DNA of 64,000 nucleotides, taken from contig PGZF01000001.1 in the NCBI GenBank assembly GCA_002840125.1, positions 372,001 to 436,000 of the forward strand, read 5' to 3'. Shown here piece after piece: positions 1-64,000 of this stretch. Source of the DNA: Gammaproteobacteria bacterium HGW-Gammaproteobacteria-15 (GTDB lineage: Bacteria; Pseudomonadota; Gammaproteobacteria; Enterobacterales; Alteromonadaceae). The first letter of the stretch is position 1. Each line of letters begins with the position of its first letter. The position numbers and the translations under genes are program-made. The notes under the pieces are model-generated. The model did not search any database. It saw only the letters and a list, made by a program, of their open reading frames with translations, and was not told the DNA's origin.

Positions 1-546
1 GGTTATACACAGCGCAATAGCTCCTTCTGATGGCACACCGCTTAATTCACCTGCTGCATACGCATCAAGCACCGGCGCCTGAGCCATTGAATCTGCAGCC
101 ACCAGCCATACCCGCTCGTTGCCTTGTGTTGAAATATGCTGCTGTGCGGCATTAAGCGCCATTAATACCCCGGCACTGCCATGCGGAAATACCCGGCAAG
201 AATCCGATTGTAATAACTCCGGGAAACGGCGCATCAGTTGCTGTAATAAGCTATTCAGCTCACTGCTATCCGGCTCGGTATATTCAGGCAAAATCAGATA
301 CACCGTTTGACCATGTAATGCACCGTCAAGCTGTTGCTGCAACTTTGCCAGTAAATCCAGTAAGCGCTCGCTAAACGGCTGCTCTGGTACAGGCGCAAAC
401 ACAAAGGCTGCAGGCAACATTTCACCGCGCCAGTTCAGATACCGCGGCTCAGGCGGCAGCACCTGCAATGCGGCCGCTGCCAGCGTATCGCTGGCATAAC
501 CCAAAGCCATGGCTTGTTGTTTAATGCAAAAAGCTGTGTTTGCCAT
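1..546 (-). CDS. Thiolase-fold (ketosynthase-like) protein in T6SS cluster, partial
   Basis: An open frame runs from an ATG at 546 off the left edge of the window, giving 182 residues. The start lies 2 bases after the stop of the preceding helical-repeat gene, so the two are probably co-transcribed and coupled. The stretch VWLVAADSM near residue 148 and EGAIALCIT at the edge resemble the N-terminal half of beta-ketoacyl synthases, and genes annotated that way occur in some T6SS clusters beside PAAR genes. The usual active-site motif is not recognisable in the visible part. Function in secretion is unknown; the family assignment is inference from weak similarity. Confidence 0.5.
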   Translation of the reverse strand, partial: MANTAFCIKQQAMALGYASDTLAAAALQVLPPEPRYLNWRGEMLPAAFVFAPVPEQPFSERLLDLLAKLQQQLDGALHGQTVYLILPEYTEPDSSELNSLLQQLMRRFPELLQSDSCRVFPHGSAGVLMALNAAQQHISTQGNERVWLVAADSMAQAPVLDAYAAGELSGVPSEGAIALCIT

Positions 547-548
547 TA

Positions 549-1598
549 TCAGCTGGCCCCCAGCAGCATATCGGTAGCAAGCAGCTCTGTAGCTGGCGTA
601 GCCAGGCTACGATAACAGGCTGCAAGCTGCCGTTGCTGCGCATTGCCACAGCGCCAAACCGCACTAAGCTGTAAATCATTAATGCTGGCACCGGCAAGCT
701 GGCGGGCGCAGTGTGGTTTAAGCTGAAACTGAGCCTGTGCTGCCTGATCCGACAACAAGCTATCGCTTTCTATCGCCCCCAGCAGCATTGCCAGTGCATC
801 TGTTGCAATATCGTTTAACTCATCCTGCTGCGCCAGTTCAGCCAATAGCGGTACAAACTTTAGTTGGCCGCTGTACCCCATAGCTGCAATTGCGTATGTC
901 AGTGTGGCTGCATTACCGGCCAGCTGATTAATAATTTTTGCCTGCACGGCATCAGATGCGCCGGCAATTAACAGCATTAACGCCTGCGTAGTCAGTTCTT
1001 GCTGCGCACTTAGCTGGCTTACCAAGACATCTTCCTGTGTGCGTTGGCCTAATACATACTCAGCCAGCATACAATGCACCACTAAAGGATGATCAGCAGC
1101 CAAAGCACTACGTACTGTTATTAGCTCAGCTAACAAGTTAGTTTGCGCACTCGCTGCCAGGTACCATAGTGCCGCAGAGCTCAGCGCGGTATCTGCTCTG
1201 AACGGATTTAATTTTAACCCGGCATATGAGGCCAACGGCCAGGCAATATCACCGCCTGCTAAAACTTGCTGTTGTAACAATGTGATATCGCCTGCCGCTG
1301 AGTACGGATGCCATTTTATCTGGCTCAGTAACAGCCAGGCTTGCTCTGGCTGTATAAAACAGGCGGTATCATTAATATTAAGGGCCGCAGCTGATGCCGG
1401 TGCTTGTAGCCACTGCAGCCATGGCGGCAGTGTTTTACCGGCAGTAGTATTGATTGCTGATAACAGCTTCAGGCAATCAAGCAGTTGATAATCATGTTTT
1501 CGCAACTGCACAACGCCAATATAGCGGTTTTGCACCAGTTGCAAACGTTGATTAATCAGTAAATGTGCCTGCTGCTGCAGGTTTTCAGCCTGTAACAT
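549..1598 (-). CDS. T6SS-associated helical-repeat protein (TIGR02270-like)
   Basis: A 349-residue protein rich in Ala, Leu and Gln. The C-terminal half has alternating helices such as QLKFVPLLAELAQQDELNDIATDALAMLLG, split here only by reading, that look like HEAT repeats. No signal peptide or membrane segment is visible. It follows the PAAR gene by 5 bases and precedes the ketosynthase-like gene by 2. Proteins of this type (TIGR02270 family) are known from T6SS operons next to PAAR/DUF4150 genes; their role is not established. An adaptor or effector-loading role is a guess from position. Confidence 0.6.
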   Translation of the reverse strand: MLQAENLQQQAHLLINQRLQLVQNRYIGVVQLRKHDYQLLDCLKLLSAINTTAGKTLPPWLQWLQAPASAAALNINDTACFIQPEQAWLLLSQIKWHPYSAAGDITLLQQQVLAGGDIAWPLASYAGLKLNPFRADTALSSAALWYLAASAQTNLLAELITVRSALAADHPLVVHCMLAEYVLGQRTQEDVLVSQLSAQQELTTQALMLLIAGASDAVQAKIINQLAGNAATLTYAIAAMGYSGQLKFVPLLAELAQQDELNDIATDALAMLLGAIESDSLLSDQAAQAQFQLKPHCARQLAGASINDLQLSAVWRCGNAQQRQLAACYRSLATPATELLATDMLLGAS

Positions 1599-1603
1599 AG
1601 CCG

Positions 1604-1897
1604 CTAACCGCCAATAAACACTGTAGGCACACCAACCACTATTTTACCGCCGTGTTCGGTGTCATCACCCAATCTGGCAGCATTTTTACCATTGATAAAA
1701 ACCGTCGAAGATCCACCACTAATGGTATCTGGCGGGCCGATACACACTAATTTATCGCCTTTACGAGCGGCCGGAATGCCGCATATAGACACATTAGGCG
1801 AGCCCTGTATTACCGGCCCGCCAATATGCGGCTTAGGCCCCGGGTCTACCTTAGGGCAAACATGCATACAACCTATTACCGCTGCGGGTTTGGCCAT
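1604..1897 (-). CDS. PAAR-domain spike tip protein
   Basis: A 97-residue PAAR protein that would cap the VgrG trimer as the sharp tip of the T6SS needle. It begins MAKPAAVIG and carries PAAR at residues 42-45 and the related NAAR at 72-75. Cys10, Cys14, Cys39, Cys52 and His82 are possible metal ligands. The family fold is a small metal-stabilised cone. It has no C-terminal extension, so any toxin must be a separate protein. It sits just downstream of vgrG on the same strand, the standard arrangement. Confident in family; partner assignment to the adjacent VgrG is inferred from position. Confidence 0.9.
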   Translation of the reverse strand: MAKPAAVIGCMHVCPKVDPGPKPHIGGPVIQGSPNVSICGIPAARKGDKLVCIGPPDTISGGSSTVFINGKNAARLGDDTEHGGKIVVGVPTVFIGG

Positions 1898-1938
1898 TTT
1901 GTCTTATCCTGTCTGGCGAAGTAGAGCGATAACACCGC

Positions 1939-3753
1939 TTAGTTAATACTGACTTTGCTGCCTTTAATGGTGATATTAACGCCTTTAATATCAATAGAGC
2001 CGTCGCTTTTCATTGAAATAGATGCTGCGCCGGTTTTAATTGTGATGGCATCACCGGCATCAATCAGCAGCTTTTTACCCACTTTAAGGCTGTCGTTACC
2101 ATCAACGGTGTTTTTACGATCTTTGTTTACCGTTTCCGTATCATTGCCTTTTACCGTGGTCAGGCGATCATTGCCGACCATATCGGTTTGATTATTTTCT
2201 ACCTGCAGCTCAAAATCTTTTTCTGCATGCAGGTATAACAGCTCTTCGCCTTTTTTATCTTCAAAGCGCAATTCGTTAAAGTTTGCCGCGCCCCCTCCTT
2301 TACTGGAACGGGTTTTAATACCACTTTGGGTTTTATCATCCGGCAATGCATAGGGCGGCATGTGATCTGAGTTGTATACGGCACCAATGACGATAGGCTG
2401 ATCGGGATCACCGTTTAAAAATTCAACTAATACTTCCTGATCGCGGCGCGGGAAGAAAAAAGCGCCCCAATTTTTACCGGCCCAGTTTTGGCTGACCCGG
2501 ATTGGGCATGAGCTTTCATTATCTTTAATGTCGCTGCGATCCCAGTGAAATTTCACCGTGATACGGCCAAGCTCGTCGACTGAAATCTCTTCCCCGCCCT
2601 TACAGGTTACGGTAGCACTTTGTACACCGGTGATTACCGGCTTGTTTGCAGTAAGCCTTGGCCGGTAGGCAACATCTTTTGGTACACAGTGAAAGCTATT
2701 GCTGATTTGCTGTTTGGCTGACTTACTGGCGCCGGTCTGGCTGGCAATTTCCGCAGTCAGAATAACGTCGGTCAGCACATATTGCTTACCAGCTTCGGCT
2801 TTGTCTTCATGCTCAGCTAAGGTAAAGGTTTTGCCAATACTGAATGTCCGGCAGTTACTGCTACCTTTGCGACGCTCTATATCACGCTGCAGCGCTTCAA
2901 GGCGAATATCAGCTATACTCTTCACCCGCAGATGAAACTCTGATTCAGCCTCATAACTGAACACTTCATAATTGGCATGGCCTGATACCAGTTGCCCTTT
3001 ATTAGCTTCACCGGTGGGTAGTGCAGTTGGCTTTTTCAGATCATAACCGCGTTGTACATACTTGCCAGGCGCCATTACCAACGCTTTTTGCCATTGATGG
3101 ATATGCGGCTCTGATAGGCTGCCACTGTGAAACTTAACCTGAGCCTCAGCGCAGGGTTCATAAGCCGTGGCTTTATCAGCTAAAATCAGCTTGTGGCTGC
3201 TTTGTGTGTGGTCAAAGTAATAAAAGATACCTTCTTGCTGCAGTAAGCGCTGAATAAAATCCCAGTCGCTTTCTTCATACTGCACTTTAAAATCATAATC
3301 GGGGTAACTACCCTGAATTTTCGCAGCTACATCCACTTTTACACTGTGCTCACCCGCTATTTGCTCGACGATTTTCAGCACGTTTTTAGCTCTGAAAATA
3401 CGGCTGTTCACCCGGTGTTGCATATACCAGGCGCTGGCGACCAAATGCAGGCTATAATCACGGTATTCAGCCTCTGCAGCATCTTTGCTAACTCTGCTAC
3501 CAAGGGCCGTAACATCTGCTACCACGGCATGAATATAACGCTGCTTGTTACCGCCTAATTCCAGTGTAATAGTTACTTCTTTACCGATCAGCTCGTCTGG
3601 CTTAATTTCCCGGCCATTGCCGTACACTTCAGCATTAACATCGAACAATTGTGACAATGCTTCATTGTATACAAACCGGGTTAAAATCAATGCATCTTTG
3701 CCAAGCGGCGTATCAATTTTGATGCTGTTCTCGTCCTGGGTTGCCTGTTGCAT
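1939..3753 (-). CDS. vgrG: VgrG spike protein (TssI)
   Basis: A 604-residue VgrG. Residues to about 370 match the gp27-like base (EESDWDFIQRLLQQEGIFYYF). About 390-470 is the gp5 OB fold (SQNWAGKNWGAFFFPRRDQ, then GDPDQPIVIGAVYN). The end is a beta-helix needle built of Asp/Asn/Val-rich repeats finishing in KGSKVSIN. It trimerises on the Hcp tube and carries PAAR. It has the length of a plain structural VgrG with no fused effector domain. It follows hcp in the same direction after a strong hairpin, so it may be made at a lower level than Hcp. Confidence 0.96.
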   Translation of the reverse strand: MQQATQDENSIKIDTPLGKDALILTRFVYNEALSQLFDVNAEVYGNGREIKPDELIGKEVTITLELGGNKQRYIHAVVADVTALGSRVSKDAAEAEYRDYSLHLVASAWYMQHRVNSRIFRAKNVLKIVEQIAGEHSVKVDVAAKIQGSYPDYDFKVQYEESDWDFIQRLLQQEGIFYYFDHTQSSHKLILADKATAYEPCAEAQVKFHSGSLSEPHIHQWQKALVMAPGKYVQRGYDLKKPTALPTGEANKGQLVSGHANYEVFSYEAESEFHLRVKSIADIRLEALQRDIERRKGSSNCRTFSIGKTFTLAEHEDKAEAGKQYVLTDVILTAEIASQTGASKSAKQQISNSFHCVPKDVAYRPRLTANKPVITGVQSATVTCKGGEEISVDELGRITVKFHWDRSDIKDNESSCPIRVSQNWAGKNWGAFFFPRRDQEVLVEFLNGDPDQPIVIGAVYNSDHMPPYALPDDKTQSGIKTRSSKGGGAANFNELRFEDKKGEELLYLHAEKDFELQVENNQTDMVGNDRLTTVKGNDTETVNKDRKNTVDGNDSLKVGKKLLIDAGDAITIKTGAASISMKSDGSIDIKGVNITIKGSKVSIN

Positions 3754-3804
3754 CCATTCGCCTCAACTGGTTACTAATAAAAGATGATCGGTAAAAAAGC
3801 AGAT

Positions 3805-3834
3805 AGAAAAGCTGGTGTGGTAAACCACACCAGC
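3805..3834 (-). terminator. Hairpin terminator after hcp
   Basis: A perfect 10-base stem GCTGGTGTGG/CCACACCAGC with a 4-base loop lies at 3811-3834. On the minus strand it is followed by TTTTCT and, further on, a longer T run. It directly follows the hcp stop and precedes vgrG, so it probably ends most hcp transcripts while allowing some read-through. Confidence 0.85.
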
Positions 3835-3843
3835 GGGTTCAGC

Positions 3844-4323
3844 TTACAGCTTAGAACCTTTAACGCCGCTGTAACCGTATACCAACGGAGCAGTAACGTT
3901 GTTTTTGTCGTCTGTTGGAGTAACAGTCATCATCAGCTCGGTGTAGCTGATAACGATAGTTTCTGTTGGACGGTCACCAGATACTGACATCTGGTAGCTG
4001 CTGATCATTGCATCAGTCAGTTCAATTTTCATGATTTCTTCCACTTTATCGCCCTGCTTGGTGATGTGGAATACAGCTTTCTGACCTTTACCGATGGTCG
4101 CTTCTTTGAACAGATCCGGAGAGGCTTTGTCCTGCAGTTTAGTGATAACGATATCATTTAAACGGGTAGCGCTGGCTTCACGGTCCATTGCAGTACCAGT
4201 GAATGAGCTCAGTTCACGCTGAGTGCCCCAATCCATTGATAACACAGTGATCATGTCCTTAAACTCTTCAGCGGTTGTTTCGCCTTTGATCGCGCCGTAT
4301 TTCAGGTAGGTATTTGCTTGCAT
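3844..4323 (-). CDS. hcp: Hcp tube protein (TssD)
   Basis: A 159-residue Hcp, starting MQANTYLKYG. The ATG at 4323 is chosen over the upstream ATG at 4362 because AAAAGGAGC sits at ideal distance before it. Hcp forms the hexameric rings stacked into the secreted inner tube. The sequence contains the typical N-terminal YLKYGAIKGE and the C-terminal VSGDRPTETIVISYTEL strands. It stands alone between an AT-rich gap and a terminator, so it probably has its own strong promoter, as expected for the most abundant T6SS component. Confidence 0.95.
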   Translation of the reverse strand: MQANTYLKYGAIKGETTAEEFKDMITVLSMDWGTQRELSSFTGTAMDREASATRLNDIVITKLQDKASPDLFKEATIGKGQKAVFHITKQGDKVEEIMKIELTDAMISSYQMSVSGDRPTETIVISYTELMMTVTPTDDKNNVTAPLVYGYSGVKGSKL

Positions 4324-4617
4324 GCTATGCTCCTTTTGCATATTTAAACAGGTGCCCAACATTGGACATCAAGGTTAGCCTGGGTGACGAATCAACCCGG
4401 ACAAAACGTTAAAAACCACCACAAATTTTATATAATAAGCACTTAATATATATTTAGTGTTATTACAAAAACATTAAATATCGCCAGTAAGTTTTTAAAC
4501 TTCACAAATTATATCGTTAAATAAAATATTGACAACAACAAATTAACTATTTAGAGCGCTAATTTTTAACTTTTCTTTGCTACCAATAACTTAGATACCC
4601 ACAACAGGTAGCAAATA
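4324..4617 (-). promoter_or_regulatory. AT-rich leader and probable promoter region of hcp
   Basis: About 290 bases between clpV and hcp hold no ORF. The stretch 4425-4530 is very AT-rich with several TATAAT-like strings (for example tatataata near 4428). I cannot fix a single promoter. The composition and the isolated hcp behind a terminator suggest a dedicated promoter here. Confidence 0.4.
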
Positions 4618-7215
4618 TTAGTTTACGGCGTAGCTGAACACGCCGTCGGCTACATTCAGTTCAATCGCAGTAACCGGCTGTTGTTGTGCCACACGTTGTA
4701 AAATCCGTACTGACAGCTCAGGCAACAGCTGGTTTTGCAGAATATTATGGATAGTACGGGCGCCTGAGCCAGCATCCTGACACTGGCTGACAATCAGCTC
4801 AGTAACCTGCGGGTTATAACTGAACTGAGCGCGATAATGTTGTTGCAGGCGCTTTTCAATCCGTTTTAACTGTAAGCCGGTAATCAAAGCTAACTTGTCG
4901 TTATCAAGCGGCAGATAGGGGATCAGGTTCAACCGGCCGAGAAAGGCGGGTTTAAATACTTTTAACAAATCATCTTTAAGTGCTTTGGCTAAGCCCTCTG
5001 TTGATGGCGCCGTATCAGGGTCTTCAAACAAGCGCATGGTGGTGTCGGTGCCCACATTCGATGTCATAATGATGATGGTGTTTTTAAAATCGATATCCCT
5101 GCCTTCACCATCTTTAATGGTGCCTTTATCAAACACCTGATAAAAGATGTCCTGCACTCCCGGATGGGCTTTTTCCATTTCATCCAGCAGGATCACACTG
5201 TACGGTTTGCGCCTAACCGCTTCAGTTAACACACCGCCTTCGCCATAGCCGACATAACCCGGAGGAGAGCCAAGCAACAGTGACACCTTATGTTCTTCTT
5301 TAAACTCAGACATGTTAATGACAGTAAGCTGCTCTTCGCTGCCATAAACCTGCTCAGCCAGGGCCAGTGCGGTTTCTGTTTTACCTACGCCGCTTGGGCC
5401 GGTAAGCAGGAAAATACCATTGGGTTTGTTTTCATCGGCCAGCTGTGCGCGGGATGTCTGCACAGTGCGGGCGATAAGCTCAAGCGCATGGTCTTGCCCT
5501 ACTACCCTTTGCTGTAAAAAGGTATTAAGCGCCAATACGGTATTAATTTCATCAGCCTGCATTTTACCCAGCGGAATGCCAGTCCAGTCTGATACCACTT
5601 CAGCAATTAACTCTTCAGTTACCTGCCAGTGCACCATGGGGTCAGTAATAGCAGCAAAATCTGCTTTTATTTCCAGTAAACGCTGTAATAACGGAGACTG
5701 CTCGGCTTGCGGCTCAGCAGTCAATTGCTGCGCTAAGTCTCTTGCTTCAGCAACCAGTGTTTTTTGCTGCTGCCAGTCTTGCTGCAATTGCTCCAGTTGC
5801 TGTTGGGCTTGCTGCGATTTTTCATCCAGCGCCTGCAGCGTTTCGGCATGATCCACGCCCAGGCATTGTTCGCGCTTTAATACTGCGATTTCCTGCTGCA
5901 GTTGTGCCGCTTTACGCTGCTGATCTTCTACCGGGCCGGGTATCGCATCCTGACTCATTGCAACACGGGCACAGGCGGTGTCAAGCAAACCTACGGCTTT
6001 GTCCGGTAACTGGCGGCCATTGATATAACGATGCGACAAGTTAACGGCAGCCTGCAATGCCTGCTCGGTTATTGATACACCATGATGCAGCTCCATTACC
6101 GGCAGCAAACCACGCATCATAATGGCAGCTAGTGCCGGTGTTGGCTCTTCTACTTTAACTACCTGAAAACGCCTTGCCAGGGCGGCATCTTTTTCAAAGT
6201 ACTTTTTATACTCAGCCCACGTAGTGGCAGCAATAGTACGTAGCTCACCGCGGGCCAGTGCAGGTTTTAACAGGTTGGCGGCATCGTTCTGCCCTGCCTG
6301 CCCGCCGCTGCCTATCATGGTATGGGCTTCATCAATAAACAGAATAACCGGCGTGGCTGAATTGTTTACTTCTTTAATTACATTTTTCAGCCGGTTTTCA
6401 AATTCACCCTTCATACCGGCGCCGGCCTGCAATAACGCCAGGTCTAACACTCTCAAGCTGATATTCTTCAGCTTATCCGGCACTTCACCGGCCGCTATCT
6501 TAAGTGCTAAGCCTTCAACCACGGCAGTTTTACCTACACCGGCTTCACCAGTCAGGATCGGGTTATTTTGCCGGCGCCGGGTTAAAATATCGATCATCTG
6601 GCGGATTTCATAGTCGCGCCCGACAATAGGGTCAATTTTACCGGCCCGGGCCTGGGCGGTAAGATCGGTAGTGAATTGATCCAATGATGGTGTTTTCCCG
6701 CCAATCACTTTGGCTGATGCCGCTGCGGCATTTTGCTGCTCACCACTTTGTTTGGCCAGCTCAGGCCATACCCGCAGCAACTCTGCAGAGTCTAGCTTAT
6801 CCAGCGCCGGAACACGGCGGCTTAACAACGCAGCCATACTGTCATCTTTGAGCAGCGTATAAATAATATAAGCAGAGCGGATCTGCTGATCGGCAAATTC
6901 AATAGTGGTGCTAAGCCAGCTGGTACGTAACAGGTTAATCAGTTGCACTGAAATGCTCGGTAAGGCGTTATTACCGGTTTTCATCTGCTCCAGCGCCTGT
7001 TGCAGTTGCTGCTTTACCGTATCGGTATTAATACCAAAACTACGTAACAGCAATTGCAAATCACCATCGCCTTGTTCCAGCATGGCATCCAGCCAGTGTT
7101 CGGTTTCGACACTGTAATGCGAGCGTGACTGACAACGTGCTGTTGCCGCTTCAAGTGACTGACGGCTGGCAGAGTTAAGTTTTTCAACCAGACTTTTTAA
7201 CGTGGTAGTAGACAT
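4618..7215 (-). CDS. clpV: ClpV AAA+ ATPase (TssH)
   Basis: An 865-residue Clp/Hsp100 ATPase that disassembles the contracted TssB-TssC sheath for recycling. It has the N-terminal helical domain, the first AAA module with Walker A GEAGVGKT at 223-230 and LFIDEAH downstream, a coiled middle region rich in Gln, and a second AAA module with GPSGVGKT and LLDEMEKAHP. The start ATG at 7215 is preceded by AGGAAG. It follows tssG by 20 bases in the same operon. Confidence 0.97.
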   Translation of the reverse strand: MSTTTLKSLVEKLNSASRQSLEAATARCQSRSHYSVETEHWLDAMLEQGDGDLQLLLRSFGINTDTVKQQLQQALEQMKTGNNALPSISVQLINLLRTSWLSTTIEFADQQIRSAYIIYTLLKDDSMAALLSRRVPALDKLDSAELLRVWPELAKQSGEQQNAAAASAKVIGGKTPSLDQFTTDLTAQARAGKIDPIVGRDYEIRQMIDILTRRRQNNPILTGEAGVGKTAVVEGLALKIAAGEVPDKLKNISLRVLDLALLQAGAGMKGEFENRLKNVIKEVNNSATPVILFIDEAHTMIGSGGQAGQNDAANLLKPALARGELRTIAATTWAEYKKYFEKDAALARRFQVVKVEEPTPALAAIMMRGLLPVMELHHGVSITEQALQAAVNLSHRYINGRQLPDKAVGLLDTACARVAMSQDAIPGPVEDQQRKAAQLQQEIAVLKREQCLGVDHAETLQALDEKSQQAQQQLEQLQQDWQQQKTLVAEARDLAQQLTAEPQAEQSPLLQRLLEIKADFAAITDPMVHWQVTEELIAEVVSDWTGIPLGKMQADEINTVLALNTFLQQRVVGQDHALELIARTVQTSRAQLADENKPNGIFLLTGPSGVGKTETALALAEQVYGSEEQLTVINMSEFKEEHKVSLLLGSPPGYVGYGEGGVLTEAVRRKPYSVILLDEMEKAHPGVQDIFYQVFDKGTIKDGEGRDIDFKNTIIIMTSNVGTDTTMRLFEDPDTAPSTEGLAKALKDDLLKVFKPAFLGRLNLIPYLPLDNDKLALITGLQLKRIEKRLQQHYRAQFSYNPQVTELIVSQCQDAGSGARTIHNILQNQLLPELSVRILQRVAQQQPVTAIELNVADGVFSYAVN

Positions 7216-7235
7216 AATTGCTTCCTGTGCATTAA

Positions 7236-8240
7236 CTAGGCCCGGGCCAGCTGATAGCTAAGCCGGGTCATCTGATGTTGTATTGAAGTCCTGACAGCCA
7301 AACTGCCACTTTGGCCCAGGCAAAGCTGACGTTTGCCTAACTGTGCGGTAGGGAAATCCTGGTGCTTGCCTACCAGCGTAACCCGCACTTTAAGTGCTGC
7401 TGGCAAAAAGTCTGCCAGTACGCTGCTGATAAGTGCATGCTGATAACTACCGGGCAGCAGTTGATCACCACGCCCTGGCGGCGCAGTGATGATCAGTTCA
7501 ATAGCTGAACTGACATCCCATACCCGGCTGCCCAGCATTGCCGACTGACCAAGGCCGGCATGCTGGCCCTGCGGCAGAAACTTCATCGCCAGCCGGCTTT
7601 GCTCATCTTTACCCAGAGTAAGCCAACGACCCTTTAAGGGCTCCAGCTCTACTTTGGTTTTTAATAGCTCGGTCAGGATCTGTATTAACTGCTGTGAACT
7701 GCGGTTGTGCTGGCTAAAAGCACCGGCATAATACAAACCGAGTGTTTTACGCGCGCCAGACAAAGTTTTTAACACCGCACTGAAGCTGTCCTGCTCTGGC
7801 GCGGCAATTTCATATTGACAGGCAAAACGGTATTTTTCCCAGGCCCGGTAATACAACGAAATTAAGCGGTGATTAAACAGATCAAAGAAGTCGCGCATGG
7901 TTTTATCGCGCTGCTTTAGGCGCTGCAACACCATTTCCGTGTAGTGTTGTGGTAATACTCCGCTGGGGCCGGTTAGCCCCAGAAAACTAACGTGCATAGC
8001 AACAGCCTGGGTACCGCTGTGCAGTTTTTCTGCGATGCGCGGTTCTACTTTTATAATCGGCTGGCCAGGGAACCCCAAATGCTGCACACTTTTAAAACGC
8101 ACTAATTCCTGTTTAGGAAAACCATCGCGGCCAATACCCTGCCAGCGCTTTTGTTCACTGCCAAACTGGCGCTCCAATGAATATACCGCCTGATAAAAAT
8201 CAAACTCTGACGGATTAGTGGTTAACTGCTCCAGCTTCAC
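7236..8240 (-). CDS. tssG: TssG baseplate subunit
   Basis: A 334-residue TssG (ImpH/VasB family), part of the T6SS baseplate wedge with TssE, TssF and TssK. It carries the family motif FLGLTGPSGVLPQHYTE around residue 85. The start is GTG overlapping the tssF stop by 4 bases (GTGA), implying translational coupling with its wedge partner. Confidence 0.95.
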   Translation of the reverse strand: MKLEQLTTNPSEFDFYQAVYSLERQFGSEQKRWQGIGRDGFPKQELVRFKSVQHLGFPGQPIIKVEPRIAEKLHSGTQAVAMHVSFLGLTGPSGVLPQHYTEMVLQRLKQRDKTMRDFFDLFNHRLISLYYRAWEKYRFACQYEIAAPEQDSFSAVLKTLSGARKTLGLYYAGAFSQHNRSSQQLIQILTELLKTKVELEPLKGRWLTLGKDEQSRLAMKFLPQGQHAGLGQSAMLGSRVWDVSSAIELIITAPPGRGDQLLPGSYQHALISSVLADFLPAALKVRVTLVGKHQDFPTAQLGKRQLCLGQSGSLAVRTSIQHQMTRLSYQLARA

Positions 8241-10069
8241 AGCAGCACCTTAGAACCAGAGCGCGCTGGCCAGCGATGATATAACTGCTCGTGTTCTTTC
8301 AGCTTTACCGTCAATCGGGTATAGCTGTTTACAGTGGCGTATTGCGCGAAAAACACATCCAGAATATTGGCAAAAAAGTAAATACCGCTGCCGGCATAAG
8401 ATGACTGGGTAAACTCCAGTAGAATTTCACTGCCGCTGCAGACCGCTACCCGGCCGTTATGGCTTACTCTGGCAGTGCCGGTACTGATCCGCAGGCCACA
8501 AATCCCATCAATAAGCGCCTTGGACTCCGGTGTACAGCGAAAATCATATAACTGCAGTGTTTCTTTTAGCCGGGTTAACGCATCGTCGCCGGTAAAATGG
8601 TTCAGGGTTAAATGATTAACCAATTGCCAGCGACTGGCTTCCTGAAGTGCCGGGCGCACACTGGGTGTCGGCGCATGTAAGCAACGCACTTCTTTGATGA
8701 CATCAGCATGTTTGCGGATTAAAAAGCGTGGTTCGCCACCACCAAAAGGTAAATAAGCCGGTAAGTTACGGTTGCTGCACAGTGCCTGCACCTGCACCAC
8801 CCAGTCTTTGGGTGTGTCAGTGGCATTTACACCGTTAAACTTGCGATCAACCACCGACAAATACATTTCTGTGCCGGTTTCCGAATAGCCTCCGGCCCAG
8901 TCAGCAAATTCCCGCCGGCTGTGCCAGAACATATCCTGCTGTTGCAAATAATCCGGGTGGCCCTGGCTGTAATAAGGGTTCAGGGTTACTTCGTTGCCAA
9001 AAGGGTCGAACGCCTGCACCTGTTCAATACGGATCACTTCGCAAACATCAGCATCAAGGTAACGGGGCACCAGTCGATACTCGTATTGCGAGGCATCCAG
9101 GTTTACCGGCTCCAGCTTCTGGCTGAATAAATTTATTACCGGTGTGCAGCTAAGTAGCATGCTATCGGCGGTGATATGCCGCTCCAGCTCTTCTGCGCCT
9201 TCAGAGAGGTAAAAATACAGTTCAAACTTATCGTCAATATCTGGCCAGGTCGGGTCAAGTTGTTGCAGCTCAACAAATAAAAACTTCTCCGGGCACAGAA
9301 ACTGTTCTATTAGCAAACGATAACCGGCAAAACTACGCTGGCTGTAAGGCACTACCTGATGCTCATCGGCGAAACCCACAGCCTGTAACTGAGCGGCAGA
9401 TAAAAACGTTATTGCTTCGGGCTTACCTGCAGGTGCAATACCAACAGCCAGCAGTTTGCTTAGCAGCAGTTCATACAAGCGATAAACATGGTGGCGCTGG
9501 CCATTTAAGTAAAACCGCAATAACGACACTTCCAGTTCGTGCATAGCGGTATTTTCAAACTCGCACGCCAATTGCAGCTTTAATAGCGCCTTGGCACTTT
9601 GTTGTATCGGTGGCCTTGGCGCATGAAACGGCGTATTTTTAAATTCTGCAGCAACGACATTTAGTGGCCAGACATCAGTGTCATAACAGGCCTGAAAAGT
9701 ACAGGGCTTTAAGCCATCGGTACGGGTTTCAAACTCGGTACCCCGCTTAACAGTAATACCAGAGTTCGATAGATTCTGGCTGGTGAGTTTCAATACTGAG
9801 GTTGAAGGTATTGGCGCCTGATAATCTGGATATAACTGGCCGAGCAAGGCATCAGTCAGCTCCGGAAAGCTGTCATCCAACTTCTGGCGGATCTGTGCCG
9901 TTAACAGAGCAAAACCTTCAATTAAGCGGGAAACATGAGGATCTTCAACATTCTCTTCGCTGATGCGTAAACGGCCGGCAATTTTCGGGTATTGCTCAGC
10001 AAATTCAGCGCCCATACGGCGGATATAAGTCAGTTCACGATTGTAATACTTTAATAATTCATCATTCAT
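8237..10069 (-). CDS. tssF: TssF baseplate subunit
   Basis: A 610-residue TssF (ImpG/VasA family). The N-terminus has the family hallmark LLKYYNRELTYIRRMGAEFAE (split here at the family boundary) followed by YPKIAGRLRI. It forms the dimer around TssG in the wedge. It overlaps tssE by 4 bases upstream and tssG by 4 bases downstream, so all three are coupled. Length is normal for the family. Confidence 0.95.
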   Translation of the reverse strand: MNDELLKYYNRELTYIRRMGAEFAEQYPKIAGRLRISEENVEDPHVSRLIEGFALLTAQIRQKLDDSFPELTDALLGQLYPDYQAPIPSTSVLKLTSQNLSNSGITVKRGTEFETRTDGLKPCTFQACYDTDVWPLNVVAAEFKNTPFHAPRPPIQQSAKALLKLQLACEFENTAMHELEVSLLRFYLNGQRHHVYRLYELLLSKLLAVGIAPAGKPEAITFLSAAQLQAVGFADEHQVVPYSQRSFAGYRLLIEQFLCPEKFLFVELQQLDPTWPDIDDKFELYFYLSEGAEELERHITADSMLLSCTPVINLFSQKLEPVNLDASQYEYRLVPRYLDADVCEVIRIEQVQAFDPFGNEVTLNPYYSQGHPDYLQQQDMFWHSRREFADWAGGYSETGTEMYLSVVDRKFNGVNATDTPKDWVVQVQALCSNRNLPAYLPFGGGEPRFLIRKHADVIKEVRCLHAPTPSVRPALQEASRWQLVNHLTLNHFTGDDALTRLKETLQLYDFRCTPESKALIDGICGLRISTGTARVSHNGRVAVCSGSEILLEFTQSSYAGSGIYFFANILDVFFAQYATVNSYTRLTVKLKEHEQLYHRWPARSGSKVLL

Positions 10070-10557
10070 GCCTGATAATCCCTGATTGTCAGCCCCAGAT
10101 GTACCGGTTCTACTTCTGAGTCAAACATAATATGTTCCGGCTCCGGATCTGCGTACAACAGTGCCTGAATACGCAGTTTAAGCACGCGCTCCATACCGTG
10201 TTCCTGTTCTGGTACTGTTACTTCAACGTCAACAAAGCGCGGCTCAAACCGGCGAATGGTTTGTTCTACAGCACGGCACAACTGCAAGCGGCCTTCATCG
10301 GAGTCAACAACCATCACGGAAAAATCCGGCAGGCCGTAATTCAGCAAACTTTGCGGCAGCTCGGTGTAACTATCAGGCCAGGTATGCCATTGCACTCTGC
10401 TGTTAAGTAAATTCTCCAGATCGCGTCGCACACTCTGGCGCAAGGCTTTTAAATCAAAACCACGCCGGCTGCGGCCACTGTCTTTCTGCCCCGGCGTGTC
10501 GTCAATCAAACGATCGAGTAGTGATTGTTGCAACGGTTGCTTGTGATGCACTTTCAC
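10066..10557 (-). CDS. tssE: TssE gp25-like baseplate protein
   Basis: A 163-residue TssE with a gp25-like lysozyme-fold domain. The motif QSLLNYGLPDFS and the acidic cluster around RFVDVEV fit the family. It joins the sheath to the baseplate. The apparent start is GTG; a second in-frame GTG lies 2 codons on, so the exact start is uncertain by a few residues. Next upstream is tagJ, 20 bases away. Confidence 0.93.
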   Translation of the reverse strand: MKVHHKQPLQQSLLDRLIDDTPGQKDSGRSRRGFDLKALRQSVRRDLENLLNSRVQWHTWPDSYTELPQSLLNYGLPDFSVMVVDSDEGRLQLCRAVEQTIRRFEPRFVDVEVTVPEQEHGMERVLKLRIQALLYADPEPEHIMFDSEVEPVHLGLTIRDYQA

Positions 10558-10577
10558 CAGGTTAGCTCCGTACCCGC

Positions 10578-11390
10578 TCAGGCTGTAACTGCAGAGTCTG
10601 ACAGTGACAACTGACGGACCTCAGTTAAGGTCAGCGCTTCTTCACCAACCAGCAACATCTTCTGGCCGGCGCCGGTAACCAGCTGCTCATGATGTTGCTG
10701 CCAGTTAGTATCTTTGCCCAGCCGCTCTGATACTTTTAAGCTGTCAACATACGTAACTGGCACAAAAACCTCGCCTTGCGGGCCGTCTTTAATCACAATT
10801 TCTGCACGGCGCCAGACGGTATCAAGCAATGACTCTGGTTTTTTCAACTGCAAACTGTCAATTTCGCTGAACTTAGCCAGATAGTACTGGCCATCTGTGC
10901 CAAACAGCTCCAAATAACCTGCCAGGCTGTCGTCCAGATCGCGTACATCTGTCACTGTTTCGCCGTTGATATCCAGCGCTACATTACCGCGCAGGCTTTC
11001 CAGTGTGTTTGCAGCTTTTACTGCGGCATCGGTATCCTGCTCTTTTAACGCCAGACGCAGTGATAATAATGCTTCAAACATCGCATCAGGCTCGCCAAAC
11101 AGTGTGGCTGTCATGCCGCCGTTATAAAAATCGTGCCTTGCCGAAGCCGCACGGATCAACTGGCGTAAATTAACTGCCCCCACCAGAAAATCCGGATGCT
11201 GACGTACCATCATATCCAGTTGCTGATCCGCTTTTTCCAACGCCCCCTGAATACATAACAGCTCAATATAAACAGCCCGCACATCGGCATTGGCCGGATC
11301 ATCACGTAACAGTTGCATGGCCAGCTCGGTGGCTGCAATTAATTCACCTTGTTTTATTAATGCCTGTAATTGTTTCACTGTTAACCTCAC
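10578..11390 (-). CDS. tagJ: TagJ/ImpE accessory protein
   Basis: A 270-residue ImpE-family protein. The first third is a TPR-like region (DVRAVYIELLCIQGALEKAD) and the rest is the ImpE domain with VPVTYVDSLKVSERLGKDTNW. In Pseudomonas, TagJ binds TssB and ClpV and modulates sheath recycling. Here it starts with GTG overlapping the stop of the TssC paralogue by 4 bases. Its presence supports an HSI-1-like system. Confidence 0.88.
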   Translation of the reverse strand: MRLTVKQLQALIKQGELIAATELAMQLLRDDPANADVRAVYIELLCIQGALEKADQQLDMMVRQHPDFLVGAVNLRQLIRAASARHDFYNGGMTATLFGEPDAMFEALLSLRLALKEQDTDAAVKAANTLESLRGNVALDINGETVTDVRDLDDSLAGYLELFGTDGQYYLAKFSEIDSLQLKKPESLLDTVWRRAEIVIKDGPQGEVFVPVTYVDSLKVSERLGKDTNWQQHHEQLVTGAGQKMLLVGEEALTLTEVRQLSLSDSAVTA

Positions 11391-12937
11391 GCCGTAACGG
11401 CTTGCTTAGGTGATAGCTCAGCAACCAGCTTTACTGTTGTAATCATTTGATCTAACTGAAAATGTGGTTGCAGCTGAATAATTGAATAGTAACGTCCTGG
11501 TTCACCGCGTTTTTCTTTAACCTGAATGCGTGCTTCACGCAGAGGATGACGGGCCCGGACATCGTTAGAGGCATCTGTTGATGCAGTGGTATAGTTGTGC
11601 AGCCAGCGCTGCAACTCTTGTTCGCATTGCTCGGCAGAGTGATAGCCGCCAACCTTATCGCGGCCGATCACCTTTATATAGTGAGCAAAACGGGCCACAC
11701 ACAAAATATATTGCAGCATGGCCGATAGCCTGGCGTTAACCGTAGACAGTTTGTTATCGTAACTCTTTGCCAGTTGCACCGATGCATTGTTATAAAACGC
11801 AAAATAATCGCTGTAAGGCACCACAGATAACGGCACAAACCCGTTATCCGACAACTCAGCTTCAAACCTGTGCCCCACCAGCAAGTTAACTGACGGTTTA
11901 TTGCTCTGCTGATACTTCTCCGTTTCATAGCGGCTAACCGGCAAATTACTGACCAAGCCAAAATTATGCTGCCCCGCCTTCATACCACGAATTTGCGCAA
12001 ACCAGCCTGACTCGCTGTAAGCTCTTACCAGCACAGAGGCAAAAGCAAAAGCGGCATTACCCCATAAATAATCGCGCTCCGGATGCGCCAGTGCCTCACG
12101 AAACACAAAGCTTTCAGTACGGGAGCCATCATCTTTGTATGGGCTGCGCATCAGTACCTGTGGCAATACTACGCCTAAAAAGCGCGCATCTTCCATGGCA
12201 CGTAATGCCCGCCACTTTACATATTCCGGTTGCTTAAACTGGCTGCCGATATCCGATACCAGCCCAAGCTCAGAGAAATGGTCTACACCAAACAGCGACG
12301 GATGTGCCGCACAGATAAAAGGCGCAAAGGCCGCTGCCGCAGTGCGGGCTACTTCCTTTAGTGTATCCAGATCGTTAGTTAACTGGCCGGGACGTATTTT
12401 GTGGCTGATCTGATAATCACCAATCAGCACACCAAAAGGTTCGCCGCCGGGCATATCAAATTCGTTATCGTAAATGAGTTTGAAAAAGTCACTCTGGTCA
12501 AAATCGATGGCACGATTAATATCTTTGCTCAATTCAGGCCACGACAGCGACAACAGCTTTACCTTAACCTTTTGCTCCCGATCATGGCGCTCGGTTTGTT
12601 CAGTCAGGTACAGCAAGCCTCGCCAGCTGGCTTCCAGTTGCTGTAACTGGCTATGGTGGATAATGTCATTTAGTTGCAGGTTAATTAAGCGGTCGATATC
12701 GGCAATAGCGCGGCATAGCATGGCGCTGACCAGATTAGCGCTACGCACCTGAGTACAGGCAACATGTTGCAGCCAGTATAAAATAGCCGCTAAAGGCTCG
12801 GGTTCACGCAGAAACCGGGCCAGTACACCACTGCGCTCCAGCCGGGTATAGGCAGGCTGATTAAACTCAGCCTGCTGCAGATCGGCAAAGGATGCAGTAA
12901 ATACATCCTGTGACACAAACTTTACCGCGTCGGCCAT
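11387..12937 (-). CDS. Second TssC paralogue (ImpD-like)
   Basis: A 516-residue member of the TssC/VipB sheath family, distinct from the canonical TssC next door. It keeps the core GGEPFGVLIGDYQ and AHPSLFGVDHFSELG but is more diverged, and the C-terminus is shorter in conserved arginine motifs. A paralogue in this position corresponds to ImpD in rhizobial imp clusters. It has a good GAGG ribosome site before ATG. Whether it enters the sheath or acts as a cap or terminator is not known from sequence. Confidence 0.85.
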   Translation of the reverse strand: MADAVKFVSQDVFTASFADLQQAEFNQPAYTRLERSGVLARFLREPEPLAAILYWLQHVACTQVRSANLVSAMLCRAIADIDRLINLQLNDIIHHSQLQQLEASWRGLLYLTEQTERHDREQKVKVKLLSLSWPELSKDINRAIDFDQSDFFKLIYDNEFDMPGGEPFGVLIGDYQISHKIRPGQLTNDLDTLKEVARTAAAAFAPFICAAHPSLFGVDHFSELGLVSDIGSQFKQPEYVKWRALRAMEDARFLGVVLPQVLMRSPYKDDGSRTESFVFREALAHPERDYLWGNAAFAFASVLVRAYSESGWFAQIRGMKAGQHNFGLVSNLPVSRYETEKYQQSNKPSVNLLVGHRFEAELSDNGFVPLSVVPYSDYFAFYNNASVQLAKSYDNKLSTVNARLSAMLQYILCVARFAHYIKVIGRDKVGGYHSAEQCEQELQRWLHNYTTASTDASNDVRARHPLREARIQVKEKRGEPGRYYSIIQLQPHFQLDQMITTVKLVAELSPKQAVTA

Positions 12938-12980
12938 GACATCCTCATTTGCTTACCTGCTTTGGATAACACCTACGGCT

Positions 12981-13010
12981 CAATGGCTAAGCAACTGCGC
13001 TTAGCCATTG
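12981..13010 (-). other. Hairpin between tssC and its paralogue
   Basis: An 11-base stem CAATGGCTAAG/CTTAGCCATTG with an 8-base loop lies in the 95 bases between the two tssC genes. There is no T run after it on the minus strand, so it is not a standard terminator. It may mark an RNA-processing or stability boundary that lets the two sheath paralogues be made at different levels; that role is inference. Confidence 0.6.
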
Positions 13011-13032
13011 ACAAATGGTGTTGTTAACAGTG

Positions 13033-14526
13033 TTAACCGCCCATCTCAGGGATTTTCGCTACCAGACGCAGCGAGGTAGACAGCTCTTCCAGTTGCAACC
13101 ATGGCCGTAACCAGGCAACTGCATTATAAGAGCCAGGACGGCCAGGGATTTCACGTACCTGAACCTTGGCATCGGCCAGCGGGTAACGGGCCCGTACTTC
13201 CTGACCACTGCCTTCAGAGGCGTTGACGTAGCTTAAAATCCAGCGGTTTAGCCAGACTTCTACATCTTCGGCTTCCATAAAGCTGCCAATTTTGTCGCGG
13301 GCTAATACTTTTAAGTAATGTGCAAAACGCGATGTTGCCATCAGATATGGCAAACGGGCAGAAATGGCCGCATTAGCAGTTGCTTCCGGCGTATCGTACT
13401 TTTTCGGCTTTTGTGCCGTTTGTGCGCCAAAGAACACGGCATAATCGGTATTTTTATAATGACACAACGGCAGGAAACCCATTTTGCCAAGCTCAGCTTC
13501 ACGCCGATCAGTAATACCAATCTCTGTCGGGCATTTCAGATCCGGATCACCATCATCACTCATAAAGATATGACTTGGTAAGCCTTCAACTTTACCGCCG
13601 CCTTCAGCACCGCGAATCGCCGTACAGAAACCATACTGGGCAAAAGCGTTTGTCAGTTTGGAACCCATAACATAGGCTGCGTTCATCCAGCAATATTCTG
13701 AGTGATTGGTGGTTTTCGCCACCCCCTTTTGCGCGTCCAGTTCAAACTCTTCAAAACCAAACTCTTCTATCGGGCTGGTGGCGCTGCCATAAGGCAAGCG
13801 CGCCAGCACGCGGGGCATAGTCAATGTAACAAAGCGTGAGTCATCGCTGTCACGGAAAGAACGCCATTTGGTGTATTCCAGCGATTCGAAAATCTTTTCC
13901 AGATCGCGTGGTTTGGACAGTTCAGTCCACTCGTCAAAGCCGAACAAGGCCGGTGATGCTGCAGATAAAAACGGACAGAAACCCGCTGCCGCCACATTTG
14001 ACATATAGGTCAGTGTTTCAATGTCTTCAGGATGATTAGTAAATTCGTAATCACCGATAATAGCACCATAAGGCTCACCACCTGGAGTACCAAATTCTGA
14101 CTCATATACCTTTTTAAAGGTTTGGCTCTGGTCAAATTCAACGGCTTTGCTTAAATCCTTGTACAGCTCTTTCTTACTCATGCTGATCATGCGGATTTTA
14201 AGTGAAGCACTGGTTTCAGAATTCATTACCAGATGGTTCAGGCCACGCCAGCTGCCTTCCAGTTTCTGAAAAGACGGAGTATGCATAATGGCGGCAAGCT
14301 GACTTGAGATCAGTTCATCTAAACGGTTAATTGCCTCGTTAAAGGTTACCGTTAAGTTTTTATTCCAACTGACAGTGCCACTCAGGGCTTCTTCGGTCAG
14401 CGTGCGTAACAATTCTTCAGCACGGGATGCGTCGGTTTGTTTGGTGGCACCAATTGCCTGCTCTAATAAAGAACTGGCTGCGCCCTGAGCATTATCATGC
14501 TGTTCCAGTAAAGCTTCCGTACTCAT
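13033..14526 (-). CDS. tssC: TssC large sheath protein
   Basis: A 497-residue canonical TssC (ImpC/VipB). Hallmarks are [16 protein letters not shown], the [14 protein letters not shown] motif, [19 protein letters not shown] and a C-terminus ending [11 protein letters not shown]. With TssB it forms the contractile sheath. The gene is 1 base from the tssB stop, so the two subunits are translationally linked. Confidence 0.97.
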
Positions 14527-14527
14527 G

Positions 14528-15028
14528 TTATTTATCCTCTATGCTTAGATCCTGCGCCAGCTTTTGCAGATCTTCGTTATTGTTAAGCACACGTTCCAGA
14601 ATATTTTCTAACTCTTCTGAGCGATCGATCTTAGTCATCAGATCACGCAGTTTGTTACGCGTTGCCATCAATTTATCCAGTGGTTCAACCTGCTTGACGA
14701 TAGCTGCCGGTTCAAAGTCCTGCATCGACTTAAATTCCAGCTCAACACTGAACTGACTGTCATCACCGGCCAATTTGTTATCTACTTTGAAATTCAGTTT
14801 CGGATTCATCCGCTTTAACACTTCGTCAAAGTTATCGCGGTCAATCTGCACAAAGCGGCGATCTTTTAAAGGTTTTAACGCTTCAGTGTTATGGCCGGCA
14901 AAATCGCCCATTACACCAACAACAAAAGGCAGTTCTTTTTTAACCGCAGCTCCTTCTGTTTCAACGTCATAAGTAATATGCACACGGGGCTTACGCACCC
15001 GGGATAATTTGCTGTGAATACTTTCCAT
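14528..15028 (-). CDS. tssB: TssB small sheath protein
   Basis: A 166-residue TssB (ImpB/VipA). It has the family motif [15 protein letters not shown], then [14 protein letters not shown] and [15 protein letters not shown]. The C-terminal helix ([18 protein letters not shown]) is the part that inserts in the TssC sheath groove and is recognised by TagJ/ClpV. AGGAG precedes the ATG. Confidence 0.97.
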
Positions 15029-15086
15029 TGACTTTCTCCTGTTACTCAGCTGTTGTTAATTTCAGTTCATGCCCGCACAAAGGGCA

Positions 15087-16187
15087 TTACTTTTGTTGCG
15101 GTATTCCCGCCAGCCGGAAGTAATGGTTACGGCTGTTGTTATCATCAATAAGCTCCTGCAACAGCTCTGGTAAACTCAGAGTGCTCCAGTGCACAACCTG
15201 CTCCAATGCATACGAAATGGGCGAGTGTGGCTCGGTTTTACGAAAGAATTCGGCTGACTGCTTCAGGCTTAGCAATACCTGCTCGCGCGTTTGCACCTGC
15301 TGCTGTACCGGATCGGCATTACCGACAACCATGCCATCTGCATCTGTTGTCATTGCCTGCTCTGCAGTTGCGGCAAACTGTGCCAGCTTGTCAGCCGCCA
15401 GATAATTTACCGCATCAAGACATTTATTCAGGGCTTTGCTGATAGCACTGGTAGGTTGCGGCTCACCATTCATGGCGGCATCCATGGCCTGCGACAGCAG
15501 CGCAAACTCGGTTATCGCAGTTTCAATTTGCAGTTTTAGTTGCTGATAAAATGCCGCAGACGTTTCTGCTACAGCGTCTTTAATTTGCTCCAGCGTAGCG
15601 ATACCGGCATCTGCTTTTTGCTTCTGACGCTTTTCGTCTTTACGGGAAATATCAGAGGCCCGCTCATATTGCCAGCAGGCAAACTGGCCGTGTGCTGTAA
15701 CGTCAGTTAGCGGAATGCTCAGAATAGGCGTGATAAGGGCGCCGTCACCCTCGTAGCCATTAAGGCCGATTAGAGGCGCAATACGCACTTCCATGCCATC
15801 TTCGTCAGGTTGCGGATACAGGCTTGGCCAAAAATGCTCTATTAACAAGCGGGTCGTTTTAAAACCTGCACTCAGGCCCGCAAAACCATGGGTACGGCAC
15901 AGCGCTTCAATCAGCCAGGCAGCATATTCAAGGTCTTTAACCTGGTTACATAAAATAACCGGGATCTTTTCCGCCAGTGGCCGCCAATCAGACGCCAATG
16001 CCTGAAAATCTTCATCCTCTGCCAGTAAGGCGCGTTCATTCGCCCGGGCCTGGCCACGGGTATCTTTTAACTGGTAGTACTGTGAAGTAGGTGAAATATC
16101 AGTACGCGGATCTATGCCGGCAGGCGCAGCACTCTCCACGCCCTCAATTAACATTTCAAAGTCAATTAATTCACTGTAATCCATCAC
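15087..16187 (-). CDS. tssA: TssA cap/priming protein
   Basis: A 366-residue TssA with the ImpA N-terminal domain at about 1-130 (SAAPAGIDPRTDISPTSQYY, then DWRPLAEKIPVILCNQVKDLE) and a C-terminal part ending HYFRLAGIPQQK. It primes and coordinates tube and sheath assembly. The first codon may be GTG at 16187 or ATG at 16184. There is no strong ribosome site. The size fits short-type TssA. Confidence 0.92.
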   Translation of the reverse strand: MMDYSELIDFEMLIEGVESAAPAGIDPRTDISPTSQYYQLKDTRGQARANERALLAEDEDFQALASDWRPLAEKIPVILCNQVKDLEYAAWLIEALCRTHGFAGLSAGFKTTRLLIEHFWPSLYPQPDEDGMEVRIAPLIGLNGYEGDGALITPILSIPLTDVTAHGQFACWQYERASDISRKDEKRQKQKADAGIATLEQIKDAVAETSAAFYQQLKLQIETAITEFALLSQAMDAAMNGEPQPTSAISKALNKCLDAVNYLAADKLAQFAATAEQAMTTDADGMVVGNADPVQQQVQTREQVLLSLKQSAEFFRKTEPHSPISYALEQVVHWSTLSLPELLQELIDDNNSRNHYFRLAGIPQQK

Positions 16188-16265
16188 AACAACCCAAATG
16201 AGACGTTATCCAGTCAAATATGTTACTTTATTGTTTTAATGATGACAACAGTTAACTAATATTTT

Positions 16266-17036
16266 CTAATTATTCATAAATAGCGGAATCGTTTTGTCCT
16301 TATCGTTAACATTTTGTGGATCGTTATTTACCTTAACCAGAATGCAGGTAACATTGTCCCGCGCACCGGCAACCAGTGTTGAATGCAGCAAAGCCCGGTT
16401 TGCCTCTGCAATGTTGCTATGCGCCAGGTACTGGCATATCTCGCTATCTGTCAGCTCTTTGTTCAGGCCATCGCTACATAACAAAAACAGATCGCCGGGT
16501 TGCCAAACACCGCTGACAATATCAATGCTGACATGCGGATCTACCCCTACGGCACGGGTTATCACATTTGCCAGTTCATGCTGCTCTGCCTCACTGCTAC
16601 TAAGTAAACCTTGCTCTACCATGTCATTTACCTGGCTATGGTCACGGGTTAACTGCCGCAGCTGCTGATGGCGTAGTAAATAGCCACGGCTATCGCCTGC
16701 CCAGAGAAAGTGATAGTGCACTTTGTCCAGTAGCAGCACAACGACGGTAGAGCCCGCTGTATGGCCATCTAAATGCTGCTGGCTGTACCGGCACAGCTCT
16801 GCATTTGCCTGATGCAATGCTTGAGTTATCAGGTTTACGCTGGCGGCTTCGCCGCGCTGCATGGCTAAACGTATGGTGTCTACCACTAACTGGCTGGCGA
16901 TATCGCCGGCAGCATGTCCGCCCATACCGTCTGCCACTACCCATACACCGCTGTCGGCCAGATCCAGACAGGCATCTTCATTTAGCTTTCTGACTAATCC
17001 TTTGTGTGTCTGGGCATGAGAAACGACCTGTTTCAT
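16266..17036 (-). CDS. pppA: PppA PP2C phosphatase
   Basis: A 256-residue PP2C/Stp1-type Ser/Thr phosphatase. Motifs are VADGMGGHAAGDIAS (metal site Asp/Gly), AGDSRGYLLR, LTRDHSQVN and LLCSDGLNKELTD, with the final Asp in GARDNVTCILV. In HSI-1 systems PppA dephosphorylates Fha and turns firing off. It overlaps the tagF stop by 4 bases (ATGA), tying the two negative regulators together. Confidence 0.95.
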   Translation of the reverse strand: MKQVVSHAQTHKGLVRKLNEDACLDLADSGVWVVADGMGGHAAGDIASQLVVDTIRLAMQRGEAASVNLITQALHQANAELCRYSQQHLDGHTAGSTVVVLLLDKVHYHFLWAGDSRGYLLRHQQLRQLTRDHSQVNDMVEQGLLSSSEAEQHELANVITRAVGVDPHVSIDIVSGVWQPGDLFLLCSDGLNKELTDSEICQYLAHSNIAEANRALLHSTLVAGARDNVTCILVKVNNDPQNVNDKDKTIPLFMNN

Positions 17037-17761
17037 AATGAAGATCCGTTTAAATTGATATCAGCCAGTTGCCACTGCCAGCGTTGCCAGTCGCCATTTA
17101 ACATGGCGGCAAACTGCCCGACCTGCGGTAAACCACTGGTAACCAAAGTACAGGGCTCAACATGTTCAGACCCTGTAGTCCACCACAAACAATAACGACC
17201 AAACTGCTGCCGGTAGCTATGATGCAATAAGTTAGCGGCATCAGGTTCTTCTTCTGAACGCAACACCCAGGCTGGCCGCCCCTGGCTGGCAGACATTACA
17301 GGACAGCTTATCTGCGGCTCTTGTGGCCATTTAAACTCTGCTGCCTTTATCGTCGCAAGCCAGGGTTCCAATGAGAAATCATCATCCAGTGTATGCAATA
17401 CCTGCTGCTCTAACACTTCGGCCCAGCCAGACTGCAACCTGGCCTGCACCGGTGTACAGGCCAAAGTCCGGCTAACGGTAAACGGGTAATGCCGCCCCAC
17501 CTGGTCAACGCTTGGCATCAGGCAGCCCATTTTCCCTTCGGTGCCACATACACCCGGTGATATGGCAAAATGCCAGATTGGGCTGGTCAGATAGGTGCCC
17601 AGCCATTCCGATCCCAACTGTTCGCGGCTGACAGCTAAAACTGCCTGCAGCCACTCATTCCAGGCATCGACAAAATCTGCCGTCAGCCCCTGAGTAATAA
17701 AATCGCCGCGACTGGGAATTTTGCCGCATATCCCTATTTCGGTTATAGACTTGCCGGACAA
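17033..17761 (-). CDS. tagF: TagF (DUF2094) T6SS repressor
   Basis: A 242-residue TagF with the domain start IGICGKIPSRGDFITQGL and SDPIW-like segment TSPIWHFAISPGVCG. In Pseudomonas TagF represses the system post-translationally, independent of PppA. The apparent start is TTG at 17761, overlapping the end of tssM by 19 bases in another frame. In some species TagF and PppA are fused; here they are separate and overlapping. Confidence 0.92.
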   Translation of the reverse strand: MSGKSITEIGICGKIPSRGDFITQGLTADFVDAWNEWLQAVLAVSREQLGSEWLGTYLTSPIWHFAISPGVCGTEGKMGCLMPSVDQVGRHYPFTVSRTLACTPVQARLQSGWAEVLEQQVLHTLDDDFSLEPWLATIKAAEFKWPQEPQISCPVMSASQGRPAWVLRSEEEPDAANLLHHSYRQQFGRYCLWWTTGSEHVEPCTLVTSGLPQVGQFAAMLNGDWQRWQWQLADINLNGSSL

Positions 17762-20700
17762 CTGAAGGTCTCCAATGCACTGCTCCAGAATGGATTATTT
17801 ACGGTATCAGGTACCAGTTCTACCCGCGCTTTATTACCCTGAACTGCCAGATGCAGGATCTTATCAGTTCGGGTTTGCGGCCTGGCCTGGGTTAATTCAT
17901 CCAGAAAACGGAACCAGGACCACTCACCTTCCTGACTAATATTGGATGGTAAACCCGAGTTTGCCGGGGTAAACACGAGGCGGGTTTGCAATTTATTGCG
18001 ATCACCCGGCCAGAAAAACTGCCGCGAGCGGGTTGGGCCATGCCGGTATGACAACTCCTGTCCGTCAAGCTCAAGTAATAAGTGGGTAATATGCCGATCC
18101 AGATACACCGGCCGTAAACTAAAGCCCACTTTCAGCTTCTGACTGCCACCGTCAAAAAATGCTGCCCGGATCTGCTGGGCTGACTGAAAGGTTTTCAGAA
18201 TGCTCTGGTCCAACCCGATATCGCGTTTAAAGGTCCAGGTTGTGCTACTGGTATTAACAAAAGGTTGTAAATAATCTTTGAAGAACACATCCAGCGTGCC
18301 GCCGTAACCAAAGAAGCGCTCAAAGTCTCTGAGCTTAATATCTTCTTTTGAGCGCCGGTTCAGCGGGTAACGATCAGCAATAGCCCTTCTGTACTCTGCC
18401 AGCACTGTACCCTGCCAGGCTTCGTTAATATGCTGACGGCTGCCTTTGGCAAACAATTTGGTGGTGTCGGTAGATAAACTGCCAAGCCAGTCAGAAAAAG
18501 GCGACGGAACATCGCTTTTCAACCGGCGCAGCGCTACGCTAAGCTCGTTACCGCCCTCGCCGTTCAACTGATTAGCGTAGGCTTGGCGGGCCATTCCGCC
18601 GGGTACATATAATCGCTCCAGATAATCGTGATACATGCGGCTGGTTTGGGCAATTTGCTCCAACTGCGGTTCCTGAATGCTCAGTACTTCACTAAAGGCA
18701 CGCTCAACCTCAATGCCTGGCAGCTGTTGTTGTAACGCCGACATATTGTCTGGTAACAGCCGGTTTAAACGGGCTTTCTGGCTGGAAAATTGTGTATCTG
18801 CAACCTTACCAGCCACCTCTTTTGCCATATTGGCTTCAGCTGATTCAGGCAGACTGGTCAGCCGCACATTTTGCTGCACTGCGCGGATAATATTCTGTAT
18901 TGGCTGTTCTGGCCCTGCCAGCACCCGGGTAACAAACACGCCCTGCTCAACGTCACTGACAGAACTGATGCTGATATCGTTCAGCAACTCTTGCCATACG
19001 TAGACGTAATCACGCAGGTACTTTTCGGTAACCTGATCAGACAATGTCGTATCCGCAGCACCTTCTTCACCATCTGCGGCTTCACCATATACCCAGCTGT
19101 CTTGCATCAGACTTCTGATAATACGGCGCTTTTCAATGTTAAACAGGCCATGGAAACCTTTATAGGTATAAAGCCCTGAAATACCCTGCTGTAATGGCTG
19201 GCCACTTTTACGCTTAACCACTTTTATGCCGTCAGTACCCAGTACATCAACCAGACGAAAATCCGGAATATGGCTTTTCATCAGCTCAGTACGTACCCGC
19301 TGGTAAGCCCTCTCGGCCAACGGCACTGTCAGTAATAATTCGCGTGCAGCAACAACAACATCCTGCTGATAGGTAGCACCCTTAATGCCACCTTCTAATA
19401 AAGCCTGCAGGTGGTTTTGCAACGACAACCGCAGCGGCTGGCTGACATCACCGGGATACTGGCGTTCGGTATAAAGGGCAAACCAGGAGCTAAGCTGTTC
19501 AGCATTAAAATGCTCCGGCCGAAATACCATCAGATAGGTTTTTAAGGTTTCATACAGGTAGTCACGGTGCTCAGCATTGCGCTGCATTTCCTCTGTTAAT
19601 ACCTGGGTAAAATAAGGCACAAAGCTATGGTACAAGCCATGCTGGTAAGCTGTTTTACCTGCTTGTCCAAGCTTGTCGCCCTGATATAAACCGAGGTTTT
19701 TCGGGCCATCAACCGGGATAACACCAGAGTAACCGGCCGGTAAATCACGCAACAGGTTAAGTTGTTCGTTAAGCGCTACTACATCCTGCTGCGGCTTGGC
19801 AGATGCCGCCAGTTGCTGATAGTCATTAACCGATGCGGTAACCTGATCGACCAAACGGCTGTTCCAGTTGTAGCTGCCTGTCCAGGCAACCAGTAACCAG
19901 CACGCTGTTACTGCCGTGCCTGCCAGCACACCGCGACGGATCCAGCGATGCTTATTTTTATGATGCAGATTAACCGAAGCCAGTTCCCGCTCCGGAATGA
20001 CAATTTCTTCAAAAAAGCGTTTAATAAAGTAGCCTTTGCCCTCACCGGTCTGGCGCCGCAATGGTGGCTCAGCTAAACCAAAATTGCTGCCAAGCTGTGA
20101 CATGATGCGATCAATCGGCACCCCTTCCTGCGTAGCACTGGCAATATAAACGCCCCGCAACATTGTGGCTTTTTCAAACGGATTAGGCGCAAAAATTTCT
20201 TTCAGGAAATCGTCAGCTGCACTTTGCAGTAATCTTAACTGACGTGGAAACTCGTAAATTGCAGCACGGTTGTCCTGATCATGTTCGTACTGTAACCGGC
20301 TGAACAAGCGTTGGGTTAAGCGGTTAATAATGGCGTGAAATTCTTTATTAAACTGCGCCACTACCCCTTTTTCACTGTCTGCCTGCGCAACGTCAAAGGT
20401 CATGCCCCACACCTGCTCACGCTCTTCAGCGGTAAGGTGATCAAAAAACTCAGTAAAACCGGCAATCAGATCGGCCTTGGTAAACATGACATAAACCGGA
20501 AAAGTCATACCCAGCTGGTTTTGCAATTCTTGCACCCGTTGCTTAATAGCGCGGGCATGCAAATTGCGCTCGGTGCGGGTTTGGTTAAGTAAATCAGCCA
20601 GGCTGACAAACACAATTACGCCGTTTATCGGCCGGCGCGGCCGGTGTTTACGTAATAAACCAAGAAAACCCTGCCAGGCAGTAGAATCCTGAGCTGCGTG

Positions 20701-21291
20701 GCTATCCTGTGTGGTGTAACGCCCGGCAGTGTCTATCAATACGGCCTGATTAGTAAACCACCAGTCACACTGTCGCGTTCCACCAATGCCTTCAATGGCA
20801 TCCATGCCCATATGTTCTTTTAGCGGAAACTCTAACCCGGAATTGTGCAGTGCGGTGGTTTTGCCTGATCCCGGCGGGCCGATAAGCATGTACCAGGGTA
20901 ACTGGTATATATCACGGGCTTTACTAAAACGGGCATGCTTTAAAATATCCAGCGCTTTTTGCATTCGCTCGCGCAGCACTTCAATGTCGCGTCGGGCCAG
21001 CTCATCATGCTGCTGATGCTCTTCGCCATTTAGTAGTGTATCTACCGCTTGCTTGTGTGAGCGGCTTTCGCGTAATCCTTTAATATAATGGCTACCCCCC
21101 CATATCAGGGCAATAACCAATAAAGTCAGTAAGCGTGCGGTTGCACTTGCCAGAGGCTCATAACCGGCTATGGCCAGCAACGGGCCACCAAACCATATAA
21201 GCAGTGCTAAGGCCGTAAGACCCAGTACGGTAATAAAGACGCTGGACTTAAACAACCGCACAACCGGTTGCAGCGCTGATTTAACTTTCAT
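17743..21291 (-). CDS. tssM: TssM (IcmF) membrane complex protein
   Basis: An 1182-residue IcmF-family inner-membrane protein. Two membrane helices lie near residues 18-40 and 52-66, the cytoplasmic NTPase domain has Walker A GPPGSGKT at 138-145, a third helix follows at about 440, and a long periplasmic part carries the DUF1215 region and a C-terminal beta domain that contacts TssJ. It is the channel body with TssJ and TssL. Full length, no break. Confidence 0.97.
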   Translation of the reverse strand: MKVKSALQPVVRLFKSSVFITVLGLTALALLIWFGGPLLAIAGYEPLASATARLLTLLVIALIWGGSHYIKGLRESRSHKQAVDTLLNGEEHQQHDELARRDIEVLRERMQKALDILKHARFSKARDIYQLPWYMLIGPPGSGKTTALHNSGLEFPLKEHMGMDAIEGIGGTRQCDWWFTNQAVLIDTAGRYTTQDSHAAQDSTAWQGFLGLLRKHRPRRPINGVIVFVSLADLLNQTRTERNLHARAIKQRVQELQNQLGMTFPVYVMFTKADLIAGFTEFFDHLTAEEREQVWGMTFDVAQADSEKGVVAQFNKEFHAIINRLTQRLFSRLQYEHDQDNRAAIYEFPRQLRLLQSAADDFLKEIFAPNPFEKATMLRGVYIASATQEGVPIDRIMSQLGSNFGLAEPPLRRQTGEGKGYFIKRFFEEIVIPERELASVNLHHKNKHRWIRRGVLAGTAVTACWLLVAWTGSYNWNSRLVDQVTASVNDYQQLAASAKPQQDVVALNEQLNLLRDLPAGYSGVIPVDGPKNLGLYQGDKLGQAGKTAYQHGLYHSFVPYFTQVLTEEMQRNAEHRDYLYETLKTYLMVFRPEHFNAEQLSSWFALYTERQYPGDVSQPLRLSLQNHLQALLEGGIKGATYQQDVVVAARELLLTVPLAERAYQRVRTELMKSHIPDFRLVDVLGTDGIKVVKRKSGQPLQQGISGLYTYKGFHGLFNIEKRRIIRSLMQDSWVYGEAADGEEGAADTTLSDQVTEKYLRDYVYVWQELLNDISISSVSDVEQGVFVTRVLAGPEQPIQNIIRAVQQNVRLTSLPESAEANMAKEVAGKVADTQFSSQKARLNRLLPDNMSALQQQLPGIEVERAFSEVLSIQEPQLEQIAQTSRMYHDYLERLYVPGGMARQAYANQLNGEGGNELSVALRRLKSDVPSPFSDWLGSLSTDTTKLFAKGSRQHINEAWQGTVLAEYRRAIADRYPLNRRSKEDIKLRDFERFFGYGGTLDVFFKDYLQPFVNTSSTTWTFKRDIGLDQSILKTFQSAQQIRAAFFDGGSQKLKVGFSLRPVYLDRHITHLLLELDGQELSYRHGPTRSRQFFWPGDRNKLQTRLVFTPANSGLPSNISQEGEWSWFRFLDELTQARPQTRTDKILHLAVQGNKARVELVPDTVNNPFWSSALETFSCPASL

Positions 21292-21313
21292 AACACTTCC
21301 CTTGCTTAAGGCG

Positions 21314-22624
21314 TTACTGTAACAGGTCTATTTCTACCCGCCGGTTCAATGCACGATTAGCTGCACTGTCGTTTGGCGCTATAGGGTTGGCATCACCATG
21401 CCCTTCAGGCCAGAGCCGGCCGCGTAAATCGGCGCCGGATGCCAGCGCATCCGACATGGCATTCGCCCGCGCCAGCGATAAATGCCAGTTAGACGGATAT
21501 TTACTGGTGAAAATAGGTAAGTCATCGGTATAGCCGCTTACGAGGATACGGCCTTCTGTGCTTTCCAGTGCGCGGGCAATTTTCACCGCTATGGGTGCAA
21601 AGCCTTCATTTATGCCGGTGCTACCTGGGCTAAACAGTTGATCAAGCCCAACACGGATCCTCACCCGGTCTGGCAGCTCGATTACCTCAAGCAACTCACG
21701 GCGGATCTCAGTTTGCAGCAACTGCTGTAGTTTTATGGCGTCTTGCCGGGCTTTTGCTGTTACCACCTGCGGCGCGTCTTGCTGCCAGCTAACCAGGCTG
21801 TTTAACTGACGGTGTACCTGATCAGAATAGCTATTTATCTGATAATTAAGGTACATATAGCTGCCAAGTAAAGCGGCACCAATGACTGAGCAAAATACCC
21901 ACAATGGGAATTCTGCTTCCAGTTTACTCGCTGCTACAACCTGGCTACGCCAGCCGGGTGATAATTCCCGCTCCGGCTCGCCACGTTGTGAGCGGATAGC
22001 TTTGTAGGCACGCTCACGATAACCTTCAAGTTTTTCATAACCGCGCTCTTCAACCCGCATTTTGCCGACAAAACCAAATGACAGACAAAGGTATTGCAGC
22101 TCCAGCAATAACAGGTTTTCCCGCGGCGCGGCTATAGCACTGTCCAACAAAGTAAAGAAGTATTCGCCGCCGAAAGTTTCATTGTGAAACGTCGACAATA
22201 AGCTCTCTGTTGCCCAGTCACTGTTACCGCCCCAACTGGTGTTTAATACCGCTTCATCAATAAAAGAACACATGCAGTAACGCGCATTTTCAATCAGTTC
22301 GCTACTGACAGCTTTGTGCCTGAGTTGTTGTTCATACTGATTAATTAACTGAATACACTGTGTTTTCAGGCTGGCAACATCTGCATGGCTGACGGTGTTA
22401 CGTATTGGCGGGATCAACGAAAACAGCGCACCGGCTTCATCAATCAGAATGTTGTCACTAATGGACAACACCTGCATACGCTGCATATTGTCTGGCGCTT
22501 TAACATGAGCTGCCATGCGTGTTTTATCCGGATCTCCGGTATGTTCCTGCACCGGCGCCGGAGCATTGCTTTTAGCAGGTGCCCGGCCACCCGGACGGGG
22601 TTTCATCACGGTTTTATCAGACAT
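21314..22624 (-). CDS. tssL: TssL (DotU) with OmpA-like peptidoglycan-binding domain
   Basis: A 436-residue extended TssL. Residues 50-230 are the cytoplasmic DotU domain (YCMCSFIDEAVLNTSWGG), one membrane helix is at 241-260, and 315-436 is an OmpA/MotB-like domain (LVSGYTDDLP, then ANRALNRRVEIDLLQ). The fused domain anchors the complex to peptidoglycan, a role filled in other systems by separate TagL or TagP proteins. Confidence 0.96.
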   Translation of the reverse strand: MSDKTVMKPRPGGRAPAKSNAPAPVQEHTGDPDKTRMAAHVKAPDNMQRMQVLSISDNILIDEAGALFSLIPPIRNTVSHADVASLKTQCIQLINQYEQQLRHKAVSSELIENARYCMCSFIDEAVLNTSWGGNSDWATESLLSTFHNETFGGEYFFTLLDSAIAAPRENLLLLELQYLCLSFGFVGKMRVEERGYEKLEGYRERAYKAIRSQRGEPERELSPGWRSQVVAASKLEAEFPLWVFCSVIGAALLGSYMYLNYQINSYSDQVHRQLNSLVSWQQDAPQVVTAKARQDAIKLQQLLQTEIRRELLEVIELPDRVRIRVGLDQLFSPGSTGINEGFAPIAVKIARALESTEGRILVSGYTDDLPIFTSKYPSNWHLSLARANAMSDALASGADLRGRLWPEGHGDANPIAPNDSAANRALNRRVEIDLLQ

Positions 22625-22664
22625 TTTTTGTCATCCATGTTAGTCATAACAGCCTTTGCAGGCG

Positions 22665-23993
22665 TCAGGCTTTAATCGCCCACAGTTCAATTTTTAAGCC
22701 GGGGTAATTACCGGACAAATGCAAAGCCAGGCCACCGCTATTTGCCAGCCGTTCCCAGTAAATACTGCCTTTATCTAACTGAAAATAATGGTACCCAGCG
22801 TGATACGGCACCTGCCGTGGCGCCACAGGTAAACCGGTTACGGCAATACCCGGCAGCTGGTTATTCACTAACTCACGAATATGCTCTACCGGGCCAATCT
22901 TTAACCGCGACGGCAGATGTTTACGAATATCTTCAGCAGGTAAATCGGCACTGACTGCCAACACAAACTGGGCATACTCCAGTAAGGTTTTATCTGTCAG
23001 TGGCGACACCAGAATGCCAAACTTGGCCTGTTCCAGCGGCAACGCCTGTGCGGTTTGCTCCAGCACCACGCTTAGCGTCTGGTTCATAATTACGCTTAAG
23101 TTACCGAATACGGCGGTCAGATCATCGTGCTGATACTGCGGAAACTGCGGAGGCCTTTTCTGCCGGGCAGTAAAAGTAGCCAGTTCGCCCAGCATACTTA
23201 TCATTAACCGATACAGGCTTAATGGATGCTCAAGTACACCGGTTTTCAAATGCCGTAATAACGGCTCATAGCGGTTAAGCACCTGCAGCATTAAAAAATC
23301 GGCAATAGAATTGGCTGTGCCCTGGCCTTTACCCAACCTGTCGGCCAGCGCTTCAGCACGCTGGCACAACATACCCAGGGCTTCTGTTAAAAAGGCCGAC
23401 AGTTCAGAGTCTTGTTGAATATCCAGCAATGGCGGAATGTACTTTTTCAGTAATTTTACTTCGCCCTGCTCCGACACCTCGCGGATCCGGGCCAACGGTA
23501 TACAGATAAAACCACCGCGGTCTTCTGATTCCAGCTTTAGTAACAACCTCAGCTTGGCCAGCTGCAATACTTCGGTCGCGTCCTCAGACAGACTGTTATC
23601 TGCCACGCTATGTTCAGCATAACTGTACCGGCTGATGTGAGAACCGCTGTCAGAACTGATATTCTGCCCGTTAGCTTTATCCATTGCTAAGCACAGGTAT
23701 ACCTGTTGATCGCGGCAGGTTTTCGGGATCTGAATAGCTGCCGGTAACGCTTCAACTGCTGGCAATTGCAGCACAGTACCATCCGGCAACACGGCTTCGA
23801 GCTCTGCCAACCCAAACTGGGCAAACTTCAGACTTTGCTGATCAATTTCGCAGCGACGCACACCCCAGCCATAAGGTAGTTGCATTGTCATCTGCTGCTG
23901 GCGGGCATAGTCAAAATAACGCTCTTGTTGTTGAAAATGTTGTGGCCGTAAAAACAAGCCTTCAGACCAGGCAATCCGGCTGTAGTCACTCAT
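22665..23993 (-). CDS. tssK: TssK baseplate-membrane adaptor
   Basis: A 442-residue TssK (ImpJ/VasE). It starts YSRIAWSEGLFLRPQHFQQQERYF, the family signature (read in two parts), and ends GNYPGLKIELWAIKA. It joins the baseplate to TssL/TssM as trimers with a phage receptor-binding-like fold. The tssL start follows after 40 bases. Confidence 0.95.
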   Translation of the reverse strand: MSDYSRIAWSEGLFLRPQHFQQQERYFDYARQQQMTMQLPYGWGVRRCEIDQQSLKFAQFGLAELEAVLPDGTVLQLPAVEALPAAIQIPKTCRDQQVYLCLAMDKANGQNISSDSGSHISRYSYAEHSVADNSLSEDATEVLQLAKLRLLLKLESEDRGGFICIPLARIREVSEQGEVKLLKKYIPPLLDIQQDSELSAFLTEALGMLCQRAEALADRLGKGQGTANSIADFLMLQVLNRYEPLLRHLKTGVLEHPLSLYRLMISMLGELATFTARQKRPPQFPQYQHDDLTAVFGNLSVIMNQTLSVVLEQTAQALPLEQAKFGILVSPLTDKTLLEYAQFVLAVSADLPAEDIRKHLPSRLKIGPVEHIRELVNNQLPGIAVTGLPVAPRQVPYHAGYHYFQLDKGSIYWERLANSGGLALHLSGNYPGLKIELWAIKA

Positions 23994-24016
23994 GTTGAAT
24001 TCCTTAAAACCGAAAT

Positions 24017-24499
24017 TTACCGTTTACGTTCCAGATCATGCTCGCGGATATACACCGCCAGTTTGTCGACATAAACATAGAAGTTGTCATAACCCGTTGG
24101 TTTTACATCAACCACTGCACGCCATCTTGCGCCCTCAATATCGCGATATGCCGCGACCACAGCCACAGCTTTAGTTGCTGGCAACAGTGCCATGCGATAT
24201 TCAGTACGTTGGCCCGGCTCAAACACCAGTTCATCTTTTTTCAGTAAATCAGTGCGTAAAACCACCTCTGGGTTATCGTACAGCGCAAAAAAGTCCTGGC
24301 TTTCAAATACAGTTTTCGATGCCAGTTCATAAACCTTAATAATGACCGGTGACGGACGGCCATCGGCATCAGGGTTGATGTCGGCAGCAACACGGAAATG
24401 CAATTTGGTTGAGGGTGGAAAAGTGGCATAAACTGCCTGGCATCCAGCCAGAACAGTCAGGCTCAACCAAACCAGAACCAGTATCTTTATTGTTTTCAT
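24017..24499 (-). CDS. tssJ: TssJ outer-membrane lipoprotein
   Basis: A 160-residue lipoprotein. The signal peptide MKTIKILVLVWLSLTV ends in lipobox LAGC with the acylated Cys at residue 20. The mature part has the transthyretin-like TssJ pattern (SPVIIKVYELAS, LRTDLLKKDELVFEPG). It holds TssM to the outer membrane. AGGAG precedes the start. Confidence 0.95.
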   Translation of the reverse strand: MKTIKILVLVWLSLTVLAGCQAVYATFPPSTKLHFRVAADINPDADGRPSPVIIKVYELASKTVFESQDFFALYDNPEVVLRTDLLKKDELVFEPGQRTEYRMALLPATKAVAVVAAYRDIEGARWRAVVDVKPTGYDNFYVYVDKLAVYIREHDLERKR

Positions 24500-24538
24500 T
24501 ACTACAGCTCCTGCTAATATGCTTGTGTATGACTTCTA

Positions 24539-25873
24539 TTATTTCGAGCGTAAACAGGCTTCATAAGCACTGATAAAATCGTCATTTACGCCCTGTTGGT
24601 TTTTCTTGCCAAGCTCCGCTGACAACTCTTTATGCAGCGCTTTGTATTGTGCCCAGAATCTGGCCTGACGCTGTGCCGGGTTTAGTTTGTCAACAAAGCT
24701 GCCGCCAAAATCTGCAGCTTCAATTTTCTGTGGTGCCAATTGCACCAACATGCCTGCCATAGCACCACTGGCGCCAGCGATAATGGCAGCTTCATGCTGT
24801 TTAATATCAGCAAAGGCCTCTGCAATAGCTTGCCTGGCAGGCATAAAACTAGACCCCGGCCGGTTGAACAAATTGTGAAATGCATCATCAATGCTGGCGG
24901 AAAACTTAAGCGGGTTGTTCTCGCGCTGCTGGAAGGTAGTTTGGTTAACACGGAAACTGTTTTTAACTTCAGAGCGCGCACGCATTACTTCCATCACGCC
25001 TAAAAGAGACTGCTGTAACGCTTGCCCTAATTGTTCCCACCATTGGCTGGAGTCAACCGATTGTATATTGGCTTGCGACACGCCCAGGCCGTTAAGAAAA
25101 GCCTGCAGGCAAGCCGCACTGTCAGCGGCCATAGCGGGTGCTGCGCTTTTGCGTTTATCTTTAACCAGGCTGGTGTTAACAATCTCGGTATCAGCAGTAT
25201 TGTCTGCGATGTCCTGTATCGGCTGTTCCGGTATCTTCTGCTGCCATGGTGCTTCCCAGTCATCAGGAATTAATGCAGCCGGGGCCAGAAAATGCTCGTC
25301 CATTGTCATTTCATGGCTCTGTTCTCTTGTTGCGGTTGCCGTATGAGCACCGGCTAAGCCAAAAGCCGGGCCAGCCAGTTCAGCAACCGAAAAACCACTA
25401 CTACTGTTGTTGCTTGTATGGTAAACCGGAGCCTGATGGGGAGGAGCGGTCTTTACCGCAACAGCTGGATGAGAAATTGTATCTGCCGGAGTGTTTTGTG
25501 CTGTAGCTACCGATACCAGCGTGCTGTCAGGCAGGGCATCAATCAGGGCAACCTGAATTTCATAGTCGCCCATGCATAATACATCGCCATGCTTTAGCTG
25601 ATGGCTATTGCCCTGCCCCAGAGCTTCAACTGCTCTGTTAATAAATAAACCATTAGTTGACTGATCAGTTATGCTAAATAAACCCTTATTGCAGCTTATG
25701 CTGGCATGCACGCCCGACACTACCCGCTCAGGATCAGGCAGATACCAATCTGCACGCTCTGAGCGCCCCAGTGTACCACCGGCGTTATCAAAGCGTTTTA
25801 CCGCAACCTGTTTGGGTGATAATCGGTGATAACTCAACACTGACAATTCAAGCAACCTGTCCTTTTGTCCCAT
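24539..25873 (-). CDS. tagH: TagH/Fha FHA-domain scaffold
   Basis: A 444-residue FHA protein. Start ATG at 25873 is chosen because GGAGG lies just upstream; a longer frame to 25903 lacks this. Residues 10-100 form the FHA fold with GR at 36-37, Ser53/His56 and Asn74, which bind phosphothreonine. The C-terminal part is the VI_FHA domain (VMRARSEVKNSFRVN, ending EAC-rich ISAYEACLRSK). PpkA phosphorylates Fha to trigger assembly and PppA reverses it. First gene of the long minus-strand operon. Confidence 0.93.
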   Translation of the reverse strand: MGQKDRLLELSVLSYHRLSPKQVAVKRFDNAGGTLGRSERADWYLPDPERVVSGVHASISCNKGLFSITDQSTNGLFINRAVEALGQGNSHQLKHGDVLCMGDYEIQVALIDALPDSTLVSVATAQNTPADTISHPAVAVKTAPPHQAPVYHTSNNSSSGFSVAELAGPAFGLAGAHTATATREQSHEMTMDEHFLAPAALIPDDWEAPWQQKIPEQPIQDIADNTADTEIVNTSLVKDKRKSAAPAMAADSAACLQAFLNGLGVSQANIQSVDSSQWWEQLGQALQQSLLGVMEVMRARSEVKNSFRVNQTTFQQRENNPLKFSASIDDAFHNLFNRPGSSFMPARQAIAEAFADIKQHEAAIIAGASGAMAGMLVQLAPQKIEAADFGGSFVDKLNPAQRQARFWAQYKALHKELSAELGKKNQQGVNDDFISAYEACLRSK

Positions 25874-26107
25874 ACCACCTCCTGCAGCACCACAATAAAA
25901 CACAATTTATTCACTATAAATCGGCAAAATAGATTAAGTTAAATTTATTGTTGCGTCAACAGAAACCAAATTAACAATTAGTAAAAATATGCTGATGACC
26001 TAACCACTTTTTTGTGAAATAATTGCATCATTCAGTGAGAGTGCCGGTAACAAATAGTGCGTAGTGCGATGTTTTTTCGCAGTAGCCAGCTGAACAAGGA
26101 GTAAACT
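25874..26107. promoter_or_regulatory. Divergent promoter region of tagH and ppkA
   Basis: About 230 AT-rich bases separate the divergent T6SS operon and ppkA. No clear sigma-54 (GG-N10-GC) site is seen. Transcription of both sides probably starts here, but I cannot place individual promoters. Confidence 0.5.
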
Positions 26108-28114
26108 ATGACGGATCAGAACCCAACAGGTGTCGACAACTTTGCCACCGAACAGGCGTCAGATGCAGACAAAACGCGCTATGCGGTAAAAAAAGCTGCA
26201 CCGTCAGACGCTGCGCCGGTAGCCGCCCTGCAAGGTGGTATGTTGATAAAAGAGCGCTATCTGCTGGAAAATAAAATTGGATCTGGCGGCATGAGTGATA
26301 TTTACCGGGCCACTGATCTGTTTTTGCAACAAGCTGGTGTCAGCAACAGTACCGTTGCTATAAAGGTGCTGCAGCAGCAATTTGTTGATCAGCCTGATGC
26401 TCTGCAGTTACTACTACAGGAAGCACATAAAACTCAGCAGCTGTCTCATCCGAACATAGTGCGGGTATTTGACGTTGATTCAGATCAGCAACATTACTTT
26501 ATTGTGATGGAGTATCTGGATGGCGAAAGTCTGGACCAGGTTATTAAACGCTATAAACCAAAGGGTTTGCCGCTTAAGTCTGCCATGAACCTGTTGTGTC
26601 AGATTGCTAACGCACTGGATTTTGCCCACAAAACCGGCATAGTGCACGCCGATTTAAAACCAGCCAATATTATGGTTAACCGCTCCGGTGAAGTAAAAGT
26701 ACTGGATTTTGGCGTGGCACAAAAGCTACAGCTAAACCACGATATATACGCCGCAGAGCAGCAAAGCCAGACAGCGCCGCTAAGTGGCTATACCCCGGCT
26801 TATGCCAGCCCTCAGTTACTGGCAGGTAATACCCCCTGCGTTGCTGACGATGTATTTTCATTTGCGTGTTTAAGCTATGAATTACTCACCAGTAAACACC
26901 CTTTTGAGCGCTTACCGGCAGACAAAGCCCAGCAACAAAATAAGCAGGCGACAAAACCAGCCCATTTAAACCTGCTGCAATGGCAAACATTAAAGCGTGC
27001 ACTGCAATTTGACAGTGCCAGGCGTAATGTCAATATCAGCGGTATCATTAAACAGTTTAAACAGCCCGTATGGCAGCCTGCTGTTGCCGCAGCAGCGGTG
27101 CTACTGGTTGGCTGGGGCGGCTGGCACTATCATCAGCAACAACAGGCAACCATAGCTGAACTGAGTAACCAAAGTAGCGCATTGCAACAAAAACAGCAGC
27201 AGTACCAACAACTTAATCAATCGTCAGCGGCAGACCTGCTGGCGACACTGGCCGCTAATGAGGGCCGAACGTTAGAAACTGAAGGTATTCTAAGATTACA
27301 ACAAAATGAGATTTTGCAGCATTTTGAACAGCAAATTGACAACATTATCAGCGACCGCAGCTTTAATTATCCGAATTATCCGGAGATAGAGCGTATTCTG
27401 ACACAAGCACGCGAACTGTATCCGGACTCGCACTATCTGGCGGGGCTGAGCAACAATATGCTGCGCAGTAAGCAAACCGCTATTGATGTTTTACGTTCGC
27501 AGTTAAGCCAGTTATTGCTAAGCCGGCAATATCAGCAACAAAGCGATGCCCAGGATCCGCATAAAATTATTGCCGAGCTAAAACGCATCGACAGCCGTTA
27601 TCAGGCAACGCCTGACGACGCAGAAGCTGCGGTATATGTATCGGCGTTTGAGCAAGCTGTAGCAACTAATGATGCTATGGCTTTGCAGCACCTGATTAGT
27701 GTGGGTGAGGTACTATTTTCACGTCATAGCGATACCGCCAAGCTGGTAGAGCAAGGACAACAACTTGCTGTAGCAGTAGATGCAATGGCAGCATACCGGC
27801 TGGCACAAAGCCGTGGCGACGCCGCTACTTTTCCTTATCAGGCAGCAGAAGTTTTTTATCAGCACAGCTTTACATTACTGGAAAACGAACTGGCTGTCAG
27901 CGAAGCAGCTGAGCAGATAGATGCGGTGTATACCAAACTACAGCAATATGATGCTGAAGTTCCGGCAGACTTTTCATTACACAAAGCCATGCGCCGTAAA
28001 CTGGCGGATAAATATCTGGTGTTGTCGGGTGAGCTGCTAAAAACCAATCAGGTACGCAATGCTGAGCGGCTTATGCGCCGCGCAAATGAACTAATGAGCA
28101 GCCTTAACAGCTAG
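26108..28114 (+). CDS. ppkA: PpkA transmembrane Ser/Thr kinase
   Basis: A 668-residue Hanks-type kinase. The glycine loop IGSGGMSDIY starts at 57, the catalytic Lys is K86 (VAIKVL), the catalytic loop is HADLKPAN with Asp182, and DFG is at 200-202. A membrane helix is at 322-340, followed by a Gln-rich coiled segment and a helical periplasmic region with no von Willebrand domain. The catalytic loop reads HAD, not HRD, so activation-loop control may differ. It phosphorylates Fha to activate the T6SS. AAGGAG precedes the ATG. Its stop overlaps the stop of the convergent btuF. Confidence 0.92.
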   Translation: MTDQNPTGVDNFATEQASDADKTRYAVKKAAPSDAAPVAALQGGMLIKERYLLENKIGSGGMSDIYRATDLFLQQAGVSNSTVAIKVLQQQFVDQPDALQLLLQEAHKTQQLSHPNIVRVFDVDSDQQHYFIVMEYLDGESLDQVIKRYKPKGLPLKSAMNLLCQIANALDFAHKTGIVHADLKPANIMVNRSGEVKVLDFGVAQKLQLNHDIYAAEQQSQTAPLSGYTPAYASPQLLAGNTPCVADDVFSFACLSYELLTSKHPFERLPADKAQQQNKQATKPAHLNLLQWQTLKRALQFDSARRNVNISGIIKQFKQPVWQPAVAAAAVLLVGWGGWHYHQQQQATIAELSNQSSALQQKQQQYQQLNQSSAADLLATLAANEGRTLETEGILRLQQNEILQHFEQQIDNIISDRSFNYPNYPEIERILTQARELYPDSHYLAGLSNNMLRSKQTAIDVLRSQLSQLLLSRQYQQQSDAQDPHKIIAELKRIDSRYQATPDDAEAAVYVSAFEQAVATNDAMALQHLISVGEVLFSRHSDTAKLVEQGQQLAVAVDAMAAYRLAQSRGDAATFPYQAAEVFYQHSFTLLENELAVSEAAEQIDAVYTKLQQYDAEVPADFSLHKAMRRKLADKYLVLSGELLKTNQVRNAERLMRRANELMSSLNS

Positions 28115-28935
28115 CGATAAGCATCTACGCCCTGACACAACTGTGTAATACCAAGCAAAGTGCGGGGCGTGGTGCGGTAAATAAAATCGGCGTTAACACT
28201 TAAGTACTGGTTTTTTTTCACTGCAGGCAAAGCACTAAACGGTCTCCAGTATGAAAAATCGGCAAGCACTTTTTCTGCCACCGGCTGAATAATCACTTCG
28301 GGCTGAGCCTGGATCACCTGTTCAATACCTACCTGAGGATAGTCACCTTTGCTGCTGGCAAACGGATTATTAACCGCGCATAACTGTAGTATTTGCTGTG
28401 GCCAGGCCCGGTTAGCAATAGTGCTAAGAGGTGCTGTGCCCATAGCAAAAAAAGCTGTTACCGGTTTTTTATGCTGATATTGCTGGCGCAGCTGCGCCAA
28501 TTGTTGTTCAAATACCTGCGCTTGTTGTTCACCCTGCTCTGGATAACCGCTAAGCTGGCCGATTAAACGCAGCTCGGCGCCTATATCATCCAGCGTTAAT
28601 GGATCAGAAAACGCCACTTGAATACCCAATTGCTGCAAGCGGGCAATATCAGCCGCCGGGTTTCCGCTGCGCCAGGCAATAACTAAATCAGGTTGCAGTG
28701 CCAATACCGCTTCAAAATTAATACTGGCATAGCTGGCAATACGGGGCAGTGCCTGTGCTGCAGTGGGATAATCGCTGTAGTCACTCACAGCCACAACCTG
28801 CTCACCGGCGCCAACGGCAAACAGCAGCTCGGTAATATGCGGTGCCAGCGCAATAATGCGCTGCGGTTTAGCCTGTGCCGGTAATGCCAGTAGCACGACG
28901 AGTGATAGTAGTAATGACCAATACCCTGTGTTCAC
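28111..28935 (-). CDS. btuF: Cobalamin ABC transporter periplasmic binding protein
   Basis: A 274-residue type III solute-binding protein. A signal peptide (SLLLSLVVLLALPAQA) is followed by RIIALAPHITELLFAVGAG, the BtuF/FhuD fold start, and the motif ASINFEAVLALQPDLVIAW. It would deliver vitamin B12 to the BtuC permease. It overlaps the adenosyltransferase gene by 4 bases and is last in the riboswitch-controlled operon. Its TAG stop shares bases with the ppkA stop from the other strand. Confidence 0.88.
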   Translation of the reverse strand: MNTGYWSLLLSLVVLLALPAQAKPQRIIALAPHITELLFAVGAGEQVVAVSDYSDYPTAAQALPRIASYASINFEAVLALQPDLVIAWRSGNPAADIARLQQLGIQVAFSDPLTLDDIGAELRLIGQLSGYPEQGEQQAQVFEQQLAQLRQQYQHKKPVTAFFAMGTAPLSTIANRAWPQQILQLCAVNNPFASSKGDYPQVGIEQVIQAQPEVIIQPVAEKVLADFSYWRPFSALPAVKKNQYLSVNADFIYRTTPRTLLGITQLCQGVDAYR

Positions 28936-29537
28936 CAGTCAATCCCCCGCTGCGCTTTAATGCCATAATCAAACGCATGTTTTACATTCTGTACTTCGCT
29001 AACGGTATCAGCAAGTTCAATTAAGCGCCGGTGGCAGGCGCGGCCTGTAATCACCACATGCTGCGCTGCCGGGCGTTGCAGCAAAGCCTGTTCGATACGT
29101 TCCAGTGGCAGATAGTGATAACTTAACATATACGTCAGCTCATCCAGCAACACCACATCTATGGCCGGGTCTGCCAAAAACTGCTCGGCCTGCTGCCATA
29201 CCTGTTCGGCAGCGCCAATGTCTGCGGCTTTATCCTGGGTATCCCAGGTAAAACCGGTGGCCATTACCGCAAAATGCACACCATGTTGCTGCAATAAGTT
29301 GCGCTCGCCGCAGTCCCAGCTGCCTTTTATAAACTGCACTACTGCGGCGGTGTAACCATGGCCAACAGCACGGGCCACAGTACCAAAGCCAGAGGTAGAT
29401 TTACCCTTGCCATTACCGGTGATCACCAGTAACAAACCTTTTTCATCAGTTGCCGCCGCCACTGCGCTATCAACCTGTGTTTTCAGCCGTTGCTGACGCT
29501 CGCGGTGGCGCTGCTGTTTAAGTTCATCTGTTGCCAT
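28932..29537 (-). CDS. cobO: Cob(I)yrinic acid a,c-diamide adenosyltransferase
   Basis: A 201-residue CobA/CobO/BtuR-family enzyme that transfers adenosyl from ATP to cob(I)alamin. The P-loop GNGKGKST is at about 41-48, with FIKGSWDCGERN and VVLLDELTYML downstream. The C-terminus HAFDYGIKAQRGIDW is typical. Placed within a B12 uptake operon, it likely converts imported corrinoid to the coenzyme form. Confidence 0.93.
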   Translation of the reverse strand: MATDELKQQRHRERQQRLKTQVDSAVAAATDEKGLLLVITGNGKGKSTSGFGTVARAVGHGYTAAVVQFIKGSWDCGERNLLQQHGVHFAVMATGFTWDTQDKAADIGAAEQVWQQAEQFLADPAIDVVLLDELTYMLSYHYLPLERIEQALLQRPAAQHVVITGRACHRRLIELADTVSEVQNVKHAFDYGIKAQRGIDW

Positions 29538-29546
29538 GACACATCG

Positions 29547-30539
29547 CTATAGCCGTTGCCGGCGCATAATAAGTAAAAAAAACACACTACCCACTAAGGA
29601 GGTAATAACCCCCAGTGGAATTTCCTGTTGCGGCAGCACGGTACGGGCCAGGTTATCTACCCAGATCATAAACAGCGCCCCTACTACCGCACAGCCCAGT
29701 AACAGCCTGGCGGAAGTCACACCAAAAAAATGCCGTACTATATGCGGGATCATCAGGCCAACAAAAGCGATACCGCCACACTGCGACACAATGCAGGCTG
29801 TCAGTAATGCCGTTGCCAGCAGTAAGATCAGCCGCAACCGCGCGGTATTAACCCCCAGCGTACGGGCGCTTTCATCACTTAGCAACAGAGCATCCAGTTG
29901 GCGGCGCAGTGCCAGGGCCAATAGCAATACCAACACCACCACCGGTGCCAGCAACATTACACTATGCCAGTCGGTGCGGCTTAAACTGCCCATTAACCAG
30001 AATATCACCCGGTTAGCGGCAAAAGGCTCGGCAAAGTACAAAATAAAACTGCTGATGGCACTTAACATAAACGACACCGCAACCCCCGCCAGCAAGGTAA
30101 TTTCAACTTTACGCCAGTGTTGCCCGGCACACACGGCAAACACCAGGGCAACAGCAAATAAAGCACCGGCAAAGGCGCCAAGTGCCAGGCTGATAAGCTG
30201 TGGCGGCAGCACTACGCTAACCAGGGTGGCTCCTAAGCCGGCACCGGCCATTAAGCCAAATAAGTAAGGATCAGCCAGCGGATTACGGCTGGCATTTTGC
30301 AGCACTGCGCCGGACACCGCAAGCCCGGCGCCGACCAGCACAGCGCAGACTAAACGCGGCAAGCGAATTTGCCAGACAATGGTTTCTGCCAGTGGCGAAA
30401 TACTTGGTCTGCCAAACAATACACTGACAATATCCGCCAGTGTTAAGCTGGCACTCCCCAGTGTCAAACTCAGCAGCATGCTAAACAACAGCAATACTAA
30501 GGCGACAGACATTGCCAGCGAATAATGCCGCTTTAACAT
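29547..30539 (-). CDS. btuC: Cobalamin ABC transporter permease
   Basis: A 330-residue FecCD/BtuC-type permease with about ten membrane helices. Motifs include RLPRLVCAVLVGAGLAVSGA (family start) and GGIAFVGLMIPHIVRHFFG (coupling region facing the ATPase). It overlaps the ATPase stop by 7 bases. The FecCD family also carries iron siderophores; B12 is preferred here because of the upstream cobalamin riboswitch and the adjacent adenosyltransferase. Confidence 0.9.
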   Translation of the reverse strand: MLKRHYSLAMSVALVLLLFSMLLSLTLGSASLTLADIVSVLFGRPSISPLAETIVWQIRLPRLVCAVLVGAGLAVSGAVLQNASRNPLADPYLFGLMAGAGLGATLVSVVLPPQLISLALGAFAGALFAVALVFAVCAGQHWRKVEITLLAGVAVSFMLSAISSFILYFAEPFAANRVIFWLMGSLSRTDWHSVMLLAPVVVLVLLLALALRRQLDALLLSDESARTLGVNTARLRLILLLATALLTACIVSQCGGIAFVGLMIPHIVRHFFGVTSARLLLGCAVVGALFMIWVDNLARTVLPQQEIPLGVITSLVGSVFFLLIMRRQRL

Positions 30540-31315
30540 ACACTCTCCAAAGGAGCTGCCATAAAGGTGACTTGTAGTTTATGCAAGCGCGGGTGCAGTG
30601 CTATCTCGCACGGCAGGCCAAATACCTGCTGCATAAGTTCGGGCTGCAGTACCTCAGCGGGTGAGCCAAAGGCCACCTGTTCGCCCTGGTTTAATAACAG
30701 CAGCTTGTCACAATACATCGCTGCCAGGTTTAAATCGTGCAGACACGCCAGCAGCGGAATGCCCAGCGCTTTTACCAATTGCAGTATTTGATGCTGGTAC
30801 TGCACATCAAGATGATTTGTCGGCTCGTCCAGCAGTAATAATGAAGGTTGCTGCACCAGCGCTCTGGCAATATACAGCCGCTGTATTTCACCACCGGATA
30901 AGGTATCAACCACATCGGAGCGTTTGCCAGCAAGCCCTACTTTTTGCAGCGCCAGCTCAACCTGCGCACTGTCATAGCTGCTGTTCAGTTCAAACCAGCT
31001 TTTATGCGGCAACAGCCCCATGCTGGCCACTTGCTCTACTGTCAGAGCAAACAACGGCGCGGCTGTCTGGCTTACTACGGCCAGGTTTCTGGCAAGCTCT
31101 GCTGTAGTAAAGCAGGAGAGCTGCCGCTGCTTTAACAAAATTTGTCCGCTTTGGGCACTAAGTGCACCCTGGATCAGCCGCAATAACGAGCTTTTACCGG
31201 CACCATTAGGGCCGATAATGCCAATAAACTCACCTTTTTGCAGTGAGAAACTGATGTTGTGCAGAACCTGTTTTGCACCAAAGCGCAAACACACGGCTGA
31301 AAGTTCAAGCAACAC
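30533..31315 (-). CDS. btuD: Cobalamin ABC transporter ATP-binding protein
   Basis: About 260 residues with Walker A GPNGAGKS, signature LSGGEIQRLYIARAL, Walker B LLLLDEPTNHLD and the switch His in CLHDLNLAAMYCD. The open frame extends upstream to 31384, but CCAGGAG lies 3 bases before a GTG at 31315 and 6 before a TTG at 31312, so translation begins at one of these. It is the first gene after the riboswitch. Confidence 0.9.
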   Translation of the reverse strand: MLLELSAVCLRFGAKQVLHNISFSLQKGEFIGIIGPNGAGKSSLLRLIQGALSAQSGQILLKQRQLSCFTTAELARNLAVVSQTAAPLFALTVEQVASMGLLPHKSWFELNSSYDSAQVELALQKVGLAGKRSDVVDTLSGGEIQRLYIARALVQQPSLLLLDEPTNHLDVQYQHQILQLVKALGIPLLACLHDLNLAAMYCDKLLLLNQGEQVAFGSPAEVLQPELMQQVFGLPCEIALHPRLHKLQVTFMAAPLESVC

Positions 31316-31404
31316 TGACTCCTGGCAATAGCAGCAGCCAACTTGCTGAAAACAGTAAGTTGCCACTGCTGTGAATTCCCGCACGCAGGTAAAAAGACAT
31401 TAAG

Positions 31405-31560
31405 CTAAGGCAGGTCTCCTGACTTAAAGCGATAACCCACAACCGCCTTCCCGGAATATTACCAGTGGCATTTGATTGCAGCGCTTATTACAGTTGCGGG
31501 TACAGTGCGGGCTTTACACCCACTTCCCTTTTCAGCGGGAGTTATCCCGCACCAAAGCAG
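31405..31560 (-). ncRNA. Cobalamin riboswitch
   Basis: Read on the minus strand, the leader has the conserved B12 elements in order: GGTGCGGGA, GGGAAGTGGGTG, GCCCGCACTGTACCCGCAACTG (read in parts), GGAAG, and the highly conserved box AGTCAGGAGACCTGCC at 31408-31424. It binds adenosylcobalamin and shuts off the downstream uptake operon when B12 is plentiful. It ends about 90 bases before the btuD start. Confidence 0.95.
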
Positions 31561-31564
31561 GCGC

Positions 31565-31594
31565 AGTGTAGCAGATCTGACGAGGGGCAATCAA
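31565..31594 (-). promoter_or_regulatory. Candidate sigma-70 promoter of the B12 operon
   Basis: On the minus strand TTGATT (31589-31594) and TACACT (31565-31570) are spaced by 18 bases. Transcription would start just at the 5' edge of the riboswitch, which supports the call. No transcription data. Confidence 0.5.
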
Positions 31595-31601
31595 AATGAA
31601 A

Positions 31602-31622
31602 CCGCCAGCATCATGCTGGCGG
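31602..31622 (-). terminator. Terminator of the small exported-protein gene
   Basis: A perfect 10-base stem CCGCCAGCAT/ATGCTGGCGG with a 1-base centre follows the stop at 31634 on the minus strand and leads into GTTTCATTTTG. It separates this gene from the B12 operon. Confidence 0.75.
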
Positions 31623-31633
31623 TGGCAAATATA

Positions 31634-32026
31634 TTATTCCAGTGCACTGAGCAGGGTTTTGTCCAAACCATCTTCTGTCAGAATTTTTACAATAGCCTGA
31701 CAATGATCTACGGTAAAATCACCGTCTGCGATCTGGCCGTTTAGCATGGCACGGCGTTTCATAACAATATCAGCGATCATTTTCTGGTTAGCACCTTCAG
31801 CGCCACCCATTTTGCCATACAGTTTATCCAGATAAGGATATAACGTTTTTTCGGCATCATAAGCACTCTGGCGCACCGGCGGATGAAAATCCTGACAAGC
31901 ATTCAGGTTTAACAGATAGAAGTTTAAATAACCGGCCACGGTTATCAGTTTATAATCTTGTGCATTAGCAGTGGCTGCTGTAGACATTGCCACCGCAACA
32001 ATAGCGGCGCTCACCCATTTTTTCAT
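31634..32026 (-). CDS. Small exported protein of unknown function
   Basis: A 130-residue protein with a clear signal peptide, MKKWVSAAIVAVAMSTAATANA, cut after residue 22. The mature part has two cysteines (Cys44 in LNACQDFHPP and Cys108 in VDHCQAIV) that could form a disulfide in the periplasm, and is mostly helical. AGGAAG precedes the ATG. It stands alone between terminators. I do not recognise a family. Confidence 0.75.
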   Translation of the reverse strand: MKKWVSAAIVAVAMSTAATANAQDYKLITVAGYLNFYLLNLNACQDFHPPVRQSAYDAEKTLYPYLDKLYGKMGGAEGANQKMIADIVMKRRAMLNGQIADGDFTVDHCQAIVKILTEDGLDKTLLSALE

Positions 32027-32102
32027 TATGACTTCCTGTTATTCCACTTTCATTGCTATTCAATCTAAACAGAAAGTCGCATTTTTGCAATGTTAACAAG
32101 CT

Positions 32103-32151
32103 AAAAAGCCGCGGCCTGCAATACCGGCAGCTGTATTGTTGCAGGCCGCGC
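32103..32151 (-). terminator. Terminator of the Kelch gene
   Basis: On the minus strand a GC-rich stem (GCGGCCTGCAA pairing with TTGCAGGCCGC) with an inner AATAC/GTATT stem is followed by CTTTTTAGC. It lies about 60 bases after the Kelch gene stop and is a classic intrinsic terminator. Confidence 0.85.
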
Positions 32152-32208
32152 CGCACAGCCACTTTTGCCGCAATTTTTACCGCTTTTGTTACTGACCCTT
32201 TTACCGAC

Positions 32209-33276
32209 CTAAGGCGCTATATCATCCGTTACAGCTAACACCAGCACATCATTCAATTCCGGCCCACCACCGCGGTTACCACTACCGGCAGCAATATACA
32301 GCGCGCCGTTATGTAAAGTTACCTGGGTGCCATGCCGTCCTGATGGTAAAGCGGGCCACTTTTGCCATTGTTGCGTCGCCGGATTATAAGCTTCAACTTC
32401 ATCATGCGCGCTTACCTGGCGCAGGCTTTCACCACCGATAATCACCAGTTGCCCCTGCACTGCCACTGCAGCCGTACCGGCCCTTGGCGTGGGTAGCGGC
32501 GTATCCAGTGTATGCCAGCGCCGGGTTTTAATATCATAAACATCCACCGCAGAAACGGTCAGAGACATCGTCTCGCCGGTGTCATGTGATGACATACGCC
32601 CGGCTGCAGCATAGATTTGATCATCGATAACAGCGGCATGAAAATGATCGCGGGCATGTGGCGCGTCGCCCAACTCTGTCCACTGTCCGGTTGCCGGGTT
32701 AAATACATCCAGCCAGGCGACAAAACCGCTCATATGGCCACGGTTGTTACCGCCAATCAGATAAATAAGCCCGTTATGCACTACCACGCCACTACCGCCA
32801 CGTTGCCGGTGTTGCGGGATCTCAGGCCCGGTTTCCCAGGTGTCAGTAGCCGGGTTATAAATCAGGATATTGGCAACAGCTTTTTCTTCCGGGAAACCAC
32901 CGGTTAAGGCACCTAACACATACAGTTTGTCATCATAGGCAACTGCCTGCATATGGTGCAGTTCAAACGGAGGTTTTGCCCCCTGCTGCCATTGTCCGGT
33001 TGCGGGGTTAAAAATATCCAATGGCCGCTCGCCACGCCCGCCCAGCAAATACAAACGCCCGGCCACGGCAACAAAACCATTCTCATGCCGGGCTGCAGGT
33101 GTTCCCTGAGTATTTTGCGTTTGCCATTGCGCCTTCGCCGTTACAGGTGGCTTGCTGTTAATCAGTTTCTGGCCGGTATCTGCAGTAGCCGCAAGGGGCA
33201 ACAACGCCCAGACAGCCAGCCATAAATAACTAAGAAGTTTGCGTTCAGTATTAACAACTAAGTGGCAATTAAGCAT
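32209..33276 (-). CDS. Exported Kelch-repeat beta-propeller protein
   Basis: A 355-residue protein with an N-terminal signal segment (LLSYLWLAVWALLPLAATA) and about six Kelch blades. Repeats show the pattern GG-hydrophobic followed by FNPATGQW, YNPATDTW or YNPATQQW at roughly 50-residue steps, with double glycines in LYLLGGRGE, IYLIGGNNR and LVIIGGESL. GGAGG precedes the ATG at 33276. The ligand or partner is unknown. It is probably periplasmic. Confidence 0.88.
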   Translation of the reverse strand: MLNCHLVVNTERKLLSYLWLAVWALLPLAATADTGQKLINSKPPVTAKAQWQTQNTQGTPAARHENGFVAVAGRLYLLGGRGERPLDIFNPATGQWQQGAKPPFELHHMQAVAYDDKLYVLGALTGGFPEEKAVANILIYNPATDTWETGPEIPQHRQRGGSGVVVHNGLIYLIGGNNRGHMSGFVAWLDVFNPATGQWTELGDAPHARDHFHAAVIDDQIYAAAGRMSSHDTGETMSLTVSAVDVYDIKTRRWHTLDTPLPTPRAGTAAVAVQGQLVIIGGESLRQVSAHDEVEAYNPATQQWQKWPALPSGRHGTQVTLHNGALYIAAGSGNRGGGPELNDVLVLAVTDDIAP

Positions 33277-33396
33277 AGTTCCTCCGTTCCTGAAACCTAT
33301 ATCATAGTTGAGAATACCGGCGCAGCCCTTCAGTATTATTTACTTACTTCATTACTTTTTTTGCGTTTTACCCCCTGGGTACGCATAGCCACAGTA

Positions 33397-33762
33397 CTAC
33401 TGCGGGAGCTCTTTAACATTCTCTAATGGCACCCACCCTGATTCTGTACTGACCGTTTTTTCACACCATAGCCAGCCATTTAGAACCCTTGAACCAATCA
33501 GTAGCTCTCCTTCCAGCACATTTAGCTCTTTTGCCGTGTAATCTTCAAGTGCTCTGCTGTGTGAGTTCTCTAAACGTTCGATAATCTGACCAGGAACCCA
33601 ACCAGGCTCTTGTCCAGGCGTAGTGCACAGGTACCAGTTATCCCAGCCCTCAGAACCTGAGTATTCTTCATCAACGAGAAGAAGATCACCTTTTTTAAAG
33701 GTTATTGGCTTAGGAAACTCACTCTTATGTGAGCTGACAACGATATATCTCTTAGGGCTCAT
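33397..33762 (-). CDS. Small protein with two SH3-like domains at the distal end of the integron
   Basis: Start ATG at 33762 (MSPKRYIVVSSHKSEFP), about 121 residues. Two SH3-like units are visible: FKKGDLLLVDEEYSGSEGWDNWYLC...GWVPGQIIE at about 20-65, and LNVLEGELLIGSRVLNGWLWCEK...GWVPLENV at about 80-118. Each has the ALYDY-like and GWVP motifs typical of SH3 folds. It may be the last cassette or the first flanking gene: no attC is found to its left, and the site to its right is degenerate. Role unknown. Confidence 0.75.
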   Translation of the reverse strand: MSPKRYIVVSSHKSEFPKPITFKKGDLLLVDEEYSGSEGWDNWYLCTTPGQEPGWVPGQIIERLENSHSRALEDYTAKELNVLEGELLIGSRVLNGWLWCEKTVSTESGWVPLENVKELPQ

Positions 33763-33811
33763 AGCTCGCCTGATCAACTAATTTTACGCAGCAAAACCAT
33801 AAAACTACCAC

Positions 33812-33863
33812 TTAAAAACTATCCAAGCAGCGTAGCGACTGGTGCTTGGTCGATTTGTTAGGC
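33812..33863 (-). repeat. attC site a (degenerate, distal end)
   Basis: GTTAGGC at 33857-33863 and a palindromic middle (ccaagca / tgcttgg) form an attC-like structure, but the other core box is TAAAAAC and lacks the GTT core. It closes the CMD two-gene cassette and probably no longer recombines. Confidence 0.6.
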
Positions 33864-34031
33864 TCCAATACTCTGCTCATCGTCCTTAGGAAGAAGTTGG
33901 AGTATGGATGGCGGAACTGGACGACACCCACAAGCCTTGGCATGAGCCAAGTGCCATGCAATACGCTGCTGAAGGGTTGCATTCTTCGGCATGCGATTTT
34001 GCTCGTGCCAGGACTTATTAGCTTTACCCAT
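33858..34031 (-). CDS. Small cassette protein, coupled to CMD gene
   Basis: A 57-residue protein starting MGKANKSWHEQNRMPKNAT and ending DDEQSIGA. GGAGG stands 7 bases before the ATG at 34031, and the ATG overlaps the stop of the preceding gene (ATGGGTAA), so translation is coupled. It has the pattern RIAWHLAHAKACGCRPVP with two cysteines and three histidines. I do not know a function. The sequence is compact and charged, suggesting a soluble partner of the CMD protein. Confidence 0.7.
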   Translation of the reverse strand: MGKANKSWHEQNRMPKNATLQQRIAWHLAHAKACGCRPVPPSILQLLPKDDEQSIGA

Positions 34032-34329
34032 CGTAAGCCTCCACCGCAGCAGGGACAGCCCCAATCACAACCGCGCCAACTGCAGGCAAGCCAACAAGAA
34101 CAGCACTCAATACTTCTTGTCTCGATGCACCATGTGACTTTGCTGAAAGCACGTGAAATGGAATACCTGAGTTATTCCCTGTGGCTGCGAGAACAGCAAT
34201 GTATGCTAACTCTTCGGTCTTTTTGTCCAGTGCGCTGGCGGCATCAAGTGATTTAACCGCTTGCATCCACGCCTCCGCATGAGCCGGAGTTTCTTGTAGG
34301 AATAAGGCAAAAGCTTTTGAAACGCTCAT
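34024..34329 (-). CDS. Carboxymuconolactone-decarboxylase (AhpD-like) family cassette protein
   Basis: A 101-residue CMD-domain protein. The family pattern LDKKTEELAYIAVLAATGNNSGIPFHVLSAKSHGASRQEVLSAVL spans residues 34-80 (read in parts). The AhpD redox CXXC is missing: the site reads NNSGIPFH, leaving only the histidine. So peroxidase-type disulfide chemistry is unlikely. It is the first gene of a two-gene cassette and overlaps the second by its stop codon. Confidence 0.85.
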   Translation of the reverse strand: MSVSKAFALFLQETPAHAEAWMQAVKSLDAASALDKKTEELAYIAVLAATGNNSGIPFHVLSAKSHGASRQEVLSAVLVGLPAVGAVVIGAVPAAVEAYDG

Positions 34330-34344
34330 AGATACTTCCTTTGT

Positions 34345-34400
34345 GTCTAACGCTTGCAGAAGGAGCGCCGCCTTTTGGCGTCGCTCTTGCTACGATTATT
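34345..34400 (-). repeat. attC site b
   Basis: GTCTAAC at 34345-34351 with the palindromic centre gagcgccgcc/ggcgtcgctc. The opposite core is weak (GATTATT). It belongs to the cassette of the beta-propeller protein. Confidence 0.7.
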
Positions 34401-34407
34401 ATAGGAT

Positions 34408-35280
34408 TTACTGCTTGGGTCTAAGAGTTTCAATAAATTGTGCATCTACCCAGAATATGTCTACGTTTTCATGGTTGCCTGGAGCCATATTCCTATTGAA
34501 AAAAAGATATTTACCATCCGATGTTACGCTGGCCATAGCTTCCCAGCCTTCGGTATTTATTTTGTCGCCTAAATTAATGGGTTCCCCCCATGTATCATCT
34601 GGCTGTCGATAGCTGATATAAAGATCTGAGTCGCCATAACCTCCTTCTCTTTTACTATCAAATATCAGATAAGATTCATCTGCGGCTATAAAAGGATGAA
34701 AACTTTTTCCACTATTGATCTCTTTCCCCAGCAGCTTGGGTTCTTCATATCTGCCATCTACCAATCGTGAATATCGGATATCCCCGGTAAAATCTCTTTT
34801 GAATTCATCAAAATAGTAAGTCCCTTTTGATGATGCAGATAGTCGCATGATAGACAAACTATCGAAAGGAGAGCCAAGACTTTTCATCTCCGACCAACCT
34901 TCCCCTGTTCGTTCTCTATAGCGCTTACCCAAATGCATAATGTTGCCATCAGGCGAGAAAAGAGGGGTGCCTACCCTAGGTGAAAAAACTGATTCATGCC
35001 ACCGATTATTGGTACTTTTAAAAACAACCATTTCTTGCTTTTCGCTTTCCTTGCTATCTCGAATGAAATAAAACTCATTGAGTTCAGGCGTGAACGCTCC
35101 AATAACTTCCCATCCTTCAGTAGAAACAATACCAGGTGCAAAAATTTCTGGCGTTGAACCGGGTGGCTTTTGCCCAAGGTAAGGGCCTATTAGCACTGGA
35201 GATTCGTTTTCTGCATAACTTTCGCCAACGATAAATAAAGCTGAAAATACCAGCGCCGCTGACATATAAATACGCTTCAT
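34408..35280 (-). CDS. Exported WD40-like (PD40/TolB) beta-propeller protein, cassette gene
   Basis: A 290-residue protein with signal peptide MKRIYMSAALVFSALFIVGESYA. It holds repeated PD40 motifs: TPLFSPDGNIMHLG, FHPFIAADESYLIFDSKREGGYGDSDLYIS and VTSDGKYLFFNRN. Such proteins form TolB-like propellers in the periplasm or outside the cell. Unusually large for a cassette product. The long 3' gap to the next attC is short, so it fills its cassette. Confidence 0.85.
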   Translation of the reverse strand: MKRIYMSAALVFSALFIVGESYAENESPVLIGPYLGQKPPGSTPEIFAPGIVSTEGWEVIGAFTPELNEFYFIRDSKESEKQEMVVFKSTNNRWHESVFSPRVGTPLFSPDGNIMHLGKRYRERTGEGWSEMKSLGSPFDSLSIMRLSASSKGTYYFDEFKRDFTGDIRYSRLVDGRYEEPKLLGKEINSGKSFHPFIAADESYLIFDSKREGGYGDSDLYISYRQPDDTWGEPINLGDKINTEGWEAMASVTSDGKYLFFNRNMAPGNHENVDIFWVDAQFIETLRPKQ

Positions 35281-35414
35281 AATTTGCCCTTCTTAAAATG
35301 TGGTTGATATAGCACTCAACCTAATCAAACAGGCTTTAAAATACCTGACGTCTTTACAATTTGTGGATGAGATAATTTTGTTCTGACCGCGACAAAGAAC
35401 TTACTGAGACCTGA

Positions 35415-35490
35415 ATATAACGCCTGCCACAAACGCGAGTAATTTGTTGCGAGCGCCCGACGGGCGCGCTTTTGATGGCGATTGTTATGC
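35415..35490 (-). repeat. attC site c
   Basis: Core boxes ATATAAC (35415-35421) and GTTATGC (35484-35490) flank a 76-base imperfect palindrome with a gagcgcccgacgggcgcgc centre. The last codons of the 136-residue membrane protein run into it. Confidence 0.85.
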
Positions 35491-35895
35491 ATCCATTAAC
35501 CCAAATATTGCGGTGTAATTTTTCTCATACTCACTTACGGTAACAAAAGGCCATATCAAACAATTGATGCCTACAAGAAGCGTTAGCGTCATTGTGATAC
35601 CGGATGGAACCTCAAAAAACCAAGGTACTGCAACCAAAGGAACTAATGCAAATGTTGTAAGTGTGTAAAAACGGTAACCCACCAAGCGCTTTACCATCAA
35701 CTTCACTTCATTTTCCAAAGAAAACATTAAAAGCACTGAAACCGCCAGTACCACTGTAATAATCCAGCGCTCGACACTTGGAGTATGAATAGCGAACGCA
35801 ATTGAACTTACGAAGCCCCAATAAATACCTATAAATTTGCTAGTACCCAAGCTCAGAGAAAATTTGTCATGCTTATCTAAACTGCAATATTTCAT
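35485..35895 (-). CDS. Four-helix membrane protein, cassette gene
   Basis: A 136-residue protein with four predicted membrane segments at about 20-38, 44-62, 76-96 and 100-120. It begins MKYCSLDKHDKFSLSLG and has no signal peptide. The stop lies in the attC. No family recognised. Codon use looks more AT-rich than the T6SS genes, as is common for cassettes. Confidence 0.7.
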   Translation of the reverse strand: MKYCSLDKHDKFSLSLGTSKFIGIYWGFVSSIAFAIHTPSVERWIITVVLAVSVLLMFSLENEVKLMVKRLVGYRFYTLTTFALVPLVAVPWFFEVPSGITMTLTLLVGINCLIWPFVTVSEYEKNYTAIFGLMDA

Positions 35896-35910
35896 TTGTT
35901 CTCACTGGCT

Positions 35911-35969
35911 GCATAACGCTTCAAGAACCGGTGCGGCTTGCCGCATCCGTGTTGCTTGACTTGTTATGT
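35911..35969 (-). repeat. attC site d
   Basis: GCATAAC (35911-35917) and GTTATGT (35963-35969) with inner ttcaagaaccggtgcggc/gccgcatccgtgttgcttgac halves. 59 bases, a canonical short attC. Confidence 0.9.
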
Positions 35970-36352
35970 GGAAATTTGGTTAACACCATAAATTTACTAC
36001 CAATAATGGCAGAAAGTCCGATAACTAAAGCTACAATTGGTAAATCTATAAACCATGTCGGAGAAACATAGAACTCTCCCATTAATATAGAAACCAAGGC
36101 AAAACCGAATAATTCAGATAGTGAAACGACCGCTAACAAATGCAGCCATATTTGGCTCCTTAGAGATTTAGCGTAGAAAGATAAAACCAATAAGCTCACT
36201 AGAATTGTCGGGATGTAGCGGTACATCAACAAATTCGATGGAGATTGGCTCGCCAAGTTATCTACGCTATTTAATATCGTTGAAGTAGTACTTACTGCAG
36301 TTTGGATTACAAAGAGAATCAACGAGTATTTAATAATGCTAAGAAAGTTCAC
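35921..36352 (-). CDS. Four-helix membrane protein, cassette gene
   Basis: About 143 residues from a GTG at 36352, chosen because AAGGAG lies 7 bases before it; a longer frame upstream would read through the neighbouring attC. Four membrane segments follow (FLSIIKYSLILFVIQTAV, IPTILVSLLVLSFY, LLAVVSLSELFGFALVSIL, PIVALVIGLSAIIG). The C-terminal tail SSNTDAASRTGS is encoded inside the attC, as is common for cassette genes. No family recognised. Confidence 0.65.
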   Translation of the reverse strand: MNFLSIIKYSLILFVIQTAVSTTSTILNSVDNLASQSPSNLLMYRYIPTILVSLLVLSFYAKSLRSQIWLHLLAVVSLSELFGFALVSILMGEFYVSPTWFIDLPIVALVIGLSAIIGSKFMVLTKFPHNKSSNTDAASRTGS

Positions 36353-36366
36353 GATGGCTCCTTGCC

Positions 36367-36483
36367 ACATAACGCCCCAATCACCGGGCCAGTGTAGCGG
36401 AACATTTTTTGTGGTAAAAGAGCGTAGCGACACCACAAAAATTGTGGAGCGTAGCTGGCTCCGCGTGCATTGGCTTGTTAGCA
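36367..36483 (-). repeat. attC site e (long)
   Basis: ACATAAC (36367-36373) and GTTAGCA (36477-36483) enclose 117 bases with strong internal pairing (ttttttgtggt / accacaaaaa). This is roughly twice the length of the short attC sites here. Confidence 0.85.
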
Positions 36484-36903
36484 CTAGTCTTCGTCTGCAA
36501 ACCAGGCACAACCAACTACCCCTTTTATTATTACAATTACACCAGTATCGAAAGTTGCTTCGGTAGCCGGTGACCATGATGGACCAACATTTGGGTTTGT
36601 TCGAGGTTTGCCGTACTCATCATTGGTATAGAATCTGGCCTCATCTCCGAAATTACATACGAACTCGACTGCCAAGTTTTTAGCCCTTTCGGAAGACATG
36701 ATTTTTACGCTATAGGCCATATCTTTATGGAGAACGTTCTTTAAAACTTCTATAGCCTCAGCACGTTCGATCTCTTCATAGATTCCGCTTTCATTCGAAA
36801 GGCCAAATAGTTCGGCAGCTGACTCTACAGACTCCACCTTTGCCTCTTTGATCCCAGCGATGCAACTACCTCGCGCTTTCTGAATTTTCTTGTATATGTC
36901 CAT
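36484..36903 (-). CDS. Cassette protein of unknown function
   Basis: About 139 residues from ATG at 36903 (MDIYKKIQKARGSCIAG), chosen over 36930 because AGAGG stands just before it. The N-terminal 75 residues are charged helices; the C-terminal part is beta-rich with TNPNVGPSWSPATEATFDTGVIVIIKG. No signal peptide or membrane segment. The C-terminal pattern suggests a small soluble enzyme-like or immunity-like domain, but I cannot name it. Confidence 0.65.
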   Translation of the reverse strand: MDIYKKIQKARGSCIAGIKEAKVESVESAAELFGLSNESGIYEEIERAEAIEVLKNVLHKDMAYSVKIMSSERAKNLAVEFVCNFGDEARFYTNDEYGKPRTNPNVGPSWSPATEATFDTGVIVIIKGVVGCAWFADED

Positions 36904-36972
36904 GTGCCTCTGGGGTGTGTTCTTACCCATAAAAAGTAAAACAGATTTTGTACCTAAACTTTCTCGACAGCC

Positions 36973-37047
36973 AGCTAACGCCGCAAGCAGCGGCGAGCGT
37001 TAGCGAGTCCAGCACCGAAGGTGCGATGCTGACTTGCCTTGTTATGT
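36973..37047 (-). repeat. attC site f
   Basis: AGCTAAC (36973-36979) and GTTATGT (37041-37047), 75 bases, with gcaccgaaggtgc at the centre of the palindrome. Confidence 0.88.
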
Positions 37048-37293
37048 TTTTGCTGGATTAGATTCGGCATCAGTTGCAGCGCTTTTGGTATTCTTTTTGA
37101 TTAAATAAGAAAATAACCAAGCAATTGGTAACGCTAATATTATGCCTAGTACAGCACCCGAAATTAAGCTAGCAAAAAAACCAGCTACGCCAAGAGATGC
37201 CTGCTGTGAGTTAACCCCTTTGATTAGCGGCCAAAGACCTGCTAAGACCCCTGCAACTGTACCAAACAGCATCCGACCAATAAGTTCTTCCAA
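37042..37293 (-). CDS. Small two-helix membrane protein, cassette gene
   Basis: An 83-residue protein with two membrane segments (MLFGTVAGVLAGLWPLI and ISGAVLGIILALPIAWLFSYLI) and a charged C-terminus SAATDAESNPAKT that is encoded at the attC edge. Glycine-rich helices suggest tight packing. No family recognised. Confidence 0.65.
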   Translation of the reverse strand: MEELIGRMLFGTVAGVLAGLWPLIKGVNSQQASLGVAGFFASLISGAVLGIILALPIAWLFSYLIKKNTKSAATDAESNPAKT

Positions 37294-37315
37294 AACTCAA
37301 TGCTCCAAATTAAAA

Positions 37316-37370
37316 ACATAACGCTCAAAGCAGCTGCGCGGTACGCGTCGGCTGCCTTTGCTTGTTATGT
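37316..37370 (-). repeat. attC site g
   Basis: ACATAAC (37316-37322) and GTTATGT (37364-37370) around gctgcgcggtacgcgtcggc. Nearly identical to site o at 42987-43041. Confidence 0.92.
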
Positions 37371-37778
37371 TTTTAATACCACCCCAACGTTGAGGTAGTA
37401 TTGGTTAATTAATTTCCAGCGTTGTTCAGCTGCTTGCGAAAACTCTTCGCGCCAGTCAACACATTCACTGAAATATTTATCCGATGCAAAACACAAGAAC
37501 TTGTCTATTTCAGTCGCTTCGAAGCCGACACCAAAGCTTTCAATGTGTTTTCGATAATTATCAATAATTTTCAGCGAGTTGAAATCACCAGCAAGCTTTA
37601 GAGCCCTTAAGACTAGAGGATACCATTCCATACTGTGTGTAAAAAAATGATCCCAGCCTTCCAAATCAGCTATTGATTCTAAGTACGCCACCGCGAAAAT
37701 GGGCCACTCTTGTTCCGAAAGTTTGGTTTCATCGCTAATCCCTTTATCAAGGATTTCATCAACAGTTAGAGATTGCAT
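37365..37778 (-). CDS. Soluble helical cassette protein of unknown function
   Basis: A 137-residue, acidic, mostly helical protein. The pattern SEQEWPIFAVAYLESIADLEGWDHFFTHSMEWYPLVLRALKLAG (read in parts) recalls DMP19/DUF4375-like proteins, in which a similar GF-QFF segment occurs. This similarity is weak. No signal peptide or membrane segment. Confidence 0.6.
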   Translation of the reverse strand: MQSLTVDEILDKGISDETKLSEQEWPIFAVAYLESIADLEGWDHFFTHSMEWYPLVLRALKLAGDFNSLKIIDNYRKHIESFGVGFEATEIDKFLCFASDKYFSECVDWREEFSQAAEQRWKLINQYYLNVGVVLKT

Positions 37779-37788
37779 AGCTCCTCAA

Positions 37789-37830
37789 ACATAACGTCGC
37801 AATCACGCGCCTGTCGCGTGCATTGCTTTG
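37789..37830 (-). repeat. attC site h, left part (split by IS)
   Basis: ACATAAC at 37789-37795 followed by the palindrome cgcaatcacgcgc/gcgtgcattgc. The rest of the site, GTTAGGC, is at 39488-39494 on the far side of the insertion sequence. Joined, they make a normal attC for the ankyrin-like cassette. Confidence 0.88.
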
Positions 37831-37907
37831 ATACTCATTGAGCCTTCTCCCCAGCCCAGCCATTTGGCTAAGCTGGAAGGCGACCAAACCAAAAAGGAGA
37901 AGACCCA

Positions 37908-39021
37908 ATGAAATTTTATACTACACAACATCCGTACTATTGTGGAATTGATTTGCATGCACGCTCTTTGTACGTCTGTATTCTCGATGCAGCCGGTGAA
38001 AGCATCTTACACCGCGAAATCAAAGCATTGCCAGAACCTTTGTTCGATTTATTATCACCTTACATCGGCAATATTGTTGTTGGCGTTGAATGCATGCACT
38101 GTTGGTACTGGGTCAGCGACTTTTGTGCTGAACACGGTATCGATTTTATTCTCGGCCATGCGCTGTATATGACAAATTCTTCTGGAAAGAATTTGAACAG
38201 CTTTAGCTGGCCCGAAGGGAAAAGTACAGGACGTACTTTTCAATGCGATTCATGGCGGCAAAGCCAAAAATGATCGCATTGACTCCTATAAAATCGCCCA
38301 TCTTATCCGTGGTGGTAACTTCCCTCTGGCCTATGTTTATCCGCCTGAAATGCGCGCTGCCCGTGACCTGCTTCGACGTCGCACCCGCATCGTCCGCCAC
38401 GGTGCAGATTTAAAAGCACATGTCAACAACACCACCAGCCAATACAATTTACCGCCAAATAATCTGAACTTACGCTATGACTTTGCCCGGGAGGCCATGC
38501 GAAACCGTTTTGATGATGACTGTGTGCAACGCAATATCGACCTCGACCTTAATATCATCGCGTTTTACAAGCACGAACTCAGCTCCGTTGAATGTTTTAT
38601 TGAAAAACATGCTAAACATCATAGCGGTAGTGACTATCACATCCTCACCAGCTTTCCTGGGATTGGCCGCATTCTGGCACTCACCATTCTGTATGAGATT
38701 GGTGATATCGCCCGCTTTAACACGGTACAGGACTTTGCGTCATACAGCCGTTTGATTAAGTGCAAAGCCGAATCGGCCGGTAAAACTTACGGCACTCAGG
38801 GCAATAAGATTGGCAATGCCCATTTAAAGTGGGCCTTCGGTGAGATTGCTGTGCTTTATCTGCGCGGTAACGATAAAGCCAAATCTTATTTGCTCAAACT
38901 ACAAAAGCGTATGAGCAAAGCCAAAGCACTGTCCGCTCTGGCGCATAAAGTGGGTCGCTGCGTGTATTACATGCTGAAGAATCAGAAGGTGTTCGATGAA
39001 AAGCGTTTCTTAGCCGGTTAA
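37908..39021 (+). pseudogene. IS110-family transposase, disrupted by a 70 bp repeat
   Basis: Two frames together make a DEDD transposase of about 347 residues. Part 1 (37908-38171) has YCGIDLHARSLYVCILD and VVGVECMHCWYWV, giving the first Asp and the Glu. Part 2 (from 38242) has KNDRIDSYKIAHLIRGG and the C-terminal domain SFPGIGRILALTILYEIGD (helix-hairpin-helix) and the Ser-region FASYSRLIK. Between them a 70-base insert (38172-38241) shifts the frame by +1, so the first frame stops at 38273. The gene would be intact without it. Start ATG is preceded by AAGGAGAAG. Confidence 0.92.
38172..38241 (+). repeat. Two-hairpin repeat, copy R2, inserted in transposase
   Basis: Hairpin 1 at 38173-38195: stem CAAATTCTT/AAGAATTTG, loop CTGGA. 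Hairpin 2 at 38219-38241: stem GAAAAGTAC/GTACTTTTC, loop AGGAC. The linker between them (AACAGCTTTAGCTGGCCCG) matches that of copy R1 at 45797-45865 with few changes. Its removal restores the transposase frame, so its boundaries are set by function. Confidence 0.88.
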
Positions 39022-39488
39022 GTCGCGGGACAAGGTGAGCTGAACGTCTAACTGGAACACCATGGCTGATGCTCAGATGATGGTTGGGTAACCCTTAGCA
39101 ATAAGCTGAATCACCCGCCTTCTGGCACACTGCCGTAACCAGGTTGCTTTGATTAGACACTTTGCCGCCGCGCATTTACCATCAGCAAGATGGTTTGCAC
39201 CTGTGCTGAGCCTGAAACTAACTGGCTTTAAGCCCGACGTCTTGAATAGCGCCAGCGACAGGTTAACCGATGAATGTCTGGTGCCCCTGCTGTGGGCAAG
39301 GATGCTCAAATCAGCAGGCGCTCATTGAGCATGAGATAAGGGAGCCCCGATATGTGTTTGTTGCAGGCTATCGCCTGGCAACCATGATGACAGATGAAGC
39401 AGTCTATCTTGCTGATGGACAAGAGCCTGGCCGCTGACGCGGCCAGAAGAGCGGTTTTACCTATTGACTCCGAGAAGGCTCATATGTG
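39022..39488 (+). ncRNA. Candidate bridge/seek RNA region of the IS1111 element
   Basis: 467 bases after the transposase stop contain no gene. In IS1111 elements this region encodes the guide RNA that pairs with target and element ends. Matches seen: TTGCTTTG-A-TTAG at 39144-39156 equals the rebuilt attC target TTGCTTTG|TTAG; CTCATTGAGC at 39321-39330 equals the left end 37834-37843; ATATGTGTT at 39350-39358 equals the right end plus target at 39482-39490. RNA limits and folding are not determined. Confidence 0.6.
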
Positions 39489-39923
39489 TTAGGCATTTTC
39501 GACAAGCCCTCTAAGCTGCTCAGCACATTCAATGCCAGCAGTAGCTATAAGGAAGCGTAAGTCGTCTGCGTGCGCCTCGGTTGCAATAAGCGGTCTCTTC
39601 CAGCGATCTACCTTATACTTAGCCCCTGAGAATAAACTGCTCCATACCATTTTGACGGCAGCATCTGCAGCAATTGGCTCGTACTCGGTGGATGTAGTCA
39701 TCGCCAGGTAATTTTTCAGATATTTAATTGCATCCACCCTATTGATATCGCAGCCCATAATCCTCGCTGCCCGGGAAAACGTAACAACATTTCCCGTTTT
39801 CTCAGCCCACTCTATTGGCAGCCAGCCATTCTCGCGCTGCCAGATCAGCTCGGGATTGGTCGAAACTACTTTCTCAATAGCTTTGTGGTCGTGCGCAACA
39901 ATCGCCCTCGTGAGCTCAGTCAT
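39489..39923 (-). CDS. Ankyrin-like cassette protein
   Basis: A 144-residue protein. The first 75 residues look like about two ankyrin repeats (HDHKAIEKVVSTNPELIWQRENGWLPIEWAEKTGN, read in parts). The C-terminal part is a helical pair (DDLRFLIATAGIECAEQLRG). No signal peptide. Its stop codon overlaps the GTTAGGC core of the split attC. The IS separates it from the rest of the array and lies downstream of it. Confidence 0.7.
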   Translation of the reverse strand: MTELTRAIVAHDHKAIEKVVSTNPELIWQRENGWLPIEWAEKTGNVVTFSRAARIMGCDINRVDAIKYLKNYLAMTTSTEYEPIAADAAVKMVWSSLFSGAKYKVDRWKRPLIATEAHADDLRFLIATAGIECAEQLRGLVENA

Positions 39924-39929
39924 ATATTT

Positions 39930-40007
39930 GCCTAACGCCCGCCATAAACGGCGCGAGGAACGAGCGTCCGGCGACCGCAGGGAGCGAATTTAATGGCTTG
40001 GTTAAGC
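39930..40007 (-). repeat. attC site i
   Basis: GCCTAAC (39930-39936) and GTTAAGC (40001-40007), 78 bases, inner cgcccgccataaacggcgcg / cgaatttaatggcttg halves. Confidence 0.88.
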
Positions 40008-40382
40008 ATTCTTCTCATTAGTGAGCTCCTCATACCAATTTCGTTGGTTCTCAGGGAGCATAATAGGGACACCAAATTGTATGCGGCTAACTTTAGTATC
40101 CTTTGAGGTGGCCTCACCTTTTAGATCAGCGCCAATTCCCGCTATTTTCAAGCCACCGCCACCAGAAGTTGTATCACTCGACTCGACAGTCACAGCAACA
40201 TCGAAATCTATTATTGTTGATTTGAGGCGAGCACTACTCGAAACCCTAGAATTTTTTGGGTAATCGTGGCCTCCATCCCCGCCAGGGACAACAAACGCAC
40301 CAACGCCTTCGGCGTCTTGTGCTTTCTTCACTCCTGAAAGCACATTGACGAGAACTGATTTTACGAACTCATCTAGTTCCAT
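40002..40382 (-). CDS. Cassette protein, possible trypco2-like domain
   Basis: A 126-residue protein. An N-terminal amphipathic helix (MELDEFVKSVLVNVLSGVKKAQ) is followed by a glycine-rich loop and a beta-rich half, IIDFDVAVTVESSDTTSGGGG and SRIQFGVPIMLP. The alternating pattern with FDVAVTV and a final RI-F-VPI-LP strand resembles small conserved proteins of the trypco2 type, some of which sit beside conflict-system proteases. The match is weak. No signal peptide. Confidence 0.65.
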   Translation of the reverse strand: MELDEFVKSVLVNVLSGVKKAQDAEGVGAFVVPGGDGGHDYPKNSRVSSSARLKSTIIDFDVAVTVESSDTTSGGGGLKIAGIGADLKGEATSKDTKVSRIQFGVPIMLPENQRNWYEELTNEKNA

Positions 40383-40407
40383 TTTTATCTCCGAAATTGT
40401 TATTGAT

Positions 40408-40479
40408 GCTTAACGCGTTGCTCACCGGAAAATTGGGAGCGCCAGCGAGTAATTTTTCCGGTGCAGTAATTTGTTAGCA
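40408..40479 (-). repeat. attC site j
   Basis: GCTTAAC (40408-40414) and GTTAGCA (40473-40479) with ccggaaaatt / aatttttccgg arms. It belongs to ORF-less cassette A. Confidence 0.88.
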
Positions 40480-40761
40480 GCAAACACCGAACTTTCGCGG
40501 CTTGCCGCCACGCGATGTTGACCGAAGCCACTGCACTATTAATTAAAAATCTAACCAGCCAGGTGCGATACAACGAACTGGCTGGAACCTTAAAACTTGC
40601 TTTAAGCGGAGCCAATGCACCAAAAGAACAACGCTGCCGCTCTAGCCGCCAGCGACTAACCCACAAACTGGCGCACTTTACGTTTTGGCTTTGCCGCTAT
40701 GAAAACAGGACGCGAGCAAAGCAAGAACAAAAAACCTATACAGCCACAACAACCCGAAAGC
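40480..40761 (-). other. ORF-less integron cassette A
   Basis: About 280 bases between attC j and attC k hold no gene on the cassette strand with a start and ribosome site. An 87-residue frame on the plus strand is not credited because the homologous cassette B has stops in the same frame. Shared blocks with B (43042-43320) include ccgaact-t-cgcggcttgccgc, taattaaaaa, cagccag-tgcgata, gaacaacgct and acgcgagcaaagc. A non-coding RNA or promoter role is possible. Confidence 0.7.
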
Positions 40762-40851
40762 TGCTAACGCCCCGCTAAACGGCGAGCGTTAGCGAGTCCG
40801 GTGGAGGCCACGCTTTTTGTGGCCGGAACGAATTTTAGCGGTTTGTTATGT
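40762..40851 (-). repeat. attC site k
   Basis: TGCTAAC (40762-40768) and GTTATGT (40845-40851), 90 bases, with a ggaggccacg/tgtggcc hairpin at the centre. Confidence 0.9.
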
Positions 40852-40861
40852 TTTTGCTGAC

Positions 40862-41233
40862 TCACCTTGCTAAATCCCTATAAACGAAATACCTGAAAAA
40901 AAATGCCTGTAATACTGGCGCTAAACTAAAAAGGACTGGGCCGTCATTAAACAAAGCAAGCATTAAAAATATAACAGGCAAAACCAAATAATAGAAAAAT
41001 GAACCATTAGTATATTTACAAGCTAACCAGTGAATCGGAAAGCCGATTAAGAGCCACCCGATTATTGAAATTAGTATATATACGCCAATGTATAAAAAGA
41101 AAAAAACGAGCAAACCAACAACATCATTAAGCGACTTAGGGAAAAGCCCCGTGAATAACGCTAAAAATGCGATAATCAAACCGACAAAAAGAATACTCTT
41201 TACTACAGCGCTATCCCAGTCACCGAGATTCAA
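40862..41233 (-). CDS. Four-helix membrane protein, cassette gene
   Basis: A 123-residue hydrophobic protein with about four membrane segments (VVKSILFVGLIIAFLALFTGL, VGLLVFFFLYIGVYILISII, FFYYLVLPVIFLMLALF, LAPVLQAFFFRYFV). The end is FVYRDLAR. No family recognised; its size resembles small phage-defence or transport-like membrane cassettes. Confidence 0.65.
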   Translation of the reverse strand: MNLGDWDSAVVKSILFVGLIIAFLALFTGLFPKSLNDVVGLLVFFFLYIGVYILISIIGWLLIGFPIHWLACKYTNGSFFYYLVLPVIFLMLALFNDGPVLFSLAPVLQAFFFRYFVYRDLAR

Positions 41234-41251
41234 TTAGAGCTCCCCAAAAAA

Positions 41252-41329
41252 ACATAACGCCCCGCGCATGCGCGCGAACGTGTGAGCGTCGCAGGGGCCG
41301 CAGGCCCAGAATGACGCGGATTGTTAGCT
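41252..41329 (-). repeat. attC site l
   Basis: ACATAAC (41252-41258) and GTTAGCT (41323-41329), 78 bases; inner gcaggggccgcaggccc. Confidence 0.88.
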
Positions 41330-41701
41330 ACCATTGATAAACATATCAATTTGTTCTCTGTGCCAAAATTCTTGTGTTGGACCACAAGCAGTTAACCAAG
41401 TTTTTTCACCGTATCGTCCGAAAACGATATAGTCAGCACCAACAAGCACCGCGCCCTCGCACATAGCGTTGAAACTAGCAGCTGAGGTAAAAACATATTG
41501 GTCCGGTTTGCCTTTGAGCACTTCCTTAACTTGCAACTGGCTTTCAACAACTTCATCTGGTGTAACCGCAGCAGACATTACCCTGCCAATATAAACATAA
41601 TCCGCTTTTTCGAAATCTCGCTTAGTAATAAGATTTGAGCAGGAACATGCGAATGCCGTTCCTGAAATAAGGAATATAGTTATTGCCAGAAAAATTCTCA
41701 T
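41324..41701 (-). CDS. Exported NTR/TIMP-like cassette protein
   Basis: About 125 residues from MRIFLA at 41701. The signal peptide MRIFLAITIFLISGTAFA exposes a mature N-terminus CSCSN, the cysteine start typical of the netrin/TIMP-like (NTR) fold. YVYIGRVMSA and QLQVKEVLKGK continue the OB-fold strands. Further cysteines are Cys79 and Cys104 by rough count. It acts outside the cytoplasm; bacterial NTR-like proteins have no settled role. The alternative reading as a lipoprotein is less likely because the residues before Cys are not a good lipobox. Confidence 0.8.
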   Translation of the reverse strand: MRIFLAITIFLISGTAFACSCSNLITKRDFEKADYVYIGRVMSAAVTPDEVVESQLQVKEVLKGKPDQYVFTSAASFNAMCEGAVLVGADYIVFGRYGEKTWLTACGPTQEFWHREQIDMFINGS

Positions 41702-41714
41702 AACCATCCTGAGT

Positions 41715-41798
41715 AGCTAACGCCGCTAGCACGCGCGGCTTTGTAGTGAAGGCGAAGCCGCAACGGAAAAGCCGTCGCCGTGCCTGGCCTTGTTAAAA
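41715..41798 (-). repeat. attC site m
   Basis: AGCTAAC (41715-41721) and GTTAAAA (41792-41798), 84 bases; the inner part pairs acgcgcggctttg with caacggaaaagccg. Confidence 0.85.
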
Positions 41799-42386
41799 AC
41801 CGATTGCGCCAAGAGTGATACCGACCACCACACCGACAAGACCACCTATCGAATGGTCTTTAATCTTCGACTTCAAGCTATTTCCTTCAGCAACTTCGCT
41901 GTTCAGACTGCTAATGGTCTTTTCTAGCGCTTCAATCATTAAAGTTTGCTTTTCCAAAACGCCAGAAAGGGCGTCAATAGAACTACTTGACGAGCCGACT
42001 AGCGACCTGATTTCCTCTTGTTGCATCACTCTAATGTTCTCGCCGCTTCGTATGTAGGCTCCTGAGTCACAAAAGACAATTTGATCCGATTTTTCGACCC
42101 TTATAACAGCAACATTTAGCACGATACGTGTTTGCTTTATATCGAAAGTTACAACATTAGATGAGCTGAGCATCCCAAGAGCTTTTTCGATTTTTGTCCT
42201 TGCTGAATCAGGATCTACACCATCTATAGTAGAAGAATTACTGACCCCAAGCAGAATCGTCCCACCATCTGTGTTTGCAAATGCAGACACTACTTTTGCG
42301 ATGATGAGTGGAGAGACGTCGGCGCGTAGAAACTCAACGTTTTGATTCTCTCCATGAGACATCATTTCAATAATATTGATTTCCAA
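41793..42386 (-). CDS. AlbA_2 (Schlafen-like) domain membrane protein, cassette gene
   Basis: About 197 residues. TTG at 42386 follows GGAG at 6 bases and is the preferred start; an ATG at 42365 is the alternative. Residues 10-130 are an AlbA_2 domain: NVEFLRADVS, then VVSAFANTDGGTILLGVSN and SGAYIRSGENI. It is followed by a coiled segment (LEKQTLMIEALEKTISSLNSEVAEG) and a C-terminal glycine-rich membrane helix (IGGLVGVVVGITLGAIGF). AlbA_2 proteins often act as ATP-binding or nuclease modules in regulation and defence. Membrane tethering is unusual. Confidence 0.78.
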   Translation of the reverse strand: MEINIIEMMSHGENQNVEFLRADVSPLIIAKVVSAFANTDGGTILLGVSNSSTIDGVDPDSARTKIEKALGMLSSSNVVTFDIKQTRIVLNVAVIRVEKSDQIVFCDSGAYIRSGENIRVMQQEEIRSLVGSSSSSIDALSGVLEKQTLMIEALEKTISSLNSEVAEGNSLKSKIKDHSIGGLVGVVVGITLGAIGF

Positions 42387-42409
42387 TGTGCACTCCGAGT
42401 CTCTTTGGT

Positions 42410-42499
42410 TTTTAACGCAAAGCACACGGGCGACAAAAACGCGCCAGCGGGTTTGGCGTCCCAGCGACCAACGGGAGCGAGTGATGCGCATTGTTAGGT
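42410..42499 (-). repeat. attC site n
   Basis: TTTTAAC (42410-42416, weak box) and GTTAGGT (42493-42499), 90 bases; centre cgccagcgggtttggcgtc. Confidence 0.82.
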
Positions 42500-42982
42500 A
42501 AATGCTGGAATGAGATCACCAAACCCCCAAACAAATGTACCGATGACACCGGTTACAAACTCTGCTTTGATCAAGTTAGCATAAACAATCTTGTTTTGAG
42601 TAAGTTCACTATCAACTGATTCATCTAATTGCAGTGCAAAATTTTCTAGCGATGCCAACTTTTGGTGAGCCTCTGAGTCTCCACTCACTCGCTCAGTACT
42701 GCTTTCGCATAAGTCTTTAAGTTGTTGAGATCTAAAACTAAGAACGCTTTGAACCTCTATAAAGTAATGATTTAGGTAAACCAAAGTTACTGCCACAGCA
42801 ACTAAAATGGCACCTGAGCGGCCGATAGCATTGGAAAAGCCCAAATAGTGAAGTAAAACGCCTAGCGCTAAAATAAAAAATAATGTTAAGTATATAAAGT
42901 TTGAGCTTGTGCAAACTTTTTGAATAGTTCTCAGATATGGATTATCTGGTACTTTTAGGAATTTAGAGTGAAATTGGTTCAT
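42494..42982 (-). CDS. Three-helix membrane protein, cassette gene
   Basis: A 162-residue protein with membrane segments at about 30-48, 56-74 and 138-156 and a soluble helical loop between (SQQLKDLCESSTERVSGDSEAHQKL, read in parts). It sits next to the AlbA_2 cassette, but as cassettes they need not work together. No family recognised. Confidence 0.7.
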   Translation of the reverse strand: MNQFHSKFLKVPDNPYLRTIQKVCTSSNFIYLTLFFILALGVLLHYLGFSNAIGRSGAILVAVAVTLVYLNHYFIEVQSVLSFRSQQLKDLCESSTERVSGDSEAHQKLASLENFALQLDESVDSELTQNKIVYANLIKAEFVTGVIGTFVWGFGDLIPAFT

Positions 42983-42986
42983 ATTT

Positions 42987-43041
42987 ACCTAACGCTCAAA
43001 GCAGCTGCGCGGTACGCGTCGGCTGGCTTTGCTTGTTAGCC
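42987..43041 (-). repeat. attC site o
   Basis: ACCTAAC (42987-42993) and GTTAGCC (43035-43041). Differs from site g at 37316-37370 by only a few bases. It belongs to ORF-less cassette B, the one nearest attI. Confidence 0.92.
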
Positions 43042-43320
43042 GCCTAAACCGAACTTGCGCGGCTTGCCGCACTGGCAAACCTGAACAACGGCACGCTGCT
43101 TTTAATTAAAAACTAAACCAGCCAGCTGCGATACGGCGAGCCAACCGGAACCTATAAAACCATTTAAGCGAAGCCACAAAGAACAACGCTACCTTATTTG
43201 CCGTTTGCAGCAAACCCGCAAACTGGCGAACTTTTATTATTTGGCGCTGCCGCTATAAAAACTAAACGCGAGCAAAGCCGGAATAAAACTACTGACTGAA
43301 ACCGTTAAAACCCGAACACC
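43042..43320 (-). other. ORF-less integron cassette B, first position
   Basis: About 280 bases without a credible gene on either strand, between attC o and attI. It is homologous to cassette A over most of its length but keeps no reading frame in common, so conservation is not at the protein level. Being first in the array it separates any Pc promoter from the coding cassettes. Confidence 0.72.
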
Positions 43321-43400
43321 TGCTAACAGCTTATTCAAAAGATCTAAACCCGCGAGTTGCGTGTTTAAGATCCCGCAAGTTACAAATTAGGATTGAGTTT
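43321..43400. other. attI recombination site region
   Basis: The last cassette junction TGCTAAC (43321-43327) adjoins the segment leading to the integrase gene, so attI lies here by position. CCCGCGAGTTG occurs at 43349-43359 and again at 43476-43486, and may be an accessory repeat. The exact attI limits cannot be read from sequence alone. Confidence 0.7.
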
Positions 43401-43460
43401 ATTCCGCTAGTTAAATGTAAATCAAGCATTTTTATCTTGTAGCAATTATTGAGCCTGAGA

Positions 43461-43485
43461 AACTCGGGTTTTACACCCGCGAGTT
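43461..43485 (+). other. Hairpin upstream of intI
   Basis: AACTC-GGGT pairs with ACCC-GC-GAGTT (2-base bulge), about 60 bases before the integrase start. It overlaps the second CCCGCGAGTTG repeat. Role unknown. Confidence 0.45.
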
Positions 43486-43511
43486 GTTGATAAAAAACTC
43501 AAAGCAAACTA

Positions 43512-43527
43512 CTGTTTATTTAAACAG
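43512..43527 (+). promoter_or_regulatory. LexA box upstream of intI
   Basis: CTGT-TTATTTAA-ACAG matches the LexA consensus CTGT-N8-ACAG exactly and is flanked by TA and TTA as in strong sites. It ends 19 bases before the intI ATG. SOS control of integron integrases is established in other species; here it is inferred from the site. Confidence 0.88.
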
Positions 43528-43546
43528 TTAAGTTGAGCGTATTCTT

Positions 43547-44512
43547 ATGGCTTCTATGTTTCTAAATTTTGTTCGTGAGTTTATGACTACACGGCGTTAT
43601 GCGAGGCGTACGATTGACACTTACGAACATTGGATTCGATTTTATATCTTGTACCATGGTAAAAAACACCCGTCGCAAATGGCTGAACCTGAAGTCGAAG
43701 CGTTTTTGTCATATTTAAGCAATCAACGTAATGTTGCCGTAAAAACCCACGCCACTGCACTTAATGCGCTTGCCTTTTTATACCGGCATATTATTCAGCG
43801 CCCGTTATCCTTGGAAATGCGCTTTCATAAAGCACAAGTTGCTACTAAATTGCTGGTCGTATTAACCCGCGACGAAATTCAGCGTTTGTTGCTGGCAATA
43901 GAGCCAAAATATAAATTGGTTGCTCAGCTATTGTACGGCAGTGGACTGCGTTTGATGGAAGCCGTGCGGCTACGGGTAAAGGACATAGATTATGACTATA
44001 TTTCGCTGATGATTTGGCAAGGTAAGGGCAACAAAAACCGCAGAGTAACACTAGCACCGGAGTTATTAGCTCTGCTACGCAGTCAATCTGATTTGGCTCA
44101 GCAATACTGGTTGCGGGACAGGCAAAGCACGGAATACAGCGGAGTTTGGCTACCGAATGCACTTGCGGTTAAATATCCATCCGCACCTTTTGAACTGGGT
44201 TGGCAGTATCTGTTCCCTTCTGCACAGCTTAGTGTTGATCCCGAGTCTAAAACGGTTCGTCGCCATCATATTGACGAAACCACGCTAAGAAAAGCAATTA
44301 AACAGGCCGCTAAACTGGCAAGAATTCAAAAGCAGGTGACTTGCCATACATTAAGACACAGCTTCGCTACCCATTTATTAGAATCTGGCGCCGATATCCG
44401 CACTGTGCAAGAGCAATTAGGCCATACCGATGTGCGTACTACACAAATTTGCACTCATGTACTAAACCGCGGTGCCGCTGGCGTTAAAAGTCCATTGTCA
44501 CAGCTATTGTAA
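43547..44512 (+). CDS. intI: Integron integrase with catalytic Tyr replaced by Cys
   Basis: A 321-residue integron tyrosine recombinase. Core residues are present: Arg135 (GSGLRLMEAVRLR), His267 and Arg270 (CHTLRHSFATHLL) and His293 (LGHTDVRTT). The integron-specific insert (residues about 195-245, PSAPFELGWQYLFPSAQLS) confirms IntI. The nucleophile position, in TTQI-Y-THV of relatives, is Cys302, codon TGC at 44450-44452. One base change from TAC explains it. The protein should bind and may fold but not cleave DNA. Frame is otherwise intact. Confidence 0.95.
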   Translation: MASMFLNFVREFMTTRRYARRTIDTYEHWIRFYILYHGKKHPSQMAEPEVEAFLSYLSNQRNVAVKTHATALNALAFLYRHIIQRPLSLEMRFHKAQVATKLLVVLTRDEIQRLLLAIEPKYKLVAQLLYGSGLRLMEAVRLRVKDIDYDYISLMIWQGKGNKNRRVTLAPELLALLRSQSDLAQQYWLRDRQSTEYSGVWLPNALAVKYPSAPFELGWQYLFPSAQLSVDPESKTVRRHHIDETTLRKAIKQAAKLARIQKQVTCHTLRHSFATHLLESGADIRTVQEQLGHTDVRTTQICTHVLNRGAAGVKSPLSQLL

Positions 44513-44535
44513 AAAAGCGCCGTAGCGCCTTTTTT
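44511..44535. terminator. Two-way terminator between intI and prpF
   Basis: AAAAAAGCGC, CGTA, GCGC, one bulged C, TTTTTT: a GC stem flanked by A and T runs, so it can end transcripts from both the intI side and the convergent prpF side. Confidence 0.85.
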
Positions 44536-45722
44536 CAGAAACAATCACCCGGCACGCGCACAGAACCTTCCATTAATACCCGCGCGCTGCGGCTCATTAT
44601 GGCTTTGGTTACTGTCCACTCACCGTTTACCTGTGAAGCAGCTGCGCCTACGCGCAAGGTGCCGGACGGGTGACCAAAACGCACGGCTTCGCGTGCTGCG
44701 CCACCTGCAGCCAGGTTTACTAAAGTGCCGGGTATCGCTGCGGCAGTACCAATGGCAACAGCGGCGGTGCCCATCATGGCGTGGTGCAGTTTACCCATCG
44801 ACAGCGCCCGTACCAGCAAGTCGATATCGCCGGTATTTACCAGTTTGCCGCTGGATGAGACATAAGCTTGTGGCGGTGCAACAAAGGCGATTTTTGGCGT
44901 ATGGGCGCGTGCGGCGGCTTCACTGATATCACTAATCAGGCCCATTTTCACCGCGGCGTAAGCGCGGATGGTTTCAAAACGTGCCAGTGCGGTGGCATCG
45001 CTGTTTATCGCATCCTGCAGTTCAGTGCCGCTATAGCCGATATCAGCGGCATTCACAAAGATAGTCGGGATACCGGCGTTAATCAGCGTAGCTTTAAAGG
45101 TGCCGATACCGGGCACTGCTAACTCATCTACCAGGTTGCCGGTGGGGAACATAGCACCACCGCCCTCGCCTGCATCGGCGGCCGGATCTAGAAACTCAAT
45201 TTGCACTTCTGCAGCCGGAAAGGTAACACCATCGAGTTCAAAGTCGCCAGTTTCCTGCACTTCGCCGTTAGTAACAGGTACATGGGCAATAATGGTTTTG
45301 TTGATATTGGCCTGCCAGATACGCACGGTGCAGATGCCGTTTTGCGGGATCCGATCGGCAGCGACCAGGCCGTTGCTAATGGCAAAAGAACCCACCGCTG
45401 CCGTTAAGTTACCGCAGTTACCACTCCAGTCGATAAACGGTTTGTCTATCGCCACCTGACCAAACAGATAGTCAACATCGTGATCGGCTTTACTGCTTTG
45501 GCATAAGATCACGGTTTTGCTGGTGCTGGAAGTCGCGCCGCCCATACCGTCGGTATGTTTACCGTACGGATCCGGGCTGCCAATCACCCGTAGCAGCAGC
45601 TTGTCACGGGCTGTGCCGGGCACTTGTGCCGCCTTGGGTAAGTCGTCCAGTTTAAAAAATACGCCTTTGCTGGTACCACCACGCATATAGGTGGCCGGGA
45701 TCTTTATCTGAGGAACAGCCAT
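44535..45722 (-). CDS. prpF: PrpF, aconitate isomerase-like protein
   Basis: A 395-residue PrpF, needed with AcnD for methylcitrate conversion, where it isomerises methylaconitate. Motifs are YMRGGTSKGVFF near the N-terminus, GNCGNLTAAVGSFA and HPSGTLRVGA. The fold is diaminopimelate epimerase-like. It is the last gene of the prp operon. Confidence 0.95.
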   Translation of the reverse strand: MAVPQIKIPATYMRGGTSKGVFFKLDDLPKAAQVPGTARDKLLLRVIGSPDPYGKHTDGMGGATSSTSKTVILCQSSKADHDVDYLFGQVAIDKPFIDWSGNCGNLTAAVGSFAISNGLVAADRIPQNGICTVRIWQANINKTIIAHVPVTNGEVQETGDFELDGVTFPAAEVQIEFLDPAADAGEGGGAMFPTGNLVDELAVPGIGTFKATLINAGIPTIFVNAADIGYSGTELQDAINSDATALARFETIRAYAAVKMGLISDISEAAARAHTPKIAFVAPPQAYVSSSGKLVNTGDIDLLVRALSMGKLHHAMMGTAAVAIGTAAAIPGTLVNLAAGGAAREAVRFGHPSGTLRVGAAASQVNGEWTVTKAIMSRSARVLMEGSVRVPGDCF

Positions 45723-45796
45723 AAATACTGGTCTCTTCTATTACTTAAATTGTTTAATCCGGGCCGACAACCTCTTTCTGCTCATCACAGCAACTA

Positions 45797-45865
45797 TGAA
45801 AGACATCCTGTCTTTCACCCTTGCGGGCCATCAAAGATGTTCAAAAACGTTCCTGACGTTTTTGT
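45797..45865 (-). repeat. Two-hairpin repeat, copy R1
   Basis: Read on the minus strand: hairpin CAAAAACGT/ACGTTTTTG with loop CAGGA (45842-45864), linker AACATCTTTGATGGCCCGC, and hairpin GAAAGAC/GTCTTTC with loop AGGAT (45798-45816). It shares linker and loops with R2 but not stem sequence, and R1's second hairpin contains ACAGGATGT, close to the CsrA/RsmA binding consensus. Confidence 0.85.
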
Positions 45866-45956
45866 CGCCACTGCTTCAGAGTGCACTCAGACACTCTGTG
45901 ATGACATAAAGAGGCATCGGCCCTCCTTTGTCGACTACAGCTCAACTTGATAGCGC

Positions 45957-46123
45957 AGGTTGGAATCCACGAAAAGTCGACACAGAGTGTCTGAGCGAGC
46001 GCGCCAGCAGCGAAGTGACAAATTCGTCTGGAACGAATTTGAACAGCCTCTGGCTGGCCTCCGGCGATGGGCAGGATTGACCAGCGTAATTGCTGTGGCG
46101 AGCTATTCGTGGAGTTGCAACCG
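45957..46123. repeat. Long inverted-end repeat, copy F2b, with half element R3 inside
   Basis: Ends GGTTGGAATCCACGAA (45958 on) and TTCGTGGAGTTGCAACC (to 46122) pair. It shares the block AGAGTGTCTGAGC and TGTGGCGAGC with F2a at 48825-48920. A half copy of the two-hairpin element lies in the middle at 46018-46060. Confidence 0.75.
46018..46060 (+). repeat. Half two-hairpin repeat, copy R3
   Basis: Stem CAAATTCGT/ACGAATTTG, loop CTGGA (46019-46041), then AACAGCCTCTGGCTGGCC. It differs from R2 hairpin 1 by one base pair: G-C here, T-A there, changed on both arms. The second hairpin is not recognisable. Confidence 0.78.
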
Positions 46124-46154
46124 AAGCCTAAAGACTTCTGACTATTCGTTACTG

Positions 46155-48755
46155 TTAAACCGCCCCTTGCAAAAAGTCCTGTGCAAAACGCTGCAGTACA
46201 CCGCCGGCTTCATAAATCGACAGCTCTTCTGCTGTGTCTAAACGACAGGTTACCGGCACGTTCAGCGTTTCACCGTTGTTACGGTGAATAACCAGAGTTA
46301 ACGTAGTACGTGGTTTACGCTCGCCTACTACGTCGTAGGTTTCAGTACCGTCCAGGCCCAGCGTAATACGGGTTGTTCCCGGTTTAAACTCCAGCGGTAA
46401 TACCCCCATACCAATTAAGTTAGTGCGGTGAATCCGCTCAAAGCCCTCAGCCGCGATAGCCTCAACCCCAGCTAAACGCACGCCTTTCGCCGCCCAATCA
46501 CGCGACGAGCCCTGGCCGTAATCGGCACCGGCAATAATAATCAGCGGCTGCTTGCGCTGCATATAGGTTTCTATTGCTTCCCACATGCGGGTTACTTTGC
46601 CTTCCGGCTCAACCCGTGCCAGCGAGCCTTGCTTAACCTTGCCATCTACCACGGCCATTTCGTTAACCAGTTTCGGGTTAGCAAAGGTAGCGCGCTGCGC
46701 GGTTAAATGATCACCGCGATGGGTCGCGTAAGAGTTAAAATCCTCCTCCGGCAGGCCCATTTTGTGCAGATATTCGCCGGCGGCGCTATCCAGCATAATG
46801 GCATTCGACGGTGATAAATGGTCGGTAGTAATATTATCCGGCAACAGCGCCAGTGGCCGCATACCTTTTAGCGTGCGCTCGCCGGCAATGGCACCTTCGC
46901 CCTCTGTTTGCCAGTACGGCGGGCGGCGGATATAGGTGCTTTGTGGCCGCCAGTCGTACAGTGGTGATACTTTGTCACCGTAATCTACTTCTACTGCAAA
47001 CATCGGCTCGTACACTTTACGGAACTGCTCCGGTTTCACGCTTTTTGCCACCACCGCATCAATTTCAGCATCATCCGGCCAGATATCTTTCAAGGTGATA
47101 GCATTGCCATTTGCATCATAACCAAGCACATCTTTTTCGATATCAAAACGAATAGTGCCGGCAATGGCATAAGCGACAACTAATGCCGGTGACGCCAAAA
47201 ACGCTTGCTTGGCGTACGGGTGAATACGGCCGTCAAAGTTACGGTTACCGGATAACACTGCGGTGGCGTATAGGTCGCGCGCTATCACTTCTTGTTGGAT
47301 AGCCGGGTCCAGCGCGCCGCTCATGCCGTTACAGGTAGTGCAGGCAAAACCAACGATACCAAAGCCCAGTTGTTCCAGCTCGCTAAGTAAATGGCCTTCT
47401 TCTAAATACAGTTGCACCGCTTTGGAGCCTGGTGCCAGCGAGGTTTTAACCCAAGGTTTGCGCGTTAAGCCCAATTTATTGGCGTTACGGGCCAGTAACC
47501 CGGCGGCGATAACATTGCGCGGGTTAGAGGTGTTAGTACAGCTGGTAATGGCGGCAATAATAACGGCGCCGTCCGGCATTTCACCCTCTATCAGTTCATA
47601 TTTACCGGCAATGCCTTTAGCGGTTAAGTCACTGGTAGATAAACGCGAGTGCGGATTTGACGGCCCGGCCATAGTGCGGCCCACGCTGGATAAATCAAAC
47701 TTCAGTACCCGCTCGTACTCGGCAGTGGTTAAGCTGTCGCTCCATAACCCGGCCGCTTTGGCGTAGGTTTCTACCAGCTTAACCTGTTGTGGTTCGCGCC
47801 CGGTCAGGGTTAAATAGTCCAGCGTTTGCTGGTCGATACTAAACATCGCCGCGGTGGCGCCGTATTCCGGTGTCATATTGGATATGGTTGCCCGGTCACC
47901 CAAACTCAGGCTGGAGGCGCCTTCGCCATAAAATTCTAAATAAGCCGATACCACTTTTTCTTTACGTAAAAATTCGGTCAACGCCAGTACGATGTCGGTA
48001 GCCATAATGCCGGGTTGGGCTTTGCCGGTGAGCTCTACGCCGATAATATCCGGCAGACGCATCCAGCTGGCGCGGCCAAGCATCACACTTTCAGCCTCTA
48101 AACCGCCGACGCCAATGGCGATAACGCCCAGCGCATCAACATGCGGTGTGTGGCTGTCGGTGCCTACTAACGTATCCGGAAATGCCACGCCGTCTATGGC
48201 GTGTATCACCGGTGACATCCGCTCTAAGTTAATCTGGTGCATAATGCCGTTACCGGGCGGTATGACATCAACATTCTTAAAGGCTTTTTTCGTCCAGTTA
48301 ATAAAGTGAAAGCGATCGTCATTACGCCGGTCTTCAATAGCACGGTTTTTTGCAAAGGCATCTTTTTCAAAGCCGCCATGCTCTACTGCTAAGGAGTGAT
48401 CCACTATTAACTGGGTTGGCACTACCGGGTTTACTTTGGCCGGGTCGCCGCCTTGTTCGGCAATGGCATCGCGCAGGCCGGCTAAGTCGACCAAAGCGGT
48501 CTGGCCTAAAATATCGTGGCACACCACGCGGGCCGGAAACCACGGAAAGTCTAAATCACGCTTGCGGTAAATCAGCTGCTTTAGCGCATCGGTTAGCATG
48601 GCCGGGTCGCAGCGGCGTACTAAGTTTTCAGCATGCACGCGCGAGGTGTACGGCAGTTTGGCATAGGCACCCGGTTCTATCGCATCGACAGCGGCCCGGG
48701 TATCGAAGTAATCCAGCGCTGTGCCGGGCAGTTTTTTACGGTATTGGCTGTTCAT
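46155..48755 (-). CDS. acnD: AcnD, Fe/S-dependent 2-methylisocitrate dehydratase
   Basis: An 866-residue aconitase-superfamily enzyme that acts on methylcitrate with PrpF. The cluster cysteines sit in AITSCTNTSNPRNV and ACTTCNGMSG. The N-terminal signature and the C-terminal swivel domain are complete. ATG at 48755 (MNSQYRKKLPG) is preferred over the frame start at 48776. A terminator-like hairpin sits just upstream. Confidence 0.95.
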   Translation of the reverse strand: MNSQYRKKLPGTALDYFDTRAAVDAIEPGAYAKLPYTSRVHAENLVRRCDPAMLTDALKQLIYRKRDLDFPWFPARVVCHDILGQTALVDLAGLRDAIAEQGGDPAKVNPVVPTQLIVDHSLAVEHGGFEKDAFAKNRAIEDRRNDDRFHFINWTKKAFKNVDVIPPGNGIMHQINLERMSPVIHAIDGVAFPDTLVGTDSHTPHVDALGVIAIGVGGLEAESVMLGRASWMRLPDIIGVELTGKAQPGIMATDIVLALTEFLRKEKVVSAYLEFYGEGASSLSLGDRATISNMTPEYGATAAMFSIDQQTLDYLTLTGREPQQVKLVETYAKAAGLWSDSLTTAEYERVLKFDLSSVGRTMAGPSNPHSRLSTSDLTAKGIAGKYELIEGEMPDGAVIIAAITSCTNTSNPRNVIAAGLLARNANKLGLTRKPWVKTSLAPGSKAVQLYLEEGHLLSELEQLGFGIVGFACTTCNGMSGALDPAIQQEVIARDLYATAVLSGNRNFDGRIHPYAKQAFLASPALVVAYAIAGTIRFDIEKDVLGYDANGNAITLKDIWPDDAEIDAVVAKSVKPEQFRKVYEPMFAVEVDYGDKVSPLYDWRPQSTYIRRPPYWQTEGEGAIAGERTLKGMRPLALLPDNITTDHLSPSNAIMLDSAAGEYLHKMGLPEEDFNSYATHRGDHLTAQRATFANPKLVNEMAVVDGKVKQGSLARVEPEGKVTRMWEAIETYMQRKQPLIIIAGADYGQGSSRDWAAKGVRLAGVEAIAAEGFERIHRTNLIGMGVLPLEFKPGTTRITLGLDGTETYDVVGERKPRTTLTLVIHRNNGETLNVPVTCRLDTAEELSIYEAGGVLQRFAQDFLQGAV

Positions 48756-48774
48756 TATGTTTACTCTGTCTGGC

Positions 48775-48797
48775 AAAAAGAGGGCTATGCCCTCTTT
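48775..48797 (-). terminator. Terminator-like hairpin between prpC and acnD
   Basis: Stem AAAGAGGGC/GCCCTCTTT, loop of 3, followed on the minus strand by TTTTTG. It lies 20 bases before the acnD ATG, so it may attenuate transcription into acnD-prpF or be bypassed. Confidence 0.65.
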
Positions 48798-48824
48798 AGA
48801 TTATTCTTATGTCGCTGCGATGGT

Positions 48825-48920
48825 AGGTTGGAACCCCATTTGCGCAGCCATAGAGTGTCTGAGCCCTGCCGCAGGCATTAGGGCGAGTTGCTATGGCGAG
48901 CAGAATGGGTGTTGCAACCG
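48825..48920. repeat. Long inverted-end repeat, copy F2a
   Basis: GGTTG-GAA-CCCATT at the left pairs with AATGGG-TGTTGCAACC at the right. Inside, GCCATAG pairs with CTATGGC. It is a 95-base imperfect hairpin in the prpC-acnD gap and has the block AGAGTGTCTGAGC in common with F2b. Confidence 0.75.
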
Positions 48921-48951
48921 TGCCAATACACCGAGTTTTAAAGTTTTTTTA

Positions 48952-50082
48952 TCAACCACGCTCAGCAAGCGGCTTCACGCTACGCGGCTCTACACCAACG
49001 TAGTCGGCACTTGGCCGGATAATACGGTTATCCGCGCGCTGCTCCATTACATGGGCTGCCCAGCCGGTTAAGCGGCTGCAAACGAAAATCGGTGTAAACA
49101 GCTTAGTTGGTATACCCATATAGTTGTAGGCCGAAGCATGGAAGAAATCAGCATTACAAAACAGCTTTTTCTCGCGCCACATTACCGCTTCACAGCGCAC
49201 CGATACATCATACAAGCGGCTATCGCCGTTAGCCTTTGCCAGCTTTTCCGACCAGGCTTTAATAACTGCATTACGCGGATCTGAGTCGGAGTAAACGGCA
49301 TGACCAAAGCCCATGATTTTCTCTTTACGCTCCAGCATGCCCAGCAGTTTTTGCTCGGCATCATCCGGGTTGGCCATTTCTTCAATCAGCTCCATCGCCG
49401 CTTCATTCGCACCGCCGTGTAAGGGGCCGCGCAGCGAGCCGATAGCACCGGTAACGCAGGAATGCATATCGCTAAGGGTTGAAGCACAAACACGGGCAGT
49501 AAAAGTAGATGCATTAAACTCATGCTCGGCATATAAAATCAGCGAAGCTTGCATTACTTCAACGTGCAATGCTGTTGGTTTTTTGCCGTGTAAGGTCCAC
49601 AAAAATTGCTCAGCGACAGAATCGGCGTCGGTTTCCACCTCAATGCGCTTGCCATGGTGGCTGTAGTTATACCAGTAGTTCACCAGGCCCGGGAAAATCG
49701 CTAACATCCGATCGCTGGCGTCTTGTTGCTGTGCAAAGCTGGCTTCAGTTTCCAGATTGCCCAACATAGAGCAGCCGGTGCGCATAACATCCATCGGATG
49801 AGCGCTGGCCGGAATACGTTCCAGCACATCTTTTAATGCTTGTGGCAGTGCCCGCAGGCTTTTTAATTTGCTTTTATAAGTATTAAGCTCTGCCTTGGTT
49901 GGCAGTTCGCCTTTTAAAATAAGGTGCGCCACTTCTTCAAAGCTGCACTTGGCCGCTAAATCTTTTACGTCGTAACCGCGGTAAGTTAAGCCTGAGCCAG
50001 TTTTACCTACGGTGGATAATGCCGTTTTGCCTGCCACCTGGCCACGCAGGCCGGCCCCGGTAAGTTGTTTTGCATTTGCCAT
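48952..50082 (-). CDS. prpC: 2-methylcitrate synthase
   Basis: A 376-residue citrate synthase-family enzyme. It condenses propionyl-CoA with oxaloacetate. Catalytic motifs are GSLRGPLHGGANEAAM (His), GFGHAVYSDSDPRN (His) and HVMEQRADNRIIRP (Asp/Arg region). Second enzyme gene of the operon. Confidence 0.96.
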   Translation of the reverse strand: MANAKQLTGAGLRGQVAGKTALSTVGKTGSGLTYRGYDVKDLAAKCSFEEVAHLILKGELPTKAELNTYKSKLKSLRALPQALKDVLERIPASAHPMDVMRTGCSMLGNLETEASFAQQQDASDRMLAIFPGLVNYWYNYSHHGKRIEVETDADSVAEQFLWTLHGKKPTALHVEVMQASLILYAEHEFNASTFTARVCASTLSDMHSCVTGAIGSLRGPLHGGANEAAMELIEEMANPDDAEQKLLGMLERKEKIMGFGHAVYSDSDPRNAVIKAWSEKLAKANGDSRLYDVSVRCEAVMWREKKLFCNADFFHASAYNYMGIPTKLFTPIFVCSRLTGWAAHVMEQRADNRIIRPSADYVGVEPRSVKPLAERG

Positions 50083-50118
50083 TTGTCTTGTCCCCGTTTT
50101 CTTTGAATTTATTCCGGC

Positions 50119-51003
50119 TTATTTTTGTTTGCTGCTAAACAGCTGATCCAGCTTTTGCTCAAAGCTATGGTAGTTTAAAAAGTCGTACAACTCGGCACGG
50201 GTTTGCATACTATCCAGCACCGCCTTTTGATCGCCATTAGCCAAAATAGACTGGTACACATTCAGTGCAGCCTTGTTCATCGCCCGAAACGCACTTAGCG
50301 GATACAGCACCATGGCTACCCCTACCGCAGCCAGTTCGGCTTTATTAAACAGTGGCGTTTGGCCAAATTCAGTAATATTGGCCAATACCGGTACCTTAAG
50401 CACGCTGGTAAAAGCCTGATATTGCTCCAGCGTGTGCACCGCTTCAGCAAAAATGGCATCGGCCCCGGCAGCTTCACAAGCCAGGGCGCGCTCTATCGCC
50501 GCCTCCAGCCCCTGCTGTGCTAAGGCATCGGTGCGCGCCATAATAAAAAAGCTTTCATCAGTGCGGGCATCCACACTGGCTTTTACCCGGTCGACCATTT
50601 CGTCCAGGCTAACAATCTCTTTATTTGGCCGGTGGCCACAACGCTTTTGCGCCACCTGATCTTCAATATGAAAACCGGCTGCTCCGGCGCGGCTCATCTC
50701 TTTTACCGTACGGGCAATATTAAAAGCTCCGCCCCAGCCGGTGTCGGCATCAACCAGTAACGGTAAGGCGGTAGCAGATGTAATGCGGCGGATATCTTCA
50801 CAGACATCATTTAGTGACGTCATACCCAGGTCCGGTAAGCCAAAAGAGGCATTGGCCACACCAGCACCCGACAAATACAGAGCCTGATGGCCGGTACGCT
50901 CTGCCATCATCGCCGTATACGCATTAATAGTACCGACGATTTGCAGCGGTTGGTTCGCCTTAATCGCGGCGCGGAATTTTTGTCCGGCAGTATGTGTGCT
51001 CAT
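50119..51003 (-). CDS. prpB: 2-methylisocitrate lyase
   Basis: About 294 residues from ATG at 51003 ([15 protein letters not shown]), chosen because GGGGAC precedes it and the frame upstream overlaps the regulator gene. It splits methylisocitrate to pyruvate and succinate. The catalytic loop KRCGH is in [24 protein letters not shown] binds metal. Confidence 0.96.
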
Positions 51004-51004
51004 G

Positions 51005-51682
51005 TTAAGTCCCCGTTTGTTCAAGTTGTTTTTCAATATTGCGCCTTGATGCGGCAATATGGCGGCGCATCAGTAAATCGGCCAGTTCACCATCGCGGTT
51101 GGCAATGGCATTAAGAATAGCTTTATGTTCGTCAAATGCCCGTGATACGCGCGGCCCGTTCATGCCAAGTTGCACGCGGTACATGCGTACCAGGTAATAC
51201 AGCTCGTCGCAGAGAATATTAATCAAATAAGCATTTTTACTGCCGAGAATGACACGGTAATGAAAGTCCAGATCGCCAGCTTCCTGATAGTAGCTTTCAC
51301 CTTCACGTACCCGTTGTGTGCTCAGGTGTTGATCCAACAAGGCGCGCAGCTCGGCTATTTCACTATCAGCCATATGTTCGGCTGCCAGCCGGCAGGCTAA
51401 ACCTTCTAAGGTTTCACGCAGTTGATACAAGGACAACAGCCCTTGTGTCGACAATTTCACTACCCGGGCACCGGCGTTAGGAATACGCTCTATTAAGTGG
51501 CAACGTTCTAACCGCGCTAATGCCTCGCGCAGCGGTGCACGGCTTAAATCAAAGCGTTTGGCAAGCTCAGGCTCGCTTATTTTGCTGCCTGCAGCAATTT
51601 CACCTTCAACAATAGCACGCTGAATTTCCAGCAAAACCCGGTCGGCGGCGGTAATAGGAGAGCGTAATGATGGATGGTGCAT
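51005..51682 (-). CDS. GntR-family (FCD domain) regulator of the prp operon
   Basis: A 225-residue regulator. The N-terminal winged helix ([23 protein letters not shown]) is followed by an FCD domain with metal-type motifs ([31 protein letters not shown]). Placed first in the operon, it most likely senses methylcitrate or propionyl-CoA products. Palindromes at 51691 and 51764 are likely its operators. Confidence 0.9.
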
Positions 51683-51690
51683 AAAGTAAA

Positions 51691-51701
51691 ATTGTCGACA
51701 T
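51691..51701. promoter_or_regulatory. Palindromic operator, site 1
   Basis: ATTGTCGACAT, near-perfect match to site 2, just 9 bases before the regulator start. Fits GntR/FCD-type operators. Confidence 0.65.
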
Positions 51702-51763
51702 AAAAATAAATTAATACCGTTTTAACGGCTTTATATAGCTAAGTCAAGCCTAAGCACAAGCTC

Positions 51764-51775
51764 ATTGTCGACAAT
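51764..51775. promoter_or_regulatory. Palindromic operator, site 2
   Basis: ATTGTCGACAAT is a perfect 12-base palindrome 82 bases upstream of the regulator gene. With site 1 it probably binds the GntR dimer and controls the operon promoter between them. Confidence 0.7.
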
Positions 51776-52109
51776 CTATGGGGTTTTGTCTTTATCAGTT
51801 TACAACATAGCGAAAATAGACCATTTAACATTGAAGTACAGCTGAAAACGATTTTTTTAGATTTTTTACTTATAAAGTAACCAATGTTAATACAATGATG
51901 AACTAAAAATACTAGCGGCTAATATTGCACCGAAATCAGGGGCAACGCAGTCACCTTGCCTGTTCCACTGCATAAACTGGGGATAACTTACGTATAAGCT
52001 GGGTATAAAAGCGTAAAAAAGGATAGCTTTCAGCACCTTTGTTTCAAATGCACCAACAAGCAAAAATTTGTGTATTAACTAAACTGGAACTTACCTTCTG
52101 AATATTGGC

Positions 52110-52195
52110 AGTTGTAACGATAGCGCACGGCTCATTCCCTATGAGCCATTCCCCTAAGCCCGGAACAATGCGGATTGGTTCCGGGCTTCTTTTAT
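52110..52195 (+). ncRNA. Candidate small RNA with terminator
   Basis: On the plus strand GGCTCAT-TCCCT-ATGAGCC (about 52127-52145) is followed by the terminator stem AAGCCCGGAAC/GTTCCGGGCTT (52156-52188) and CTTTTATA. No plus-strand gene precedes it, so an independent short transcript is likely. The 5' end is not defined. Confidence 0.5.
52156..52195 (+). terminator. Plus-strand intrinsic terminator
   Basis: 11-base perfect stem with 11-base loop, then CTTTTATA. No T run on the minus strand, so it does not end tatD transcripts. Confidence 0.8.
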
Positions 52196-52334
52196 ACCCT
52201 TCGACTTTCAAAATGCACGGTTGTTGGCTGCGCTCGCTCACCCCAATCACACAGTACTCCTATGCTCACGGGGATTCACTCACTTGTCGCCTACGTGCAT
52301 GATGAAATCCATTGGCTATATCAGGTTGTTGAAA

Positions 52335-53117
52335 TCAGGCGGCTTTTTTTACCCGGTTAAACAGCGTGTAAAAGTTTTCTGTGGTACTTTGTGCCAGTTG
52401 CTCCAGGCTGACGCCCTTTACCTGCGCAATAGCCTCTGCCACAGCAGTAACATAAGCCGGCTGATTAGTTTTGCCACGAAACGGCACCGGTGCCAGATAA
52501 GGTGAGTCGGTTTCTATCAGTAAGCGGTCCAGTGGCAACTTTTTGACCACATCGCGCAATTCATCAGCATTACGAAAAGTCATAATACCGGAAATAGAGA
52601 TATAAAACCCCATGTCCAGCGCAGCTTTGGCCATATCCCAGTTCTCGGTAAAACAATGCAGCACGCCGCCGGCGTTGTCTGCCTGATGGCTGCGCATTAA
52701 GGCCAAGGTATCTTCGCGCGCGTCGCGCGTGTGGATAATCAGCGGTTTATTGACCTGGTTAGCCACCTGTATATGGCTGACAAAAGCGGTTTGCTGGCTT
52801 AATTTGGAGTCTGGCGAGTAGAAATAATCCAGCCCGGTTTCTCCTACCGCAACAACATGTTCCAGGCTGCATTTTTGCAGCAATAATGCTGTATCAACCT
52901 GATCGTGCTGATGTAAAGGGTGCTCACCACAAGATACGGAGACCATTGGATACTCAGCCACCAGAGATGACATCTGCTCAAACTCGGCCAGACTGACGCA
53001 AACACATAACATATGCTGCACCTGTTTAGCCTGAGCGGCAGTAATGACCTGATCTAAGCTAAGGCCCAGTTTTTCCAGCTCCAGCCGGTCTAAATGACAA
53101 TGAGAATCTACAAACAC
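52335..53117 (-). CDS. tatD: TatD-family metal-dependent hydrolase (DNase)
   Basis: A 260-residue TatD/YcfH-type hydrolase. DSHCHLDRL and GETGLDYFY, and the His/Asp in HTRDAR, HCFTEN and TDSPYL, are the metal ligands. It follows pilZ at 15 bases, the same order as in Pseudomonas (holB-pilZ-tatD). Last gene of the block. Confidence 0.94.
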   Translation of the reverse strand: MFVDSHCHLDRLELEKLGLSLDQVITAAQAKQVQHMLCVCVSLAEFEQMSSLVAEYPMVSVSCGEHPLHQHDQVDTALLLQKCSLEHVVAVGETGLDYFYSPDSKLSQQTAFVSHIQVANQVNKPLIIHTRDAREDTLALMRSHQADNAGGVLHCFTENWDMAKAALDMGFYISISGIMTFRNADELRDVVKKLPLDRLLIETDSPYLAPVPFRGKTNQPAYVTAVAEAIAQVKGVSLEQLAQSTTENFYTLFNRVKKAA

Positions 53118-53132
53118 AGTACTGATTACCTG

Positions 53133-53459
53133 TTAAATGGTATAAGTGGCTTCAGCAGAATTTTGCATACCACCTAATAGTTTTTCAATCCGGGGGCCCA
53201 GTTGCGCTTTATCATCAATAAAAGCAATACCAATACCTGCGGGGCTGGAGCTTTGTGAGCCAGGCGGCGTGATCCAGGCTACCTTACCAGAGACCACTAT
53301 GGGTTCCAGTGCATCAGGCAAGGTAACATTTAATGCCAGTGACTGGCCCATTTTGTACTGGCGGGACGTTCGGACAAAGAGCCCACCGTTTTTCAGAAAT
53401 GGCATATAACTGCGGTACAGCTCTTTAATATCAGTGAATCCTAACGACAGCTCTTCCAT
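53133..53459 (-). CDS. pilZ: PilZ-domain protein, type IV pilus-associated
   Basis: A 108-residue PilZ protein (LSLGFTDIKELYRSYMPFLKNGGLFV). The c-di-GMP RxxxR motif is not present, as in the founding pilZ of Pseudomonas, which sits in the same holB-pilZ location and is required for pilus biogenesis. The same role is inferred here. Confidence 0.88.
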   Translation of the reverse strand: MEELSLGFTDIKELYRSYMPFLKNGGLFVRTSRQYKMGQSLALNVTLPDALEPIVVSGKVAWITPPGSQSSSPAGIGIAFIDDKAQLGPRIEKLLGGMQNSAEATYTI

Positions 53460-53470
53460 ATGTCCTCCAG

Positions 53471-54364
53471 CTAGCCTTGCAACCGTTTTAATTCAGTAAG
53501 AAATGCACTTAGCGCAAGCACTTTATTTTGCCCTAAAATTTGCATTTCGTCACGGCACCAGCGGCTGTACAGCTGATGAATGGCTAAGATCCGTTGCGGA
53601 TCCTGGCCCGTCATAGCAGGAAGTAACTGCTGCGTTAAAAACCAGCCCAGTAACTGACGCAGTTCGCTGACACCATCGAGTTGTTTAACTATGTCCTGTA
53701 ATGTCAGTTTATCCGCCAGGAACTGGTTTAAGTTATGCAGGGTCAGTTGTAATTGATCAGCCTCGCCAGACTCAAGCATACTCAGCGCTTTTAACGGCCC
53801 ACCGGCACAGTAGGTCAGTAAAAACTCCGGCACGGCCCTGTTACTGTATTGGGTAAGCCAGTGCAACGTAGCGGCGCCAAATTCGGCAGCTAATGTCCAG
53901 TGTTGGCAACGGCTTAACAAGGTAGCTGCTAAGGTATTGCTGGCGCGGGTTTGCAATAACAAAAAGCTGTTTTGCGGCGGTTCTTCCAGGGTTTTTAACA
54001 GTGCGTTGGCTGCAGCCTCAGTTAATTTTTCAGCATCAGCTAACAGTACAACTTTATTTACTTGCTGCTGGGCCCGGCCATACATAAACTGGCTGAGCTG
54101 GCGCACGCTGTCTACACCAATACTGCTGCCTGAACTGTCAATAATCAGCAGATCTGAATGGCTGCCGGCAACGCGCAGTAAGCAACTTTTACACTTACCA
54201 CAGGGTTTTAACTGCTCTGTACACAGCAATGAGGCTGCCAGCCAATTTGCCAGTACACTTTTACCAATACCTGCCGGGCCTGATATTAACAAGCCGTGTG
54301 CCAGCTGATTATTCTGCAATAAGGTGGTTAACTGTTGCTGATAAGGTATAAGCCAGGGCTGCAT
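53471..54364 (-). CDS. holB: DNA polymerase III delta' subunit
   Basis: A 297-residue clamp-loader subunit. Walker-like GPAGIGKS at about 30-37 and the four zinc cysteines CTEQLKPCGKCKSC are present. Follows tmk directly, with its start 1 base from the tmk stop. Confidence 0.93.
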   Translation of the reverse strand: MQPWLIPYQQQLTTLLQNNQLAHGLLISGPAGIGKSVLANWLAASLLCTEQLKPCGKCKSCLLRVAGSHSDLLIIDSSGSSIGVDSVRQLSQFMYGRAQQQVNKVVLLADAEKLTEAAANALLKTLEEPPQNSFLLLQTRASNTLAATLLSRCQHWTLAAEFGAATLHWLTQYSNRAVPEFLLTYCAGGPLKALSMLESGEADQLQLTLHNLNQFLADKLTLQDIVKQLDGVSELRQLLGWFLTQQLLPAMTGQDPQRILAIHQLYSRWCRDEMQILGQNKVLALSAFLTELKRLQG

Positions 54365-54994
54365 TTACTGCCCCAAGGCGTTGTCAAGCGCAGTACTGAG
54401 TTGCTGCTGTACACTGGCTACTGGCTGGCTGGCGTCAATTACGACAATATTCGCTTCGCTGGCAGCAATTTGCAGGTACTTCTGCCGGGTACGTTGAAAA
54501 AACGCCAGTTGTTCCTGCTCTATACGATCCAGCTCGCCGCGCTGGCGGGCGCGCTCCAGCCCGATGGCCGGATCAATATCCAGATACAGCGTTAAATCAG
54601 GTCGTAAATCGCCCAGCACCGCCGTACGTAACTGGTTAATAAACGCCTCGTCTAACTGGCGGCCGCCGCCCTGATAAGCGCGCGATGACATGTCATGCCG
54701 ATCGGCCAATACCCACTTACCCTGCGCTAAAGCCGGCTTAATAACGTTAGATACCAATTGCATCCGCGCGGCATACATTAGCAACAACTCCGTCTGGGGG
54801 GCCACGGTTTCTGAGGTTTGCACCTGCTTTACCAGGTTGCGTAAACTTTCAGCCAGCGGCGTACCGCCGGGTTCACGGGTGCAGATCACGTCCTTGCCGC
54901 GTTGCTGTAAATAATGCTGAATATGGCTGATAGCGGTACTTTTGCCTGCGCCTTCCAGACCTTCTACCACAATAAATTTAGCTGCTGCCGTCAT
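54365..54994 (-). CDS. tmk: Thymidylate kinase
   Basis: A 209-residue kinase for dTMP. P-loop [10 protein letters not shown] and [15 protein letters not shown] are conserved. Overlaps mltG by 4 bases. Confidence 0.96.
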
Positions 54995-56004
54995 GGCGTA
55001 GATCCCAGAATATATTTTTGCACTGCGGCATTATGCTGCTCTAAGGTTGATGAAAACTGATGCGTACCATCGCCTTTGCTGACAAAGTAATACAGATCAG
55101 TTTCAGCTGGCTGCACTGCGGCCAGCATAGATGCCCGGCTCACCAGACTGATTGGTCCCGGTGGCAGGCCATGATGACGGTAAGTATTATACGGATGCGG
55201 ATTATTTAAATCTGCCCGGGTGATATTGCCGTTAAAATCATCCAGCCCGTAAATAACGGTAGGATCGGTTTGCAGGCGCATATTTTTGCGTAACCTGTTA
55301 ACAAACACCGAGGCCACCAGCGTTTTCTCAGGAGGATGGCTACTCTCTTTCTCAATAATAGAAGCCAGTATCAGCAACTGATATGGGTTTTGTAGCGGTA
55401 AGTCAGGCTGACGCTGCTGCCAGGCATTGTCCAGCTCGGCCAGCAAAGCCCGCTGTGAGCGTTTAATCAATGCACTGGCCTTACTATTTGCCGTGTAATA
55501 ATAAGTATTGGGGTACAGTAACGCTTCAGCGCTCTGCGGTTGCTCACCCCATTCTGCCGGCCATGCCAGTTCCTGCAATACCTGATCTGCTGTGGTTACA
55601 TCCTGCAGTAAATACTCAGCCTTATTAATCCGGTTCAGGCTTTGTTGCAGAGTTTCACCTTCAATCAGCGTAATGGCAAACTGTGCCTCTTTGCCACTGC
55701 GAAACAGTGCAAGCACTTGTAGCAGTAAAGTCTGATCGGCAGACACGCGATAAACGCCTTGTTGCACGCTGGCTTCTTCAGGATGTAATTTCAGGTAAAG
55801 CCGCAGCATCAGGCATTGGCTATCACTTAGCAGCGCCTGTTGCTGCCATTGCCGGCATAGTCTGGCAGCTGAGCTGCCGGGGGCCACAGTGTGAATCCCG
55901 GCAGGTAAATTAAGCGGAATTTGCTGTACATAACGTACACCAAAGTAATAACTCAGGCCGAGTACTAGCCCCAGCAACAGAATAATTTTTAGTGTTTTTA
56001 ACAT
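54991..56004 (-). CDS. mltG: Endolytic murein transglycosylase
   Basis: A 337-residue YceG/MltG. One N-terminal membrane helix ([19 protein letters not shown]) and the catalytic domain [16 protein letters not shown] with the catalytic Glu, followed by [10 protein letters not shown] and the end NAAVQKYI. It overlaps pabC by 7 bases. It cuts nascent glycan strands. Confidence 0.95.
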
Positions 56005-56762
56005 AGTACCTGCTTTGAAAACTGTTGTACCGTACTAACAGATAAGGCTCTGCCTTCTATACTGTGCACCGGCACTATACCCATTAAAGCATTACAAATA
56101 AAAATAGCATCAACCGACGCAAGTTCAGTAATGCCCCAATTAACCTGTGCAATATCTGCCTGCTGTAAAATATGCTGGCGCATTACACCCGCCACCCCGG
56201 CACGCTGCAGCTCGGGTGTATGCCAGGCGCCATCACGGTGTAAAAACACATTGGCGGCACTGACTTCAGTAATAAAACCCTGCTGATCCAGCACCAGCAA
56301 ATCATCCACATCCGTGCTTGCCAGCTCTTGCTTTAGCAACACCTGCTCCAGGCGGTTATTATGCTTAAGCCCTGCCAACAGCGGCTGTACTGCGAGTTTT
56401 AAAGTTGCAATACCTAAACTGATACCCTGCTGTTGTGCTAGGCGGTAATCCGGCATGGGGCTGACCGAAATATAAATGCCTGGTGCTGCGACATCTGCTG
56501 CCGAATAGCCACGGCCACCTTCACCACGCGAAATCAATATCTTAACGACCTGCTCTGGTGCTGTTATTGCGGCGTGCGCTTGTTGCTGCACACTTTGCCA
56601 GTCAATTGCGCCAAACCCCAACTGCGCTGCAGAACGCTGTAAGCGCTGTAAATGCAAAGGCCACAGCTGTATGCTGCCACCGCACACCTGCATAGTGGTA
56701 AAAATACCATCGCCATAATTAAAACTGCGATCTCTGGCACTGATAAGGGTTTGCATGGCCAC
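55998..56762 (-). CDS. pabC: Aminodeoxychorismate lyase
   Basis: A 254-residue PLP enzyme of fold type IV making p-aminobenzoate for folate. RDRSFNYGDGIFTTM marks the N-terminus, LKHNNRLEQVLL holds the expected Lys region, and DLLVLDQQGFITEVSAANVF binds the cofactor phosphate. Confidence 0.94.
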   Translation of the reverse strand: MAMQTLISARDRSFNYGDGIFTTMQVCGGSIQLWPLHLQRLQRSAAQLGFGAIDWQSVQQQAHAAITAPEQVVKILISRGEGGRGYSAADVAAPGIYISVSPMPDYRLAQQQGISLGIATLKLAVQPLLAGLKHNNRLEQVLLKQELASTDVDDLLVLDQQGFITEVSAANVFLHRDGAWHTPELQRAGVAGVMRQHILQQADIAQVNWGITELASVDAIFICNALMGIVPVHSIEGRALSVSTVQQFSKQVLC

Positions 56763-56804
56763 TACCGGAAAAGTGAAACTAGCGGCAGTATGCCTTAAAA
56801 TGCA

Positions 56805-56836
56805 GATAAAACAAAGGCTGCACTATGGCAGCCTTT
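56805..56836 (-). terminator. Terminator after fabF
   Basis: Stem AAAGGCTGC/GCAGCCTTT with a 6-base loop (56813-56836), then TTTGTTTTATC on the minus strand. It separates the fab genes from pabC, so pabC-tatD may need another promoter. Confidence 0.75.
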
Positions 56837-56875
56837 ATGATCAACACAGCAGATTATGCTTGTTAAAACAGCAGA

Positions 56876-58114
56876 TTATACACGTTTAAACAGTATAGAG
56901 CCGTTAGTACCACCAAAACCGAACGAGTTACACAAGGCATACTCCATTGATACCTGGCGCGCCTCATGTGGTACATAATCCAGATCACAACCATCGTCCG
57001 GGTTATCCAGATTGATGGTAGGAGTTACCAGTTGATCCTGCAGCGACAACACCGTAATAATAGATTCTACCGAACCTGCAGCACCCAACAGGTGGCCAAT
57101 CATTGACTTGGACGAGCTTACCATCAGCTTATCCAGATTATTGGCAAATACCGACTTAATTGCCATAGTTTCAGCAATATCACCGGCTGGTGTTGAGGTG
57201 CCATGCGCATTAATGTAGGCAACCTGCTCTGGGCTTACCTGTGCATCTTTTAGCGCATTTTTCATCGCCAAGGCTGCACCGGCACCGTTTTCTGGTGGTG
57301 AAGTCATATGATAAGCGTCACCGCTCATACCAAAACCTACCAGTTCAGCATAGATTTTAGCGCCACGCGCCTTGGCATGTTCATACTCTTCCAACACCAT
57401 AACACCGGCGCCATCCCCCAGTACAAAGCCATCACGGCCTTTATCCCAGGGACGGCTGGCTTGCTCTGGCGCTTCATTGCGGGTAGATAAGGCCCTTGCA
57501 GCACCAAAGCCGCCCATGCCCAAAGGCGTAGAGGCTTTTTCAGCACCACCGGCTATCATCACATCCGCATCACCGTACACTATCATCCGTGCCGCATGGC
57601 CAATGTTGTGTACGCCTGTAGTACAGGCCGTCACTATACTGATGTTCGGCCCTTGCAAGCCAAGCAGAATGGATAGCTGACCAGCAATCATATTAATAAT
57701 GGTAGATGGCACAAAAAACGGTGATAACCGCTTAGGGCCACTATTAATCAGTTTAGTGTGGTTTTCTTCAATTAAGCCCAAACCACCAATACCTGAGCCA
57801 ATTGCCGCCCCAATACGCGGCGCATTGTGCTCAGTAATTTCGATGCCAGAGTCACGAAATGCCTGAATACCGGCAGCCACACCATACTGAATAAACAGAT
57901 CCATTTTTTTCGCTTCTTTAGCTGAAAAAAACGGTTCTACATCAAAGTTCTTTACCAAACCAGCAAATTTAGTGGTGTATGCGCTGGTATCGAAATGCTC
58001 GATCAGCGATATGCCACTTTTACCTTGCTGTAAGCCTTGCCAGCTTGAGGCAACATCATTACCCAGCGGCGTAAGCATGCCTAAACCGGTAACAACCACA
58101 CGACGTTTTGCCAC
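56876..58114 (-). CDS. fabF: 3-oxoacyl-ACP synthase II
   Basis: A 412-residue condensing enzyme. The GTG at 58114 ([14 protein letters not shown]) is preferred: GGAGG lies 5 bases before it. Catalytic Cys in TACTTGVHN, His in [10 protein letters not shown] and [10 protein letters not shown]. It elongates and, as in E. coli, sets the unsaturated fatty acid balance. Confidence 0.96.
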
Positions 58115-58149
58115 AAAACCCTCCGCCATGGAAATTTTCATCGATCTTA

Positions 58150-58179
58150 AAACGAAAACGGGTAGCTTAGCTACCCGTT
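58150..58179 (-). terminator. Terminator after acpP
   Basis: Perfect stem AACGGGTAGC/GCTACCCGTT, 3-base loop, then TTTCGTTTT on the minus strand. Lets acpP be made in excess over fabF. Confidence 0.8.
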
Positions 58180-58194
58180 CTGTAAGCTGATAAC

Positions 58195-58431
58195 TTACTC
58201 AGCGTGTGCTTTGATGTAATCAATAGCAGACTGAACAGTCGTGATTTTCTCAGCTTCTTCGTCTGGAATCTCAGTATCGAACTCTTCTTCCAGCGCCATA
58301 ACCAGCTCAACAGTGTCCAGTGAATCAGCGCCCAGGTCGTCAACAAAAGAAGCTTCGTGTTTCACTTCGTCTTCTTTCACGCCCAGTTGTTCAATAATGA
58401 TTTTCTTAACGCGTTCTTCGATGTTGCTCAT
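58195..58431 (-). CDS. acpP: Acyl carrier protein
   Basis: A 78-residue [23 protein letters not shown] has the phosphopantetheine Ser in DSL. Highly acidic. Standard position between fabG and fabF. Confidence 0.98.
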
Positions 58432-58567
58432 CTTTTCTTCCTTTTTCTCATATAAATCGCAACAGTTCGTGCAATTTTGTGTGGCGCTAGTTTATGCGTA
58501 AGCTTAGTGGGTTGCAAGTGATGCGATCAGCATTTTACGCTGGTCAAACCTGCTTTCACACCTCGGC

Positions 58568-59314
58568 TTACACCATATACATACCGCCGTTAACGTGAAT
58601 TGTTTCACCGGTAATATAGGCAGCCTGAGTTGATGCCAAAAATGCTACAGTGGCAGCAATTTCTTCCGGCTGGCCTAAACGATTGGCCGGTACCTGAGCA
58701 AAAATAGCTTGTTTTTGTTCATCCGACAGTTCTTTGGTCATATCGGTATCAATAAAACCCGGCGCAATAGCATTAACAGTAATACCGCGTGATGCTACTT
58801 CGCGCGCCAGTGATTTGGTAAAACCTAACACACCTGCTTTCGCTGCTGCATAATTTGTCTGGCCTGCGTTACCCATCGAGCCCACTACCGACCCTATGCT
58901 GATAATACGGCCAAAACGTTTTTTCATCATAGTGCGCATAACTGCTTTACTTAAGCGGTACACCGATGTCAGGTTGGTTTGTATAATGTCAAACCACTCT
59001 TCGTCCTTCATGCGCATTAACAAGTTATCGCGCGTAATACCGGCATTATTAACCAGAATATCAATATCTCCAAACTGGTTTTTAATTTGCTCTAAACATT
59101 GTTCAATTGATGTGGTGTCGGCCACATTTAACACCAGTCCGCAGCCTTTGTCACCTAAATAACCACTGATATCTGCCGCACCTTTTTCTGAGGTAGCAGT
59201 GCCAACAACTTTAGCCCCCAAAGCGGCTAACTGCTCTGCGATAGCACGGCCAATACCACGGCTGGCACCGGTAACTAATGCTACTTTACCTTCAAGTGAA
59301 ATAAAACTTGTCAT
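58568..59314 (-). CDS. fabG: 3-oxoacyl-ACP reductase
   Basis: A 248-residue short-chain dehydrogenase. Start ATG at 59314 (MTSFISLEGK) with AAGGA upstream. TGASRGIG binds NADPH; Ser, Tyr-Lys in SIGSVVGSMGNAGQTNYAAAKAG are catalytic. Confidence 0.96.
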   Translation of the reverse strand: MTSFISLEGKVALVTGASRGIGRAIAEQLAALGAKVVGTATSEKGAADISGYLGDKGCGLVLNVADTTSIEQCLEQIKNQFGDIDILVNNAGITRDNLLMRMKDEEWFDIIQTNLTSVYRLSKAVMRTMMKKRFGRIISIGSVVGSMGNAGQTNYAAAKAGVLGFTKSLAREVASRGITVNAIAPGFIDTDMTKELSDEQKQAIFAQVPANRLGQPEEIAATVAFLASTQAAYITGETIHVNGGMYMV

Positions 59315-59323
59315 GCTCAATCC

Positions 59324-60259
59324 TTATTCTGCAGCCAACGCGGCCTGTAATGAGGCAACATCGCCAACCGAAGCTACAGCCAAATTCTTATCAATACGTT
59401 TAATCAGGCCAGTTAATACTTTACCTGCACCCAGCTCCAGCACATCAGTAACACCTTGCGCAGCCAGCCATTCGATGGTTTCGGTCCAGCGTACCGGGCT
59501 GTGTAACTGCCGTACCAAAGCGTCTTTTACTGCCGTAGCGTTGGCAGCAATAGCAACATCGACATTATTCACCACCGGTATGACAGCATCGTTAAAATTA
59601 AGTGCCGTTAAATCTATGGCTAATTTTTCCGCTGCCGGGCGCATGAGAGCGCAGTGAGATGGCACGCTGACAGGTAAAGGTAGCGCGCGCTTAGCACCGG
59701 CAGCTTTACATAACTCACCAGCACGCTCAACGGCGGCTTTATGGCCTGCAATAACCACCTGGCCCGGCGAGTTATAATTCACCGGTGATACTACTTCGCC
59801 TTGTGCCGCCTGCTCACACGCGGCGGCTATAGCCGCATCGTCCAAACCGATAATGGCGGACATAGCGCCCACACCGGCCGGTACTGCCAGTTGCATATAG
59901 TTGCCGCGCTTTTCTACCAGTTTAACTGCATCGGCCAGCGATAATACCCCGGCACATACCAGTGCCGAGTATTCTCCCAGCGAGTGGCCGGCAAAATAAG
60001 CAGGTTGCGCACCAGCTTGCTGCTGCCATAAACGCCATACGGCAACAGAAGCAGTTAACAAGGCCGGTTGGGTACGGTGAGTTTCGTTTAGATCGGCTTC
60101 CGGGCCATTTGCCACCAGTGCCCATAAGTCATAGTCCAGTGCGCCTGAGGCTTCAGCAAAGGTGTCTTTAACCACATCAAACTGCTGATGTAAGTCAGCT
60201 AGCATACCAACACTCTGTGAGCCCTGCCCCGGAAATACGATTGCAAGTTTTGTTGTCAT
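59324..60259 (-). CDS. fabD: Malonyl-CoA:ACP transacylase
   Basis: A 311-residue enzyme. FPGQGSQSVGM and GHSLGEYSALV (catalytic Ser) are conserved. Loads malonyl onto ACP. Confidence 0.97.
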   Translation of the reverse strand: MTTKLAIVFPGQGSQSVGMLADLHQQFDVVKDTFAEASGALDYDLWALVANGPEADLNETHRTQPALLTASVAVWRLWQQQAGAQPAYFAGHSLGEYSALVCAGVLSLADAVKLVEKRGNYMQLAVPAGVGAMSAIIGLDDAAIAAACEQAAQGEVVSPVNYNSPGQVVIAGHKAAVERAGELCKAAGAKRALPLPVSVPSHCALMRPAAEKLAIDLTALNFNDAVIPVVNNVDVAIAANATAVKDALVRQLHSPVRWTETIEWLAAQGVTDVLELGAGKVLTGLIKRIDKNLAVASVGDVASLQAALAAE

Positions 60260-60298
60260 CTTTAGTCCTGCGAATAAGTAAATTAACGATGCGCTGAT

Positions 60299-61258
60299 TT
60301 AGTACCGTACCAGCGCCGAAGCCCAGGCAAAACCGCCACCAAAAGCTTCCAGCAACAGCGTTTGCCCGCGCTGGATACGGCCATCACGGATAGCTTCATC
60401 CAGGGCCGTGGGCACAGTAGCAGCTGAGGTATTGCCATAGCGGTCAAGGTTAATCACCACCTGGTCCATCGACATATCTAATTTACGGGCTACGGCCGAA
60501 ATGATACGCAGGTTAGCTTGATGCGGCACCAACCAGTCAATCTGTGATTTATCCAGATTATTTGCAGCCAGTGTTTGCTCTACGACTTCAGAAAGTTTGG
60601 TCACGGCAACTTTAAATACGTCGTTGCCTTTCATTGAACCCCAGGACTGATGCACAGATTGCTCGTCGCCGCGAATAGGGTTATCGACATACAACAGTTC
60701 TGAATATTTGCCATCCGCATGAATATGGGTAGATAAAATACCTGGTTGCTCTGAGGCTTCCAGTATCACTGCACCAGCGGCATCACCAAACAGGATCACC
60801 ATGCTGCGGTCTTCCGGTGATATTAAGCGCGACAAACAATCTGAGCCAATCACCAGAATACGTTTGGCAATACCGCTTTTAATATACTGATCTGCTACGC
60901 TCAGGCCGTAACAGAAACCAGCACAGGCAGCGGCAATATCAAAAGCCGGAATGGCAGGAATTTCCAGCTCACGCTGAATTTCACAGGCCGAACTGGGTAA
61001 GGCGCGTGATGCGCTGGTGGTAGCACAGATAATCATATCTATGCTGTTTTTATCAATATCGGCCGCTTCGATGGCTTTTAATGCCGCCTGCGCGCCCATC
61101 GTTGCCACGGTTTCGTTGTCACCGATAATACGGCGCTCTCTGATCCCGGTGCGTTCAATAATCCATTCGTCGGTGGTTTCTACCATTGACTCCAGATCAG
61201 CGTTACTACGAACCTGCGACGGGAAATAACTCCCGGTACCTATAATGCGTGAATACAT
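60299..61258 (-). CDS. fabH: 3-oxoacyl-ACP synthase III
   Basis: A 319-residue initiating condensing enzyme. Cys in [10 protein letters not shown], His in VPHQANLRI and Asn in [10 protein letters not shown]. It starts fatty acid synthesis from acetyl-CoA. Confidence 0.97.
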
Positions 61259-61264
61259 GAGGAC

Positions 61265-62305
61265 CTACGCTTTATCAATTAATACGTGTTCCAACCGGTC
61301 TTTAATTTTTGCGGGTACCTGACGTTCAACTTCACGCACCGCTTGCCGGATGGCACTGAGAAATGCATCTTTAGTCGCATTTCCATGACTTTTCACTACA
61401 ATTCCGCGCAATCCTATCAGACTTGCACCATTATAGTGGTCGGGGTTCACGCCCTGATAAAGGTTTTTTATAAAAGGTTTGATTAACCAGCCGAATAATT
61501 GCGCAGTTACCCTGTCTTTAATGCTCGATTCGAAGCGGCGCAAAATAAGTTTAGCTACGCCTTCACAGGTTTTAAGCGCGACATTACCGACAAAACCGTC
61601 ACAGACAATAACATCTGCTTTGCCGGTAAAAATATCATTACCTTCGATATAGCCGATGTAATTAATATCGTTACAGTCAGACAACAGCATAGACGCGCGC
61701 TTTATCTGATCTGAGCCTTTAATTTCTTCTTCACCCATATTCAGCAAAGCGACTTTAGGCTGACTGATACCAATCACTTCCTCGGCCATCACCGCGCCCA
61801 TTACCGCAAACTGAAATAAGGTATCGGCATCGCAGTTTACGGTAGCACCTAAATCCAGCATATAAACCGGATTGCCTTCCACTGCAGGTAAAGCACTGAT
61901 CAGTGCCGGACGGTCAACCCCGTTTAGCATCTTTAAGACAAAATGCGCCATAGCAATTAATGCGCCGGTATTACCGGCACTAACACAGGCCTGAACCTCG
62001 CCTTTATCAACCAAATCAAGCGCCACCCGCATAGATGAGTCGCGTTTTGAGCGCAGCGCAACTGAAGGCTTATCAGCCATGGAAACGATTTGAGTACTGT
62101 GGCGAAGATGAAGCTGAGGATGAGGAAATACACCGTGCAACTTTAGTTGCTCAGTGAGCATGGCTTCATCACCACATAAAATAAGGTTTAGCTCTGGAAA
62201 CTCACAAATCGCTGCCAGTGCGGCAGGAATAGTAGAATGGGGGCCGTGATCGCCCCCCATCATGTCTAATGCAAGTGTCAGCTTAGTTGGCTGCACCAGG
62301 TGCAT
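61265..62305 (-). CDS. plsX: Phosphate acyltransferase PlsX
   Basis: A 346-residue enzyme making acyl-phosphate for phospholipid synthesis. [11 protein letters not shown] and [10 protein letters not shown] are conserved. Between rpmF and fabH as usual. Confidence 0.97.
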
Positions 62306-62311
62306 CCAGAC

Positions 62312-62476
62312 TTATTTTACTTTACGGCCTTTGTAGTAACCATCGGCAGTAATGTGGTGACGACGATGCGTTTCACCGGTAGTAGAATCAACTGACAGCG
62401 TTGGGCCAGTTAATGCATCGTGTGAGCGACGCATATCGCGACGTGCACGTGATTTTTTGTTTTGCTGAACAGCCAT
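62312..62476 (-). CDS. rpmF: Ribosomal protein L32
   Basis: A 54-residue protein, [20 protein letters not shown] at the start and YYKGRKVK at the end. GGAGAAA precedes the ATG. It has no zinc cysteines, as in other gammaproteobacteria. Between yceD and plsX. Confidence 0.97.
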
Positions 62477-62492
62477 GGTATTTCTCCTAAAC

Positions 62493-63020
62493 TCACTTTT
62501 TCTTTAATTCTGCCAGTACAGCAAAAGGATTGGGTTTTTCCGGTTCCGGGCCTATATCGCCAAAGCTCATCGATGCCGCACTAACGGCGCAAACCGCTTC
62601 GTCGTGCATCGGGAACAGTGGCAGAGCCAGAATCAACTCATCTTCCACTAACTGTCGTAAATTTATTTCGCCGTGTTCGTCTTTCTCGATCACGTCGTAA
62701 CGCTCAGGAATTAACTCCAAAGCACTGTCATCACCCGGCTTAACCGGAGTGTATGCAAAATTGCAGTCCAGCGATACCATCATGGCTTCACCACAACGTT
62801 CGCAGGTTACACTCACTTCGCAAGAAGCGCCACCCTGTATTACAGTCAGGCCTTGCTGGTCAGTACCGCATTCAACTCGTACCGTTACCTCGCCCTGCGG
62901 ATTAAGCAAGCTTTGGGTTAACCGGGTTAAATTTACTAACGGCACGAAGCCTTCGTAATCAGAGCGCTTTTGCGCTGCCTTAACCGGATCTATAGTAACG
63001 GGTATTTTTACTTTTTGCAT
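62493..63020 (-). CDS. yceD: YceD (DUF177) 23S rRNA accumulation protein
   Basis: About 175 residues from ATG at 63020 ([19 protein letters not shown]), the start used by relatives; the frame extends to 63125. The CERCGE-type motif ([11 protein letters not shown]) is present. Its E. coli relative is linked to 23S rRNA levels. Stands before rpmF. Confidence 0.92.
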
Positions 63021-63149
63021 AAGGCGCGCATCATATAGAAGCGCCCCTTTGCTGTCAAAGGGATCTGGCAGATATTTGTGGTTTTTCTCGCGCATTTTTA
63101 TCATTCTGATTATAGTGCCGCACATTCTGCATAAAAAGGCTATTTATCA

Positions 63150-63749
63150 ATGACTGAGCCCACTTTGCCAGCGCTGTATCTGGCGTCTACCTCAACCTAC
63201 CGCCGCCAGTTGCTGGCAAAGTTAACGCCGCAGTTTCACACCGCTAAACCGGACGTTGACGAAACGCCATTAGCAAACGAGAGCGCAGAACAATTGGTGC
63301 GTCGTTTAGCTCTTGCCAAAGCCCAGGCTGTGGCCGCAGGTTTAAGCACAGGTTTGGTTATTGGCTCAGATCAGGTGGCGGTTTTTAATAACGATATTAT
63401 CGGCAAACCCCACACCGCAGAAAACGCACTTACACAATTACGCCGTTTTAGCGGCAACTGCGTCACTTTTCTTACCGGGCTGGCACTGGTTAATGCACAA
63501 AGTGGCAATATACAGGTTATTGTTGAGCCGTTTAATGTTAGCTTTCGCACTTTAACCGATGTGGAAATAATTGCTTATATCAAAAAAGAGCAGCCACTGG
63601 ACTGTGCCGGCAGTTTTAAAAGCGAAGGCCTGGGCATTAGCTTATTTAGCAAACTCAGTGGTGATGACCCCAATAGCCTGATTGGCCTGCCGCTGATACG
63701 GCTAAACCAGATGCTGTTAAATGAAGGCGTTAATGTGCTGCTTAGCTGA
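63150..63749 (+). CDS. yceF: Maf-family nucleotide pyrophosphatase (YceF-like)
   Basis: A 199-residue Maf protein. SSTYRRQLLAKL (here LASTSTYRRQLL), ANESAEQLVRRLALAKA, IGSDQVAV and CAGSFKSEGLG are the family motifs. YceF hydrolyses 7-methyl-GTP. It is divergent from yceD, as in E. coli. Confidence 0.94.
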   Translation: MTEPTLPALYLASTSTYRRQLLAKLTPQFHTAKPDVDETPLANESAEQLVRRLALAKAQAVAAGLSTGLVIGSDQVAVFNNDIIGKPHTAENALTQLRRFSGNCVTFLTGLALVNAQSGNIQVIVEPFNVSFRTLTDVEIIAYIKKEQPLDCAGSFKSEGLGISLFSKLSGDDPNSLIGLPLIRLNQMLLNEGVNVLLS

Positions 63750-63764
63750 CACGTTCGGTGTAAA

Positions 63765-63869
63765 GGTGAGTTCGGTTTGCCCACAGCAACACGCCGTGAA
63801 CCCATCCATGGGGGCTCGATTCGGCCATCCTGGCCTGCAACGGTTGCCTTAGAGCAAGCCGAACTCACC
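63765..63869. repeat. 105-base palindromic intergenic repeat
   Basis: GGTGAGTTCGG...TTGC at the left pairs with GCAA...CCGAACTCACC at the right (15-16 base pairs). Inside are CCCA-TCCA-TGGG and GGCC-ATCCT-GGCC hairpins. It lies between convergent maf and HAD genes and could end both transcripts. Confidence 0.78.
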
Positions 63870-63884
63870 CGGCATTATCTGGCT

Positions 63885-64000
63885 TTACAAGACATGCAGT
63901 AATTCCGGTATTGTATCGATAATGGCTTTGGGCGCAAACTGGCTTAATACGTCGCGGCCATGCACACCATGGGTGACACCAACACGCGGCATCGCAATTG
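63885..64000 (-). CDS. HAD-family phosphatase, partial C-terminus
   Basis: The last 38 codons of a gene running off the right edge: PRVGVTHGVHGRDVLSQF, then APKAIIDTIPELLHVL. This matches the end of Gph-like HAD phosphatases that usually stand next to rluC near this locus. Confidence 0.75.
   Translation of the reverse strand, partial: IAMPRVGVTHGVHGRDVLSQFAPKAIIDTIPELLHVL

Follow-up and report, generated by a model that had tools for sequence, protein, structure and literature searches.

The window (the whole stretch of DNA analysed, 64,000 nucleotides) contains an element of IS1111 layout, and we consider it very probable, at about 0.87, that the non-coding region (NCR) at its right end gives rise to a guide RNA, at most ~400 nt long, acting by the full mechanism proposed below. 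Comparison with related sequences showed a conserved RNA structure, a left target guide that follows the flanking DNA, a donor guide column that follows the element's own end, and a position within attC sites of integron cassettes.

The element and its place in an attC site

The element is a member of the IS110 superfamily with IS1111 layout. The first-pass annotation had described an element of this type in an attC core, and Pfam and NCBIfam matches as well as the rebuilt empty site bear this out. The features of the element and of the interrupted site are as follows.

37831-39488, forward strand: whole element (left-end anchor TTGATAC at 37828, right-end anchor 39477-39491)
37790-37830, reverse strand: left portion of the attC that the element interrupts (all that follows R'' in cassette sense)
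37839-37849, forward strand: left subterminal inverted repeat, TGAGCCTTCTC, 11 bp
37908-38273, forward strand: 5' half of the transposase, a 121-aa ORF with an N-terminal DEDD domain fragment (DEDD_Tnp_IS110, below the Pfam cut-off: 22.4 versus 29 bits)
38172-38241, forward strand: hairpin-rich insert of ~70 nt that breaks the transposase frame
38350-39021, forward strand: 3' half of the transposase, a 223-aa ORF with Transposase_20, above the Pfam cut-off
39464-39469, forward strand: TTGACT, a -35-like hexamer in the right end
39472-39482, reverse strand: right subterminal inverted repeat, GAGAAGGCTCA
39489-39494, reverse strand: R'' remnant TTAGGC, in cassette sense GCCTAA, with the TAA stop of ORF 39489-39923 (reverse strand)

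The element is 1658 bp long when the shared TG dinucleotide is assigned to its right end; a copy of TG is also present at 37829-37830, outside the left end. Members of the IS1111 family have subterminal inverted repeats of 11-13 bp and terminal extensions of 7 bp on the left and 3 bp on the right, occasionally 6 and 3 (PMC11187229). The 11-bp repeats found here fall within that range and covary: a base of the left repeat pairs with 39479 in 92 of 92 distinct NCRs, and the pair is changed in nine of them. The terminal extensions as delimited are 8+6 or 10+4, a total of 14 nt versus 10, with the ends ambiguous across the shared TG. The transposase is a DEDD transposase of the IS110 superfamily, though its gene is split in the window copy, and an intact relative (L014) scores above the NCBIfam cut-off for 'IS110 family RNA-guided transposase'. 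Downstream of this gene, positions 39022-39488 make up the 3' NCR of the element, which is 467 nt long and has conserved structure. Across 61 right ends, each base of TATTGAC shows 91-100% conservation.

The ~70-nt insert occurs at the same transposase site in five of 114 element records (the window, L012, L018, L038 and L041). These five inserts are 90-99% alike and the flanking genes as little as 68% alike; from such comparisons the insert resembles a small mobile sequence that is site-specific and preys on the transposase gene. Its first part (38171-38223) is found at 11 further places of the genome, one of them at window position 46017, as a repeat family with matches of 35-53 nt and 82-93% identity.

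A transposase search of the element's own genome at E <= 1e-30 yielded only the two pieces of the window copy. Because the transposase gene is interrupted and there is no other copy at this threshold, the window copy is probably inactive, a fossil unless helped in trans. The guides within such a copy are a record of the element's past. Fragments of the ends or of the NCR are present at eight further places of the same genome. Locus L003 of this genome (contig C2, 1501-1791) is a shortened copy with ~150 bp of the left end beside ~140 bp of the right end, and L002, L005, L006 and L007 are more shortened copies or fragments of the NCR or right end.

The element interrupts the R'' (5') core of the attC site of an integron cassette. 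The rejoined flanks read, in the sense of the cassette gene (reverse strand), GCCTAACAAAGCAATG...GACGTTATG, and the empty site obtained in this way adopts an attC-like hairpin fold. ORF 39489-39923 has its TAA stop within GCCTAAC, and therefore the element is in the R'' core, that is, at one attC end, as in the IS1111-attC group. In attC sites R'', but as a rule not R', carries an extra AA, which is TTG in element sense, in line with these flanks. Nearby, the cassette-sense sequence of an uninterrupted attC is GCTAACAAGCC, equal to CTTG/TTAGC in element sense (the slash marks the insertion point). The orientation of flanking ORFs was mildly informative in distinguishing R'' from R', the TAA frame being the longest in 54 of 95 elements.

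In order to compare the element with relatives, we took the best 80 of 207 loci from a scan of genome contigs. Both end motifs were found within three mismatches in 64 of 81 sequences (the 80 loci and the window), and the other 17 were dropped. A second round of 79 loci from genomes and named plasmids gave 50 more element records after 29 loci without both ends were dropped, for totals of 114 element records and 85 distinct insertion sites, sites sharing the last 15 flank bases being merged. Through this merging the window is represented by L014 in the 81-site, right-guide, within-cluster and 78-site tests described below; it is itself present in the 57-site test. The end motifs contain TTG at the left junction and GTTA at the right, so the attC-likeness of those bases is partly built in, and an end search based on them may miss elements at other targets. 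As for bases outside the search motifs, 56 of the 85 distinct sites have GTC within -24 to -11, and 73 of the 85 have A at -6.

Probable target and donor guides in the NCR

Three short strings of the NCR had been singled out in the first-pass annotation as equal to the left end, to the right end with target, and to the rebuilt target. All three are present in the sequence; comparison with relatives supports two of them as guides and speaks against CTCATTGAGC. The relevant features are listed below.

39022-39173, forward strand: RNA domain I, a target-guide loop closed by stem P1 (39022-39037 with 39158-39173)
39046-39052, forward strand: candidate right target guide GTCTAAC, complementary to the target top strand GTTAGAC
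39144-39151, forward strand: left target guide TTGCTTTG, which equals the left target flank
39179-39418, forward strand: RNA domain II, multi-branched and closed by the long stem P3 (39179-39193 with 39404-39418)
39218-39249, forward strand: highly conserved second internal loop, with CTAACTGG (39218-39225) and TCTTGAATAG (39240-39249)
39321-39335, forward strand: inverted repeat CTCAT-TGAGC-ATGAG holding CTCATTGAGC; not a guide
39350-39356, forward strand: left donor guide ATATGTG, which equals the right end of the element (column 39353 follows 39485)

We conclude from sequence comparison that TTGCTTTG is the left target guide, since it tracks the left flank among relatives as the earlier proposal of a target guide would have it. 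The bases that precede TTGATT (39149-39154) vary strongly among relatives. When these were anchored at 57 sites, the guide agreed with its own left flank at 147 of 285 positions, compared with 106.4 +/- 7.4 after shuffling. At 81 sites (four of the 85 had no left-guide anchor and were left out) agreement reached 205 of 405 positions versus 153.7 +/- 8.5, with z 6.0 in register and z between -2.6 and 1.5 in the nine shifted registers for which z is defined; position by position, from -1 to -5, z was 4.7, 4.3, 3.4, 1.3 and 0.6. The 24 new sites alone gave a weaker signal (p 0.012 over 3 nt, 0.097 over 5 and 0.25 over 7). A scan of the whole NCR, with 78 sites and 938 windows, placed 39144-39148 first with z 5.1, the next window having 3.2. 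A single-column scan of flank against NCR at 50 sites (seven with a non-canonical right end and two duplicates were left out) again ranked the left-guide column 39148 highest, at z 4.1, but a chance column scored equally well; for the right flank, no column was conspicuous.

The window guide matches its own flank at all five variable bases and at TTG, and among 85 other flanks only that of L014, which is at the same cassette site, fits it equally well. Conversely, the five bases before TTG in the window flank are matched by 8 of 81 other guides too. Guides often mismatch their current flank, 17 of the 81 agreeing at only zero or one of five positions.

For the right side of the target, GTCTAAC is a likely but unproven guide on sequence evidence, weakly supported though likelier than TTAG. 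Anchored at 72 sites over 4 nt (13 of the 85 lacked a right-guide anchor, a GTTA end or enough flank), it agreed at 120 of 288 right-flank positions versus 106.8 (p 0.005), and its register was the best of 15 (z 2.6, next 1.9). In the unanchored scan GTCTAAC ranked 18 of 934 and was not significant. The right flank of the element in the window is GTTAGGC. GTCTAAC precedes the left guide, which is the order reported for seekRNAs of IS1111 elements (PMC11187229). The proposal that TTAG after TTGCTTTG forms part of the target guide was not upheld. The window has TTGCTTTG, then A, then TTAG at 39153-39156, an order that resembles the rebuilt target TTGCTTTG/TTAG. TTAG did not track the right flank in any of seven registers (z at most 1.7), and it belongs to a near-constant ATTAGAC among relatives.

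On the donor side, ATATGTGTT at 39350-39358 equals the right end together with the first target bases (39482-39490), as had been stated, and its ATATGTG behaves by column covariation as the donor guide, with exceptions. Base 39485 of the right end has three states among 92 distinct NCRs: T (78), G (11; the Halomonas clade and the divergent L160) and A (3; seen in L169 and L170). When NCR columns with at least 80% of their rows filled are compared, 39485 itself excepted, 39353 is the best follower of this base, agreeing with 100% of the majority and 93% of the variants (next product 0.65). As to the exceptions, the match is broken in L093 and L161, and nine of the 92 distinct NCRs do not contain their own right-end 7-mer. 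L038 and L054 carry a ~26-nt sequence inserted within the donor guide itself (the equivalent of 39350-39358). A search for a right donor guide, comparing variable left-end bases with NCR columns in the 92 distinct NCRs, gave no convincing partner. Guides covarying with target and with donor, the mark of an RNA-guided element, are represented here by the left target guide and the left donor guide.

The remaining string, CTCATTGAGC at 39321-39330, does equal left-end bases, and it had been taken for a left-end guide. Comparison instead identified it as a hairpin of a few close relatives, consisting of one arm and the loop of the inverted repeat. Only 8 of the 92 distinct NCRs contain their own left-end string; all eight belong to one close group, whose transposases share 85-96% identity. 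L009 and L014 have different left ends, but their NCR string is unchanged. Most other relatives carry another short inverted repeat at this place, for example GCGGTGAGACCGC (judged by eye).

A two-domain RNA region and other readings of the signals

Comparative analysis of the NCR sequences indicates that two stems define an RNA region of ~400 nt with two domains, and the conserved RNA structure proposed for the 3' NCR is found in these stems, P1 and P3, both of which show compensatory changes, individual pairs taking several standard forms. P1 had -22.9 kcal/mol with its own partners versus -14.7 +/- 0.45 with swapped ones (64 rows, own median rank 0), and P3 had -19.7 versus -9.9 +/- 0.76 kcal/mol (48 rows, own median rank 2). 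The pairs listed, which are only those above 60%, form in 42 to 63 of the 64 P1 rows and in 33 to 47 of the 48 P3 rows. Elements without stem anchors (13 of 114 for P1, 40 of 114 for P3) and identical rows were dropped; at least two of the P1 rows kept, L015 and L046, look wrongly anchored. P1 encloses both target guides, and in an inner stem beside them CTA stands opposite TAG in 11 of 12 cases and CCA opposite TGG in 35 of 71.

Domain II folds better than its shuffles (z -4.10), and the fold of domain I of the window copy alone is unremarkable (z -1.63). Folding had been expected to reveal two internal loops: the target loop closed by P1 agrees with this, while the donor guide lies in a multi-branched domain. 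The second internal loop, at 39218-39249, is inside domain II and resembles the target-loop motif. Rfam gave no family within the element at gathering score, only a single chance hit (E 0.95). Elsewhere, the window has a cobalamin riboswitch at 31392-31571 (reverse strand) and an SdsR/RyeA small RNA locus at 52055-52198.

Could the strings match the ends by coincidence, through chance or hairpins, in an NCR that guides nothing? Within one sequence 8-nt matches often arise by chance, and it is comparison with relatives that decides. In 2000 first-order Markov shuffles of the NCR, the share with one or more same-strand 8-nt matches was 14% for the left flank, 11% for the left end and 9% for the right end with its flank, and an inverted repeat does account for one of the three strings. 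A 10-nt left-end match arose in 0.7% of shuffles, and the string that is best by this measure, CTCATTGAGC, is the very one that comparison rejects. Against coincidence stand the left-flank covariation at one register only, the donor column covariation and the compensatory stems, and we regard this explanation as extremely unlikely. We also see very little room for confounding at the level of clades, in which related elements, hosts and attC sites would produce agreement between guide and flank without any pairing. The elements are phylogenetically clustered, and the left-guide effect shrinks, though it is kept, as clusters tighten; the signal is nevertheless confined to one register and survives when elements are permuted only inside clusters of relatives, with p from 0.0002 to 0.011 over four cuts and likewise over the three tighter ones.

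A different assignment of roles within the RNA would make a compact conserved module at 39195-39262 (CTAAC / CTTG) the working target reader and the variable loop of domain I an accessory. This module, whose conservation is strong, combines a GTTAG complement with a CTTG copy, arranged as in the published RNAs; it is near the size of the published 82-nt ISKpn4 seekRNA, and contains a window (39237-39241) that is sixth of 938 in the left-flank scan, with z 2.7. Its guide-like bases hardly vary, however, and hence are beyond covariation testing, and the clear flank signal (z 5.1) maps to domain I and not to the module. We therefore hold this assignment to be unlikely, and prefer domain I as the reader of the target. 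It is conceivable, if doubtful, that the sequences represent an attC-hunting clade with a three-loop guide RNA of ~400 nt, made up of a variable loop, a donor domain and a near-invariant loop that reads the attC core.

Proposed mechanism and relation to known systems

With domain I as the target reader, its hypervariable 3-5 nt followed by the constant TTG, a copy of the top strand to the left of the insertion point, would pair with the bottom strand, and the upstream GTCTAAC may complement the top strand to the right. Together the two target guides would spell TTG/TTA, the R'' (5') core of attC (TAACAA in cassette sense), which would explain the place of the element at that attC end. In domain II the donor guide would be ATATGTG, which repeats the right end of the element itself. 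The excised circle is predicted to join TTGACT to the left-end GATACT, creating a promoter for the transposase gene and the NCR. By analogy with IS621 and ISEc11, the transposase would bind this RNA, through which the circularised ends would be paired with the target, and strand exchange would take place at the shared TG.

The general idea of RNA-guided elements that target attC is not new. In 2024, seekRNAs were reported bound to the transposases of the attC-targeting ISKpn4 (82 nt) and ISPst6 (86 nt), with a longer, precursor-like RNA beside the main species; a seekRNA was predicted for ISPa25, and the NCR was needed for movement of ISEc11 and ISEc21 (PMC11187229). As that report describes them, ISKpn4, ISPst6 and ISPa25 resemble the window element in having an attC target at one end, an NCR downstream of the transposase gene, subterminal inverted repeats, and a right-target complement that precedes the left-target copy in the RNA. 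The difference lies in extent: the ISKpn4 and ISPst6 seekRNAs are 82 and 86 nt long, whereas the conserved structure found here spans ~400 nt in two domains and has its donor guide in the second. Among the 60 of 162 PLSDB records listed, identity falls from a group at 38-75% to about 33% or less. A 32%-identical element of a P. aeruginosa plasmid (H73, L107), tried as an ISKpn4-like yardstick, did not match the ends of the clade.

The bridge RNA of IS621, as described in PMC11208160, is alike in that its left target and left donor guides are top-strand copies, its target guides lie on two sides of a loop, and its core dinucleotide is shared. Unlike IS621, the window element has its RNA at the right end, its target guides in reverse order and its donor guide in a multi-branched domain, and its right donor guide was not found. 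Durrant et al. in 2024 also predicted bridge RNAs for ISPa11 and other elements of the IS1111 group, and reported potential donor nucleotides in a multiloop for many IS1111 members, which is the arrangement seen here (PMC11208160). The figure legend of that report that covers ISPpu10, ISAar29, ISHne5, ISCARN28, ISAzs32 and ISPa11 mentions no attC target, in contrast to the window element. Among the titles and abstracts listed by searches of open-access literature, none dealt with a two-domain RNA or with guide-flank covariation in attC elements; the large two-domain RNA together with natural covariation of guide and flank looks new.

These results, which draw only on natural sequences, indicate that an attC-targeting insertion sequence has a guide that follows the cassette site where the element sits, and the R'' sequence spelled by guides TTG and GTTA would be the reason for the position at that end. 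They connect integron cassette arrays, whose recombination sites are split by such elements, with RNA-guided transposition. They also provide a natural set of guides and targets, and the guide RNA region exceeds in size the published seekRNAs of attC-targeting elements. If the three-loop RNA were true, it would combine a fixed with an adjustable target reader, and its variable loop would have been naturally reprogrammed among cassette sites.
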